Below, in pieces: positions 1 through 41,460 of a DNA stretch of 41,460 bases. The notes under the pieces are model-generated. The model saw nothing but the letters and a program-made list of their open reading frames with translations. It searched no databases and had not been told where the DNA came from. The DNA is from Geminicoccaceae bacterium. GTDB lineage: Bacteria > Pseudomonadota > Alphaproteobacteria > Geminicoccales > Geminicoccaceae. The DNA lies in assembly GCA_025062095.1 (NCBI GenBank), contig JANXAZ010000030.1:1-41460 (forward strand). The letters are read 5' to 3'. Positions within the stretch are counted from its first letter, which is position 1, and each line of letters starts with the position of its first letter. The position numbers and the translations under genes were made by a program.

Positions 1-52
1 GCTCGTGGCCGTTCCAGGTCTTCCATTTCGCGATGAATTCTTCCGGAGTCAT
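1..52 (-). CDS. Partial gene at left edge, N-terminus only; possibly DNA methyltransferase-like
   Basis: Reading the minus strand from ATG at 52 gives 17 residues, [17 protein letters not shown], before the window ends. An in-frame TAG lies three codons upstream of the ATG, so this is the first possible start. The [10 protein letters not shown] opening resembles the first residues of some SAM-dependent DNA methyltransferases of the MmeI-like type, but 17 residues cannot establish a family. It runs in the same direction as kdsB and pheA, 132 bp after pheA, and is separated from pheA by a hairpin. No strong ribosome binding site is visible. Confidence 0.35.
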
Positions 53-153
53 GGCCGCTTTCTAGCACGAGGGGCCCGGGCGACGAAGTCGGCGCGGGCG
101 CGGCACACCGGACCGGACGACCGGCTAGCTCGGGAAGGACGAAACGAGCCGCC

Positions 154-176
154 CCCGCGGCCGACCCCGCCGCGGG
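154..176 (-). terminator. Hairpin downstream of pheA
   Basis: A perfect 8-bp inverted repeat (CCCGCGGC and GCCGCGGG, 7-nt loop) begins 9 bases past the pheA stop codon on the minus strand. No T-run follows, so it is at best a weak intrinsic terminator or an RNA 3'-end stabiliser. The position supports a role at the end of the kdsB-pheA transcript. Confidence 0.4.
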
Positions 177-184
177 CTCTACGA

Positions 185-1072
185 TCAGCCCATCCGCTCG
201 CGCAAGGGATCGGCGGGATAGACGCCCAGGATCTCGACGTGATGCGAGAAGAAACGCAGCTCCTCGAAGGCGTAGCGCACCCGATCCTCCTCCGGATGGC
301 CCATGATGTCGGCATAGAACTGAGCCTGCGAGAAAGCTCCGTCGAGATAGGATTCGAGCTTGACCATGTTGACGCCGTTGGTGGCGAATCCCCCGAGCGC
401 CTTGTAGAGCGCCGCCGGACGATTGCGCACGCGGAAGATGAAGGTGGTGATCACCGGTCCGTCGCGCCAGGAGGGCCAGCGCGGCTCGCGCGCGAGCACG
501 AGAAAGCGCGTGGTGTTGTGCTCGGCGTCCTCGATGTCGGTGGCCAGGACCTGAAGACCGTAAATCTCGGCCGCGAGGCGCGAAGCGATGGCGGCCCGGG
601 TAGGGTCCTTCGCGGCCGCGACCTCCGCCGCGGCCCCGGCGGTATCCGCCACCACCTTCGCCCGATAGCCGTGCCGGCGCAAGAACTCCCGGCACTGCCC
701 GATGGCGTGCACGTGGCTCTCGACCACCTCGATCGTCTCCAAGCTCGCCCCGGGGATCGCCAAAAGCTGGTGGTTCACGCGCTGGAAGTGCTCGGCCACG
801 ATGTGCAGGCCGCATCGCGGCAAGAGATGGTGGACGTCGGCGACGCGCCCGGCGACGGAGTTGTCGACCGGGATCATCGCATAGCGCGCCGCACCCTCGC
901 GCACGGCGGCGAAGGCGTCCTCGAAGGACGCGCAGGGCAGGGGCTCGAGTTCCGGATAATGGGTGCGGCAGGCGAGGTGCGAATAGGCACCGGGCTGGCC
1001 CTGGAAGGCGATGCGGTGTTCCGAGGGCAGCGCGCGCATCGGTGCCGAACCGTAATCGTCGAGCGGATTCAC
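185..1072 (-). CDS. pheA: Prephenate dehydratase (PheA, stand-alone PDT-ACT type)
   Basis: This enzyme converts prephenate to phenylpyruvate in phenylalanine biosynthesis, in the cytoplasm. The 295-residue protein has the monofunctional layout. The PDT domain (about residues 20-195) opens with GQPGAYSH and carries the substrate-binding NTTRF near its end. A C-terminal ACT domain (about 205-285) contains [10 protein letters not shown], the usual phenylalanine feedback-binding segment. There is no chorismate mutase domain. The start ATG lies 12 bp after the kdsB stop codon, so the two genes probably form one transcript, an arrangement common in alphaproteobacteria. About 15 residues precede the first conserved position; an internal Met at residue 12 is an alternative start. 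Confidence 0.95.
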
Positions 1073-1084
1073 GGCAACGGCTCC

Positions 1085-1879
1085 TCAAGGATCGGCGAAG
1101 CGAACGGCGAGACGGGCTTCGAGGACGCGGCGGGCGCGCTCGAGATCCTCGGGCGTGTCGACCCCGAAGGGCGCGCTCGCGACGAGCTTGACCCCGATCG
1201 TCATGCCCGCCTCGAGCGCGCGCAGCTGCTCGAGCTTCTCGCGCCGCTCGAGCGGGCTCGGAGCGAGCGCGCAGAAGCGCTCGAGCGCCGCTCGGGTGAA
1301 GGCGTACACGCCGATGTGGTGCCAGATCGGCCCTTCTCCCCAGGGCGCGGGGGCGCGCGTGAAGTACAGCGCGCGGGCGAGGGTCGGATCTTCGGGCAGG
1401 AAACTCGGGATCACCTTGACGACCTGGAATCGCGCGCGGTCTTCGGGATCCGCGCTTTCCACGGCGAGGGTGGAGAGATCGCAGCCCAGGCGCTCCAGGG
1501 GCTCGACCACGCGCGCGAGATCGGCCGGATCGATGGTCGGCAGATCGCCTTGCAGATTGACGATCCGCGCGAAGCGCCGCTCCGGGTCGAGGCGCAGCAG
1601 AGCGCGGAAGATCCGATCGGTCCCGGAGGGCAGCTCGTCCGGTACGACCACCGCTTCCCCGCCCGCGCGCGCGACCGCCTCGGCGATCGGCGGATCGGCC
1701 GCGGCCACGACCACCCGCCCGAGATCGGCCTCCACCGCCCGCCGCCAGACGTGCACGATCATCGGCTCGCCGGCGATCGCGGCGAGCGGCTTGCCCGGCA
1801 GCCGAGTGGCGGCGAGCCGGGCGGGGATCAGGACGATCGTGCGCGACCGCGTGTCGCGGCTGGCGGGCTCGGACGTCAT
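1085..1879 (-). CDS. kdsB: 3-deoxy-manno-octulosonate cytidylyltransferase (CMP-Kdo synthetase)
   Basis: The protein activates Kdo with CTP to form CMP-Kdo for the inner core of lipopolysaccharide. It has 264 residues, close to the family norm. The nucleotide-binding segment [15 protein letters not shown] lies near residue 18. Further family motifs are [11 protein letters not shown], the YFTRAPAPW segment and the C-terminal [12 protein letters not shown]. The chosen ATG at 1879 is preceded by GGAGG, and the 60 or so residues before IPAR in longer readings look non-coding. It is divergent from the cytochrome c gene across a 105-bp spacer that should hold both promoters. It shows that the organism makes Kdo-containing LPS. 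Confidence 0.94.
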
Positions 1880-1984
1880 CCTCCATACTCGCGGCGCGCC
1901 GCCCGGGGCGGTGGCACCGGACCCGAGGCGCGGATGTCCGCGGGGCCGGTTCCTCGGGACAACGGAGCGGGAACGACGGCAGCT

Positions 1985-2530
1985 ATGGCATCCTCTCTCG
2001 AAGGCAACAAGATCGCCGGCGCGATCCTCACGGCCGGGATCATCGCCGTGGGCTCCTCGGTGCTCACCCACGAGTTCCTCTACAAGCCCCATGTCCCCAA
2101 GGAACGCGCCTACGTCGTGGCACCGGCGGGCGAGGCGGCCCCCAAAGAGGCCGCGGCGGCCGCACCGGTGGCGCCGATCGCGGTGCGCCTGGCGAGCGCG
2201 GATGTCGAGCGCGGCAAGGCGGCGGCCAAGAAATGCGCTTCTTGCCACACCTTCGAGAAAGGCGGCAAGAACGGCGTGGGTCCCAATCTGTGGGGGGTGG
2301 TCGACGCGCCCAAAGGCCACGTCGCCGGTTTCGCCTATTCCGCCGCGCTCACGGGGATGGGCGGGACGTGGGATTACGAGGCGCTCGATGCCTTCCTCGC
2401 CAATCCCAAGGCGTACATGCCGGGGACCAAGATGAGCTTCGCCGGCATTTCCAAGCCCGACGAGCGGGCCGACGTCATCGCTTACCTGCGCTCGCTCGCC
2501 GACCGGCCCGCGCCGCTTCCCGGCGGTTGA
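1985..2530 (+). CDS. Membrane-anchored class I cytochrome c (CycM/c552 type)
   Basis: This 181-residue protein has one uncleaved N-terminal membrane segment (about residues 9-27), an Ala/Pro-rich linker (45-68) and a class I cytochrome c domain. Heme is bound covalently at C84-A-S-C87-H88, with Met150 in PGTKMSF as the expected sixth ligand. The layout matches CycM-type periplasmic electron carriers that link the bc1 complex to terminal oxidases. That role is inferred from the family. The ATG at 1985 is used because it directly precedes the anchor; a Met 17 codons upstream is possible. The stop codon is 9 bp before the next gene. Confidence 0.9.
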
Positions 2531-2539
2531 GCCCCGGCC

Positions 2540-3322
2540 TTGGACCGCGTCCCGAGCGAACTCGTCGCCTTCGCCCATCGCTTGGCGGATGCCGCGGGCG
2601 AGATCCAGCGGCGCTGGTTCCGCCGGCCGGTGGCGGTGGACACCAAGCCGGATGCGAGCCCGGTGACCATCGCCGACCGCGAGGCGGAGGCGATCATGCG
2701 CGAGCTCGTCGCCCGTCACCGGCCCGAGGACGGGATCTTGGGCGAGGAGCACGGCCGCGAGCGGCTCGATGCCGAATGGGTGTGGGTGTTCGATCCCATC
2801 GACGGCACCAAGTCGTTTCTGGCCGGCCGGCCGCTCTTCGTCACCCTCGTCGGCCTGCTGCGCGAAGGCCGGCCGGTCCTCGGGCTCGTCGACCAGGCGA
2901 TCGCGGGCGAGCGCTGGTTGGGCGTGGCCGGGCGCCCCACCCTCTTCAACGGCCGCCCCTGCCGCTGCCGCCCCTGTGCCGAGCTCGACGCCGCCTTCTT
3001 GGCGTGCACGAGCCCGCAGATGTTCCGCCGCGACGAAGAGCGCGCGGCCTTCGCCCGCCTGCTCGCCCGCGTGCGCCAGGCGATCTGGGGTGGGGACGCT
3101 TACGGCAGCGGGCTTCTGGCCCTTGGCTTTCTCGACCTCGTGGTCGAAGCCGACCTCGAGCCCTACGACGTCTTGCCGCTCGTGCCGGTCATCGAAGGTG
3201 CGGGCGGGCGCGTCTCCGACTGGCAGGGGCGGGCGCCGGGTCTCGCCTCCGATCAGCGCATGGTGGCGGCGGGCGATCCGCGCCTGCACGCCCGGGCGCT
3301 CTCGGTGCTCGCGGGGCGCTGA
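2540..3322 (+). CDS. hisN: Histidinol-phosphatase of the inositol monophosphatase family
   Basis: This 260-residue Mg-dependent phosphatase belongs to the inositol monophosphatase superfamily. Metal-binding motifs are GEE at 68-70 and DPIDGT at 85-90, followed by WGGDAY near 180. DPIDGTKSF and WGGDAY are typical of the HisN type that dephosphorylates histidinol phosphate in histidine synthesis. Relatives that act on inositol monophosphate or PAP share the fold, so the substrate is less certain than the fold. Translation starts at TTG (2540), 9 bp after the cytochrome stop codon, with only a weak ribosome binding site. Co-transcription with the cytochrome gene is likely. Confidence 0.85.
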   Translation: MDRVPSELVAFAHRLADAAGEIQRRWFRRPVAVDTKPDASPVTIADREAEAIMRELVARHRPEDGILGEEHGRERLDAEWVWVFDPIDGTKSFLAGRPLFVTLVGLLREGRPVLGLVDQAIAGERWLGVAGRPTLFNGRPCRCRPCAELDAAFLACTSPQMFRRDEERAAFARLLARVRQAIWGGDAYGSGLLALGFLDLVVEADLEPYDVLPLVPVIEGAGGRVSDWQGRAPGLASDQRMVAAGDPRLHARALSVLAGR

Positions 3323-3342
3323 CGCTTCCGCGAGCCGGCCTT

Positions 3343-3363
3343 CGCCTCTAGCTTTTCGAGGCG
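3343..3363 (+). terminator. Small hairpin between hisN and yejA
   Basis: A 6-bp inverted repeat (CGCCTC and GAGGCG) with a 9-nt loop containing TTTT lies 20 bp past the hisN stop codon and 31 bp before the yejA start. It may end the hisN transcript or sit in the yejA leader. There is no T-run after the stem, so support is weak. Confidence 0.25.
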
Positions 3364-3394
3364 TACGCGAGGTACGCGGCGCGGAGGAATCGCG

Positions 3395-5254
3395 ATGCTC
3401 GAGCGGGCGGTGGCATCGAGGGCGGCGCGGGCGACCCTTCTGGTCGCGCTGTGGGCCGCGTCCGCTGCGGCCGAAGAGGTGCGGCCGGTGCACGGGGTGG
3501 CGATGCACGGCGCACCGGCCCTGCCCCCCGATTTCGCGCATCTGCCCTATGCCGATCCGGAAGCGCCCAAAGGCGGCAGGCTCACGCTCGCCGCGATCGG
3601 CACCTTCGACAATCTCAATCCCTTCATTCTCAAGGGCAACGACGCCGCCGGCTCGGGCCTGCCCTTCGAGAGCCTCACGGTGCAGAACCTCGACGAGGCC
3701 TTCAGCGAATACGGGCTCCTCGCCGAGACGATCGAGATGCCCTCCGACCGCTCCTGGGTCGCCTTCACGCTCAGACCCCAGGCGCGCTGGCACGACGGCC
3801 GACCGGTGACGGTCGACGACGTCGCCTTCTCGCTCGAGATCCTGAAGTCCAAAGGCGAGCCGTTCTATCGCGCTTATTACGCGAACGTGGTGCGCGCGGA
3901 AGCGGCGGGCGAACGCCGCGTCAAGTTCGTCTTCGACGGCACGATCAACCGCGAGCTCCCGCTCATCGTCGGCCAGATGCCGATCCTGCCCAAGCATTAC
4001 TGGCAGGGGCGCGAGTTCGACAAGACCACGCTCGAACCGCCGCTCGGCTCCGGCGCCTATCGCGTCAAGTCCGTCGATCCCGGTCGTTCGATCACCTACG
4101 AACGCGTGCCGGATTACTGGGGCGCGGACGTACCGGTCATGCGCGGCCGCTACAATTACGACGAGATCCGCTACGTGTATTTCCGCGACCCCAACGTCGC
4201 CCTCGAGGCGCTCAAGGCGGGCGAGTTCGATCTGCGCATCGAGAACAGCTCGCGCTTCTGGGCCACCGGCTACACCGGCCCGGCGGTCGAGCGCGGCCTG
4301 ATCAAGAAGGAGGCGATCCCGCGCGAGGGCGGGGCGGGCATGCAGGGCTTCGTCTTCAACCTGCGCCGACCGGTGTTCAAGAACCGAGCGCTGCGCGAAG
4401 CGCTCAACTACGCCTTCGATTTCGAGTGGACGCAGAAAAATCTCTTCTACGGGCATTACGTCCGCACCGAGAGCTATTTCCCGAACAGCGAGCTCGGCGC
4501 CCGCGCGCCCATCTCGCCGGCCGAGCGCGCCCTGCTGGAGCCGTTCCGCGATCGCTTGCCGCGCGAGGTGTTCGAGAAGGTCTACGAAGCGCCCAGGACC
4601 GACGGATCCGGCAACATCCGCGAGAATTTGCGCAAAGCCTTCGAGATCTTGAAGGCCGGCGGCTACGAGGTGCGCCAGGGCAAGCTCGTCGAGGTCGCCA
4701 CCGGCGCACCGGTGAGCTTCGAGATCCTCCTCGACCAGGGCGGGCTCTTCGAGCGCATCGTCGGGCCCTTCGTCAAGAACCTCGAAAGGCTCGGGGTCGA
4801 AGCGCGCGTGCGCGTGGTCGACGACGCCCAGTACCAGCGCCGACTCGAGGAGTTCGACTACGACATGGTCGTGGCGGTGTTCCCGCAGAGCCTCTCGCCC
4901 GGCAACGAGCAGCGCAACTTCTGGAGCTCGGCGGCGGCGCGCCAGCCGGGCTCGCGCAACTTGATCGGCATCGAAGATCCCGTCGTCGACCATCTCGTCG
5001 ACAGGATCATCCAGGCCCCGGATCGCGAGGCGCTGATCACCGCCTGCCGCGCTCTCGACCGCGTCCTCATCTGGGGCCATTACGTCATCCCGCACTGGCA
5101 CAATCGCGAGACCTGGATCGCGATGTGGGACAAGTTCGGACGCGCGCCCAGACAGCCGCGCTACGGCCTCGACATCTTCGCCTGGTGGATCGACCCGGCG
5201 AAGGAGCGCGCGCTTCTCGAAGCCCGCCGCGCCGCCGGGCTCGTGCCGCGCTGA
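3395..5254 (+). CDS. yejA: Periplasmic peptide-binding protein of a YejABEF-type ABC importer
   Basis: This is a 619-residue family 5 extracellular solute-binding protein. Residues 1-26 form a signal peptide ending ASAAA, before EEVRP. The segment [15 protein letters not shown], then TFDNLNPF, is characteristic of YejA, which captures oligopeptides and, in some bacteria, microcin C-type peptide-nucleotides. The ATG at 3395 follows GGAGG at 3383-3387 with good spacing. It is the first gene of a complete yejABEF set, followed after 16 bp by yejB. In other bacteria YejABEF also helps resist cationic peptides; that role here is only an analogy. Confidence 0.93.
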
Positions 5255-5270
5255 GGTCGCGTTTCGGCCG

Positions 5271-6386
5271 ATGCTCGCCTACATCTTGCGGCGGCTGCTC
5301 CTCGTCGTCCCCACGCTCTTCGGCATCCTCCTCGTCAACTTCGTCGTCGTTCAGGCCGCACCCGGCGGGCCGATCGAAAAGATCCTCGCCGAGCTCACCG
5401 GGACCGGGGCCGGCGCGACGGCGCGGCTCACCGGAGGCGGTGCCGGCAGCGAGACGGGGCCGCTCCCGGCCGCCCAACAAGCCCAAGGCGGCGGACCGGC
5501 GGGGATTTACCGCGGCGCCCAGGGCCTGCCGCCGGAGCTGATCGCGCAGCTCGAGCGCCAATTCGGCTTCGATCGCCCGGCGCACGAGCGCTTCTTGAAG
5601 ATGCTGTGGGATTATCTGCGGTTCGATTTCGGCACGAGCTATTTCCGCGACCGCACCGTGATCGAGCTCGTCCTGGAGAAAATGCCGGTTTCGATCTCGC
5701 TCGGCGTGTGGACGACGCTCTTGACCTATCTCGTCTCGATCCCCCTCGGCATCGCGAAGGCGGTGCGCGACGGCACGCGTTTCGACGTCTGGACGAGCGG
5801 GGTAATCGTGGTCGGCTACGCCATTCCTTCTTTTCTCTTCGCGCTTTTGCTCATCGTCTTGTTCGCGGGCGGGAGCTACTGGCAGATCTTTCCGCTGCGC
5901 GGCCTCGTCTCCGACCATTTCTGGGAGCTGTCGTGGCCGGAGCGCATCCTCGATTACCTGTGGCACATGGTGCTGCCGATCTCGGCCATGGTCGTGGGCT
6001 CCTTCGCCACGCTCACCATGCTGACCAAGAACAGCTTCCTCGAGGAGATCAACAAACAATACGTGATCACCGCTCGCGCCAAGGGCCTTTCGCCTCGGCG
6101 CGTGCTCTACGGGCACGTCTTCCGCAACGCCATGCTCATCGTGATCGCCGGTTTTCCTTCCGCTTTCGTCGGCATGCTGTTCACCGGCGCGCTCCTGATC
6201 GAAATCATTTTCTCGCTCGACGGTCTCGGCCTTCTCGGTTACGAAGCGGCGCTCAATCGCGACTATCCGTTGATGTTCGGAACGCTCTACATCTTCACCC
6301 TTCTCGGTCTTCTCATGAAGATCGTTTCCGATCTGACCTATGTCGTCGTCGATCCCCGCATCGACTTCGAGGCGCGGACGGCTTGA
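5271..6386 (+). CDS. yejB: Inner-membrane permease YejB
   Basis: This 371-residue binding-protein-dependent permease opens with [18 protein letters not shown], the first membrane segment typical of DppB/OppB/YejB proteins. A Gly/Ala-rich periplasmic insert (about residues 43-85) is followed by the [16 protein letters not shown] region seen in YejB. The core transport domain has about five more helices. Its coupling loop is around [19 protein letters not shown], where the EAA motif contacts the ATPase. It pairs with YejE to form the pore. It lies 16 bp after yejA and 3 bp before yejE. Confidence 0.93.
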
Positions 6387-6389
6387 ACG

Positions 6390-7462
6390 ATGCCGACCAC
6401 CGTCGTTCGCCGCCAACGGGTGCGGTTCCTCGGGCTCACCTTGGCGTTGACGCCCATCGGGGCGCGGCGGCTGGCGAATTTCGAGCGCAACCGCCGCGGC
6501 GCGGTGAGCCTGCGCATCTTCCTTTTCCTTTTCGTTCTCAGCCTGTTCGCGGAAGTCCTCGCCAACGATCGCCCGCTGCTCGTCCGCTACGACGGGGCGT
6601 TCTACGTGCCTTTCCTCGTCGCCTATCCGGAGACGACGTTCGGCGGCCTGTTCCCCACCGAAGCCGACTATCACGATCCCGAGGTGCGCGCGCTCATCGA
6701 AGAGAAGGGATGGATGATCTGGCCGCCGATCCCCTATCGCTGGGACACCGTCGCCAAGGACCTCCCCGGCCCCGCCCCCTCCCCGCCCGACGCGCGCCAT
6801 TGGCTCGGCACCGACGATCAGGCGCGCGACGTCCTGGCGCGCGTGATCTACGGCTTTCGCATCTCGGTCCTGTTCGGGTTGATCTTGACGCTTTTGAGCT
6901 CGATCATCGGGATCGTGATGGGCGCGATCCAGGGTTGGTTCGGGGGCTGGGTCGATCTCGGCCTCCAGCGTTTCCTCGAGATCTGGGGCGGGCTTCCCGT
7001 CCTCTATCTTCTGATCATCATCGCGTCGTTCTTGACACCGGGATTCTGGACCCTCCTCGGCGTCATGCTCTTGTTTTCGTGGATGAGCCTGGTCGACGTG
7101 GTGCGCGCCGAGTTCTTGCGCGCGCGCAACTTCGATTTCGTGCGCGCCGCGCGCGCGTTGGGCGCTTCGAATCTCGCGCTCATGTTCCGGCACGTCCTGC
7201 CCAACGCCATGGTCTCGGCGCTGACCTTTCTGCCCTTCGTCCTCAACGGCTCGATCACCACGCTCACGAGCCTGGATTTTCTGGGCTTCGGCCTGCCCCC
7301 CGGCTCGCCTTCGCTGGGCGAGCTCCTCGCCCAGGGCAAGAACAACCTCCAGGCCCCTTGGCTGGGTCTCACCGGCTTCGTCGTCGTCGCGACCATGTTG
7401 TCGCTTCTCGTCTTCGTCGGCGAGGCGGTGCGCGACGCCTTCGATCCCAGGAAGACCTTCCG

Positions 7463-7466
<4 letters not shown>
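6390..7466 (+). CDS. yejE: Inner-membrane permease YejE
   Basis: This 358-residue second permease subunit begins with a cytoplasmic segment, LTPIGARRLANFERNRRGA, also seen in YejE. A membrane helix follows (about 45-62), then a long periplasmic stretch including FGGLFPTEADYHD and the HWLGTDDQARDVLARVIYG motif of DppC/OppC/YejE proteins. The C-terminal half carries the membrane domain with the EAA loop ARALGASNLALMFRHVLPN. It overlaps the ATPase gene by 4 bases (GTGA), which indicates translational coupling. Confidence 0.93.
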
Positions 7467-9103
<1,637 letters not shown>

Positions 9104-9629
9104 ACCGTCCGCGGCCGCAAGGGTTCGCGCTGCGCTCTCGGGCAGCGGCTCCGACGACGAAGCGCCGCGCCGCGGCGAAAGCCCGAAAAGCCGCGCGGCG
9201 AGAAAGCCGATCGCGATCCGCGCGTCGGTGCGGCCGGCGGGACGAGGGCGATGCCCGCGGCTCCCTCGGGCGCGGGCCGAAAAGGCGCGACGATCGAAAG
9301 ACGTCGGCCGAGCGCCCGAAGATTTCCCGCGACGCGGCGGAGGAGAGCCGGTTGCGATCGGCGAGCGAGGGCCGGTCGCTCGGGAGGACGCGCCCGATCT
9401 TCGCCGGAAGCGGTCGTTCGAACGCAGGGGCTCGGAAGGAAAACGGTTCTTCCGGTCCGAGCGCGAGGCCGAGGCCCGAACCGTGCGGTCCCGGCGCGCG
9501 AAGCGGCGTTCCGGCCTCGAGGAGCCGAAGGGGGAGGTGCCCCGGACGCTCGGGTGTTCGGGACCGAGAACGCGGGGCTCCTTCGCCGATCTCCCCGCGA
9601 GCGGTCGCACCCCAGACGCGGGCGTGTTT
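9104..9629. other. Long spacer between convergent yejF and the dehydratase gene; no gene seen
   Basis: No reading frame here resembles a protein. Open frames exist on both strands but encode low-complexity Arg/Ser/Ala/Gly-rich strings, as expected from random DNA of very high GC content. A weak 6-bp hairpin at 9128-9147 (CGCTGC and GCAGCG), about 25 bp past the yejF stop codon, could help end that transcript. No T-run follows it. I see no tRNA, repeat array or IS remnant. Confidence 0.6.
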
Positions 9630-11432
9630 TCAATGATTGCGGCGCGGTGCGGGGCCGTGGGTTTCGACGATGCGGAGATGGAGCACCGCGGGCTCGAGAC
9701 AGGCTCCGGTCGAGAGCTGGCCCACGAGCGAGCGGTAGATCTCCTGCCAGGGCGTCTGCGAGGGCGGGATCGGGGGTTTCGTGTGCGCCAACTCCGCGCG
9801 ACGGCGCGCGATCTCCTCCTCGCTCAAGAGCACGTCGAGGCGCCGAGCGTGCAGGTCGAGCCGCACCCGGTCGCCGGTGCGCAGGATGGCGAGGTTGCCG
9901 CCCACCGCCGCCTCCGGCGAGGCGTTCAGGATCGAGGGGCTCTCGGAGGTGCCCGACTGCCGGCCGTCGCCGATCGTCGGCAGGGCCCGGATTCCTTTCT
10001 CGATGAGCCTCTTGGGCGGGCGCATGTTCACCACCTCGGCCGCCCCCGGATATCCCACCGGCCCACAATAGCGGATGAACAAGAACGAATTCTCGTCGAT
10101 GTCGAGATCGGGATCGTCGATACGCGCGTGATAATCTTCCGGACCGTCGAAGACCACCGCCTTGCCCTCGAACACGCCGGGATGTTCGGGATGTTCGAGA
10201 TACTTCTTGCGGAACTCGTCGCTGATGACGGAGGTCTTCATGACCGCGGCATCGAACAGGTTCCCCGAGACGATGAGAAAACCGGCTTCGGGCTTGAGCG
10301 GATCGGAATAGGGACGGATCACGCGCCGATCGCTCGCGAAAGGCACGCTCTCGAGGTTCTCGGCCACCGTCTTGCCGGTGCAGGTGAGGGCGTCCCCGTG
10401 GAGCCGACCGGCGGCCAGGAGCTCCTTCATCACCGCCGGCAGCCCGCCCGCGCGGTAGTATTCCTCGCACAGATATTCACCCGCGGGCTGGACGTTGACC
10501 AGAAGAGGCACGTCGCGGCCGAGTTCCCAATCCTCGATGGTGAGCGGCACGCCCATGTGCCGCGCGATGGCGATCAGATGCGGCGGACAATTCGTCGAAG
10601 CGCCGATCGCCGCGGCGCAGACGATGGCGTTTTCGAACGCCTTGCGCGTCATGATCTTGGACGGCTTGAGATCCTCCCGGACCATCTGCACGATGCGCTT
10701 GCCGGTGGCGTAGGCCATCTGCGCCCGCTCGCGGTAGGGTGCGGGAATGGCGGCGCAGCCGGGAAGGCTCATGCCGAGGGCTTCGGCCATCGCGTTCATG
10801 GAAGACGCGGTGCCCATGGTGTTGCAGTGCCCGATCGACGGCGCCGAAGCGAGGGCCATCTCCATGAACTCGTCGTAGCCGATCTCGCCTTTGGCGTAGA
10901 GCCGGCGCGCTTCCCAGATGATCGTGCCGGAGCCCGCGCGCGCCCCTTTGTAATATCCGTTGAGCATCGGCCCGCCCGAGAGCACGATCGCTGGAATGTC
11001 GACCGTCGCTGCACCCATGAGAAGAGCCGGCGTGGTCTTGTCGCAACCGGTCGTCAACACCACCCCGTCGATCGGATAGCCCCACAGGATCTCGACGAGC
11101 GAGAGATACTGGAGGTTGCGGTCGAGCATGGCGGTGGGGCGCTTGCCGGTCTCCTGGATCGGGTGGACCGGGAATTCGAGCGGGATCCCGCCCGCGTCGC
11201 GCACGCCGTCGGCGACGCGCTTGGCGAGCTCGAGGTGATGGCGGTTGCAGGGCGCGAGATCCGAGCCGGTCTGGGCGATGCCGATGATCGGCCGGCCCGA
11301 CTGCAGCTCTTCGCGGGTGAGGCCGAAGTTCACGTATTTTTCGAGATACAGAGCCGTCATGTCCGGCTCGCTGCGATCGTCCCACCAGGCCTGCGACCGC
11401 AGCCGCCTTCCGTTTCCGCTCCCCTGCGCCAT
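9630..11432 (-). CDS. xylD: IlvD/Edd-family sugar-acid dehydratase, D-xylonate dehydratase type
   Basis: This 600-residue iron-sulfur dehydratase should remove water from a pentonate such as D-xylonate to give 2-keto-3-deoxypentonate. Cluster cysteines are visible at C62 (APCNRHH), C130 ([10 protein letters not shown]) and C203 ([12 protein letters not shown]). Late conserved segments are GAAEVVNM and [19 protein letters not shown]. The opening ([14 protein letters not shown]) and the closing RRNH resemble the Caulobacter xylonate dehydratase as I recall it, more than IlvD or Edd. L-arabonate or D-galactonate are alternative substrates. The ATG follows GGAGG with 7-bp spacing. It stands alone, without an adjacent xylose dehydrogenase, lactonase or regulator, so the pathway is not confirmed by context. 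Confidence 0.82.
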
Positions 11433-11665
11433 GACCGCGCCTCCGACCTTGCCGCGCGAGCTTCAACGCCGCGACCGCCGCCGCGTCAAGCGGCAGGCCC
11501 CGTCCCCCGAGCGCGACCCGTGCTCGGCGTCGACGAACGCTCAACCTCCGCCGGTCACGGGGAGGGCGTGCGACCGGCGACGAACTCCGCTCGACGCCGC
11601 GACCGCTTCGCGAGACGTTCTTTCGGATGCTCGCCCTCGTCGGGCCGGTGCTCGCCCGGCTCGGA

Positions 11666-12913
11666 TCACGGGTGGCGAGACGGGGGCGGTTCGCGCATGG
11701 CGCGCGGCAGCTCGCCCAGGACACCCATCGCGTGCCGCATGAAGAACCGCTTGAGCGGGGGCAGCCGCTCGACCAGGCCGAGACCGAGGTTGCGCAAGAG
11801 TTTGAGCGGGCCGAGATCGTTGGCGAACAGGCGATCGATGCCGTGGGTGACGGCGACGAGGGCGAGACCGTCGAAACTCCGCCAAGCGGCGTAGCGCGCA
11901 AGGGCCGCCGCGTCGCCCGGATCGAGCCCGAGCGCGAGACGCTCCTCGACGATCTCGGCGAGCGCGGCCACGTCCCGCAGCGCGAGATTCCAGCCCTGCC
12001 CGGCGATGGGATGGATGCCGCGGGCGGCATCCCCGACGAGCGCCGCCCGTGGCGCGACGATGCGCTCGGAGCGCACGAGCACGAGCGGATGATACCAGCG
12101 TTCGCCCTCGAGCCGGATCGCACCCAATAGATCCCCGAAGCGCTCTTCGACCTCGGCCGCGAATTCTCGCGCATCCAGCGCCCGCACGGCGTCCGCCTTC
12201 TCGGCCTCCAGCGCCCAGACGATCGAGGATCGACACCCCGGCATGGGCAGGACCGCGAAGGGCCCGTCGGGAAAGAAGCGCTCGACGGCTCGGCCGCGAT
12301 GGGGCCGCTCGTGTTCGAGCGTGCCGACGATGGCGATCTGGCCGTAGGCGAACCGCCGCGCCCCGATGCCCAGAAGCGCGCGGGTGGGCGAAAACCGCCC
12401 CTCGCAGACGGCGAGGAGCGCGCACCGGAGCGCCCGCCCGTCCTCGAGCGAAAGCCGCAGCGCCGCGGGCTCCGAAACGGCGGCGACGATCCGGGCGGGG
12501 GCGAGGACCGCGATCTCGGGACGCGCGCCCACCGCTTCCTGCAGGGCGAGGCGGAGGGTGCGGTTCGGGACGATCCAGCCCAAGGGTTCGCGCCCGACCT
12601 CGCGGTGATCGTAGCGCACCGTGACCGGACTTTTCGCTTCGCCCACGAGGATCTCGAAGATGGGTTGGGCGTCCGCGGCGATCGCCGGCCACAGTCCCAG
12701 GCGCGCCAGAAAATGCTGGCTGCCGCGCGCGACCGCGGTCACCCGACCATCGTGCGCGGGCTCGAGCAGGCTCGCGAGCGGCACCTGTTCGATCACGGCG
12801 ATCCGGCAACCGGTGGGCGCGAGGGCGGCGGCGAGCGCGAGGCCGGTGAGCCCGCCGCCGGCGATCACGAGCTCGTAATCGGTTCCGCGCCCCGCTCGGG
12901 CCATCGCCGTCAT
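11666..12913 (-). CDS. ubiH: UbiH/UbiF/COQ6-family FAD-dependent hydroxylase (ubiquinone biosynthesis)
   Basis: This 415-residue flavin monooxygenase is predicted to hydroxylate the ubiquinone precursor ring. The N-terminal dinucleotide fold reads VIAGGGLTGLALAAAL (residues 16-32). The second FAD motif is LVGDAARGIHPIAGQGWNLALRD near residue 300, where HPIAGQGWN is diagnostic of UbiH-type enzymes. The ring position hydroxylated differs among paralogues and cannot be read from sequence. The start at 12913 is chosen just before the fold; Met at 12904 is equally possible. An upstream extension to 13135 is Arg-rich and looks non-coding. The 233-bp spacer before the dehydratase gene shows no gene. 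Confidence 0.88.
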   Translation of the reverse strand: MTAMARAGRGTDYELVIAGGGLTGLALAAALAPTGCRIAVIEQVPLASLLEPAHDGRVTAVARGSQHFLARLGLWPAIAADAQPIFEILVGEAKSPVTVRYDHREVGREPLGWIVPNRTLRLALQEAVGARPEIAVLAPARIVAAVSEPAALRLSLEDGRALRCALLAVCEGRFSPTRALLGIGARRFAYGQIAIVGTLEHERPHRGRAVERFFPDGPFAVLPMPGCRSSIVWALEAEKADAVRALDAREFAAEVEERFGDLLGAIRLEGERWYHPLVLVRSERIVAPRAALVGDAARGIHPIAGQGWNLALRDVAALAEIVEERLALGLDPGDAAALARYAAWRSFDGLALVAVTHGIDRLFANDLGPLKLLRNLGLGLVERLPPLKRFFMRHAMGVLGELPRAMREPPPSRHP

Positions 12914-13321
12914 CGCCGCGCGGGCCTTTGGGTCCAGGCCTTTTCTCGCGCGATCGTACGCGCGGCGATCGGCAGGCTCCTCGCGCCGCGCGCGGAGCCT
13001 CGACGCGGAGGGCCGCGTCGCGCGCCGCCGTCGAGCCGCACCGCCCGCGAAACGGGGGACAGGGAGCGCGCCCGCCCGGACTTCCGGCCGGGGGGAAAGA
13101 AAGTCGGGCCCGCCCCTCTCGGATCGCGCGAGCACCGGTTGCTCGCGATCATCGCATTGGTCGGGACGACCGCGGAGGCGCGGGCGCCCGTTCGCCCCCG
13201 CGCGCCGCGGCGGACCGGACGGTTCGCGGTGCTCGCCGTCTTCGGCAGGCCGCGCGCCTCGGCCATGGCCGACAGGGGGATCGCGCGGGGGTCTTCGTGC
13301 CGAAACACGGTCCTTTTCCAG
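12914..13321. other. Spacer between holA and ubiH; no convincing gene
   Basis: This 408-bp stretch lies between two minus-strand genes. The longest minus-strand frame (ending near 12910) would encode about 130 Arg/Ala/Pro-rich residues with no recognisable motif and no ribosome binding site, so it is left uncalled. The spacer presumably contains the ubiH promoter. I found no strong hairpin, repeat or RNA gene. Confidence 0.55.
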
Positions 13322-14359
13322 TCATGTCGCTTTTCGGAACAGGGCGGCGCGATCGGCGAGGCCCGCGAGCGCCCGACGGCAGATCAGCGCCGCGTAAAGG
13401 CTCGCGCTCTTCGCGGCGCGTTCGGCTTCGAGAAGACCGACGAGCTCGTTCTCGAGCGCCGCGGACGGCCAGCGCCGCAGAACCGCCTCGACCTTCGGGC
13501 GGATGCGGAAATGGACGGGCGGTCGGGCCTCCTCGAGAACGGTTGCGAGCGGGGCGCCCGCATCGAGCTCCGCCCGCAACCGCAGCAACCGCACGATCAG
13601 GCCCGAGGCGACGCGCAGGATCCGCGCGGGCGCTTCACCCGCGCCCAAGAGCCGTTGGAGGTCCTGCTCGACCCGCCCGGTCTCCGCGAGCAGGGCCGCC
13701 AAGACGAGCTCCTCCGTGCCGAACGCGGCCGCTTCCTCCACGACGGCCTCGACGTCCGCGACCGTCACGCCCCGGCGATCGGGGCCGACATAAAGGGCGA
13801 GCTTGGCGATCTCCGAGCGCGAGAGACCGCGATCCGCGCCGAGCCTGTCGACCAAGAGGCGAAGCGCCTCGGGCTCCGCGCGCAAGCCGTGTTCGGCCAG
13901 CAGGTTGCGCACCGTCGCCGGCCGGTCGCGCTCGCTTTCCTGCCAACAGCCGATGGCGACCGCGTTCTCCGCCCGCTCGACGAGCTGGCGCAGCTTGGAG
14001 TTCGCCGCCAACTCGCCCGCTTCGATCACCACGAAACCGTCGCAGGCTTGGAGCCCGAGCAGAGCCGCCACGGCGGGAGCGAGCGCATCCTCGGCGCCGC
14101 GAATCCGCACCAGCCGCCGACCGCCGCCGAAGCACAGGGCCTGCGCTTCGAGCAACAGGCGCCGCGGCTCGCTCGCCACCCGCTCGGGATCGAGCTCGCT
14201 CACCCGAAAGGGATCGCCGGGATCGCCCGCGACCGCGCGCGCCAGACGCGCCGCCCGCTCGGCGATCAATCCGCCGTCGGATCCGAACAGGAGGACGAGG
14301 CGGAACGCGGGGTCGGGGGCATCGAGGAACCGCTCGATGCGCGCGCTCGGCAATTTCAT
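13322..14359 (-). CDS. holA: DNA polymerase III delta subunit (clamp-loader wrench)
   Basis: HolA is the clamp-loader subunit that opens the beta sliding clamp. The 345-residue protein has the family plan. An AAA-like N-terminal domain includes LVLLFGSDGGLIAERAARLA and the region DGFVVIEAGELAANSKLRQLVE, comparable with the usual PKSKLRKLFE segment. Later come GLSRSEIAKLALYVG and the C-terminal helical collar domain. No intact Walker A is expected in delta. The ATG at 14359 overlaps the lptE stop codon by 4 bases and has GGAAGG 6 bp upstream. The lptE-holA order is standard in alphaproteobacteria and supports the call. Confidence 0.92.
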   Translation of the reverse strand: MKLPSARIERFLDAPDPAFRLVLLFGSDGGLIAERAARLARAVAGDPGDPFRVSELDPERVASEPRRLLLEAQALCFGGGRRLVRIRGAEDALAPAVAALLGLQACDGFVVIEAGELAANSKLRQLVERAENAVAIGCWQESERDRPATVRNLLAEHGLRAEPEALRLLVDRLGADRGLSRSEIAKLALYVGPDRRGVTVADVEAVVEEAAAFGTEELVLAALLAETGRVEQDLQRLLGAGEAPARILRVASGLIVRLLRLRAELDAGAPLATVLEEARPPVHFRIRPKVEAVLRRWPSAALENELVGLLEAERAAKSASLYAALICRRALAGLADRAALFRKAT

Positions 14360-14883
14360 CGGTCGCCTTCCGCGAGCTGCACCGCGAGGCGCGTGCGGAT
14401 CTCGCGCGCGAGCTCCTTGGCGGCGCGACGCTCGGCGTCTTGTTCGGCGACGAGGGTGGCGAACGGTGCGCGCACGACATTGTAGCTCGCCACCCGACGG
14501 GCCGCACCGCGCATGACCACCGCGCGATCCGCTTCGCGCACGAGATCGAAGCGGGCGGCGAGGATCAGGTCGAAACGGGTGGTCACGTCGTCGAGCTGGA
14601 CCGCGAGCGGCGTTTTCTCGCGTTCGACGCGAAGCAGCAGGCGATAGCGGGGCGCGCGCGGAGGGCCGAGGGTTTCGAACTCTTCGGCGAGCGCCCGCTC
14701 GAGGAGTTGGCCCAAGCGGTTGCGCGGGGCTTCGATCGCGATCTCCGAGAGCAGATGGTTGACCCGCTCGCCCTCGCTTCCTCCGTGCAGCGGCCGCAAG
14801 GTGCACGAAGCGAGCAGGAAAAGCGCGGCGATGGCGCAGGGGAAGAGGCGCTTCGCGCGAGCGCGGGCCGCGCACCGCCTCAC
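14356..14883 (-). CDS. lptE: LPS-assembly lipoprotein LptE
   Basis: LptE is an outer-membrane lipoprotein that plugs the LptD barrel and helps insert LPS into the outer leaflet. The 175-residue product has a lipoprotein signal with lipobox LLASC, so Cys27 would be lipidated, followed directly by TLRPLHGG, the usual xLRPLY-like opening. The remainder is the compact LptE fold with VASYNVVRAPFATLVAEQDA, typical of alphaproteobacterial members. It starts at GTG (14883), overlaps the tiny upstream ORF (GTGA) and overlaps holA by 4 bases, so translation is probably coupled. Together with kdsB it implies a normal LPS outer membrane. Confidence 0.9.
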   Translation of the reverse strand: MRRCAARARAKRLFPCAIAALFLLASCTLRPLHGGSEGERVNHLLSEIAIEAPRNRLGQLLERALAEEFETLGPPRAPRYRLLLRVEREKTPLAVQLDDVTTRFDLILAARFDLVREADRAVVMRGAARRVASYNVVRAPFATLVAEQDAERRAAKELAREIRTRLAVQLAEGDR

Positions 14884-15041
14884 GAGCGATCGCCCCGCCG
14901 CGGCCCGCGGCCGCGCTTCCGCCCCGAGTTCGCGCGTCGAACGGGCGGCGCGCGCACGGCTTCCCTTCGCGCGACGGGCTCGCGAAGACCGCCCATCGGC
15001 CGGCTCGGCCTCGAAAGGACGCGCCCGGGTGCCGGGTTCAT
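14880..15041 (-). CDS. Candidate 53-residue Arg-rich ORF bridging leuS and lptE
   Basis: This frame starts at an ATG that overlaps the leuS stop codon (ATGA) and ends in a TGA that overlaps the lptE GTG start (GTGA). It therefore joins the two genes without a gap. The predicted product is basic (many Arg, plus Pro, Gly and Ala), has no membrane segment and matches no family I recognise. It may be a real small protein, a translational relay that delivers ribosomes to lptE, or chance in GC-rich DNA. No clear ribosome binding site is seen beyond the overlap. This gap in related genomes is normally described as non-coding. Confidence 0.3.
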
Positions 15042-17596
15042 ACGACGAGATTGACGATCCGGTCGGGTACCACGACCACCCGCCGGGGCGGCCGTCCGTC
15101 GAGAACGCGACGGATGGCCGGATCGGCGAGCGCGGCGGCCTCGATCGTGGCCCGATCCGCGCCTTTGGGAACGCGGATCTCCGCGCGGCGCTTGCCGTTC
15201 ACCTGCACGGGCAAGACGACCTCCTCCTCGACCAGGAAGGCCGGATCCGCGACGAGCCAAGGTGTTTCGGCGAGCAGCCGATCGTGTCCCAACCGCTGCC
15301 AGAGTTCTTCGGCCAGGTGCGGCGTCATGGGCTCGATCAGCCGCACGAAGGTCTCGAGCGCCTGGCGCAAGAGCGGTCCGTTGTCGCCGCGATAGTCCTC
15401 GATGCCGTTGGTGAGCTCGCGCACGAGCGCGACCGCCTTGTTGAAGTGGAAACGCTCGAGCGCATCGGTGACCGCGGCGATCGAGCGATGGACGAGCCGG
15501 GCGAGCGCCAGGTCCTCGGCCGAAAGCCCTTCGCGCGGCACGGGCGTACCCGGCGGCGGCAAACGGTCGAGGCGCTCGTCGACGATCCGCCACAAACGGT
15601 TGAGATAGCGCCAGGCACCGTCGATTCCGGCGTCGGTCCACTCCAGGTCGCGGTCGGGCGGGCTGTCGGAGAGCATGAACAGCCGCGCCGTATCGGCTCC
15701 GTAGGTCTCGATGATCTCGCTCGGATCGACGGTGTTGAGCTTGGACTTGCTCATCTTCTCGACCCGGCCGGGGATCACCGTGCGTCCGTCGCGGGTCCGC
15801 AACGCGCCGGTTTCGTCGCGGACGACCTCCTTGGGCTCGAGCCAATTGCCCTGTTCGTCGCGATAGGTCTGATGCGTGATCATGCCCTGCGTGAACAGGC
15901 CCGCGAAGGGCTCGTCGATGTCGAGATAACCGCAATCCCGCATCGCCCGTGTGAAGAACCGCGAGTAGAGCAGATGCAGAACCGCGTGCTCGATGCCCCC
16001 GATGTACTGGTCGACGGGCAACCAGTAGGAAACCGCCTCCTTATCGAAAGGACGATCGGGATTCTTCGGATCGCAGAAGCGCGCGAAATACCACGAGCTC
16101 TCGACGAAGGTATCGAAGGTGTCGGTCTCGCGCTGGGCCGGGCCGCCGCAGCGCGGACAGTGCGTGTGCTTCCAGGTGGGGTGACGATCGAGCGGGTTGC
16201 CGACGCCGGTGATGTCGACGTCGTCGGGCAGCAGCACCGGGAGCTGCTCCTTGGGCACCGGGACGATGCCGCAACGCGGACAGTGAACCATGGGGATCGG
16301 GCAGCCCCAGTAGCGCTGGCGCGAGACTCCCCAGTCGCGCAGCCGCCAGCGCACCTCCGCCTCGCCGGCACCGCGTCGTTTCAATTCCTCGACGATGCGC
16401 TTCTTGGCCGCGGGCACGTCGAGCCCGTCGAGGAAATCGGAGTTGAACAGCCGCCCGTCGCCCGTGTACGCCTCGGCGCCGATCGCGAAGGTCGCGGGAT
16501 CGGCCCCTTCGGGCAACACCACCGGGATCACGGGCAGGCCGTGACGACGGGCGAACTCGAGATCGCGCTGATCGTGGGCGGGGCAGCCGAAGATCGCGCC
16601 GGTCCCGTATTCCGAGAGCACGAAATTGGCGACGAAGACCGGGAGGACCTGCTCGGGTCGGACCGGGTTGCGGCAGCGCAAGCCCGTATCGAAGCCGCGC
16701 TTTTCCATCGTCTCGAGCGCGGCTTCCGCGGTCACCCCTTTGAGACATTCGCCGATGAAGACGGCGAGCGCGGGATCGCGCCCGGCGAGCTCCTCGGCGA
16801 GCGGATGATCGGGAGCGAGGGCGATGAAGGAGGCACCGAACAGGGTGTCGGGACGGGTCGAGAAGACCTCGATGCGATCCGCGCGTCCCTCGATCGGAAA
16901 GGCGATGCGCGCGCCTTCCGAGCGGCCGATCCAGTTCCGCTGCATCGTGCGGACTTTCTCGGGCCAGCGCTCGAGCCGATCGAGGGCGGCGAGGAGGTCT
17001 TCGGCATAGGCCGTGATGCGGAAGAACCACTGCGGGAGCTTGCGACGCTCGACCGGAGCCCCCGAACGCCAGCCCTTGCCGTCGATCACCTGCTCGTTGG
17101 CGAGCACGGTCTGGTCCACGGGGTCCCAGTTGACCCAGCTCTCCTTGCGGTAGACGAGCCCCCGCTCGTACATGTCGAGGAACATCGCCTGCTCGTGCTT
17201 GAAGTATTCAGGGTCGCAGGTCGCGAACTCCCGGGTCCAGTCGATCGACAGGCCCATGGATTTGATCTGCGCCCGCATCTCGGCGATGTTCGAATAGGTC
17301 CAGGTCTTGGGATGGACGCCGCGTTTGATCGCCGCCCCTTCCGCCGGCAGGCCGAAGGCGTCCCATCCCATGGGGTGCAGGACGTTGTAGCCCTGGGCGC
17401 GCTTGAGGCGCGCGACCACGTCGCCGAGCGTGTAGTTGCGCACGTGGCCCATGTGGATGCGGCCCGACGGATAGGGGAACATCTCGAGCACGTAATATTT
17501 GGGCTTGCTCGGATCGACGCGGACCTCGAAGATCCGCCGTTCTTCCCAGATGCGCTGCCACTTGGCTTCGCTGGCACGGAAATTGTACCGAGACAT
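15038..17596 (-). CDS. leuS: Leucyl-tRNA synthetase
   Basis: LeuS charges tRNA-Leu with leucine. The 852-residue length is normal for the bacterial enzyme. Visible landmarks are the HIGH-type motif HMGH at 48-51 and the CP1 editing domain with [12 protein letters not shown] around 246-257. A zinc-type CPRCG pair lies at about 439 and 480. The KMSKS loop is at 614-618, followed by the anticodon-binding domain and a C-terminal domain ending in VNLVV. The ATG at 17596 has AAGGGGA just upstream. It sits 50 bp after the DUF3576 gene and is followed by the bridging ORF, lptE and holA, likely one operon. Confidence 0.97.
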
Positions 17597-17646
17597 GTTC
17601 CCCTTCGTTCCGACGTCGTCGGCTCCACCGGCGCGCGGCGGCGGCC

Positions 17647-18195
17647 TCAGCCGCCGGCGGCGATGCGGATCTGCCGGGCGCGGGTGAGGATCTTGTCCTC
17701 GAGCTCGGTGGCCACGCGCGGATCGGCCGGAACGTCCACCCAGCCGCCCTTGGCGTCGCGGCGCTGGCGCAACACCGAGACGCGCACGGCGTCCGCGCGC
17801 AACGCCACGTCGCGGATCAACACCTGGAGCTTGAAGCGCTCGTCCGGCGCTTCCGCGGGCTGGTACCAGTCGGTGATGATCAGCCCCCCGAAGGGATCGG
17901 CGGACAGAAGCGGTATGAAATCGAGCGTCTCGAGGCTCGCTCGCCAGAGATAGGCGTTGACCCCGATGCCGCCGCCTCCGCTCGCGTTCGCCGCCGTCTG
18001 GTCGGGCCCGCGCCGCCCCATCCCGAAGAGCGTGATGCCGTCGGTGCCGGTGATCGTGCCGTAGCGCTGGCGCCGCGCCTGGTCCTTGGGGTCGTACGGC
18101 GACCATTCCGGTTGTTCGACGGGAACCCCGGCACAGCCGAACAGGAGGATCGTGCCCAGGCAGAAGGCCCAGCGTGCGCGAGACGTTCGAGTCAT
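17647..18195 (-). CDS. DUF3576 family lipoprotein
   Basis: This 182-residue protein has a lipoprotein-type signal (residues 1-22, FGCAG, Cys lipidated). The mature part contains [32 protein letters not shown] and [14 protein letters not shown], the core of DUF3576 proteins that sit just upstream of leuS in many alphaproteobacteria. The function is unknown; a periplasmic or outer-membrane role linked to LPS export is suggested only by its constant neighbourhood with lptE. The start at 18195 is chosen because it places the signal peptide at the N-terminus. A longer reading from 18249 adds 18 residues of doubtful value. Confidence 0.85.
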
Positions 18196-18255
18196 GGCGA
18201 GGATCGCTTCGCTCGGGGCTCGCCGCGTCGTCCGCGGCGCGCGGAACATAGCACG

Positions 18256-18281
18256 CGCACCGACCCGCGCCAGCCGGTGCG
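18256..18281 (-). terminator. Hairpin after the small outer-membrane barrel gene
   Basis: A 7-bp perfect stem (CGCACCG and CGGTGCG) with a 12-nt loop begins 6 bases past the stop codon of the upstream minus-strand gene. There is no clear T-run. It probably marks a transcript end between that gene and the DUF3576-leuS operon. Confidence 0.35.
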
Positions 18282-18286
18282 GGGGT

Positions 18287-18952
18287 TCAGAACCGCAGCC
18301 GCAGCCCGATCCTGCCCGCGGTCGCCGACTCTCCTTCCGGCCCGTCGGTGATGGCCAGGTCGCCCTCGAGGGTCAGCCAGGAGCCCGTGGCGAGCTCGGT
18401 CCCGAACAACCACAACGCGCGCTCCCGGCCGCCGAACGCGTTCGTCTCGCCGTAGCCGAGCCGCGCCGTCACCGGCCCGTACCCGACGGCTCCGCTCCAG
18501 AGGTCGAAGGCGCGCGTTCCCACGGCACCGGAGGCGAAGCTGCCGCTCAGCGTCCAGCCGGACCACGCGAGCGCCCCGCCCACCACGAGCCCCCGCTCCG
18601 GCGCGCCCGTGCGTCCGAGCCCGTCTCCGCCGGGCACGAGCGCCAGAGCCTCGAGCCTTGCCAGCCCCGCGCGCGCCGGCGCGATGCCGAGGTCGAGCTC
18701 GATCGCTCCCGAGCCCTCGGCCCCCGGGCCGAAATAAAGGCCGAGCCCGCCTCGCGGCGTGAACCCCAGCCGCAGCTCTCCCGAGCGCCGCCGCATCGGT
18801 TCCGCTGCGAGCCCCGCGCGCTCTTCCGCCGCGTTCGCCGAACTTTCCCACGCTCCTCCGGTGCGCAGCCCGCCCGCCCGCGTCGGCGACGCTTCGGCGA
18901 TGAACACCGCCGCCGCGCAGAGGATTCCCGGCACCAAGCGGTTTACGCGCAT
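18287..18952 (-). CDS. Putative small outer-membrane beta-barrel protein
   Basis: I do not recognise a named family. The 221-residue product has a signal peptide (about residues 1-25, ending SPTRA). The body alternates short amphipathic strands with Gly/Ser turns, for example GELRLGFTPRGGLGLYFGP and TLSGSFASGAVGTRAFDLWSG. It ends in RLRF, the C-terminal Phe signature that the BAM machinery recognises on outer-membrane barrels. Length and strand pattern suggest an 8-12-strand barrel, smaller than the two porins upstream. The ATG at 18952 has GGGAAGGG just before it. It is probably transcribed separately from the porins, since a strong terminator lies between. Confidence 0.65.
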   Translation of the reverse strand: MRVNRLVPGILCAAAVFIAEASPTRAGGLRTGGAWESSANAAEERAGLAAEPMRRRSGELRLGFTPRGGLGLYFGPGAEGSGAIELDLGIAPARAGLARLEALALVPGGDGLGRTGAPERGLVVGGALAWSGWTLSGSFASGAVGTRAFDLWSGAVGYGPVTARLGYGETNAFGGRERALWLFGTELATGSWLTLEGDLAITDGPEGESATAGRIGLRLRF

Positions 18953-19057
18953 CCGACCCTTCCCGTTCGACGACTGATCTAGCACCGTCCCCGCTCGTCG
19001 GGGAGTGGCGCGCGCGCCGCACCACGGACCGAACGTGCGCCACTCACGAAAAGGGAA

Positions 19058-19084
19058 GGGGCGACGGGTCGCACCCGCCGCCCC
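19058..19084 (-). terminator. Strong rho-independent terminator after the first porin gene
   Basis: On the minus strand a 12-bp stem with one G-U pair and a 3-nt loop (stem arms 19073-19084 and 19058-19069) starts about 35 bases past the porin stop codon. It is followed by a T-rich tail, TTCCCTTTTC. This is the clearest intrinsic terminator in the window and isolates the abundant porin message from the genes downstream. Confidence 0.82.
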
Positions 19085-19118
19085 TCGCAGCGTCGTAAAC
19101 GGAACCGTTCGAGCCGGC

Positions 19119-20195
19119 TCAGAACGCGACGTTGAGCCGGACCAGACCTAGCACGCCGTCGTCCTCATCGGTCACCGGCGTCGGGCCGCGGTCCATGTCG
19201 AAGAACTGGAGATCGGCGTCGAGCGCGACACCCGGCAGGATCCCGACCGTCGCACTAAAGATCAACGCTCGTTCCTCTTGGTCCAAGTCGTCGTCGAGGA
19301 CCTTGCCGAAGTTCACGGAGAGCTTGGCCGGCCCGAGCTCGGCCCCGGCACCGATGTTGAACCAGGTGTGCTCGCGGCCGAAGAAATCCTGCTTGCCGTA
19401 GCCGCCGCCGACCGAGAAACCGGCGAAGCTCAGCACGGCACCACCATAGAGCTTCCAGAAGTCCTCGTCATTGTCACCATCGGTGTTGTCACCGATGTGG
19501 CCGATGACACCGGCCCGCACACCCACGTCGCCGAAAGTCCCGACGTAGTTGAGACCAGCCTCGATGGTGTCCTTCAATCCGTCCACATTGGTCAACGCCA
19601 GCGTGTCGCCGCGACCACCATTGGCCACCGAATCGGCAGCCGGCGTGTAGCTCACGCCGAGCTGGAAGCCGGCGAGCCGCGGGGTGAAGTAAACGATCTT
19701 GGTGGCATCCGCGGTGTTCGCACCCGCCACCGTGCGCGGGTAATCGATCGTGCCGTCGAGACCACCGGTACCGGCGGCGAGGGTGAAGGCACCGATCTTC
19801 ATGAGGTCGGACGCGCCGTCCTCGTCGCCGAAGCGCAGCTCGCCGAACGCGCCCCTGAGGAAGATCCAGGTCTCGTCGGTGTTGTCGTTGCGGCTCGTAT
19901 CGGCCTCGAACTCGATCGTCGCCCCGTACTCGATGCCCGTGCTCTCGTCCTTGCTGCGGGCGATGACGTGCACTTCCATGTCGTTGCGGAAGTCGCTCGA
20001 GCTCAGTTGAGCGTTCAGCCGCTCCTTCGTGTCGCCCAAGATCCACAGGAAGCGGGCGAAGCCGCCCACCGAGACGTTGAGCTTGCCGACCGGGGTGACC
20101 TGCGGCCCCGGTTGCGCCAGGGCCGGGGACGCGGTGGCCAGCATGCCCGCACCGAGCAGTGCGGACGTCCCCAACAGCATCTTTTTCATGGTCAT
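19119..20195 (-). CDS. Outer-membrane porin (copy 1 of a tandem pair)
   Basis: This 358-residue protein has a signal peptide ending SPALA (about residues 1-27). It then has PVGKLNVSVGGFARFLWILGD, the opening strand motif of Rhodospirillales-type trimeric porins. The mature part is acidic, rich in Gly and beta-strand repeats, and ends in NVAF with the C-terminal Phe expected for BAM recognition. It should form a general diffusion channel; selectivity cannot be read. Start 20195 is chosen for the GGAGGAGA ribosome binding site upstream; Met at 20189 is an alternative. A hairpin abuts that site and a strong terminator follows the gene. It is a close paralogue of the gene at 20442-21509. Confidence 0.87.
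   Translation of the reverse strand: MTMKKMLLGTSALLGAGMLATASPALAQPGPQVTPVGKLNVSVGGFARFLWILGDTKERLNAQLSSSDFRNDMEVHVIARSKDESTGIEYGATIEFEADTSRNDNTDETWIFLRGAFGELRFGDEDGASDLMKIGAFTLAAGTGGLDGTIDYPRTVAGANTADATKIVYFTPRLAGFQLGVSYTPAADSVANGGRGDTLALTNVDGLKDTIEAGLNYVGTFGDVGVRAGVIGHIGDNTDGDNDEDFWKLYGGAVLSFAGFSVGGGYGKQDFFGREHTWFNIGAGAELGPAKLSVNFGKVLDDDLDQEERALIFSATVGILPGVALDADLQFFDMDRGPTPVTDEDDGVLGLVRLNVAF
19890..19954. repeat. Near-identical DNA block shared by the two porin genes (copy A)
   Basis: These 65 bases match 21183-21247 with a single C/T difference. Both encode the conserved segment KDESTGIEYGATIEFEADTS. Such nucleotide identity, higher than in the rest of the pair, suggests recent duplication or gene conversion. 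Confidence 0.8.
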
Positions 20196-20212
20196 CGTTC
20201 GGTCTCTCCTCC

Positions 20213-20230
20213 GCACCTCGGCTCAGGTGC
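20213..20230 (-). promoter_or_regulatory. Leader hairpin directly upstream of the porin 1 ribosome binding site
   Basis: On the minus strand GCACCT, a 6-nt loop and AGGTGC form a perfect 6-bp stem that ends one base before GGAGGAGAG, the Shine-Dalgarno sequence. The AGGTG arm is itself SD-like. The placement suggests control of ribosome access, for example by an sRNA, or mRNA stabilisation. This is inference from position only. Confidence 0.4.
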
Positions 20231-20333
20231 ACCGTTCCAGTTCGACCGTCGGTCCGCCGGCGACAGCCGGCTTCCCCTCCCGCCTCCGGGCGCGGCGTGC
20301 GCCCGTCGGCCGCACCCGCGTTCTTATTCAGAG

Positions 20334-20372
20334 GGAGCGGACACGCGGCAAGGCGCAGCCCGTGTCCGCTCC
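20334..20372 (-). terminator. Perfect 12-bp hairpin between the two porin genes
   Basis: The arms 20334-20345 and 20361-20372 (GGAGCGGACACG and its complement) are perfectly complementary with a 15-nt loop, about 70 bases past the stop codon of the upstream porin. No T-run follows on either strand, so it may be a leaky terminator, an mRNA stabiliser or a rho-linked end. It would allow the two porins different expression levels. Confidence 0.6.
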
Positions 20373-20441
20373 GCCCTCGGCACCGGGCTTGTGTCGAGCG
20401 TGCAACAAGCCCGACGCGCGCCCGGGCCGAGGGAACAGGGC

Positions 20442-21509
20442 TCAGAAATCCACCCCGAGGCGGACCAGACCCAACACGCCGTCGTCGTCGCCGCCGCGGT
20501 CTTCGTCGAAGAAGGACACCTCGCCCGAAAGCGAAAGCCCGGGGGCGATGCCGAGCTCGGCACCGAAGACGAGGTTGTGCGGCTCGGGGCCGGGATCGAA
20601 GTTCGCGCGGCCGTACGTGACCGAAAGCGCCACCGGCCCGACCTCCGCCTTGGCACCGAGATTGAACCAGTCGCGATCGATCCCCAGCACTTCTTCCGTG
20701 CCGATGCCACCGGCGAGCGAGACACCGAAGAGGTCGAGCTGCAGGCCGCCGAAAATCGTCTTGAGATCGTCGTCGGGCCCCGAGAAGTCGGCTTCCGCGA
20801 TGCCGCCCACCACGGCCGCCGTGACCCCCACGCCCCCGAACGCGCCCGTGTAGGTGAGCCCCGCCTCCACCCAGTCTTTGAAGCCACCGGCGTTCGTGAA
20901 GGCCAGCGTGTCGCCGCCACTCGCCGAGCTCGGCGTGTAGCTCACCCCCAGCTGGAACCCGCCGATCTTGGGCGAGTAATAGATGATCTTGGTGGCATCG
21001 TCGCTGTTCGCGGGACCCACGACCGCGGGCGTGTCGATCACCGTACCGTCGATACCGCCGGTCCCGACCGCGACGGAGAAACCACCGACCTTCATGTTGT
21101 CGGCCGCCCCGTCCTCGTCGCCGAAGCGGAATTCGCCGAAGACGCCCTTGAGCAGGAGCCAGGTCTCGTCCGTGTTGTCGGTGCGGCTCGTATCGGCCTC
21201 GAACTCGATCGTCGCTCCGTACTCGATGCCCGTGCTCTCGTCCTTGCCGCGGGCGACGATGTGGACTTCGGTGTCGTTACGGAAATCCGAGCTCGCGTTT
21301 TGGGCGCCGGTTTTCGCCTTGACGTCACCCAAGGCCCAGAGAAAACGCGAGAAGCCGCCGATACTGATGTCGAGCTTGCCGACCGGACCGACCTTGGGAG
21401 CCGGTTGGGCCTCGACCGACGGGACGACGAGCACGGTCGAAGCGGCGACGAGAGCGCTCGTCGCCAACCATCGGCTCGGCTTCGCCGCGCGATGCGACGG
21501 TGAGGACAT
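20442..21509 (-). CDS. Outer-membrane porin (copy 2 of a tandem pair)
   Basis: This 355-residue paralogue of the porin at 19119-20195 follows the same plan. A signal peptide ends SVEA (about residues 1-34), then come PVGKLDISIGGFSRFLWALGD and a beta-rich acidic body with the shared motifs STGIEYGATIEFEADTS, TNDET-like turns and FGDEDGA. It ends in GVDF with terminal Phe. Differences are concentrated in predicted loops, for example around residues 120-150 and 215-245, which would alter pore entrance properties. The ATG at 21509 has GAGGAG 9 bp upstream. It is the first gene of the porin pair; the 175-bp spacer up to the JmjC gene should hold the promoter. Confidence 0.87.
   Translation of the reverse strand: MSSPSHRAAKPSRWLATSALVAASTVLVVPSVEAQPAPKVGPVGKLDISIGGFSRFLWALGDVKAKTGAQNASSDFRNDTEVHIVARGKDESTGIEYGATIEFEADTSRTDNTDETWLLLKGVFGEFRFGDEDGAADNMKVGGFSVAVGTGGIDGTVIDTPAVVGPANSDDATKIIYYSPKIGGFQLGVSYTPSSASGGDTLAFTNAGGFKDWVEAGLTYTGAFGGVGVTAAVVGGIAEADFSGPDDDLKTIFGGLQLDLFGVSLAGGIGTEEVLGIDRDWFNLGAKAEVGPVALSVTYGRANFDPGPEPHNLVFGAELGIAPGLSLSGEVSFFDEDRGGDDDGVLGLVRLGVDF
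21183..21247. repeat. Near-identical DNA block shared by the two porin genes (copy B)
   Basis: This is the partner of the block at 19890-19954, with 64 of 65 bases identical. It lies inside the coding sequence of porin 2 at the equivalent position. Confidence 0.8.
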
Positions 21510-21684
21510 GACGCCGATCTCCTCGGGAAGACTTTCGACGTCGGAGATCGGACGCCCCCGGTCGCCCGCGCGCAAGCCCATCTACGAAGCCTCGACCGTC
21601 GGATGACGGATCTGTCGCGGTTCGGCAACAGACCGCGTCGAAGCTTGCCGAAGAATCGGGCACGACGAGCCGCTTTTTCGGGCT

Positions 21685-22866
21685 TCAGCTCGGCGCGATC
21701 ACCCGCATCTTTTCGAGCTGGGCCAAGACCGTATCCAACCAGCCGCCCGAGCCGGAGGGAAAAGCGCGCTCGAGTTCCGCGCGCTCGAAGCCCTCGCGCG
21801 CCACCACCCAACCCACGAGCTCTTTGATCGCCGCCGGCACCTCCACGCCTTCGCGCGTGCTCGTGCGCACGAGGAGCGTCTTGCCTCCCTGCTCGACGAG
21901 CTTGAAATCGTCGAAGCAGCGCCGGAAGCGGTTCGGTGCGCGCTCGATCAGATCGGGCAGGTCGTAGTCTTCGCGCGGGTAGCGATAGCCGGCCACGAAG
22001 CCCCGGATATCGGAAAGCGTGCGCGCGTCCGAACACAGCGCCGCGAGCCGATCGCCCAGAGCGGCGAGGCGACGGGCGAGCGCCGCCGGCTCGCGCGGCA
22101 GGTTGGCCCGCGCCAAAGGCTCGGCCACCATGCGCTCGAAAAGATACGTCACGACGTCGAGCCCGATAGGATAGGTCACCCCGAAGGCGATGTGGCAGCA
22201 CGCACCGTCTTCGGCCAGCGCGTAATGGTACTGGCCACGCGGCAGATAGAGCAGATCACCGGGCTTCAGCCGAACCTCTTTCCAGAGTTTGCCCTTCGCC
22301 TTTTCGTGATGCTCGGGCGGCAGGGTTTTGAACATCGGATGCGCGATCGGGTCCTCGGCGCGCCCCTCGAACACCATCCAGGTCTTTTCGCCCATACAGT
22401 GGACGGCGAAGACGTCGTGGGTGTCGAAATGGACCGCGAACCCCTGCCGGCGCTTGCTCGAGAGATAGAGATTGGCCTGCACCTTGCCCCCGAGCGCCTC
22501 CTCCATCGCCCGGCAGAACGCCCTGAGCTCGGGGGTGAGCTGGTCGATGTCGTTGGCCACCAGCGTCGCCCCGCGCCGCAAGTAGGCCTTGACCTTGGTC
22601 GGATCGGGCCGGAGCACCGTGCCACCGTCGCGCCCCGGCGCGGGCGCGCAATAGGCCGAGGGCGGCACGGGTTCCTTGTCGAGGACGAGCGGCAAGGAGG
22701 CGTGCGACCAGATCGTGGAGGCGCCCAACAGACGGTTGAGGACGTCCCAGTTCATCACCGCCGCCCATTTGTCCGGCGGTCCTTCGAGATGCAACGGCGC
22801 CTTGCCCAGATATTCTTCGAGAAAGCGAGCGGCGCCCAAGGGCGCCATGATCTCGTCGAAGGTCAC
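21685..22866 (-). CDS. JmjC/cupin-type 2-oxoglutarate Fe(II) oxygenase (ribosomal oxygenase-like)
   Basis: The 393-residue length and layout match bacterial ROX-type oxygenases such as E. coli RoxA/YcfD, which hydroxylates an arginine of ribosomal protein uL16. The iron triad is visible as His146 and Asp148 in VHFDTHDVF and His214 in [12 protein letters not shown]. An N-terminal segment [15 protein letters not shown] is typical of the family, and a C-terminal winged-helix-like region ends in [10 protein letters not shown]. Human MINA and NO66 share the plan. The substrate is not proven by sequence. The start is GTG at 22866, preceded by GGGAGGTG. It is divergent from the yggS gene across 61 bp. 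Confidence 0.82.
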
Positions 22867-22927
22867 TTGACACCTCCCGGTCGCGGCGCAGGCTCGCGGG
22901 CCGCGGGCAGGATAATCGGGGCGGAGC

Positions 22928-23653
22928 GTGGAACAAGGCGCGGGCGGAGAGGTTCGGGCGCGTCTCGAGGAGGTGCGGCGGCGCATCGCGGCCGCGGCTC
23001 GTGCCGCCGGCCGCGATCCCGGCTCGATCACGCTCGTGGCGGTGAGCAAGGCACAACCCCGCGAACGGATCGAGGCGGCGCTCGAGGCCGGGCAGCGGGT
23101 GTTCGGCGAGAACTACGTTCAAGAAGCACAGGCGCGTTGGCCGGCGCTGCGCGCCCGTTTCCCCGATGTCGAGCTGCACCTCGTGGGCGCGCTGCAGACC
23201 AACAAGGCGCGCGCGGCGGTCGCCTTCTTCGACGTCATCCAGACCCTCGACCGTCCCAAGCTCGCCCATGTGCTCGCCAAGGAGCTCGCCCGACCGGAAG
23301 CCCGTACGCGGCGCCTTCTCGTCGAGGTGAACCTCGCCGAAGAGCCGCAGAAGGCGGGCGTCGCCCCGGGCGACCTCGACCCCTTCTTGCGCCTGTGCCG
23401 CGAGGAGTTGCGGCTGCCCGTGCACGGGCTCATGGCGATCCCGCCCGCCGACGAGGACGTCGCACCTTATGCCGCGCTCCTCGCCAAGCTCGCCGCTCGG
23501 CACGATCTCCCGGAGGTGAGCATCGGGATGAGCGCCGACTTCGAGACCGCGATCGCCTTCGGAGCGACGATCGTCCGCATCGGTACCGCGATCTTCGGCG
23601 AACGACCGCCGCGCGCCCCGACCCCTCAGGGCTCGCTCGAGACGAGCTCGTAA
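22928..23653 (+). CDS. yggS: YggS/PROSC-family PLP homeostasis protein
   Basis: This 241-residue single-domain protein has the alanine-racemase-like barrel of the PLP-binding homeostasis family, which buffers pyridoxal 5'-phosphate and affects amino acid pools. The PLP lysine is Lys41 in LVAVSKAQ. Other hallmarks are [27 protein letters not shown] and the phosphate-binding region [26 protein letters not shown]. The start is GTG at 22928, with GGAG a few bases before. Its last 28 bases overlap the end of the convergent S4 gene, an unusually tight arrangement. Confidence 0.93.
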
Positions 23654-23910
23654 AGCGCCGCCGCCTCGGCGGCACCTTCTCGGCGCGAGCCGAGCTCCTT
23701 GACGCGCACCACGCGGATCCGCTCGCGCTCGGTCAACACGAGCACGTCGCCCGGGCGGACGAGCTGATGGGTCTTGACCACCGGCTGACCGTTGAGGCGG
23801 ATGCGCCGTTCGGCGACGAGCACGGCGGCGAGCTCGCGCCGACGCACGAAACGAGCGTGCCAGAGCCATTTGTCGAGCCGCAGCCCGGACCGTCCGCGCT
23901 CCGCGCTCAC
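23626..23910 (-). CDS. hslR: S4-domain RNA-binding protein, Hsp15-like
   Basis: This 94-residue protein consists of an S4 RNA-binding domain (about residues 9-65), beginning GLRLDKWLWHARFVRRREL and including IRLNGQPVVKTHQLVRPGDVL. A short tail with [14 protein letters not shown] resembles the end of E. coli Hsp15. Hsp15 binds free 50S subunits carrying a nascent chain and helps recycle them after stress. It begins at a GTG that overlaps the helicase stop codon (GTGA), so the two RNA-acting proteins are probably co-translated. A helicase-S4 pair is common in alphaproteobacteria. Confidence 0.87.
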   Translation of the reverse strand: MSAERGRSGLRLDKWLWHARFVRRRELAAVLVAERRIRLNGQPVVKTHQLVRPGDVLVLTERERIRVVRVKELGSRREGAAEAAALYELVSSEP

Positions 23911-26420
23911 CAGCGCACCTCGAGCGCCGCGAGCGCGGCGAACGGAGAATCGGCGGGCGGCCGCACCCTTCGGGCCCGCGTTCCCTTTCGCTCGCCGCCT
24001 CGCGTCCGGGCACGAGCCCAGAGCACCTCCTCCCCTTCTCCCGCCACGGGCGCGAAGCCGAGGACGGGCAGACAGGCCTCGAGCTCGTCGCGGGCGAGCC
24101 CCGCCGAGGCGGCGAGATCGACGGGCGATGCGAACGCGCCGCTCGCCCGCGCCCGAGCCCGCAACCCGGCGGCCAGCCGCTCGGCGAGATCCTGGCGCAG
24201 GGCGAACCCGGCGAAGGGAGCGAAACCGAGCGCGAGCGCGCATTCGGCGCGCGCGGGCAGATGGGCCCCGCGCAATACGGTGGCGCCGGGCGCGGGAAGA
24301 ACGAGGTCGGGGGCGCGGGCCAGACGCAAGAGCCGGGCCCGCGCCTCGATCGCCCCGGCGCGCAGCAGTTGCGGCAGGTAGAGCCAGAAACATCCGAACC
24401 GCACCCCGAGCCGCGCCAGCGCCGTGCGATCGGCCGGGGCGAGCGCGGCCAACAGCTCCTCGACCTCGGCCCGCGCGGTGCTGCCGAGCCCTTCGAGCAA
24501 CCGCCATGCCACGGCGCGTCCCGCCCCGCCGAGCGCACCCCGTTCGACTTCTTCGCGCAGGCGTAGAAGCGGCGCGAGCCGACGGGCGAGCCAATGGTCG
24601 AACCACGCCCCCAGGCGGCGCTCGACCCGCGCCCGCAGGCCGGCCGGCTCCTCGGCCACGAGCGGGACGATCTTGGGCCGCAAGGGCTCGGCGCCGGCCT
24701 CCAGCCGCGCCACCGGCGCTCCCCGCCACAGGACGCGGTCGCGCGCATCGAGGGAAAAGTCGGCATCGGCGGCGCGTTCGAGCTCCGCGGCACGGCGGCC
24801 GAGCTCGACCTCGGCGGCCCGGCGCGCGGCGGCGACGACGAGCTTGCGCGCGAGCTCGTTGCGCGCGCGCTCGGGCGAAAAACGCAGTCCCTCGATCCGC
24901 CCGACGCGCTCGCCGTCGACCAGCACCGCTCCGTCTTCTTCCACCGAGGCCACGAGCTCGCCGCGCTCGCGCATGGACCGCAGGAGCTGGGAGGTCCGGC
25001 GATCGACGAAGCGCTGGGTCAGCCGCTCGTGCAGGGCATCGGACAGGCGATCCTCGAGCGCGCGCGTGCGCTCCTGGAAATGCGCCGCATCGTCGAGCCA
25101 GTCGCCGTGGAAGCTCAAATATGTGAGCGTGCGCACATGGGCCAGGCGCTGCACGAGGGTGTCGATGTCCCCGTCCGTGCGCTCGAGCTGGGCGACCTTG
25201 GCGGCGAACCAGTCCGTGGGCAGCCGACCTTTGGGCCCCGAGAGATGGTCGAAGACGGTGGCCAAGAGGTGCAGATGGGCCTCGTTGAGGGTCTTGCGGA
25301 AGTCCGGGATCTGGCAGACCTGCCACAACAGGCGCACGCGCTCGGGTCGGTCGGCGCGCGCCCGGATCTCCGGGCGACGGGCGAGCAACGCGAGCGAGCG
25401 ATGGTCGAGCGCGTCTCGGACCGGCACCAGGCAATCCACGGGCGGTGGCGCCTCGAGGCTCGCGAGAAGCGCATCGATGCTCGCGAAGTCGAGCGCCGAG
25501 GAACGCCAACGGATCGCCTTGAGGGGCGGGAAGCTGTGGCTTTCCACCGCTTCGATCGTGCGCTCGTCCAACGGCTCGGCGCCGTCGGTAGTGCCGAAGG
25601 TGCCGTTGGCCATGTGCCGTCCGGCGCGGCCCGCGATCTGGGCCACCTCCTGGGCCTCGAGCCGGCGCACCGTGCGCCCGTCGAACTTGCTGAGCCGGGC
25701 GAAGGCGACGTGCGCGAGGTCCATGTTGAGGCCCATGCCGATCGCATCGGTGGCGACGAGATGGTCGACCTCGCCCGACTGATACAATGCCACCTGGGCG
25801 TTGCGCGTCCGCGGCGACAGCGCCCCCATGACCACCGCCGCGCCGCCTTTCTGTCGGCGGACGAGCTCGGCGATCGCGTAGACGTCCGCCGCGCTGAAGG
25901 CGACGATCGCACTGCGGCGGGGCAGACGGGTCAGCTTGCGGTGCCCGTCGTGCACGAGAAGCGAAAAACGCGGCCGGGTGACGATCTCGGCTTCGGGCAC
26001 CAGACGCTTGAGAATCGGTCGGATCGTCTCGGCGCCCAAGAACATGGTCTCGAACAGACCGCGGGCGTGCAGAAGGCGATCGGTGAAGACGTGGCCGCGC
26101 TCGAGATCGGCGCAGAGCTGAATTTCGTCGACCGCGAGGAACTCGACCTCGCGCTCAACGGGCATCGCCTCCACCGTGGCGACGACGTAGGGCGCGGCGA
26201 GCGAGCCCACGCGCTCCTCGCCGGTGACCAGAGCGACCGCGGCGGCGCCGCGCAACGTCTTGATGCGATCGTAGATCTCTCGGGCGAGAAGGCGGAGGGG
26301 AAAGCCGATCATGCCCGAGCGGTGCGCGAGCATCCGCTCGACGGCGAAGTGAGTCTTGCCGGTGTTGGTCGGTCCCAAGACCGCGACGACCCGACCCCGC
26401 GACGGCGGACCCACTGCCAT
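23907..26420 (-). CDS. SUV3-like superfamily 2 RNA helicase
   Basis: This 837-residue helicase resembles the mitochondrial degradosome helicase SUV3. Motif I is GPTNTGKT (16-23), motif II is DEIQ (98-101), motif V is VATDAIGMGLNM (222-233) and motif VI is QIAGRAGRH (261-269). A long C-terminal region of mostly Arg/Ala/Leu helices follows, more variable in the family. It probably unwinds structured RNA during decay or ribosome maturation. Start at ATG 26420 places motif I at the N-terminus as in relatives. The much longer open frame upstream runs antisense through htpG and is a composition artefact. It is the first gene of a pair with the S4 protein and divergent from htpG. Confidence 0.9.
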   Translation of the reverse strand: MAVGPPSRGRVVAVLGPTNTGKTHFAVERMLAHRSGMIGFPLRLLAREIYDRIKTLRGAAAVALVTGEERVGSLAAPYVVATVEAMPVEREVEFLAVDEIQLCADLERGHVFTDRLLHARGLFETMFLGAETIRPILKRLVPEAEIVTRPRFSLLVHDGHRKLTRLPRRSAIVAFSAADVYAIAELVRRQKGGAAVVMGALSPRTRNAQVALYQSGEVDHLVATDAIGMGLNMDLAHVAFARLSKFDGRTVRRLEAQEVAQIAGRAGRHMANGTFGTTDGAEPLDERTIEAVESHSFPPLKAIRWRSSALDFASIDALLASLEAPPPVDCLVPVRDALDHRSLALLARRPEIRARADRPERVRLLWQVCQIPDFRKTLNEAHLHLLATVFDHLSGPKGRLPTDWFAAKVAQLERTDGDIDTLVQRLAHVRTLTYLSFHGDWLDDAAHFQERTRALEDRLSDALHERLTQRFVDRRTSQLLRSMRERGELVASVEEDGAVLVDGERVGRIEGLRFSPERARNELARKLVVAAARRAAEVELGRRAAELERAADADFSLDARDRVLWRGAPVARLEAGAEPLRPKIVPLVAEEPAGLRARVERRLGAWFDHWLARRLAPLLRLREEVERGALGGAGRAVAWRLLEGLGSTARAEVEELLAALAPADRTALARLGVRFGCFWLYLPQLLRAGAIEARARLLRLARAPDLVLPAPGATVLRGAHLPARAECALALGFAPFAGFALRQDLAERLAAGLRARARASGAFASPVDLAASAGLARDELEACLPVLGFAPVAGEGEEVLWARARTRGGERKGTRARRVRPPADSPFAALAALEVRW

Positions 26421-26804
26421 GGCTCCAAGATCGTCGAGACCGGCGTCCTTGGCAAGGGCGCAAGGCGCAAAGGGAGCGGAAGCCACGAGATTTCGCGAGC
26501 GCGCGAGAAGGCCGCCGGCGCCTTCGCGCGCGGGCGGGCCTCGCGCGAGGAGCATCCGAGCCTTTTCGTTCTCCCGACGCTCCGATCGCGCTTCGCCGCG
26601 CGGGACCGAGCGGGGGTCGCTCCCTCGATCCGCGCGCCTTCCGCCCCGACCGGGCGACCGCGGGCGCCGATCGTCGGGCAGACAATCCGAGCACCGGGGG
26701 CGGACGTCGGCGGGCGCGTCGTGCACCGCTTGAACGGAGGGGCGGGTGCGCCCAAATGCCGGCCGGTCGATCGGATCAGCCGGATGGTGCGGAGCCCGGG
26801 CGTC
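26421..26804. other. Divergent regulatory spacer between the helicase gene and htpG
   Basis: These 384 bp contain no convincing gene; all frames give Arg/Pro-rich low-complexity strings. The region must hold promoters for both divergent genes. A heat-shock-type promoter candidate near the htpG end is listed separately. A small GGGCG/CGCCC hairpin at about 26741-26754 overlaps its spacer. Confidence 0.6.
26729..26757 (+). promoter_or_regulatory. Candidate sigma-32-type heat-shock promoter for htpG
   Basis: CTTGAA at 26729-26734 fits the sigma-32 -35 element, and CCCAAAT at 26751-26757 is a partial match to the -10 element, separated by 16 bases. The predicted start would be about 40 bases before the htpG ATG. 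The -10 match is only moderate. Confidence 0.4.
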
Positions 26805-28769
26805 ATGGACGAGCTCGTACAGCCGTTCGAGGCCGAAGTCGGGAGAGTCCTCGAGATCGTCGTCAACGCGCTCTACAAGGAGCGGGCGATCTTTCTGAGG
26901 GAACTGATCTCCAACGCCTCCGATGCCTGCGACAAGCTGCGCTACGAATCGCTGAACAGGCCCGAACTCTTGGGGTCCGATCCCAAGCTCGAGATCCGGA
27001 TCGTCGCCGATCCCGGGACGAACATCTTGTCGGTGGTCGACAACGGGATCGGAATGGACAAAGACGAACTCGCCGCCAATCTCGGGACGATCGCGCGCTC
27101 CGGTACCGCGCGCTTCCTCGAACAGCTCACCGGCGATCGGGCCAAGGATCTCAAGCTCATCGGCCAGTTCGGCGTCGGCTTCTATTCGGTGTTCATGGTC
27201 GCCGACAAGGTCATCGTGCGCTCGACCCGAGCGGGCCAAGACAAGGGCTGGATCTGGGCCTCGGACGGCAAGACCGGCTTCACCGTCCGCGAGGACGAAG
27301 AGCCGTTGCCGCGCGGCACCGCCGTCATCCTGCACCTCAAGGACGACGCCAAGGAGTTCCTCGACGCGGCGCGGATCCGCGAGATCGTCCGCACCTACAG
27401 CGACCACATCGCCTTCCCGATCATCCTCGAAGCCAAGCCCCGACCCGGTGACACCAGGACCAAGGCGCACGAACCCCAACAGATCAACAAGGCGAGCGCG
27501 CTGTGGGCGCGACCGCGGTCGGAGATCACCGAGGAACAATATCGCGAGTTCTATCATCACGTCGCGCACACTTTCGACGATCCCTTCGCCCGCATCCATT
27601 TCACGGCGGAAGGAACGCTGAGCTACACGGCGCTGTTGTTCCTGCCCGCGCACCGGCCGTTCGACCTCTACGATCCGCGGCGCCGGCACGGCGTGCGACT
27701 GTACGTGCGCCGGGTGTTCATCACCGACCAGCTCGAAGAACTGTTGCCGCGCTACTTGCGTTTCGTCTCGGGCGTGGTCGACAGCGAAGATCTCCAGCTC
27801 AACGTCAGCCGCGAAACGCTCCAGCACGGCATCGTCGTGCAGAAGATGCGCCGCCAGCTCACCAAGCGCGTCCTCGACGAGCTCGCGCGCAAGGCGAGCG
27901 AGACCGCCGAGACGAGCGCCTCGGCGACCGCGGGCGAAACCGGCGAGCCCGACGGGGAAGTCAAAAAGGGGCCGAGCTATCTCGACTGGTGGGCCGAGTT
28001 CGGGGCGGTGCTCAAAGAAGGGTTGTTCGAAGACCCGGACAATCGGGAGCGACTGTTGGAGCTCGCGCGTTTCAAGAGCACCCGCGGCCCCGGCTGGGTG
28101 AGCCTGGCCGAGTACGTGGCACGCATGCGCCCGAACCAGGACCAGATCTTCTACATCACCGGCGAAAGCGCCGAGGCGCTGCGCACGAGCCCGCAGCTCG
28201 AAGCGGCCCTCGCCAAGGGCTGCGAAGTGCTGCTCTTGGACGATGCCGTGGACGAGTTCTGGCTGGGGGAAGTCAAAGAATATCAGGGCAAGAAGTTCGT
28301 ATCTCTGACCAAGGGCGAGGTCGATCTCTCGCGCATTCCCGACGAGGGCAAGATCGAGACCCCCGACGAACTCTACGACGAGGACCTCAAGCGACTCCTG
28401 GCCAAGCTCAAGGCGCTTCTCGGCGAAGAGGTCAAAGACGTGCGCGCCTCCAAACGGCTGCGGGAGAGCGCGGTCTGCCTGGTGGCCGACGAGCACGGTC
28501 TCGATTTCCGGCTCGAGCGGATCTTGCGCCAACACCACCAGATCGAGCGCCTGGCTCGACCCGTGCTCGAGGTCAACGGCCGGCACGAGCTCATCCGGCG
28601 GATGGCGGCGATGGCCAAAGACGCGAGCCGCGAACAAGACTTGGCCGAGCTCGCGAAGCTCTTGTTGGACCAGGCGCGCATCGTGCAGGGCGAGCCCGTC
28701 CCCGACCCGGGCGCCTTCTCGCGGCGGATGAGCGCCTTCCTCGCCCGCGGCCTGCCGGCCGCGGCCTGA
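26805..28769 (+). CDS. htpG: Chaperone HtpG (bacterial Hsp90)
   Basis: HtpG is an ATP-dependent dimeric chaperone of the cytoplasm. The 654-residue protein has the three Hsp90 domains. The N-terminal GHKL ATPase includes ELISNASDACDKLRY, DNGIGMDKDEL, GTIARSGT and GQFGVGFYSVFMV. The middle domain includes LYVRRVFITD, LPRYLRFVSGVVDSEDLQLNVSRE-type sequence and FKST. The C-terminal dimerisation domain follows. A low-complexity Ser/Thr/Ala/Gly insert (about residues 365-385) sits in the middle domain. The ATG at 26805 has GGAG 10 bp upstream; an in-frame ATG 7 codons earlier is possible. A sigma-32-type promoter candidate lies about 50 bp upstream. Confidence 0.96.
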   Translation: MDELVQPFEAEVGRVLEIVVNALYKERAIFLRELISNASDACDKLRYESLNRPELLGSDPKLEIRIVADPGTNILSVVDNGIGMDKDELAANLGTIARSGTARFLEQLTGDRAKDLKLIGQFGVGFYSVFMVADKVIVRSTRAGQDKGWIWASDGKTGFTVREDEEPLPRGTAVILHLKDDAKEFLDAARIREIVRTYSDHIAFPIILEAKPRPGDTRTKAHEPQQINKASALWARPRSEITEEQYREFYHHVAHTFDDPFARIHFTAEGTLSYTALLFLPAHRPFDLYDPRRRHGVRLYVRRVFITDQLEELLPRYLRFVSGVVDSEDLQLNVSRETLQHGIVVQKMRRQLTKRVLDELARKASETAETSASATAGETGEPDGEVKKGPSYLDWWAEFGAVLKEGLFEDPDNRERLLELARFKSTRGPGWVSLAEYVARMRPNQDQIFYITGESAEALRTSPQLEAALAKGCEVLLLDDAVDEFWLGEVKEYQGKKFVSLTKGEVDLSRIPDEGKIETPDELYDEDLKRLLAKLKALLGEEVKDVRASKRLRESAVCLVADEHGLDFRLERILRQHHQIERLARPVLEVNGRHELIRRMAAMAKDASREQDLAELAKLLLDQARIVQGEPVPDPGAFSRRMSAFLARGLPAAA

Positions 28770-28785
28770 AGGGGCGTCTCGGCGC

Positions 28786-30162
28786 TCACCCGCCCGGCTC
28801 GGCTTTCGCGGCCGGGTGCGGATGCGCGACCGACAGCGTCCGGCACGGCTCGAGGTCGTGCAGGCGGAGCACGGTCCCGTCGGGCCAGCGGATGTCGATC
28901 CGCTCCACCCGCGTGCACGACCCGAGCCCGAAATGGGCCACGGGCTCGCCGTTGCCCCGGCTCCCGCCGACGATCCGCCATCGGCTGTGCCCGCGCGCGA
29001 CCAGGCGCACGATCGCCCCTCGCGCCGGGGCTCCCGACGCGGTGCGCGGAGCGATACGGATCCAGGCGTTGTCGTTTTCTTCCGCGCGATAACACGCGAG
29101 CCCGCGCCCGCCCGCGCGCCCGACGAGGAGCTCGAGCCTGCCGTCGCCGTCGAGATCGGCCGCCAACGCCGCCGTGGGTCGGCTCGTGGGCTCGCAGGCG
29201 TCCCCCGGGTCGAGCGGCCGCCAGCCGCGCTCGCGGAAACCCAGGAGCCGATTGGGCTCTCCCGCGTTCGCGAGGAAGATCTCTTCGAAGCCGTCGTTGT
29301 CGAGATCGGCGACGAGCAGGGCCGCGGCCGCCGAGCCGCGGGCGAGGCTCGGCGGGGCGGCGTTGCGCCAGAGCCCGTCCGCCCCCCGCAGCCACAGAAG
29401 ATGCGCCCCGCGCCGGCGCAGACACAGAAGACCCGTCGCCGCGGCGCCGTCGGCGGCGAGAAAGGCGGCGTCCACCGCATCGAGATCGGGGACCCCGAGG
29501 CCGAGCGTCTCGGCGCATTCGGCGAAGCGGCCTCCGCCCTGCGGCTCGAACCAGGCGCTCGGGCCGCATCCCGCGCCCACGAAGAGGGACAGTCCGGGAC
29601 CGAGAGCGGGTCCTTGAGCGATCACGCGGGCATCGAGGATTTCGTCGAGGCCGGCGGAGGCCGCGCGATCGTGGAGACGGCCCTCGGGCCCGCACTCGAC
29701 GAGCCGGCTCGGCCCGCGCGGGCCGGCGGCGAGAAAGCCGTAACGCCCCGAACCTTCCCGATCGAGCGCGAGGACGGAGCAACTCGACGGGGCGGCGGGC
29801 CCGGCGAACGTCGGATCGTCGGCCAAGAGATCGCGAAAGCCGCCGCGGTCGCGATCGAACAGCCGATCGGCGCGCGCCGCTTCGGGACGCACCGGATCGC
29901 CGTTGGCGATCCAGATCTCCTCGACCCCGTCGCCGTCGAGATCGCCACAGGCGATCGCGCGCGCGAGACCGAACGGATCGGCGAGCTCGGTGGGAGGCTC
30001 GGCGACCAGCCGTCCCGCGCGCGCGAGCAGCAAGCGATTGGGCCCCGCGCGAACGCCCACGACCAACCCGAGCCCTCCTTCCGGGCCGAGGTCGGCGACG
30101 GCGAGCGCGGTCGCGCTCGCGATCTCGAGATCCCCGAGGAGATCGTCCGCGCGCTCGAGCAC
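28786..30162 (-). CDS. CRTAC1-like FG-GAP/VCBS repeat protein with C-terminal ASPIC/UnbV domain
   Basis: This 458-residue protein is built of FG-GAP-like beta-propeller repeats. Three retain clear calcium-binding loops: DLDGDGVEE, DLDNDGFEE and DLDGDGRLE. Several others are degenerate (VADLGPEGG, ALDREGSG). Residues from about 375 form an ASPIC/UnbV domain with HFGLGSCTRVERIDIRWPDG. Family members are usually extracellular, but no signal peptide is present: the product starts directly with LERADDLLGDLEIASATALAVADL. The GTG at 30162 has AAGGGA just upstream and lies 9 bp after a small two-TM protein gene. The function is unknown; binding or adhesion is typical of the fold. Confidence 0.82.
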   Translation of the reverse strand: MLERADDLLGDLEIASATALAVADLGPEGGLGLVVGVRAGPNRLLLARAGRLVAEPPTELADPFGLARAIACGDLDGDGVEEIWIANGDPVRPEAARADRLFDRDRGGFRDLLADDPTFAGPAAPSSCSVLALDREGSGRYGFLAAGPRGPSRLVECGPEGRLHDRAASAGLDEILDARVIAQGPALGPGLSLFVGAGCGPSAWFEPQGGGRFAECAETLGLGVPDLDAVDAAFLAADGAAATGLLCLRRRGAHLLWLRGADGLWRNAAPPSLARGSAAAALLVADLDNDGFEEIFLANAGEPNRLLGFRERGWRPLDPGDACEPTSRPTAALAADLDGDGRLELLVGRAGGRGLACYRAEENDNAWIRIAPRTASGAPARGAIVRLVARGHSRWRIVGGSRGNGEPVAHFGLGSCTRVERIDIRWPDGTVLRLHDLEPCRTLSVAHPHPAAKAEPGG

Positions 30163-30171
30163 GCGTCCCTT

Positions 30172-30399
30172 TCACTCGCGACCGACGCGATCGTCGAAGC
30201 CGCGCCGGTGACTGAAGAACACGAGCGCCATCAACCCCACGCCGAGGATCGAGGTCACCGCCACCCCGCCGATGAGGGCCAACCAACCCTCGGGGCCGAT
30301 GCTCACCCCCTCGAGCTCGCGCCAGAGCCGCAACGCGACGACGCCGCTCGCGGCGAGCAAGAGCAGGAGCACCGCGATCACCAGCCAGCCGCCGCGCAC
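30172..30399 (-). CDS. Small two-TM membrane protein of unknown function
   Basis: This 75-residue protein has two hydrophobic helices (about residues 4-25 and 38-61) joined by a short loop, ELEGVSIGPEG. A charged tail, FFSHRRGFDDRVGRE, is probably cytoplasmic. I recognise no characterised family, though small proteins with a similar SRRGYDD-like tail occur in related bacteria. The GTG at 30399 has GGGGAG 8 bp upstream. Its stop codon is 9 bp before the FG-GAP protein gene, so the two should be co-expressed and may interact. Confidence 0.65.
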   Translation of the reverse strand: MRGGWLVIAVLLLLLAASGVVALRLWRELEGVSIGPEGWLALIGGVAVTSILGVGLMALVFFSHRRGFDDRVGRE

Positions 30400-30487
30400 G
30401 ACGTCGCTCCCCGGCGCCGAGCCTTGTCCTCGTCGCGCGAACAAGGCTAGCTCTCCCCCGGCATTTGTCCATCGCGGAACGCCGATC

Positions 30488-31636
30488 TTGTCCGCTCCGA
30501 TCCGCCGCACGACGGACGTGATCGCCGAACTCTTGCCTCTCGAGGGTCGCCGCGTGCTCGAGGCGGGCTGCGGGGAAGGGGTGCTCGTGGCCTGGATGCG
30601 GCGTCGGGGCGCCGAGGCGTTCGGGCTCGAGACCTCCGTGCCGGTGTTGCGCCGGGCACGGGAACGGCTCGGAAGCTCGGGGCTGGTCGCGGCCCGGGGA
30701 GAAGCCCTGCCCTTCGCGGCGTGCAGCGTCGAGGGCGTGCTCTGGCACAACGCGTTCCATCACCTCGCGCCCGCGGCGATGGTCGAGGCCTTGACCGAGG
30801 CCTCGCGCGTGCTCGTGCCCGAAGGAAGGCTGCTCGTGCTCGAACCCCTTCCCGAGGACGAATATTTCGAACTCGTGCGCCCGCTCGAGGACGAAACCGC
30901 GATTCGGGCGCTCGCCCGCGAGGTTCTCGAGCGCGCCGTCGATCTCGGCTTCGCGCGGGTGGCGCGCAGTTCGTACGTCCAACTCGTGCTGCGCCGGTCG
31001 CTCGACGAGCTCTTCACCGCGCTCCTCGCCGCCGATCCGGCGCGGGCCGCGCGCCTTCTTGAAGCCCGCTCGGAGATCGCCAGCGCCTTCGCACGTCTGG
31101 GACAGCCGACGGCCGAAGGCCGGGTCTTCCGCCAACCGATGCTCGCCCTCGCCTTCGCGCGACGCGAAGAGGGACCGCGGATCGCGATCGCTCGCGCGCG
31201 AAGCGAACGCGATGCGGTCTTCGCCCTCAGACGGCGCGTTTTCATCGAGGAACAAGGCGTGCCCCCGGACGAAGAGCTCGATGCCTTCGACGCGTGCGCC
31301 GAACACCTCCTCGCCCGTGTCGGCGACGAGGTCGTGGGGACCTTGCGCTGGCGGCCGATCGATGATGCCGGCACGGTGAAGCTCGAGCGGGTGGCGGTGC
31401 GGCACGACCATCGCGGCCGCGGCGTCGCGCGCGCTCTTCTGCGATTCGCGCTCGCCCGCATCGACGGCCGCGGCCTGGGGCCGGTGGTCCTGCACGCGCA
31501 AGCGCACGCGCTCGACGTCTACCGCGGCCACGGGTTCGAACCGCGCGGCGAGGAGTTTCGCGAAGCCGGGATCCCCCATCGGCGCATGGAGCGCCCGCTG
31601 CATCCGCTCGCCGCCGCGGTCCGGGCGCTCGCCTAG
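30488..31636 (+). CDS. Fusion of a class I SAM methyltransferase and a GNAT acetyltransferase
   Basis: This 382-residue protein joins two enzyme domains. Residues about 1-225 form a type 11 methyltransferase with motif I VLEAGCGEG (23-31), an acidic residue at the end of strand 2 (GLETS) and WHNAFHHL in the motif IV region. Residues about 231-375 form a GNAT domain with RRRVFIEEQGVP, as in ElaA/YjcF-type acetyltransferases, and the acetyl-CoA loop RHDHRGRGVARAL (305-317). Neither substrate can be read. The start is uncertain: TTG at 30488 is chosen because it lies just before the conserved core, while GTG at about 30518 is an alternative. It is divergent from the small membrane protein gene. 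Confidence 0.8.
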   Translation: MSAPIRRTTDVIAELLPLEGRRVLEAGCGEGVLVAWMRRRGAEAFGLETSVPVLRRARERLGSSGLVAARGEALPFAACSVEGVLWHNAFHHLAPAAMVEALTEASRVLVPEGRLLVLEPLPEDEYFELVRPLEDETAIRALAREVLERAVDLGFARVARSSYVQLVLRRSLDELFTALLAADPARAARLLEARSEIASAFARLGQPTAEGRVFRQPMLALAFARREEGPRIAIARARSERDAVFALRRRVFIEEQGVPPDEELDAFDACAEHLLARVGDEVVGTLRWRPIDDAGTVKLERVAVRHDHRGRGVARALLRFALARIDGRGLGPVVLHAQAHALDVYRGHGFEPRGEEFREAGIPHRRMERPLHPLAAAVRALA

Positions 31637-31653
31637 TGCGCACGGTCGCCGAC

Positions 31654-31667
31654 CGGCCGTTCGGCCG
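31654..31667 (+). terminator. Short hairpin after the methyltransferase-acetyltransferase gene
   Basis: CGGCCG-TT-CGGCCG can fold into a 5-bp stem with a GTTC tetraloop, followed by TCTT. It lies 18 bp after the stop codon of the upstream gene and about 95 bp before the prenyltransferase gene. It is a weak terminator candidate. Confidence 0.3.
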
Positions 31668-31760
31668 TCTTGCGCGCCGCGGGCGGAGGCCGCACAGCTG
31701 CCGTCCGGACGCACCGCGCGGCCGTAGGCGCCGTGTCGGTGACGGAGCGATGGCCCGGCG

Positions 31761-33173
31761 ATGACCGCAGCCGCATCCGCGACGAGCCCTTGCGCCTCGG
31801 CCGCCGCCGAGGCTCCCCTCCTCGTTCCCCTCGAAGACGCGCTCTTGCGCACCGATCTGCGCCTGGAAGCGGCGCTCTCGCTCTTGCGCCGCGCACCGCT
31901 GGCCTTGTTGCGGTGGCTCGCGAGCCCCGGGCGCGAGCCGATCGTGGCGCGCGCACGCGCCGAAGGCGCGGGCCCCGAGCCTTCGCTCCTGCCGCTCGAA
32001 CCCGCCCTCGTGGCCTATCTCTTCGATCAACACGCGCGCGGCCGGCGGCTGATCCTCTCGGTGCGGGAGGATCTCGCCTCGGGTCGGGCGATCGCCGATC
32101 GGCTCGGGATCTTCGAAGCGGTCCGCGAGGCGAACGCGGAAAGCGACGTCGCCGAAGGAGCGCGTTTCGCCCTCGTCGTGCGGTCGAAAGTCGACGATCC
32201 GCGCGCGCGTTCCGCCAACGGCCTGGTCGTCTTGGGCTCGCGGCCCCCTGCCCGCACGCGCTCGCCCGTCGAGGCCCTGCTCCCGGTCGAAAAGGCGGGG
32301 CTCCGACGCTGGCTCGAAGCCCTCCGGCTTCATCAGTGGACGAAGAACCTGCTCGTCTTCTTGCCCGTGGTTCTCGCCGGGCCGCTTTCCGGCGTCTCCG
32401 ACTGGGTTCGTGCGCTCGTCGCTTTTCTCGTCGTCGGGCTTCTCGCCTCGGCCGGCTATCTCGTGAACGACCTTCTCGACCTCGACGCCGATCGCCGGCA
32501 CGAGAGCAAGTGCACGCGGCCTTTCGCTTCGGGGGCTTTGCCTCTCGCTGCCGGCATCGCATCGGTTCCGATCCTGGTCGGTCTGGCCGCCGCGTCGAGC
32601 ACCCTCCTGCCCTCCCGCTTCGCGCTCGCCGCCGGATCCTATTTCTTCGCCAGTCTCGCTTATTCTTTTTGGCTTAAGCACGTGGCCTTCCTCGACGTGA
32701 TCAGCCTGGGCGGCCTTTTCACCGTGCGCGTGATCGCCGGTGCTTTCGCGATCGCGGCACCGGTTTCTTATTGGCTGTTGACCTTCTCGATGTTCTTGTT
32801 CTTGAGCCTGGCCGTGCTCAAACGCTACGCCGAACTCGATCAGCTCGCGCGCAGAGGCGGAACCGAACTCGTCGATCGCGGCTATTCCACGCTCGACCTG
32901 CCCCTTCTGGTGAGCCTCGGGGTGGCTTCGGGTGTCGCATCGACGGTGATCTTCGTCGTCTATCTGGTCACCGAACATTTCCCGCGCGCGCTCTACAGCC
33001 GCCCGGGCTGGCTCTGGCTCGCCTTTCCCGTTCTCCTCTATTGGCTCGTGCGCGCCTGGCGGCTCGCCGTGCACGGTCGTATGAACGAGGACCCGGTGCT
33101 CTTCGCGCTGCGCGATCCGGTCTCGCGAGCCATGGTCGTGATGGTCCTCGGGGTCCTGTTCCTCGCATGGTGA
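31761..33173 (+). CDS. UbiA-family prenyltransferase with degenerate N-terminal HAD domain; probable polyprenyl-phosphate phosphoribosyltransferase
   Basis: This 470-residue protein has two parts. Residues about 19-165 align with the HAD-like domain often fused to UbiA proteins, but the catalytic DLDGT motif reads PLEDA (23-27) and the later GNSxAD-type motif is absent, so it is probably inactive. Residues about 180-470 form the membrane prenyltransferase, with LRLHQWTKNLLVFLPV, the Mg-diphosphate site NDLLDLDAD (236-244) and the second site region near YSFWLKHVAFLDVISLGG. Closest known roles are decaprenyl-phosphate phosphoribosyltransferases (Rv3806c type), which take PRPP. This is supported by the adjacent DprE1- and DprE2-like genes, which overlap in sequence with it. 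Confidence 0.85.
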   Translation: MTAAASATSPCASAAAEAPLLVPLEDALLRTDLRLEAALSLLRRAPLALLRWLASPGREPIVARARAEGAGPEPSLLPLEPALVAYLFDQHARGRRLILSVREDLASGRAIADRLGIFEAVREANAESDVAEGARFALVVRSKVDDPRARSANGLVVLGSRPPARTRSPVEALLPVEKAGLRRWLEALRLHQWTKNLLVFLPVVLAGPLSGVSDWVRALVAFLVVGLLASAGYLVNDLLDLDADRRHESKCTRPFASGALPLAAGIASVPILVGLAAASSTLLPSRFALAAGSYFFASLAYSFWLKHVAFLDVISLGGLFTVRVIAGAFAIAAPVSYWLLTFSMFLFLSLAVLKRYAELDQLARRGGTELVDRGYSTLDLPLLVSLGVASGVASTVIFVVYLVTEHFPRALYSRPGWLWLAFPVLLYWLVRAWRLAVHGRMNEDPVLFALRDPVSRAMVVMVLGVLFLAW

Positions 33174-34549
33174 GCGCGGTCGCCTACAGCACCGGCCATC
33201 GCGCCTGGGGGCGGGTGCATCGCTTCGCGCACCGGGTGGTACGGCCGACGAGCCCGCACGATGCCCGTCGTGCGCTCGCCGCGCGCGAAGGCGCGCCCGT
33301 CCTCGCCTTCGGCCTCGGCCGCTCGTACGGCGACTGTTGCCTGAACCCCGAAGGACTCCTGCTCGAGACGCGCGGGCTCGACCGACTGTTGGCGTTCGAC
33401 GGCGAAAGCGGCGTGGTGCACTGCGAAGCGGGGGCGAGCCTGGCCGATCTCCTCGCCACCGTCGTCGGCAGGCCGGCTCCGGACGGCGGGGTGTGGTTCC
33501 TGCCGGTGAGCCCGGGGACGCGTTTCGTCACCATCGGCGGAGCGATCGCCAACGACGTGCACGGCAAGAACCACGAAACGGCGGGCAGCTTCGGCCGCTA
33601 TCTCGTCGACTTTCGGCTCCTGCGCTCGGACGGGAGGATCTTGCGCTGCGCGCCGGACGAGAACCCCGAACTTTTCTGCGCCACGATCGGCGGGCTCGGG
33701 CTGACCGGGCTCGTGCTCGAGGCGCGCTTGCGTCTGGTCTCGGTCCCCGGCCTGTGGCTTGAGCTCGAGGAGGTGCGCTTCGAGGATCTCGAGGGCTTCT
33801 TTCGCCTGGCCGAAGAATCGAAAGAGTGGACCTACACCGTGGCCTGGGTCGACTGTCTGGCGCGCGGTCGCGCGCTCGGACGCGGCATCTTCGGCCGCGC
33901 GCGCCACCTCCGCGATCCCCGCCCCGTCCCCGCCCCCGCGCCGCCGCGGTTGCGCGTGCCCTTCGATCCGCCCTTTTCGCCCTTGAACCGGTTCTCCTTG
34001 CAGTTGTTCAACGCCCTTCTCTTCCGGAGACTGGGTCGCGGTGGCCGGCGGCACCGTGTGCGCCCCTATCACGAGTTGTTGTATCCTCTCGATTCCATCG
34101 GCGCGTGGAACCGTCTTTATGGCGCGCGAGGCTTTTACCAATATCAGTGCGTAGTCCCGCGCGAAGGCGCCTTTCGTGCGATCGCGCGGCTCCTGGACGC
34201 GATCGCGGCATCGGGTCAGGGCTCGTTTCTCGCCGTTCTCAAGACCATGGGCGATCTGCCCTCGCCCGGATGGCTCTCGTTCCCGATGCCCGGTGCGACG
34301 CTCGCCCTCGATTTCCCGAACCGCGGCGAAGCGACGCTCGCGCTTTTCGACCGCCTCGATCGGATCGTCCTCGACGCCGGCGGACGGCTCTATCCCGCCA
34401 AAGACGGACGCATGCCGGCACCCGTCTTCCGCGCCGGCTACCCCCGCTGGCCGCGGTTCGCCGAACTGAAGGATCCGGTTTTCTCCTCGGCCTTCTGGCG
34501 CCGGGTCGCGGAAGGCGCGACGGAGCCCGCGCGCGCGAGGGCGGCATGA
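33167..34549 (+). CDS. DprE1-like FAD-dependent oxidase (polyprenylphosphoryl-ribose 2'-oxidase)
   Basis: This 460-residue protein has a VAO/PCMH-type FAD-binding domain with GLGRSYGDCCLN and PGTRFVTIGGAIANDVHGKNHETAG-type sequence around residues 116-140; the GKNH motif is characteristic of DprE1. The substrate domain has FYQYQCVVP (323-331) and LYPAKDGRM (408-416), whose Lys412 matches the essential lysine of mycobacterial DprE1. The position of the benzothiazinone-reactive Cys is Ala380. In mycobacteria DprE1 oxidises decaprenylphosphoryl-ribose to the 2-keto form. The ATG at 33167 overlaps the prenyltransferase stop codon (ATGGTGA); the GTG three bases later is an alternative. It overlaps the next gene by 4 bases. 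Confidence 0.87.
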   Translation: MVSAVAYSTGHRAWGRVHRFAHRVVRPTSPHDARRALAAREGAPVLAFGLGRSYGDCCLNPEGLLLETRGLDRLLAFDGESGVVHCEAGASLADLLATVVGRPAPDGGVWFLPVSPGTRFVTIGGAIANDVHGKNHETAGSFGRYLVDFRLLRSDGRILRCAPDENPELFCATIGGLGLTGLVLEARLRLVSVPGLWLELEEVRFEDLEGFFRLAEESKEWTYTVAWVDCLARGRALGRGIFGRARHLRDPRPVPAPAPPRLRVPFDPPFSPLNRFSLQLFNALLFRRLGRGGRRHRVRPYHELLYPLDSIGAWNRLYGARGFYQYQCVVPREGAFRAIARLLDAIAASGQGSFLAVLKTMGDLPSPGWLSFPMPGATLALDFPNRGEATLALFDRLDRIVLDAGGRLYPAKDGRMPAPVFRAGYPRWPRFAELKDPVFSSAFWRRVAEGATEPARARAA

Positions 34550-35304
34550 CGAACGAACGCGAAGGGCTCAGGGTCGCGGTCTTCGGTGCGACCTCGGCGA
34601 TCGCGCAAGCCGCGCTGCGCCTTTGGGCGGCGCGCGGGGCGGAGCTGTTCCTCGTCGCCCGCGACCGCGAGCGGCTCGATCGCATCGCCGCCGATCTCGC
34701 GCTTCGGGGCGCGCGTCGGGTCGAGGCCTTCGTCGCCGATCTCGACGACTCTTCCGTGCTCGGGCGGGTGCTCGAAGCCATGGATGCGGCGCTCGGGGTT
34801 CCCGACGTAGCTCTCGTCGCCTTCGGCACGCTCGGAGACCAGACGCGCGCAGCGCGCGATCCGGAGGCCGCCCGCCGGACCCTCACGACCAATTTCGTGA
34901 GCCCGGCGGTGCTGCTGACCGCGCTCGCTGCGCGCTTCGAGAAAGCGGGCGCGGGATGTCTGGCGGCGATCACCTCGGTGGCGGGCGATCGCGGACGGGC
35001 GAGCAATTACGTCTACGGCGCCGCCAAAGGAGGGCTCCAGACGTTCCTCGAGGGACTGCGTCACCGCTTCGCCGGGACGGGGGTGCGCGTGCTCGACATC
35101 CGTCCCGGTCCCGTGGATACGCCCATGACCGCGCACATGCCCAAAAGCGGGCTTCCCTGGGCTTCGGCCGAACGCGTCGCGGCCGACATCCTGCGCGCCG
35201 TCGAGCGCGGGCGCTCGGTGCTCTACACGCCCTGGTTCTGGCGCTGGATCATGCTCGTCCTTCGCCATCTGCCGCAGCCGCTCTTCCATCGACTGCGGCT
35301 GTGA
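34546..35304 (+). CDS. DprE2-like short-chain dehydrogenase/reductase
   Basis: This 252-residue SDR has a nucleotide-binding motif GATSAIAQA (14-22), the catalytic Ser144 in AITSVAG, and Tyr157-xxx-Lys161 in YVYGAAKGG. DIRPGPVDTPMT is the usual cofactor-side loop. Its C-terminus has a hydrophobic stretch, WFWRWIMLVLRHLPQPLF, seen in DprE2-type enzymes and suited to a membrane-bound lipid substrate. It should reduce the 2-keto intermediate made by the DprE1-like partner, giving the arabino epimer. The ATGA overlap with the preceding gene indicates translational coupling. Other SDR functions cannot be excluded by sequence alone, but the context is strong. Confidence 0.87.
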   Translation: MTNEREGLRVAVFGATSAIAQAALRLWAARGAELFLVARDRERLDRIAADLALRGARRVEAFVADLDDSSVLGRVLEAMDAALGVPDVALVAFGTLGDQTRAARDPEAARRTLTTNFVSPAVLLTALAARFEKAGAGCLAAITSVAGDRGRASNYVYGAAKGGLQTFLEGLRHRFAGTGVRVLDIRPGPVDTPMTAHMPKSGLPWASAERVAADILRAVERGRSVLYTPWFWRWIMLVLRHLPQPLFHRLRL

Positions 35305-35328
35305 GCGCGGCGCGCCGGCCGCCGCCCC

Positions 35329-35790
35329 TCAGACCGCGACCGGCTCCGGTCGTCGGCGCAGAATGTGGGTGCATTTGAAAGTCATGACCGACTCGTCGCG
35401 TTGGTTGGTGACCGTATACGCGATGATCGCCGTGCCGCGGTCGGGTTTCGTGCGCGACGGACGGACCTCCAGCACTTCCGCGCGGACCTTGATCGTATCG
35501 CCCGGGCGCACGGGAGCGAGCCAGCGGATCTCGTCCATGCCCGGAGAACCGAGCGAGGCGGCGTTGATCACTTTTTCCTGATAGAACAGACGAAAAGCCA
35601 CCAAGAGCGTCTGGAACCCCGAAGCGATCAAGCCCGCGTAAGGGCTTTCCGCTGCGGCGCGCACATCGATGTGGAAGGGCTGCGGATCGTGTTGCCACGC
35701 GAAATCCAAGATCTGAGCTTCGGAAAGCGTGCATCCGCGGCTCGTGAACACCTGCCCCACCGCGAAATCCTCGAACCACAGATCCCGCAT
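35329..35790 (-). CDS. MaoC-like hotdog-fold hydratase
   Basis: This 153-residue protein is a single MaoC-type hotdog domain with the hydratase signature DPQPFHID (about 35-42) and GLIASGFQTLL. The strand segment VRPGDTIKVRAEVLEVRPSRTKPDRG follows. Such proteins hydrate enoyl-CoA or related acyl thioesters; the substrate is unknown. The ATG at 35790 has GAGGGGA close upstream. It points toward the end of the DprE2-like gene and is unlikely to be part of that operon. It is divergent from the ogt gene across 158 bp. Confidence 0.87.
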   Translation of the reverse strand: MRDLWFEDFAVGQVFTSRGCTLSEAQILDFAWQHDPQPFHIDVRAAAESPYAGLIASGFQTLLVAFRLFYQEKVINAASLGSPGMDEIRWLAPVRPGDTIKVRAEVLEVRPSRTKPDRGTAIIAYTVTNQRDESVMTFKCTHILRRRPEPVAV

Positions 35791-35948
35791 CGTCCCCTCG
35801 CTTCGCGCTTCCTCGCCCGAGGCTTGCGCGAAAGACCGCGCGCGAACAAGCGCATACGGCACCAGGCGCGTCGCGCGCCGCACGAGGGCTGGCGCGCGAG
35901 AGCGGATCCCGCCAGGCTGCGCCCCGATGACGAGGGAGGGAAAAGGCC

Positions 35949-36593
35949 ATGCACGCACGGGCCTTTGCGAGCACCGGCACGGAGGATGCGGCCGCGCCGG
36001 CCCGCGACCACCGCGAGCCGCCGATCGCGACGCTCACCGAGGAAGAATACCGCGCGATCGGCGCGGATCTTCGCCTGCGCTTCGGACTGCATCCCACCCC
36101 TTTCGGTACCGCCCTGTTCGTCGCGAGCCCGCGTGGCCTGTGCCGTCTCGCCTTCGCGGACACGGGCGGAGCGGCGGAAGCCCTCGCCCGAGCTCGCGCC
36201 GAGTGGCCGCTTTCTCCGTTGCTCGAGGACGCCGATGCCACCGCCGATCTCGCGCGCCGGGCCTTCGCGGGCCCCGCGATCGAACGCGGCATCCCTCTCC
36301 TCCTCAAAGGAACCCCCTTCGATCTCCGTGTCTGGCGCGCTTTGCTCGCCATCCCCGAGGGCGAGGTCCGCAGCTACGGAGCGATCGCCGCGGCGATCGG
36401 CGCACCCGGTGCGAGCCGAGCGGTGGGACGCGCCTGCGGGCGCAACCCGATCGGCTGGCTCGTTCCCTGCCACCGCGTGATCCGCGCGGACGGCGGCCTC
36501 GGTGGCTACGGTTGGGGCCTCGAGCGCAAGCGGGCGATGCTCGCCTACGAAGCCGCTCGCAGGAAAAACGCGCAGCTGCACGCCCGCGGCTGA
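35949..36593 (+). CDS. ogt: Methylated-DNA-[protein]-cysteine S-methyltransferase
   Basis: This 214-residue suicide DNA-repair protein transfers methyl groups from O6-methylguanine to its own cysteine. The C-terminal catalytic domain (about 115-205) has FDLRVWRALLAIPEGEVRSYG, the Arg-finger-region NPIGWLVPCHRVI with the acceptor Cys in PCHR, and GGLGGYGWGLERKRAML. The N-terminal region is a less conserved alpha/beta domain. There is no AraC or Ada metal-binding domain, so it is a stand-alone Ogt-type enzyme and not the adaptive-response regulator. A GGGAGGG-type ribosome binding site precedes ATG 35949. The next gene starts 11 bp after its stop codon. Confidence 0.92.
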   Translation: MHARAFASTGTEDAAAPARDHREPPIATLTEEEYRAIGADLRLRFGLHPTPFGTALFVASPRGLCRLAFADTGGAAEALARARAEWPLSPLLEDADATADLARRAFAGPAIERGIPLLLKGTPFDLRVWRALLAIPEGEVRSYGAIAAAIGAPGASRAVGRACGRNPIGWLVPCHRVIRADGGLGGYGWGLERKRAMLAYEAARRKNAQLHARG

Positions 36594-36604
36594 CCGGCGC
36601 GCGT

Positions 36605-38035
36605 ATGCCGACATCCCCGACTCTGCTGTGGGGGCTCGCCTTCGCGGCGGGCATGCTCAGGCTCGCCGTGGCGCTCGCCACCGTCGACGTCCCGGGCGAC
36701 GGACCGACTCGTGCCGCTCTCGGTTGGCAGTGGTTGCAGGAGCCGCGGCTCGTCCGCGACGGCAGCTGGCTGCCCTTCGGCGAGATCTCGGTGGGCCTTT
36801 CGGCCCTTCTCGTCCGCGATCCCAAATGGGCGGCACGGGTCCTCTCGCTCGTCACCGGCACGGCGACGGTTCCGCTCTTCGCGAGTCTGGCAGCATGCGT
36901 CTTCGGGCCGGCGGTCGGGCTCGCCGCCGCTGCCGCACTCGCCTTTCTGCCGATCCACGTGACCCTTTCGGCGAGTTCGCTCGTCGATGCGCCCGCGCTT
37001 TTCTTCACGCTGCTCGCGCTGCGGCTCGGCCTGGCTCCGTCCGACGGGCGCTCCCGGCCCGTCTTTTTTCTCGGCACCGCGCTCGCGGGCGGTATCGCGT
37101 GCGGCCTGCGCTACGAGGCCTGGGTGCTTCTCCTCCTCCTCCCCCTCCACCGCGCCTTCGCGCGCCGCCGCCCCGCCGAAGCGGTGCTCTTGTTCGCGCT
37201 TCTTTCGCCTCTGCCGCTGTTCTGGACGTTCACCGCGCTCGGAGGACCTTCCGGGCTTTATGCGGCTTTTCGCAAAGTCGCGGAGAGCGGAGCGAGTATC
37301 GGCGGCCAGGCCGTACCGCTCGGGGAGGCGGTGGCGATCGCGCTCGGCGAAACCGCGGTCCTCGCAGGGCCGGCGACGCTTCCGCTCGCCGCTTGCGGGC
37401 TCCTGCTCGCGCTCGGGACGGCCGGAAAGGCAGAGGCGGCCGAGCGCCTGCTCTGGGTTTCCTTCTGGCTCCTCGCGCTTCTTCTCGTGTTCCTGCTCGC
37501 GCGCGAGCGCGGGCCGAGTTTCGTCGACCGCTACGCGCTTTCCGCGGCCGTTTTCGCCCTGCCCCTCGCCTTTTGGGCTTTGGAGCCGCTTCTCGGCGAA
37601 CGAACGCGCGCTGTCCTGCTCGTCGCCGCGCTCGTCGGCTCGACGGGCATCGCGACCTGGATCGCGCGACCGGAACTCTATCTCGCCCGCCGCTTCCCGC
37701 CCGAAATCGTCGGTCTCGCCGGCTGGCTCGACGAGAAACGCGCGCCCGGAACCGCGGTCCTGTTCACCCGCGCCGGTTGGCTTCCCACCTACGTGCCTCT
37801 GTTCCACTCGATGCGCCGCGACGATTACCGGATCGTCTCGTGGTACCTGCAGGACGCGGCGCTGCGCGCTTTCCTCGTCCGCCGGCGGCCGCAGATCCTG
37901 ATCACCCGCGAGGGCGACGAGGCCTTCCTCGCGCGGATCCGCGCGGCCGGAGCGGAACCGGGCGGAGTGCTCGCCCGCTTCGGAAAGCTCGAGGTCCGCG
38001 AGCTGCGCTTGCCGGGGCCGCCGCCGCGCGGGTAG
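36605..38035 (+). CDS. GT-C fold membrane glycosyltransferase (ArnT/PMT-like)
   Basis: This 476-residue polytopic protein has about ten membrane helices and a soluble C-terminal part (about 375-476). The first periplasmic loop contains DVPGDGPTRAALGWQWLQEP, with acidic residues where GT-C enzymes bind the lipid-phosphate sugar. Later segments such as LVDAPALFFTLLALRLGL and RYEAWVLLLLLPLHR follow the Dpm1-dependent glycosyltransferase pattern. GT-C enzymes transfer sugars from polyprenyl-phosphate carriers on the outer face of the inner membrane, so it could use the lipid predicted from the DprE-like operon 1.3 kb upstream. That link is inference. The ATG at 36605 is preferred over the long upstream frame. 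Confidence 0.8.
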   Translation: MPTSPTLLWGLAFAAGMLRLAVALATVDVPGDGPTRAALGWQWLQEPRLVRDGSWLPFGEISVGLSALLVRDPKWAARVLSLVTGTATVPLFASLAACVFGPAVGLAAAAALAFLPIHVTLSASSLVDAPALFFTLLALRLGLAPSDGRSRPVFFLGTALAGGIACGLRYEAWVLLLLLPLHRAFARRRPAEAVLLFALLSPLPLFWTFTALGGPSGLYAAFRKVAESGASIGGQAVPLGEAVAIALGETAVLAGPATLPLAACGLLLALGTAGKAEAAERLLWVSFWLLALLLVFLLARERGPSFVDRYALSAAVFALPLAFWALEPLLGERTRAVLLVAALVGSTGIATWIARPELYLARRFPPEIVGLAGWLDEKRAPGTAVLFTRAGWLPTYVPLFHSMRRDDYRIVSWYLQDAALRAFLVRRRPQILITREGDEAFLARIRAAGAEPGGVLARFGKLEVRELRLPGPPPRG

Positions 38036-38063
38036 TCGGCGAGCGAACGCGACGGGGATCGAC

Positions 38064-39503
38064 GTGCGCCGCGACGAGCTCGTCCTCGCCGCCGATCTCG
38101 GCGGCAGCGCCCTCAAGCTCGGTCTGGTCGATGTGCGCGGCAGGCTCGTGGCCGCCACCGCGCGCGCTCTTCTCGACCGCGAACCCGAACCGGGAGCGGT
38201 CGAGCAGGACGCCGAGAGCTGGTGGTCCGCGTTCGTCGATCTCGCTCGCGCGCTCGCCAGCGGGCGAAGCGACGCGATCGCGGGCATCGCCCTCACCGGG
38301 GCCACCCGGTGCTTCCTGCTCGTTGATCGCGCCGGCGTTCCGCTCGCCCCCGCTCTCATGGTCCGCGACCGCAGGGCCGCCGCGGAGGCGGAGGACCTCG
38401 CGCAGCGGCTCTCGGCGGAGACGGGCCCGATCGACGCCTCGCATCCGCTCGCCCGGCTCGCGTGGTTCGCCCGACGCGCCCCGGAACGCCTCCAGCGTGC
38501 GGCGCATTTGCTCGAACCCGCGGACTTCCTCGCGTTTCGGCTGACGGGCGAGGTCGGTCGCGATCCCGTCCGGGCTCGGCGCGTCGCCGGGGATGCCGTT
38601 CGCGAGCTGGCGCATCGTCTCGCTCTGCCCCTCGATCTGTTCCCGCCCGTTCGGCCGCTCGGGGAGATCCTGGGCCGTCTCCGCCCCGAGCCCGCCCGGC
38701 TTCTCGGGCTCGCGAGCGGCGTGCCGGTCGTCCTCGCCCCCATGGATGCGTGGTGCGCGAGCTTCGGCGTCGGTGCCCTTCGACCGGGTCGCGCCTATGC
38801 GAGCCTCGGAAGCTCTCTCGTCGCGGGATTGATCGTCGATCGGCCGATCACCGCTCCGGGTCTTCCGAGCCCGATGTGGGCCGAGGGGCTGTGGCATCTG
38901 GGCGGGCCCGGGCGGACGGGCGGGGCGGTCCTCGACCGGTTCGCGCGCCTTTTCGGGTGTACGACGGGAGAGTTCGTCGCCGAGGCCGAACGCGAACCCG
39001 CCGATGCGGACGCCCCCTTCTGCCATCCCTGGCCGGACGGAGAGCGCGTGCCCTGGCGCGCTCCGGCGTTGCGGGCGCGGTTGTGGAACCTCGGTCCCGA
39101 GACGACGCGCGGAGCGATCGCACTCGCGGTGCTCGAGGGGCTCGCCTTCTGGGTTCGTCTCGTGCTCGAGCGGGCGGAGGTCGCCGCCGGTCTGCGCGCC
39201 GAGACCGTACGGATCTCGGGCGGGCTTTGCGCCTCGTCCCGACTCTGTCGCCTTCTCGCCGAGGCGCTCGGACGTCGCCTTCTGCGCTTTCCGGCGCGCG
39301 AGGGCGCGCTCCTCGGCGCGGCGGGTCTGGCGCTGCGCGCGCTCGGTGTGTTTCCCGATCTCGACGCGTCGAGCGAAGCCCTCGAGCGCGCGCAGTCTCC
39401 GGAGCCGATCGAACCCGACCCGGAGGGCGTCGCGCGCCGCGCGCGGCGCTTCGCGTGCTGGTACCAGGAACTCGGATGCGCTGCGAGCGACGGGGAGGTG
39501 TGA
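38064..39503 (+). CDS. FGGY-family carbohydrate kinase
   Basis: This 479-residue ATP-dependent sugar kinase has the two-domain FGGY fold. The phosphate-1 segment LAADLGGSALKLGLVD is at the N-terminus, the substrate-binding region is near MDAWCASFGVGAL, and the adenosine site is ISGGLCASSRLCRLLAEALG with REGALLGAAGLAL. The family includes xylulose, ribulose, glycerol, rhamnulose and fucose kinases; the substrate cannot be told here. The start is GTG at 38064. Its stop codon overlaps the permease start by one base (TGATG), so the kinase probably phosphorylates the sugar brought in by the following ABC importer. Confidence 0.86.
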   Translation: MRRDELVLAADLGGSALKLGLVDVRGRLVAATARALLDREPEPGAVEQDAESWWSAFVDLARALASGRSDAIAGIALTGATRCFLLVDRAGVPLAPALMVRDRRAAAEAEDLAQRLSAETGPIDASHPLARLAWFARRAPERLQRAAHLLEPADFLAFRLTGEVGRDPVRARRVAGDAVRELAHRLALPLDLFPPVRPLGEILGRLRPEPARLLGLASGVPVVLAPMDAWCASFGVGALRPGRAYASLGSSLVAGLIVDRPITAPGLPSPMWAEGLWHLGGPGRTGGAVLDRFARLFGCTTGEFVAEAEREPADADAPFCHPWPDGERVPWRAPALRARLWNLGPETTRGAIALAVLEGLAFWVRLVLERAEVAAGLRAETVRISGGLCASSRLCRLLAEALGRRLLRFPAREGALLGAAGLALRALGVFPDLDASSEALERAQSPEPIEPDPEGVARRARRFACWYQELGCAASDGEV

Positions 39504-40450
39504 TGCGCGCGCAGCTCGCCCGCTTCGGGACGGTGATCGCGGCACTCGCGCTCTTCGCGGCCCTCGCTCTTTTCGCACCGAACTTCACCGCCCCGGCGAA
39601 TCTCCTCAACATCGTCAAACAGGCGAGTTATCTCGCGATCCTCGCCATCGGCTTCACGATCGCTCTTCTTGCGGGCGAGCTCGACCTCTCCGTGGGTCAG
39701 GTCGCAACGCTCGCCTCGGTGCTCTGCGCCGCGCTCGTCTTCTCCGGCCAACCCTGGCCGATCGCGGCCCTCGCCGGGCTCCTCGGGGCGCTGCTTTGCG
39801 GGGTCGCCAACGCGGTGGCGGTGACCCGGTTCAAAATCCCCTCCTTGATCGCCACGCTCGCGACCGGGGCCATCGCCACCGGCTGCGCGTTCCTGGTCAC
39901 CGGCGGCGTGGCCTTCGTCGGCCGCTTTCCGCGAGCCTTCGTGAGCCTCGGTCGCGGCACGCTCGGGCCCGTGCCGTTGCCGATCGTCTGGCTTTCGGTG
40001 CTGTTCCTGGCCGCTCTCTTTTTCGTCAAGCGCACGCGCACGGGAGCGGCGTTGACCGCCTGTGGCGAAGCGCCCGAAGCGGCGCGCCTGGTCGGCATCG
40101 ACGTCGCCCGCATGAAGGCCCTGGGGCTGCTGTTGTCGGCTCTGTGCGCCGGGCTGTGCGGGCTCGTCCTGACCGCGGCGCTCGCCTCCTCCTCGCCGAC
40201 GATCGCCAGCGAGTTCCTGATGCGGGCGATCGCCGCGGTGCTCTTGGGCATGACCACGATCGAGCCGGGGCGCCCCAATCTCTTCGGCACGCTTCTGGGC
40301 ACCGTGCTCATCGCCGGGCTCGCCAACGGGCTCACGCTTCTGGGCTTTCCGTATTACGTGCAAGACATCGCCCTCGGGCTCATCATGCTCGCTTCCGTGG
40401 GCTTCGCCGCGCGCTTTCTCGAGGAAGCGGCCTTCGGTGGGGCGCGCTGA
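39503..40450 (+). CDS. Ribose-type sugar ABC importer permease (RbsC family)
   Basis: This 315-residue permease of the CUT2 (ribose/xylose/galactoside) class has about eight to ten membrane helices. Diagnostic stretches are NLLNIVKQASYLAILAIG, ALLAGELDLSVGQVATLASV, ARLVGIDVARMKALGLLLSALCAG (the ATPase-coupling loop) and FGTLLGTVLIAGLANGLTLLG near the end. It would dimerise and pair with a double-domain ATPase, which is not present on this side and may lie beyond the right edge. GGGGAGG lies just before the ATG at 39503. It is downstream of and overlapping with the FGGY kinase. Confidence 0.9.
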   Translation: MRAQLARFGTVIAALALFAALALFAPNFTAPANLLNIVKQASYLAILAIGFTIALLAGELDLSVGQVATLASVLCAALVFSGQPWPIAALAGLLGALLCGVANAVAVTRFKIPSLIATLATGAIATGCAFLVTGGVAFVGRFPRAFVSLGRGTLGPVPLPIVWLSVLFLAALFFVKRTRTGAALTACGEAPEAARLVGIDVARMKALGLLLSALCAGLCGLVLTAALASSSPTIASEFLMRAIAAVLLGMTTIEPGRPNLFGTLLGTVLIAGLANGLTLLGFPYYVQDIALGLIMLASVGFAARFLEEAAFGGAR

Positions 40451-40537
40451 GCCGCCGAGCGGAACGGCGCAGAGCTCGTTGATTGTTGCCGGCGCGCGCT
40501 CCATCGTACCGGGCGTTCGCATTCGGGAGGCAACCCC

Positions 40538-41460
40538 TTGCGCAGGCTTCTGGTCCTCGTCGCCGCCGCGGCTCTTTCCTTCCTCGCCCCCGCGACCGCC
40601 CGGGCGGTGAAGCTCGGGATCGTCGCCTTCCAGATGTCGGCCGAGACGCACGCGCGCGTGGCGAACGCCGCGAAAGCGGCGGCCGAAGACCGGGGCTGGG
40701 AGGTGACTCTGCTCAATTCCGCCGGCTCGGTGCCCGATCACGCGGCCCAGATCGAAAATCTCGTCCAAAAAGGCGTCGACGCCATCATCCTCGCCATGGG
40801 CAAGCCGCTCCAAGTCGCGGCCCAGCTGGAGGCCGCGGCGGCCAAGAACATTCCGGTGGTCACGGTGATGTCGGGCACCAGTCCCCACACGCTCTTCGAC
40901 ATAACCGTCAACGAATACGAGGTCGGGGCCAAGATCGGCGTCTATCTTCTCGGTCTTCTCAACTACCAGGGCAACATCCTCATGTGCCGGTACGAAGGCC
41001 ACGGCGGAACCAAGGTCCGCGGCCGCGTGATGGACGTCATCTTGGAGGAGAACACGGGGGTCAAAGTCCTGGGCACGCACGCCATGGCCCGCACCCAGAG
41101 CTGGCGGGAGGACGTCAAGGCGGGGATGGAGGCGCTGATCCTGCGCCACGCCGGCAACTTCAAGGCGATCTGGGCGAGCTTCGACGGTCAGGCCTTCGTC
41201 ATCGACGACATCCTTCAGGCCCAGGGCTACAAGAAAGGCCAGGTGTTCCTCACCGGCGTAGACGGCGGCCAAGAGGCTTTCCGCCGGATCCGCGATCCGA
41301 ACAGCCTGTTCACCGCCACCGTGGCCATCCCCTTCGAGCTCATGGGCGAGGCGGCCGTCGATTCGCTCGACGACATCTTGGCCGGAACACCCAAGAACGA
41401 CATCACCCCCGGTCCTTATCTCTTCATGGACGCCGTTCTCGTCGACGCCAACAACGTCCC
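40538..41460 (+). CDS. Sugar-binding periplasmic protein of a ribose-type ABC importer (3' end outside window)
   Basis: At least 307 residues are encoded, beginning at TTG (40538) with a strong GGGAGG 7 bp upstream. Residues 1-23 form a signal peptide (LLVLVAAAALSFLAPATARA). The mature part has the type I periplasmic-binding fold of RbsB-like proteins, seen in VKLGIVAFQMSAETHARVANAA, NLVQKGVDAIILAMG, IPVVTVMSG, AIWASFDGQAF and VFLTGVDGGQEAFRRI. It would deliver a sugar to the permease encoded upstream. The frame remains open to the right edge. No minus-strand gene competes here; the long antisense frames opposite it are artefacts. Confidence 0.9.
   Translation, partial: MRRLLVLVAAAALSFLAPATARAVKLGIVAFQMSAETHARVANAAKAAAEDRGWEVTLLNSAGSVPDHAAQIENLVQKGVDAIILAMGKPLQVAAQLEAAAAKNIPVVTVMSGTSPHTLFDITVNEYEVGAKIGVYLLGLLNYQGNILMCRYEGHGGTKVRGRVMDVILEENTGVKVLGTHAMARTQSWREDVKAGMEALILRHAGNFKAIWASFDGQAFVIDDILQAQGYKKGQVFLTGVDGGQEAFRRIRDPNSLFTATVAIPFELMGEAAVDSLDDILAGTPKNDITPGPYLFMDAVLVDANNV

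Follow-up and report, generated by a model that had tools for sequence, protein, structure and literature searches.

In mycobacteria, the decaprenylphosphoryl-arabinose pathway comprises Rv3806c, Rv3807c, DprE1 and DprE2, of which Rv3807c belongs to the PAP2 family. A route of this kind is also in print for Gram-negative bacteria, as the rhizobial noe genes (PMC2443382, PMC5080398) invoked by a first-pass annotation of the DNA studied here, as the pathway to Pseudomonas pilin arabinofuranose, and in Kelly et al. 2024; these precedents support regarding the pathway proposed below as one of a known kind. In the scheme presented in PMC11127046, a fused HAD domain strips off the 5-phosphate ahead of epimerisation, and DprE1/E2 act on the dephosphorylated lipid.

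The window analyzed here is a 41,460-nucleotide stretch of a Geminicoccaceae genome (assembly GCA_025062095.1, contig JANXAZ010000030.1), in which three overlapping plus-strand genes at 31761-35304 encode a polyprenyl-phosphate phosphoribosyltransferase of the UbiA type (PPPRS), an oxidase resembling DprE1 and an SDR resembling DprE2 (Table 1). The motifs read in the first pass were all recovered: NDLLDLDAD at residues 236-244 of the UbiA protein, HGKNH and an active-site Lys (within AKD) in the oxidase, and a YxxxK motif (YVYGAAK) with a hydrophobic stretch near the C-terminus in the SDR. The two gene overlaps were likewise located, ATGGTGA at 33167-33173 between the UbiA and oxidase genes and ATGA at 34546-34549 between the oxidase and SDR genes; the oxidase may start at ATG 33167 or at GTG 33170.

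Table 1. Features of the operon and a downstream candidate gene (coordinates are those of the window)
Feature	Coordinates	Strand	Evidence
HAD-UbiA fusion, 470 aa	31761..33173	+	NF006088; PDB 8j8j/8j8k by sequence and fold
Degenerate HAD (PRP) domain	31803..32294	+	Alignments, PF12710 silence, AF2 model
DprE1-like oxidase (FAD-dependent), 460 aa if started at the ATG	33167..34549	+	NF053785; PDB DprE1 entries
DprE2-like SDR, 252 aa	34546..35304	+	NF005489, NF053786, YxxxK, conserved C-terminal YTPWFWRWIM
GT-C-like membrane protein, uncertain candidate arabinosyltransferase	36605..38035, ATG at 36605	+	PMT_2 just under cut-off

In the first gene a HAD and a UbiA domain are fused, a feature absent from the first-pass description: a degenerate HAD domain takes up the first ~180 residues, and the PPPRS part follows at residues about 180-470. 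The protein matches NCBIfam NF006088 (PRK08238) at 422 bits (cut-off 351) across residues 13-469. Sequence comparison with the PDB returned 8j8j and 8j8k (E 9e-26 and 5e-18), as did comparison of the structure model by fold (Z 28.1 and 24.8). The match to 8j8j covers 283 aligned residues at an rmsd of 2.8, against Z 22.8 for the best other UbiA protein among the matches listed; among these, the modeled UbiA part is nearest by fold to the mycobacterial enzyme. It retains N236, D237, D240 and D244 (NDxxDxxxD, loop II) together with R355 and E358 (R..E, loop IV), the counterparts of the mutated residues of Citrobacter youngae O1 ORF15 as given in PMC11127046. The NCBIfam decaprenyl-phosphate phosphoribosyltransferase models fell below their cut-offs (145/234, 126/207 and 101/474 bits), and the UbiA protein of G013, a genome outside the genus, scored 131, 118 and 87 bits against the same models. 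A quinone-type UbiA was rejected, given 20-32 bits for the quinone-type NCBIfam models versus 422 and a fold nearest to 8j8j. Identity to the genus genomes G002-G005 is 57-72%, with motifs kept.

The oxidase scored 347 bits against the NCBIfam DprE1 model NF053785, with the next family at 45, and missed the equivalog cut-off of 500; other operonic DprE1 proteins scored 346 (G013), 359 (Luteibacter) and 379 (Streptomyces). A lactone-oxidase type was rejected on the same comparison (45 bits versus 347). DprE1 entries were the only strong PDB match (E 4e-71, next family 1e-8), and the FAD-binding domain is present; identity to G002-G005 is 69-76%, again with motifs kept. For the SDR, searched as 251 aa from the codon after the first, the best NCBIfam model was NF005489 (PRK07102, 'SDR family oxidoreductase'; 287 bits, cut-off 267), followed by DprE2 NF053786 at 185 bits, below its equivalog cut-off of 250, and a third model at 129. 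The G013 SDR scored 189 bits against NF053786, likewise below 250. The SDR keeps its motifs at 67-79% identity in G002, G004 and G005; in G003 DprE2 ends after about 90 residues, a break that may be an assembly effect or a deletion. Judged by these NCBIfam scores, the three family assignments are not due to chance.

The three-gene order is also recurrent. Where a locus holds all three, the order UbiA-DprE1-DprE2 is found in 51 of 63 cases and another arrangement in 12, and their distance correlations of 0.55-0.78 were equaled in 0 of 999 permutations. Because of the family and PDB matches, the 8j8j fold match, the retained counterparts of the ORF15 residues and this recurrent gene order, we consider that the operon probably makes a polyprenyl-phosphate-linked D-arabinofuranose donor, with the 5-phosphate removed by a general phosphatase encoded elsewhere. 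By similarity to characterized enzymes, the UbiA domain would transfer 5-phosphoribose from PRPP onto polyprenyl phosphate, the DprE1-like enzyme would oxidize the ribose at C2 with FAD, and the DprE2-like SDR would reduce the resulting 2-keto sugar to arabinose. Families, PDB matches, structure model and gene order thus bear out the arabinose-lipid pathway proposed in the first pass, although its 'three main activities' left out dephosphorylation. Against a D-arabinofuranose donor may be set the equivalog cut-offs missed by DprE1 (347 versus 500) and DprE2 (185 versus 250), an operon with no recognized flippase or proven arabinosyltransferase, the broken DprE2 and lost downstream order in G003, and the 12 loci without the common order. 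The position of epimerisation is unreadable from sequence and xylofuranose systems exist (PMC11127046), so the lipid might carry another pentose, with the oxidase/SDR pair acting at a different position; we regard this as improbable, since the candidate Xylf systems described in that source have an ORF13-type SDR, whereas the Araf systems have DprE1/E2 homologs.

The N-terminal domain of the first protein is the counterpart of the phosphoribose phosphatase (PRP) with which a characterized relative eliminates the 5-phosphate. In the alignments, loop I reads PLEDA where DLDGT is expected, and loops II-IV are also lost; genus mates carry SLEEG, VEAEA and PLEGA. The Asp pair is missing in all six genomes of the genus (G001 judged on partial sequence), and is retained in 67 of 69 distinct sampled fusions outside it (52 + 18 - 1, as L182 and L091 are the same and occur in both sets). 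Loop I variants among the latter include DLDKT (L075), DLDRT (L105 and L133) and DLDGA (L186 and L187, both of one genus). Sampling covered the best 80 of 583 loci, with a UbiA match in 66 and none in 14. Among those with a match, 17 lacked a long N-terminus (contig ends cut some of them, and some are minus-strand UbiA genes, maybe other paralogs), leaving 49 for the comparison of domain divergence. Pairwise, with non-independent pairs, the N-terminal domain diverges faster than expected, and a tree built from the UbiA parts requires three changes in Asp-pair state. At E 0.001, PF12710 picks up the HAD domain of the fusion in G013 and in G027, both outside the genus, and none at the six genus loci; the window domain is 36% identical to that of G013. 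Modeled alone by AF2, from an alignment in which 29 HAD domains are intact and 2 degenerate and which may lean the model to the intact fold, the domain reached pLDDT 90.9, and the matches listed were HAD-superfamily chains (Z 9.2-11.0). With the whole-protein model, Foldseek placed HAD chains from rank 16 (E 0.008), and the HAD fold was absent among the VIA matches listed, which matched the UbiA part. No second PRP homolog was found in the six genus genomes. The missing Asp pair, the silence of PF12710, the lack of a PRP homolog, the extra divergence and the three changes on the tree together suggest a catalytically dead domain, in which the nucleophile and the other catalytic motifs have, as the aligned sequences show, been lost throughout the genus, while the domain itself is retained at the N-terminus.

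With the PRP motifs lost, the 5-phosphate step must be done another way or skipped. The ORF15 D18A mutant is reported to yield some dephosphorylated product (PMC11127046), so loss of PRP catalysis may be tolerable. PAP2 (PF01569) had no match in the window's own genome and was found in one of the six genus genomes (control, 11 of 14); outside the genus it gave none in G013 and one in G027. Its absence says little, because G013, which has an intact PRP domain, also lacks PAP2. A stand-alone HAD gene like that following DprE2 in L100 and L115 was sought by tblastn against 12 loci, part of the PF12710 matches, with no result. A general phosphatase encoded elsewhere is the most likely agent, and the own genome holds 12 PF12710 matches. 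Were the phosphate instead to stay, the substrate of DprE1/DprE2 would be polyprenyl-phosphate-ribose-5-phosphate, and the arabinose would be transferred in phosphorylated form. The genus-wide loss of the HAD motifs, the missing PRP paralog and the scarcity of PAP2 would fit such a course, but the 12 PF12710 matches, the lack of PAP2 beside an intact PRP in G013, the residual activity of the D18A mutant and the published scheme, with DprE1/E2 on the dephosphorylated lipid, make it highly improbable. We give equally little credence to an uncompensated loss, with a polyprenyl-phosphate arabinose-5-phosphate donor, a phospho-arabinose decoration and a HAD remnant serving in substrate binding or regulation.

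Later steps are encoded less clearly. No flippase gene was recognized beside the operon within the window. Each genus genome has two GtrA genes, either on a different contig or at a distance of at least about 100 kb, and one of these two GtrA-type proteins could perhaps flip the donor. A UPF0104 gene follows DprE2 in G004 and G013; within the genus it lies beside the operon in G004 only, and five of the six genomes gave no match of that kind over the cut-off. A GT-C enzyme would then transfer the arabinose onto a surface glycan. The GT-C-like gene downstream of the operon scored 25.8 bits against PMT_2 (cut-off 26.1) and has no NCBIfam match; it occurs in 4 of 60 genomes, own included, all within the genus (4 of 6), and is missing from G001 and G003. 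A search of 8 genomes for Emb-type arabinosyltransferases, with Corynebacterium as positive control, gave none, and no dedicated arabinosyltransferase was identified. With regard to the LPS-bearing alphaproteobacterium supposed in the first pass, the window holds an LptE-like gene. A wider conserved system with the window neighbors was rejected, as 0 of 9 genes (HtpG and helicase included) recur among the best 80 of 583 DprE1 loci. In G003 none of the window's downstream neighbors follow the operon. The dead domain might signal a decaying pathway, the donor being no longer made or little used: the PRP motifs are gone in six of six genus genomes, UPF0104 has no match over the cut-off in five, and G003 has lost DprE2 integrity and downstream order. 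We nevertheless think decay unlikely, since UbiA, DprE1 and DprE2 keep their motifs at the identities given above, the overlaps persist in the window, and the G003 break is open to the explanations already noted.

On the favored reading, with a D-arabinofuranose donor as product, the operon would extend the range of Gram-negative arabinose-lipid producers by a lineage known here from assemblies alone. Its first gene would be a natural case of a fused phosphatase domain gone dead, a loss with at least three separate positions on the tree, one of them spanning a genus, and points to another 5-phosphatase or to a donor retaining its phosphate. Compared with the mycobacterial pathway, the transferase and oxidase are homologous by PDB match and the reductase is related through a DprE2 model below its cut-off, whereas the separate phosphatase Rv3807c finds no PAP2 counterpart in the own genome and the Emb-type arabinosyltransferase is absent from the 8 genomes searched. 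The Gram-negative systems were compared through their published features. The noeC-noeH-noeO genes of Azorhizobium and Rhizobium provide three steps of the same kind, but as described (PMC2443382, PMC5080398) belong to a symbiosis operon for Nod-factor arabinosylation, with noeP as transferase. In Pseudomonas paraeruginosa (PSPA7_6245-6251), a PPPRS ortholog feeds D-Araf to the type IV pilin, and is described as having a separate phosphatase in place of a PRP domain (PMC12369383, PMC11127046). In the account of C. youngae O1 (PMC11127046), ORF15 likewise fuses an N-terminal HAD domain to a UbiA PPPRS whose tested residues have counterparts in the window, but its PRP is active where the window's motifs are lost, and its cluster includes a MATE flippase and a GT136 enzyme, neither recognized at the window operon. 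The Araf versions of the three-component pentofuranose systems described there carry DprE1/E2 homologs, as the window does.

The three genes of the operon overlap at ATGGTGA (UbiA/DprE1) and ATGA (DprE1/DprE2), in a 3.3 Mb source assembly of 143 contigs (G+C 0.70) with completeness given as 99.57%, and the motifs claimed for their proteins in the first-pass annotation are found in the window sequence. The UbiA protein matches NCBIfam PRK08238 'UbiA family prenyltransferase' over residues 13-469 (422 bits, cut-off 351), and its C-terminal part scores 101-145 bits against three decaprenyl-phosphate phosphoribosyltransferase models, each below cut-off. A PDB sequence search (E 0.001) matched only the decaprenyl-phosphate phosphoribosyltransferase entries 8j8j and 8j8k; the AlphaFold2 model (pLDDT 90.1) aligns best to 8j8j (Z 28.1, rmsd 2.8, 283 residues), with the remaining UbiA structures at Z 22.8 or less. 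Its N236, D237, D240, D244, R355 and E358 are counterparts of UbiA residues probed by mutation in Citrobacter ORF15 (PMC11127046).

The oxidase scores 347 bits against the DprE1 model and 45 against the runner-up family, and PDB sequence matches agree (DprE1, E 4e-71; runner-up family, 1e-8). The DprE1 equivalog cut-off of 500 lies above this score, and also above the 346-379 bits reached by the DprE1 proteins encoded in the operons of Luteibacter, Streptomyces and G013, a genome outside the genus. For the SDR, PRK07102 'SDR family oxidoreductase' is the top model (287 bits, cut-off 267) and DprE2 the second (185 bits, below its cut-off of 250). The oxidase reads TLALDFP where mycobacterial DprE1 has NVCVDFP, aligning Ala to the Cys (C387 in M. 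tuberculosis) that is the covalent target of nitrobenzothiazinones; because Ala replaces this Cys, insensitivity to these compounds would be expected.

Features of the operon and its surroundings in the window
Feature	Position	Strand	Remark
FG-GAP + ASPIC/UnbV repeat protein	28786-30162	-	adjoins operon
SAM methyltransferase + GNAT acetyltransferase domains, one ORF	30272-31636		directly upstream of operon
UbiA gene (HAD-UbiA fusion)	31761-33173	+	470 aa
DprE1-like gene	33167-34549	+	460 aa counted from ATG
DprE2-like gene	34546-35304	+	252 aa
GT-C-like gene, candidate transferase	36605-38035		just below PMT_2 cut-off
FGGY sugar kinase, then ribose/arabinose-type ABC permease	38064-40450

GTDB contigs scanned with the DprE1 alignment yielded at least 583 relatives, and the best 80, whose record titles cover several phyla, were taken on. 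Among these 80, UbiA, DprE1 and DprE2 are adjacent in that order at 51 of the 63 loci with all three, and this arrangement is absent at 12; nine other window genes were searched for at the 80 loci without a hit. Pairwise distances of the trio proteins correlate (52 rows; r 0.65, 0.55 and 0.78, a level reached by 0 of 999 permutations). The families, PDB matches and recurrent trio make it likely that the operon makes a donor for arabinofuranosylation, in line with the arabinose-lipid donor proposed in the first-pass annotation.

Within the genus, gene order from the FG-GAP protein through the ABC permease is kept in G002, G004 and G005, with one additional gene (UPF0104) 3' of DprE2 in G004. 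In G003 the upstream side, UbiA and DprE1 are retained, DprE2 is broken and the window's downstream genes are missing; the G001 contig stops within the UbiA gene. The methyltransferase/GNAT ORF and the FG-GAP protein hold the same place in the five other genus genomes, the kinase and permease in G002, G004 and G005. In G003 (L031 9650-9911), DprE2 stops after ~90 residues, continuing in-frame into an apparent lyase C-terminus, with an ABC-F-like ATPase (by eye) beyond; the break is either a deletion fusion or an assembly chimera.

In Citrobacter ORF15, a HAD domain N-terminal to the UbiA part takes off the 5-phosphate after transfer (PMC11127046). The window fusion has the equivalent domain, but its catalytic motifs are lost: in alignments loop I reads PLEDA against DLDGT in most others, and loops II to IV are also lost. 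The Asp pair is absent in all six genus genomes (the window and G002-G005 span the domain; the G001 sequence is partial) and present in 50 of 52 long fusions outside the genus, 49 of these 52 coming from the best 80 of at least 583 DprE1 loci and three from the family. The two exceptions are L093 (Lysobacterales MAG, PLEYS) and L124 (Gemmatimonadetes MAG). In a class sample of 385 genomes, 20 matched with an E-value no higher than 1e-60; both Asp are kept in all 18 outside the genus, one of which also belongs to the 52. On the UbiA-part tree (57 rows) the genus is a single clade (99/95), and the seven dead rows require three changes, or three also by starred branches alone. The L093 fusion (4691-5998) has PLLIPLEYS against PLLVPLEDA, a similar replacement that, from sequences and tree, is apparently convergent.

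Divergence of the HAD domain exceeds the prediction from 1225 intact pairs (z -1.9 to -5.2 for ten genus pairs, which are not independent). PF12710 is positive on the HAD domains of the fusions of G013 and G027, both outside the genus, and has no match to the fusion HAD domain at any of the six genus loci. Modelled alone, from an alignment consisting mostly of intact domains, the window domain takes a HAD fold (pLDDT 90.9; 50 entries listed at Z 9.2 to 11.0). These comparisons strongly predict that the phosphoribose phosphatase (PRP) domain is dead in the genus.

A search of the six genus genomes with the intact G013 PRP domain matched solely the dead domain in each. PAP2, the family of mycobacterial Rv3807c, gave no match in five of the six, own genome included, nor in G013, though the PRP domain is intact there (control positive in 11 of 14). 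The simplest answer is that the 5-phosphate would be taken off by a general phosphatase, because HAD-type proteins are abundant (PF12710 matches 12 times in the own genome). Some activity was retained by the D18A mutant of Citrobacter ORF15 (PMC11127046). Elsewhere, two loci (L100, L115) have a separate HAD gene 3' of DprE2 (Pfam check: L100), and two others, L117 and L087 (a short contig), have a HAD-less UbiA gene adjoining DprE1, and inspection by eye of their listed ORFs revealed no phosphatase. The boldest reading left, a donor that retains its phosphate as polyprenyl-phosphate arabinose-5-phosphate, strikes us as very improbable.

Assignments of a flippase and transferase to the operon are guesses. 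UPF0104 (PF03706) lies 3' of DprE2 in G004 and G013 and 3' of the UbiA gene in G027, with no match above cut-off in five of six genus genomes; GtrA is present as two genes in each of the six, distant from the operon, and absent from G013 and G027. At the best 80 of at least 583 DprE1 loci, one protein cluster (tested member PF03706) is present at 19 and another (tested member GtrA) at 12. Of 60 genomes, four carry the GT-C-like gene, all of the genus and the own among them; Emb-type transferases occur in none of eight (control positive). Separately, GT2-like genes lie within ~3 kb of an opposite-strand GtrA in G005 (L171 3465-7232, with a PMT_2-type protein of 34.5 bits in between) and G000 (L169 7438-9669), perhaps a separate Gtr-type glycosylation cluster.

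The arabinose-lipid route is published for Gram-negatives, so the operon belongs to an already known type. It is described for noeCHO (PMC2443382, PMC5080398), which bears out the rhizobial precedent named in the first-pass annotation, and for Pseudomonas pilin D-Araf (PMC12369383), and candidate Araf systems are stated to contain DprE1/E2 homologues in Kelly et al. 2024 (PMC11127046). Among the papers listed from the open-licence literature, searched without terms for degeneracy, there was no published report of this PRP motif loss. Against these known systems, the variant feature of this operon, judged from sequence, is that the fused phosphatase has lost its motifs throughout the genus.
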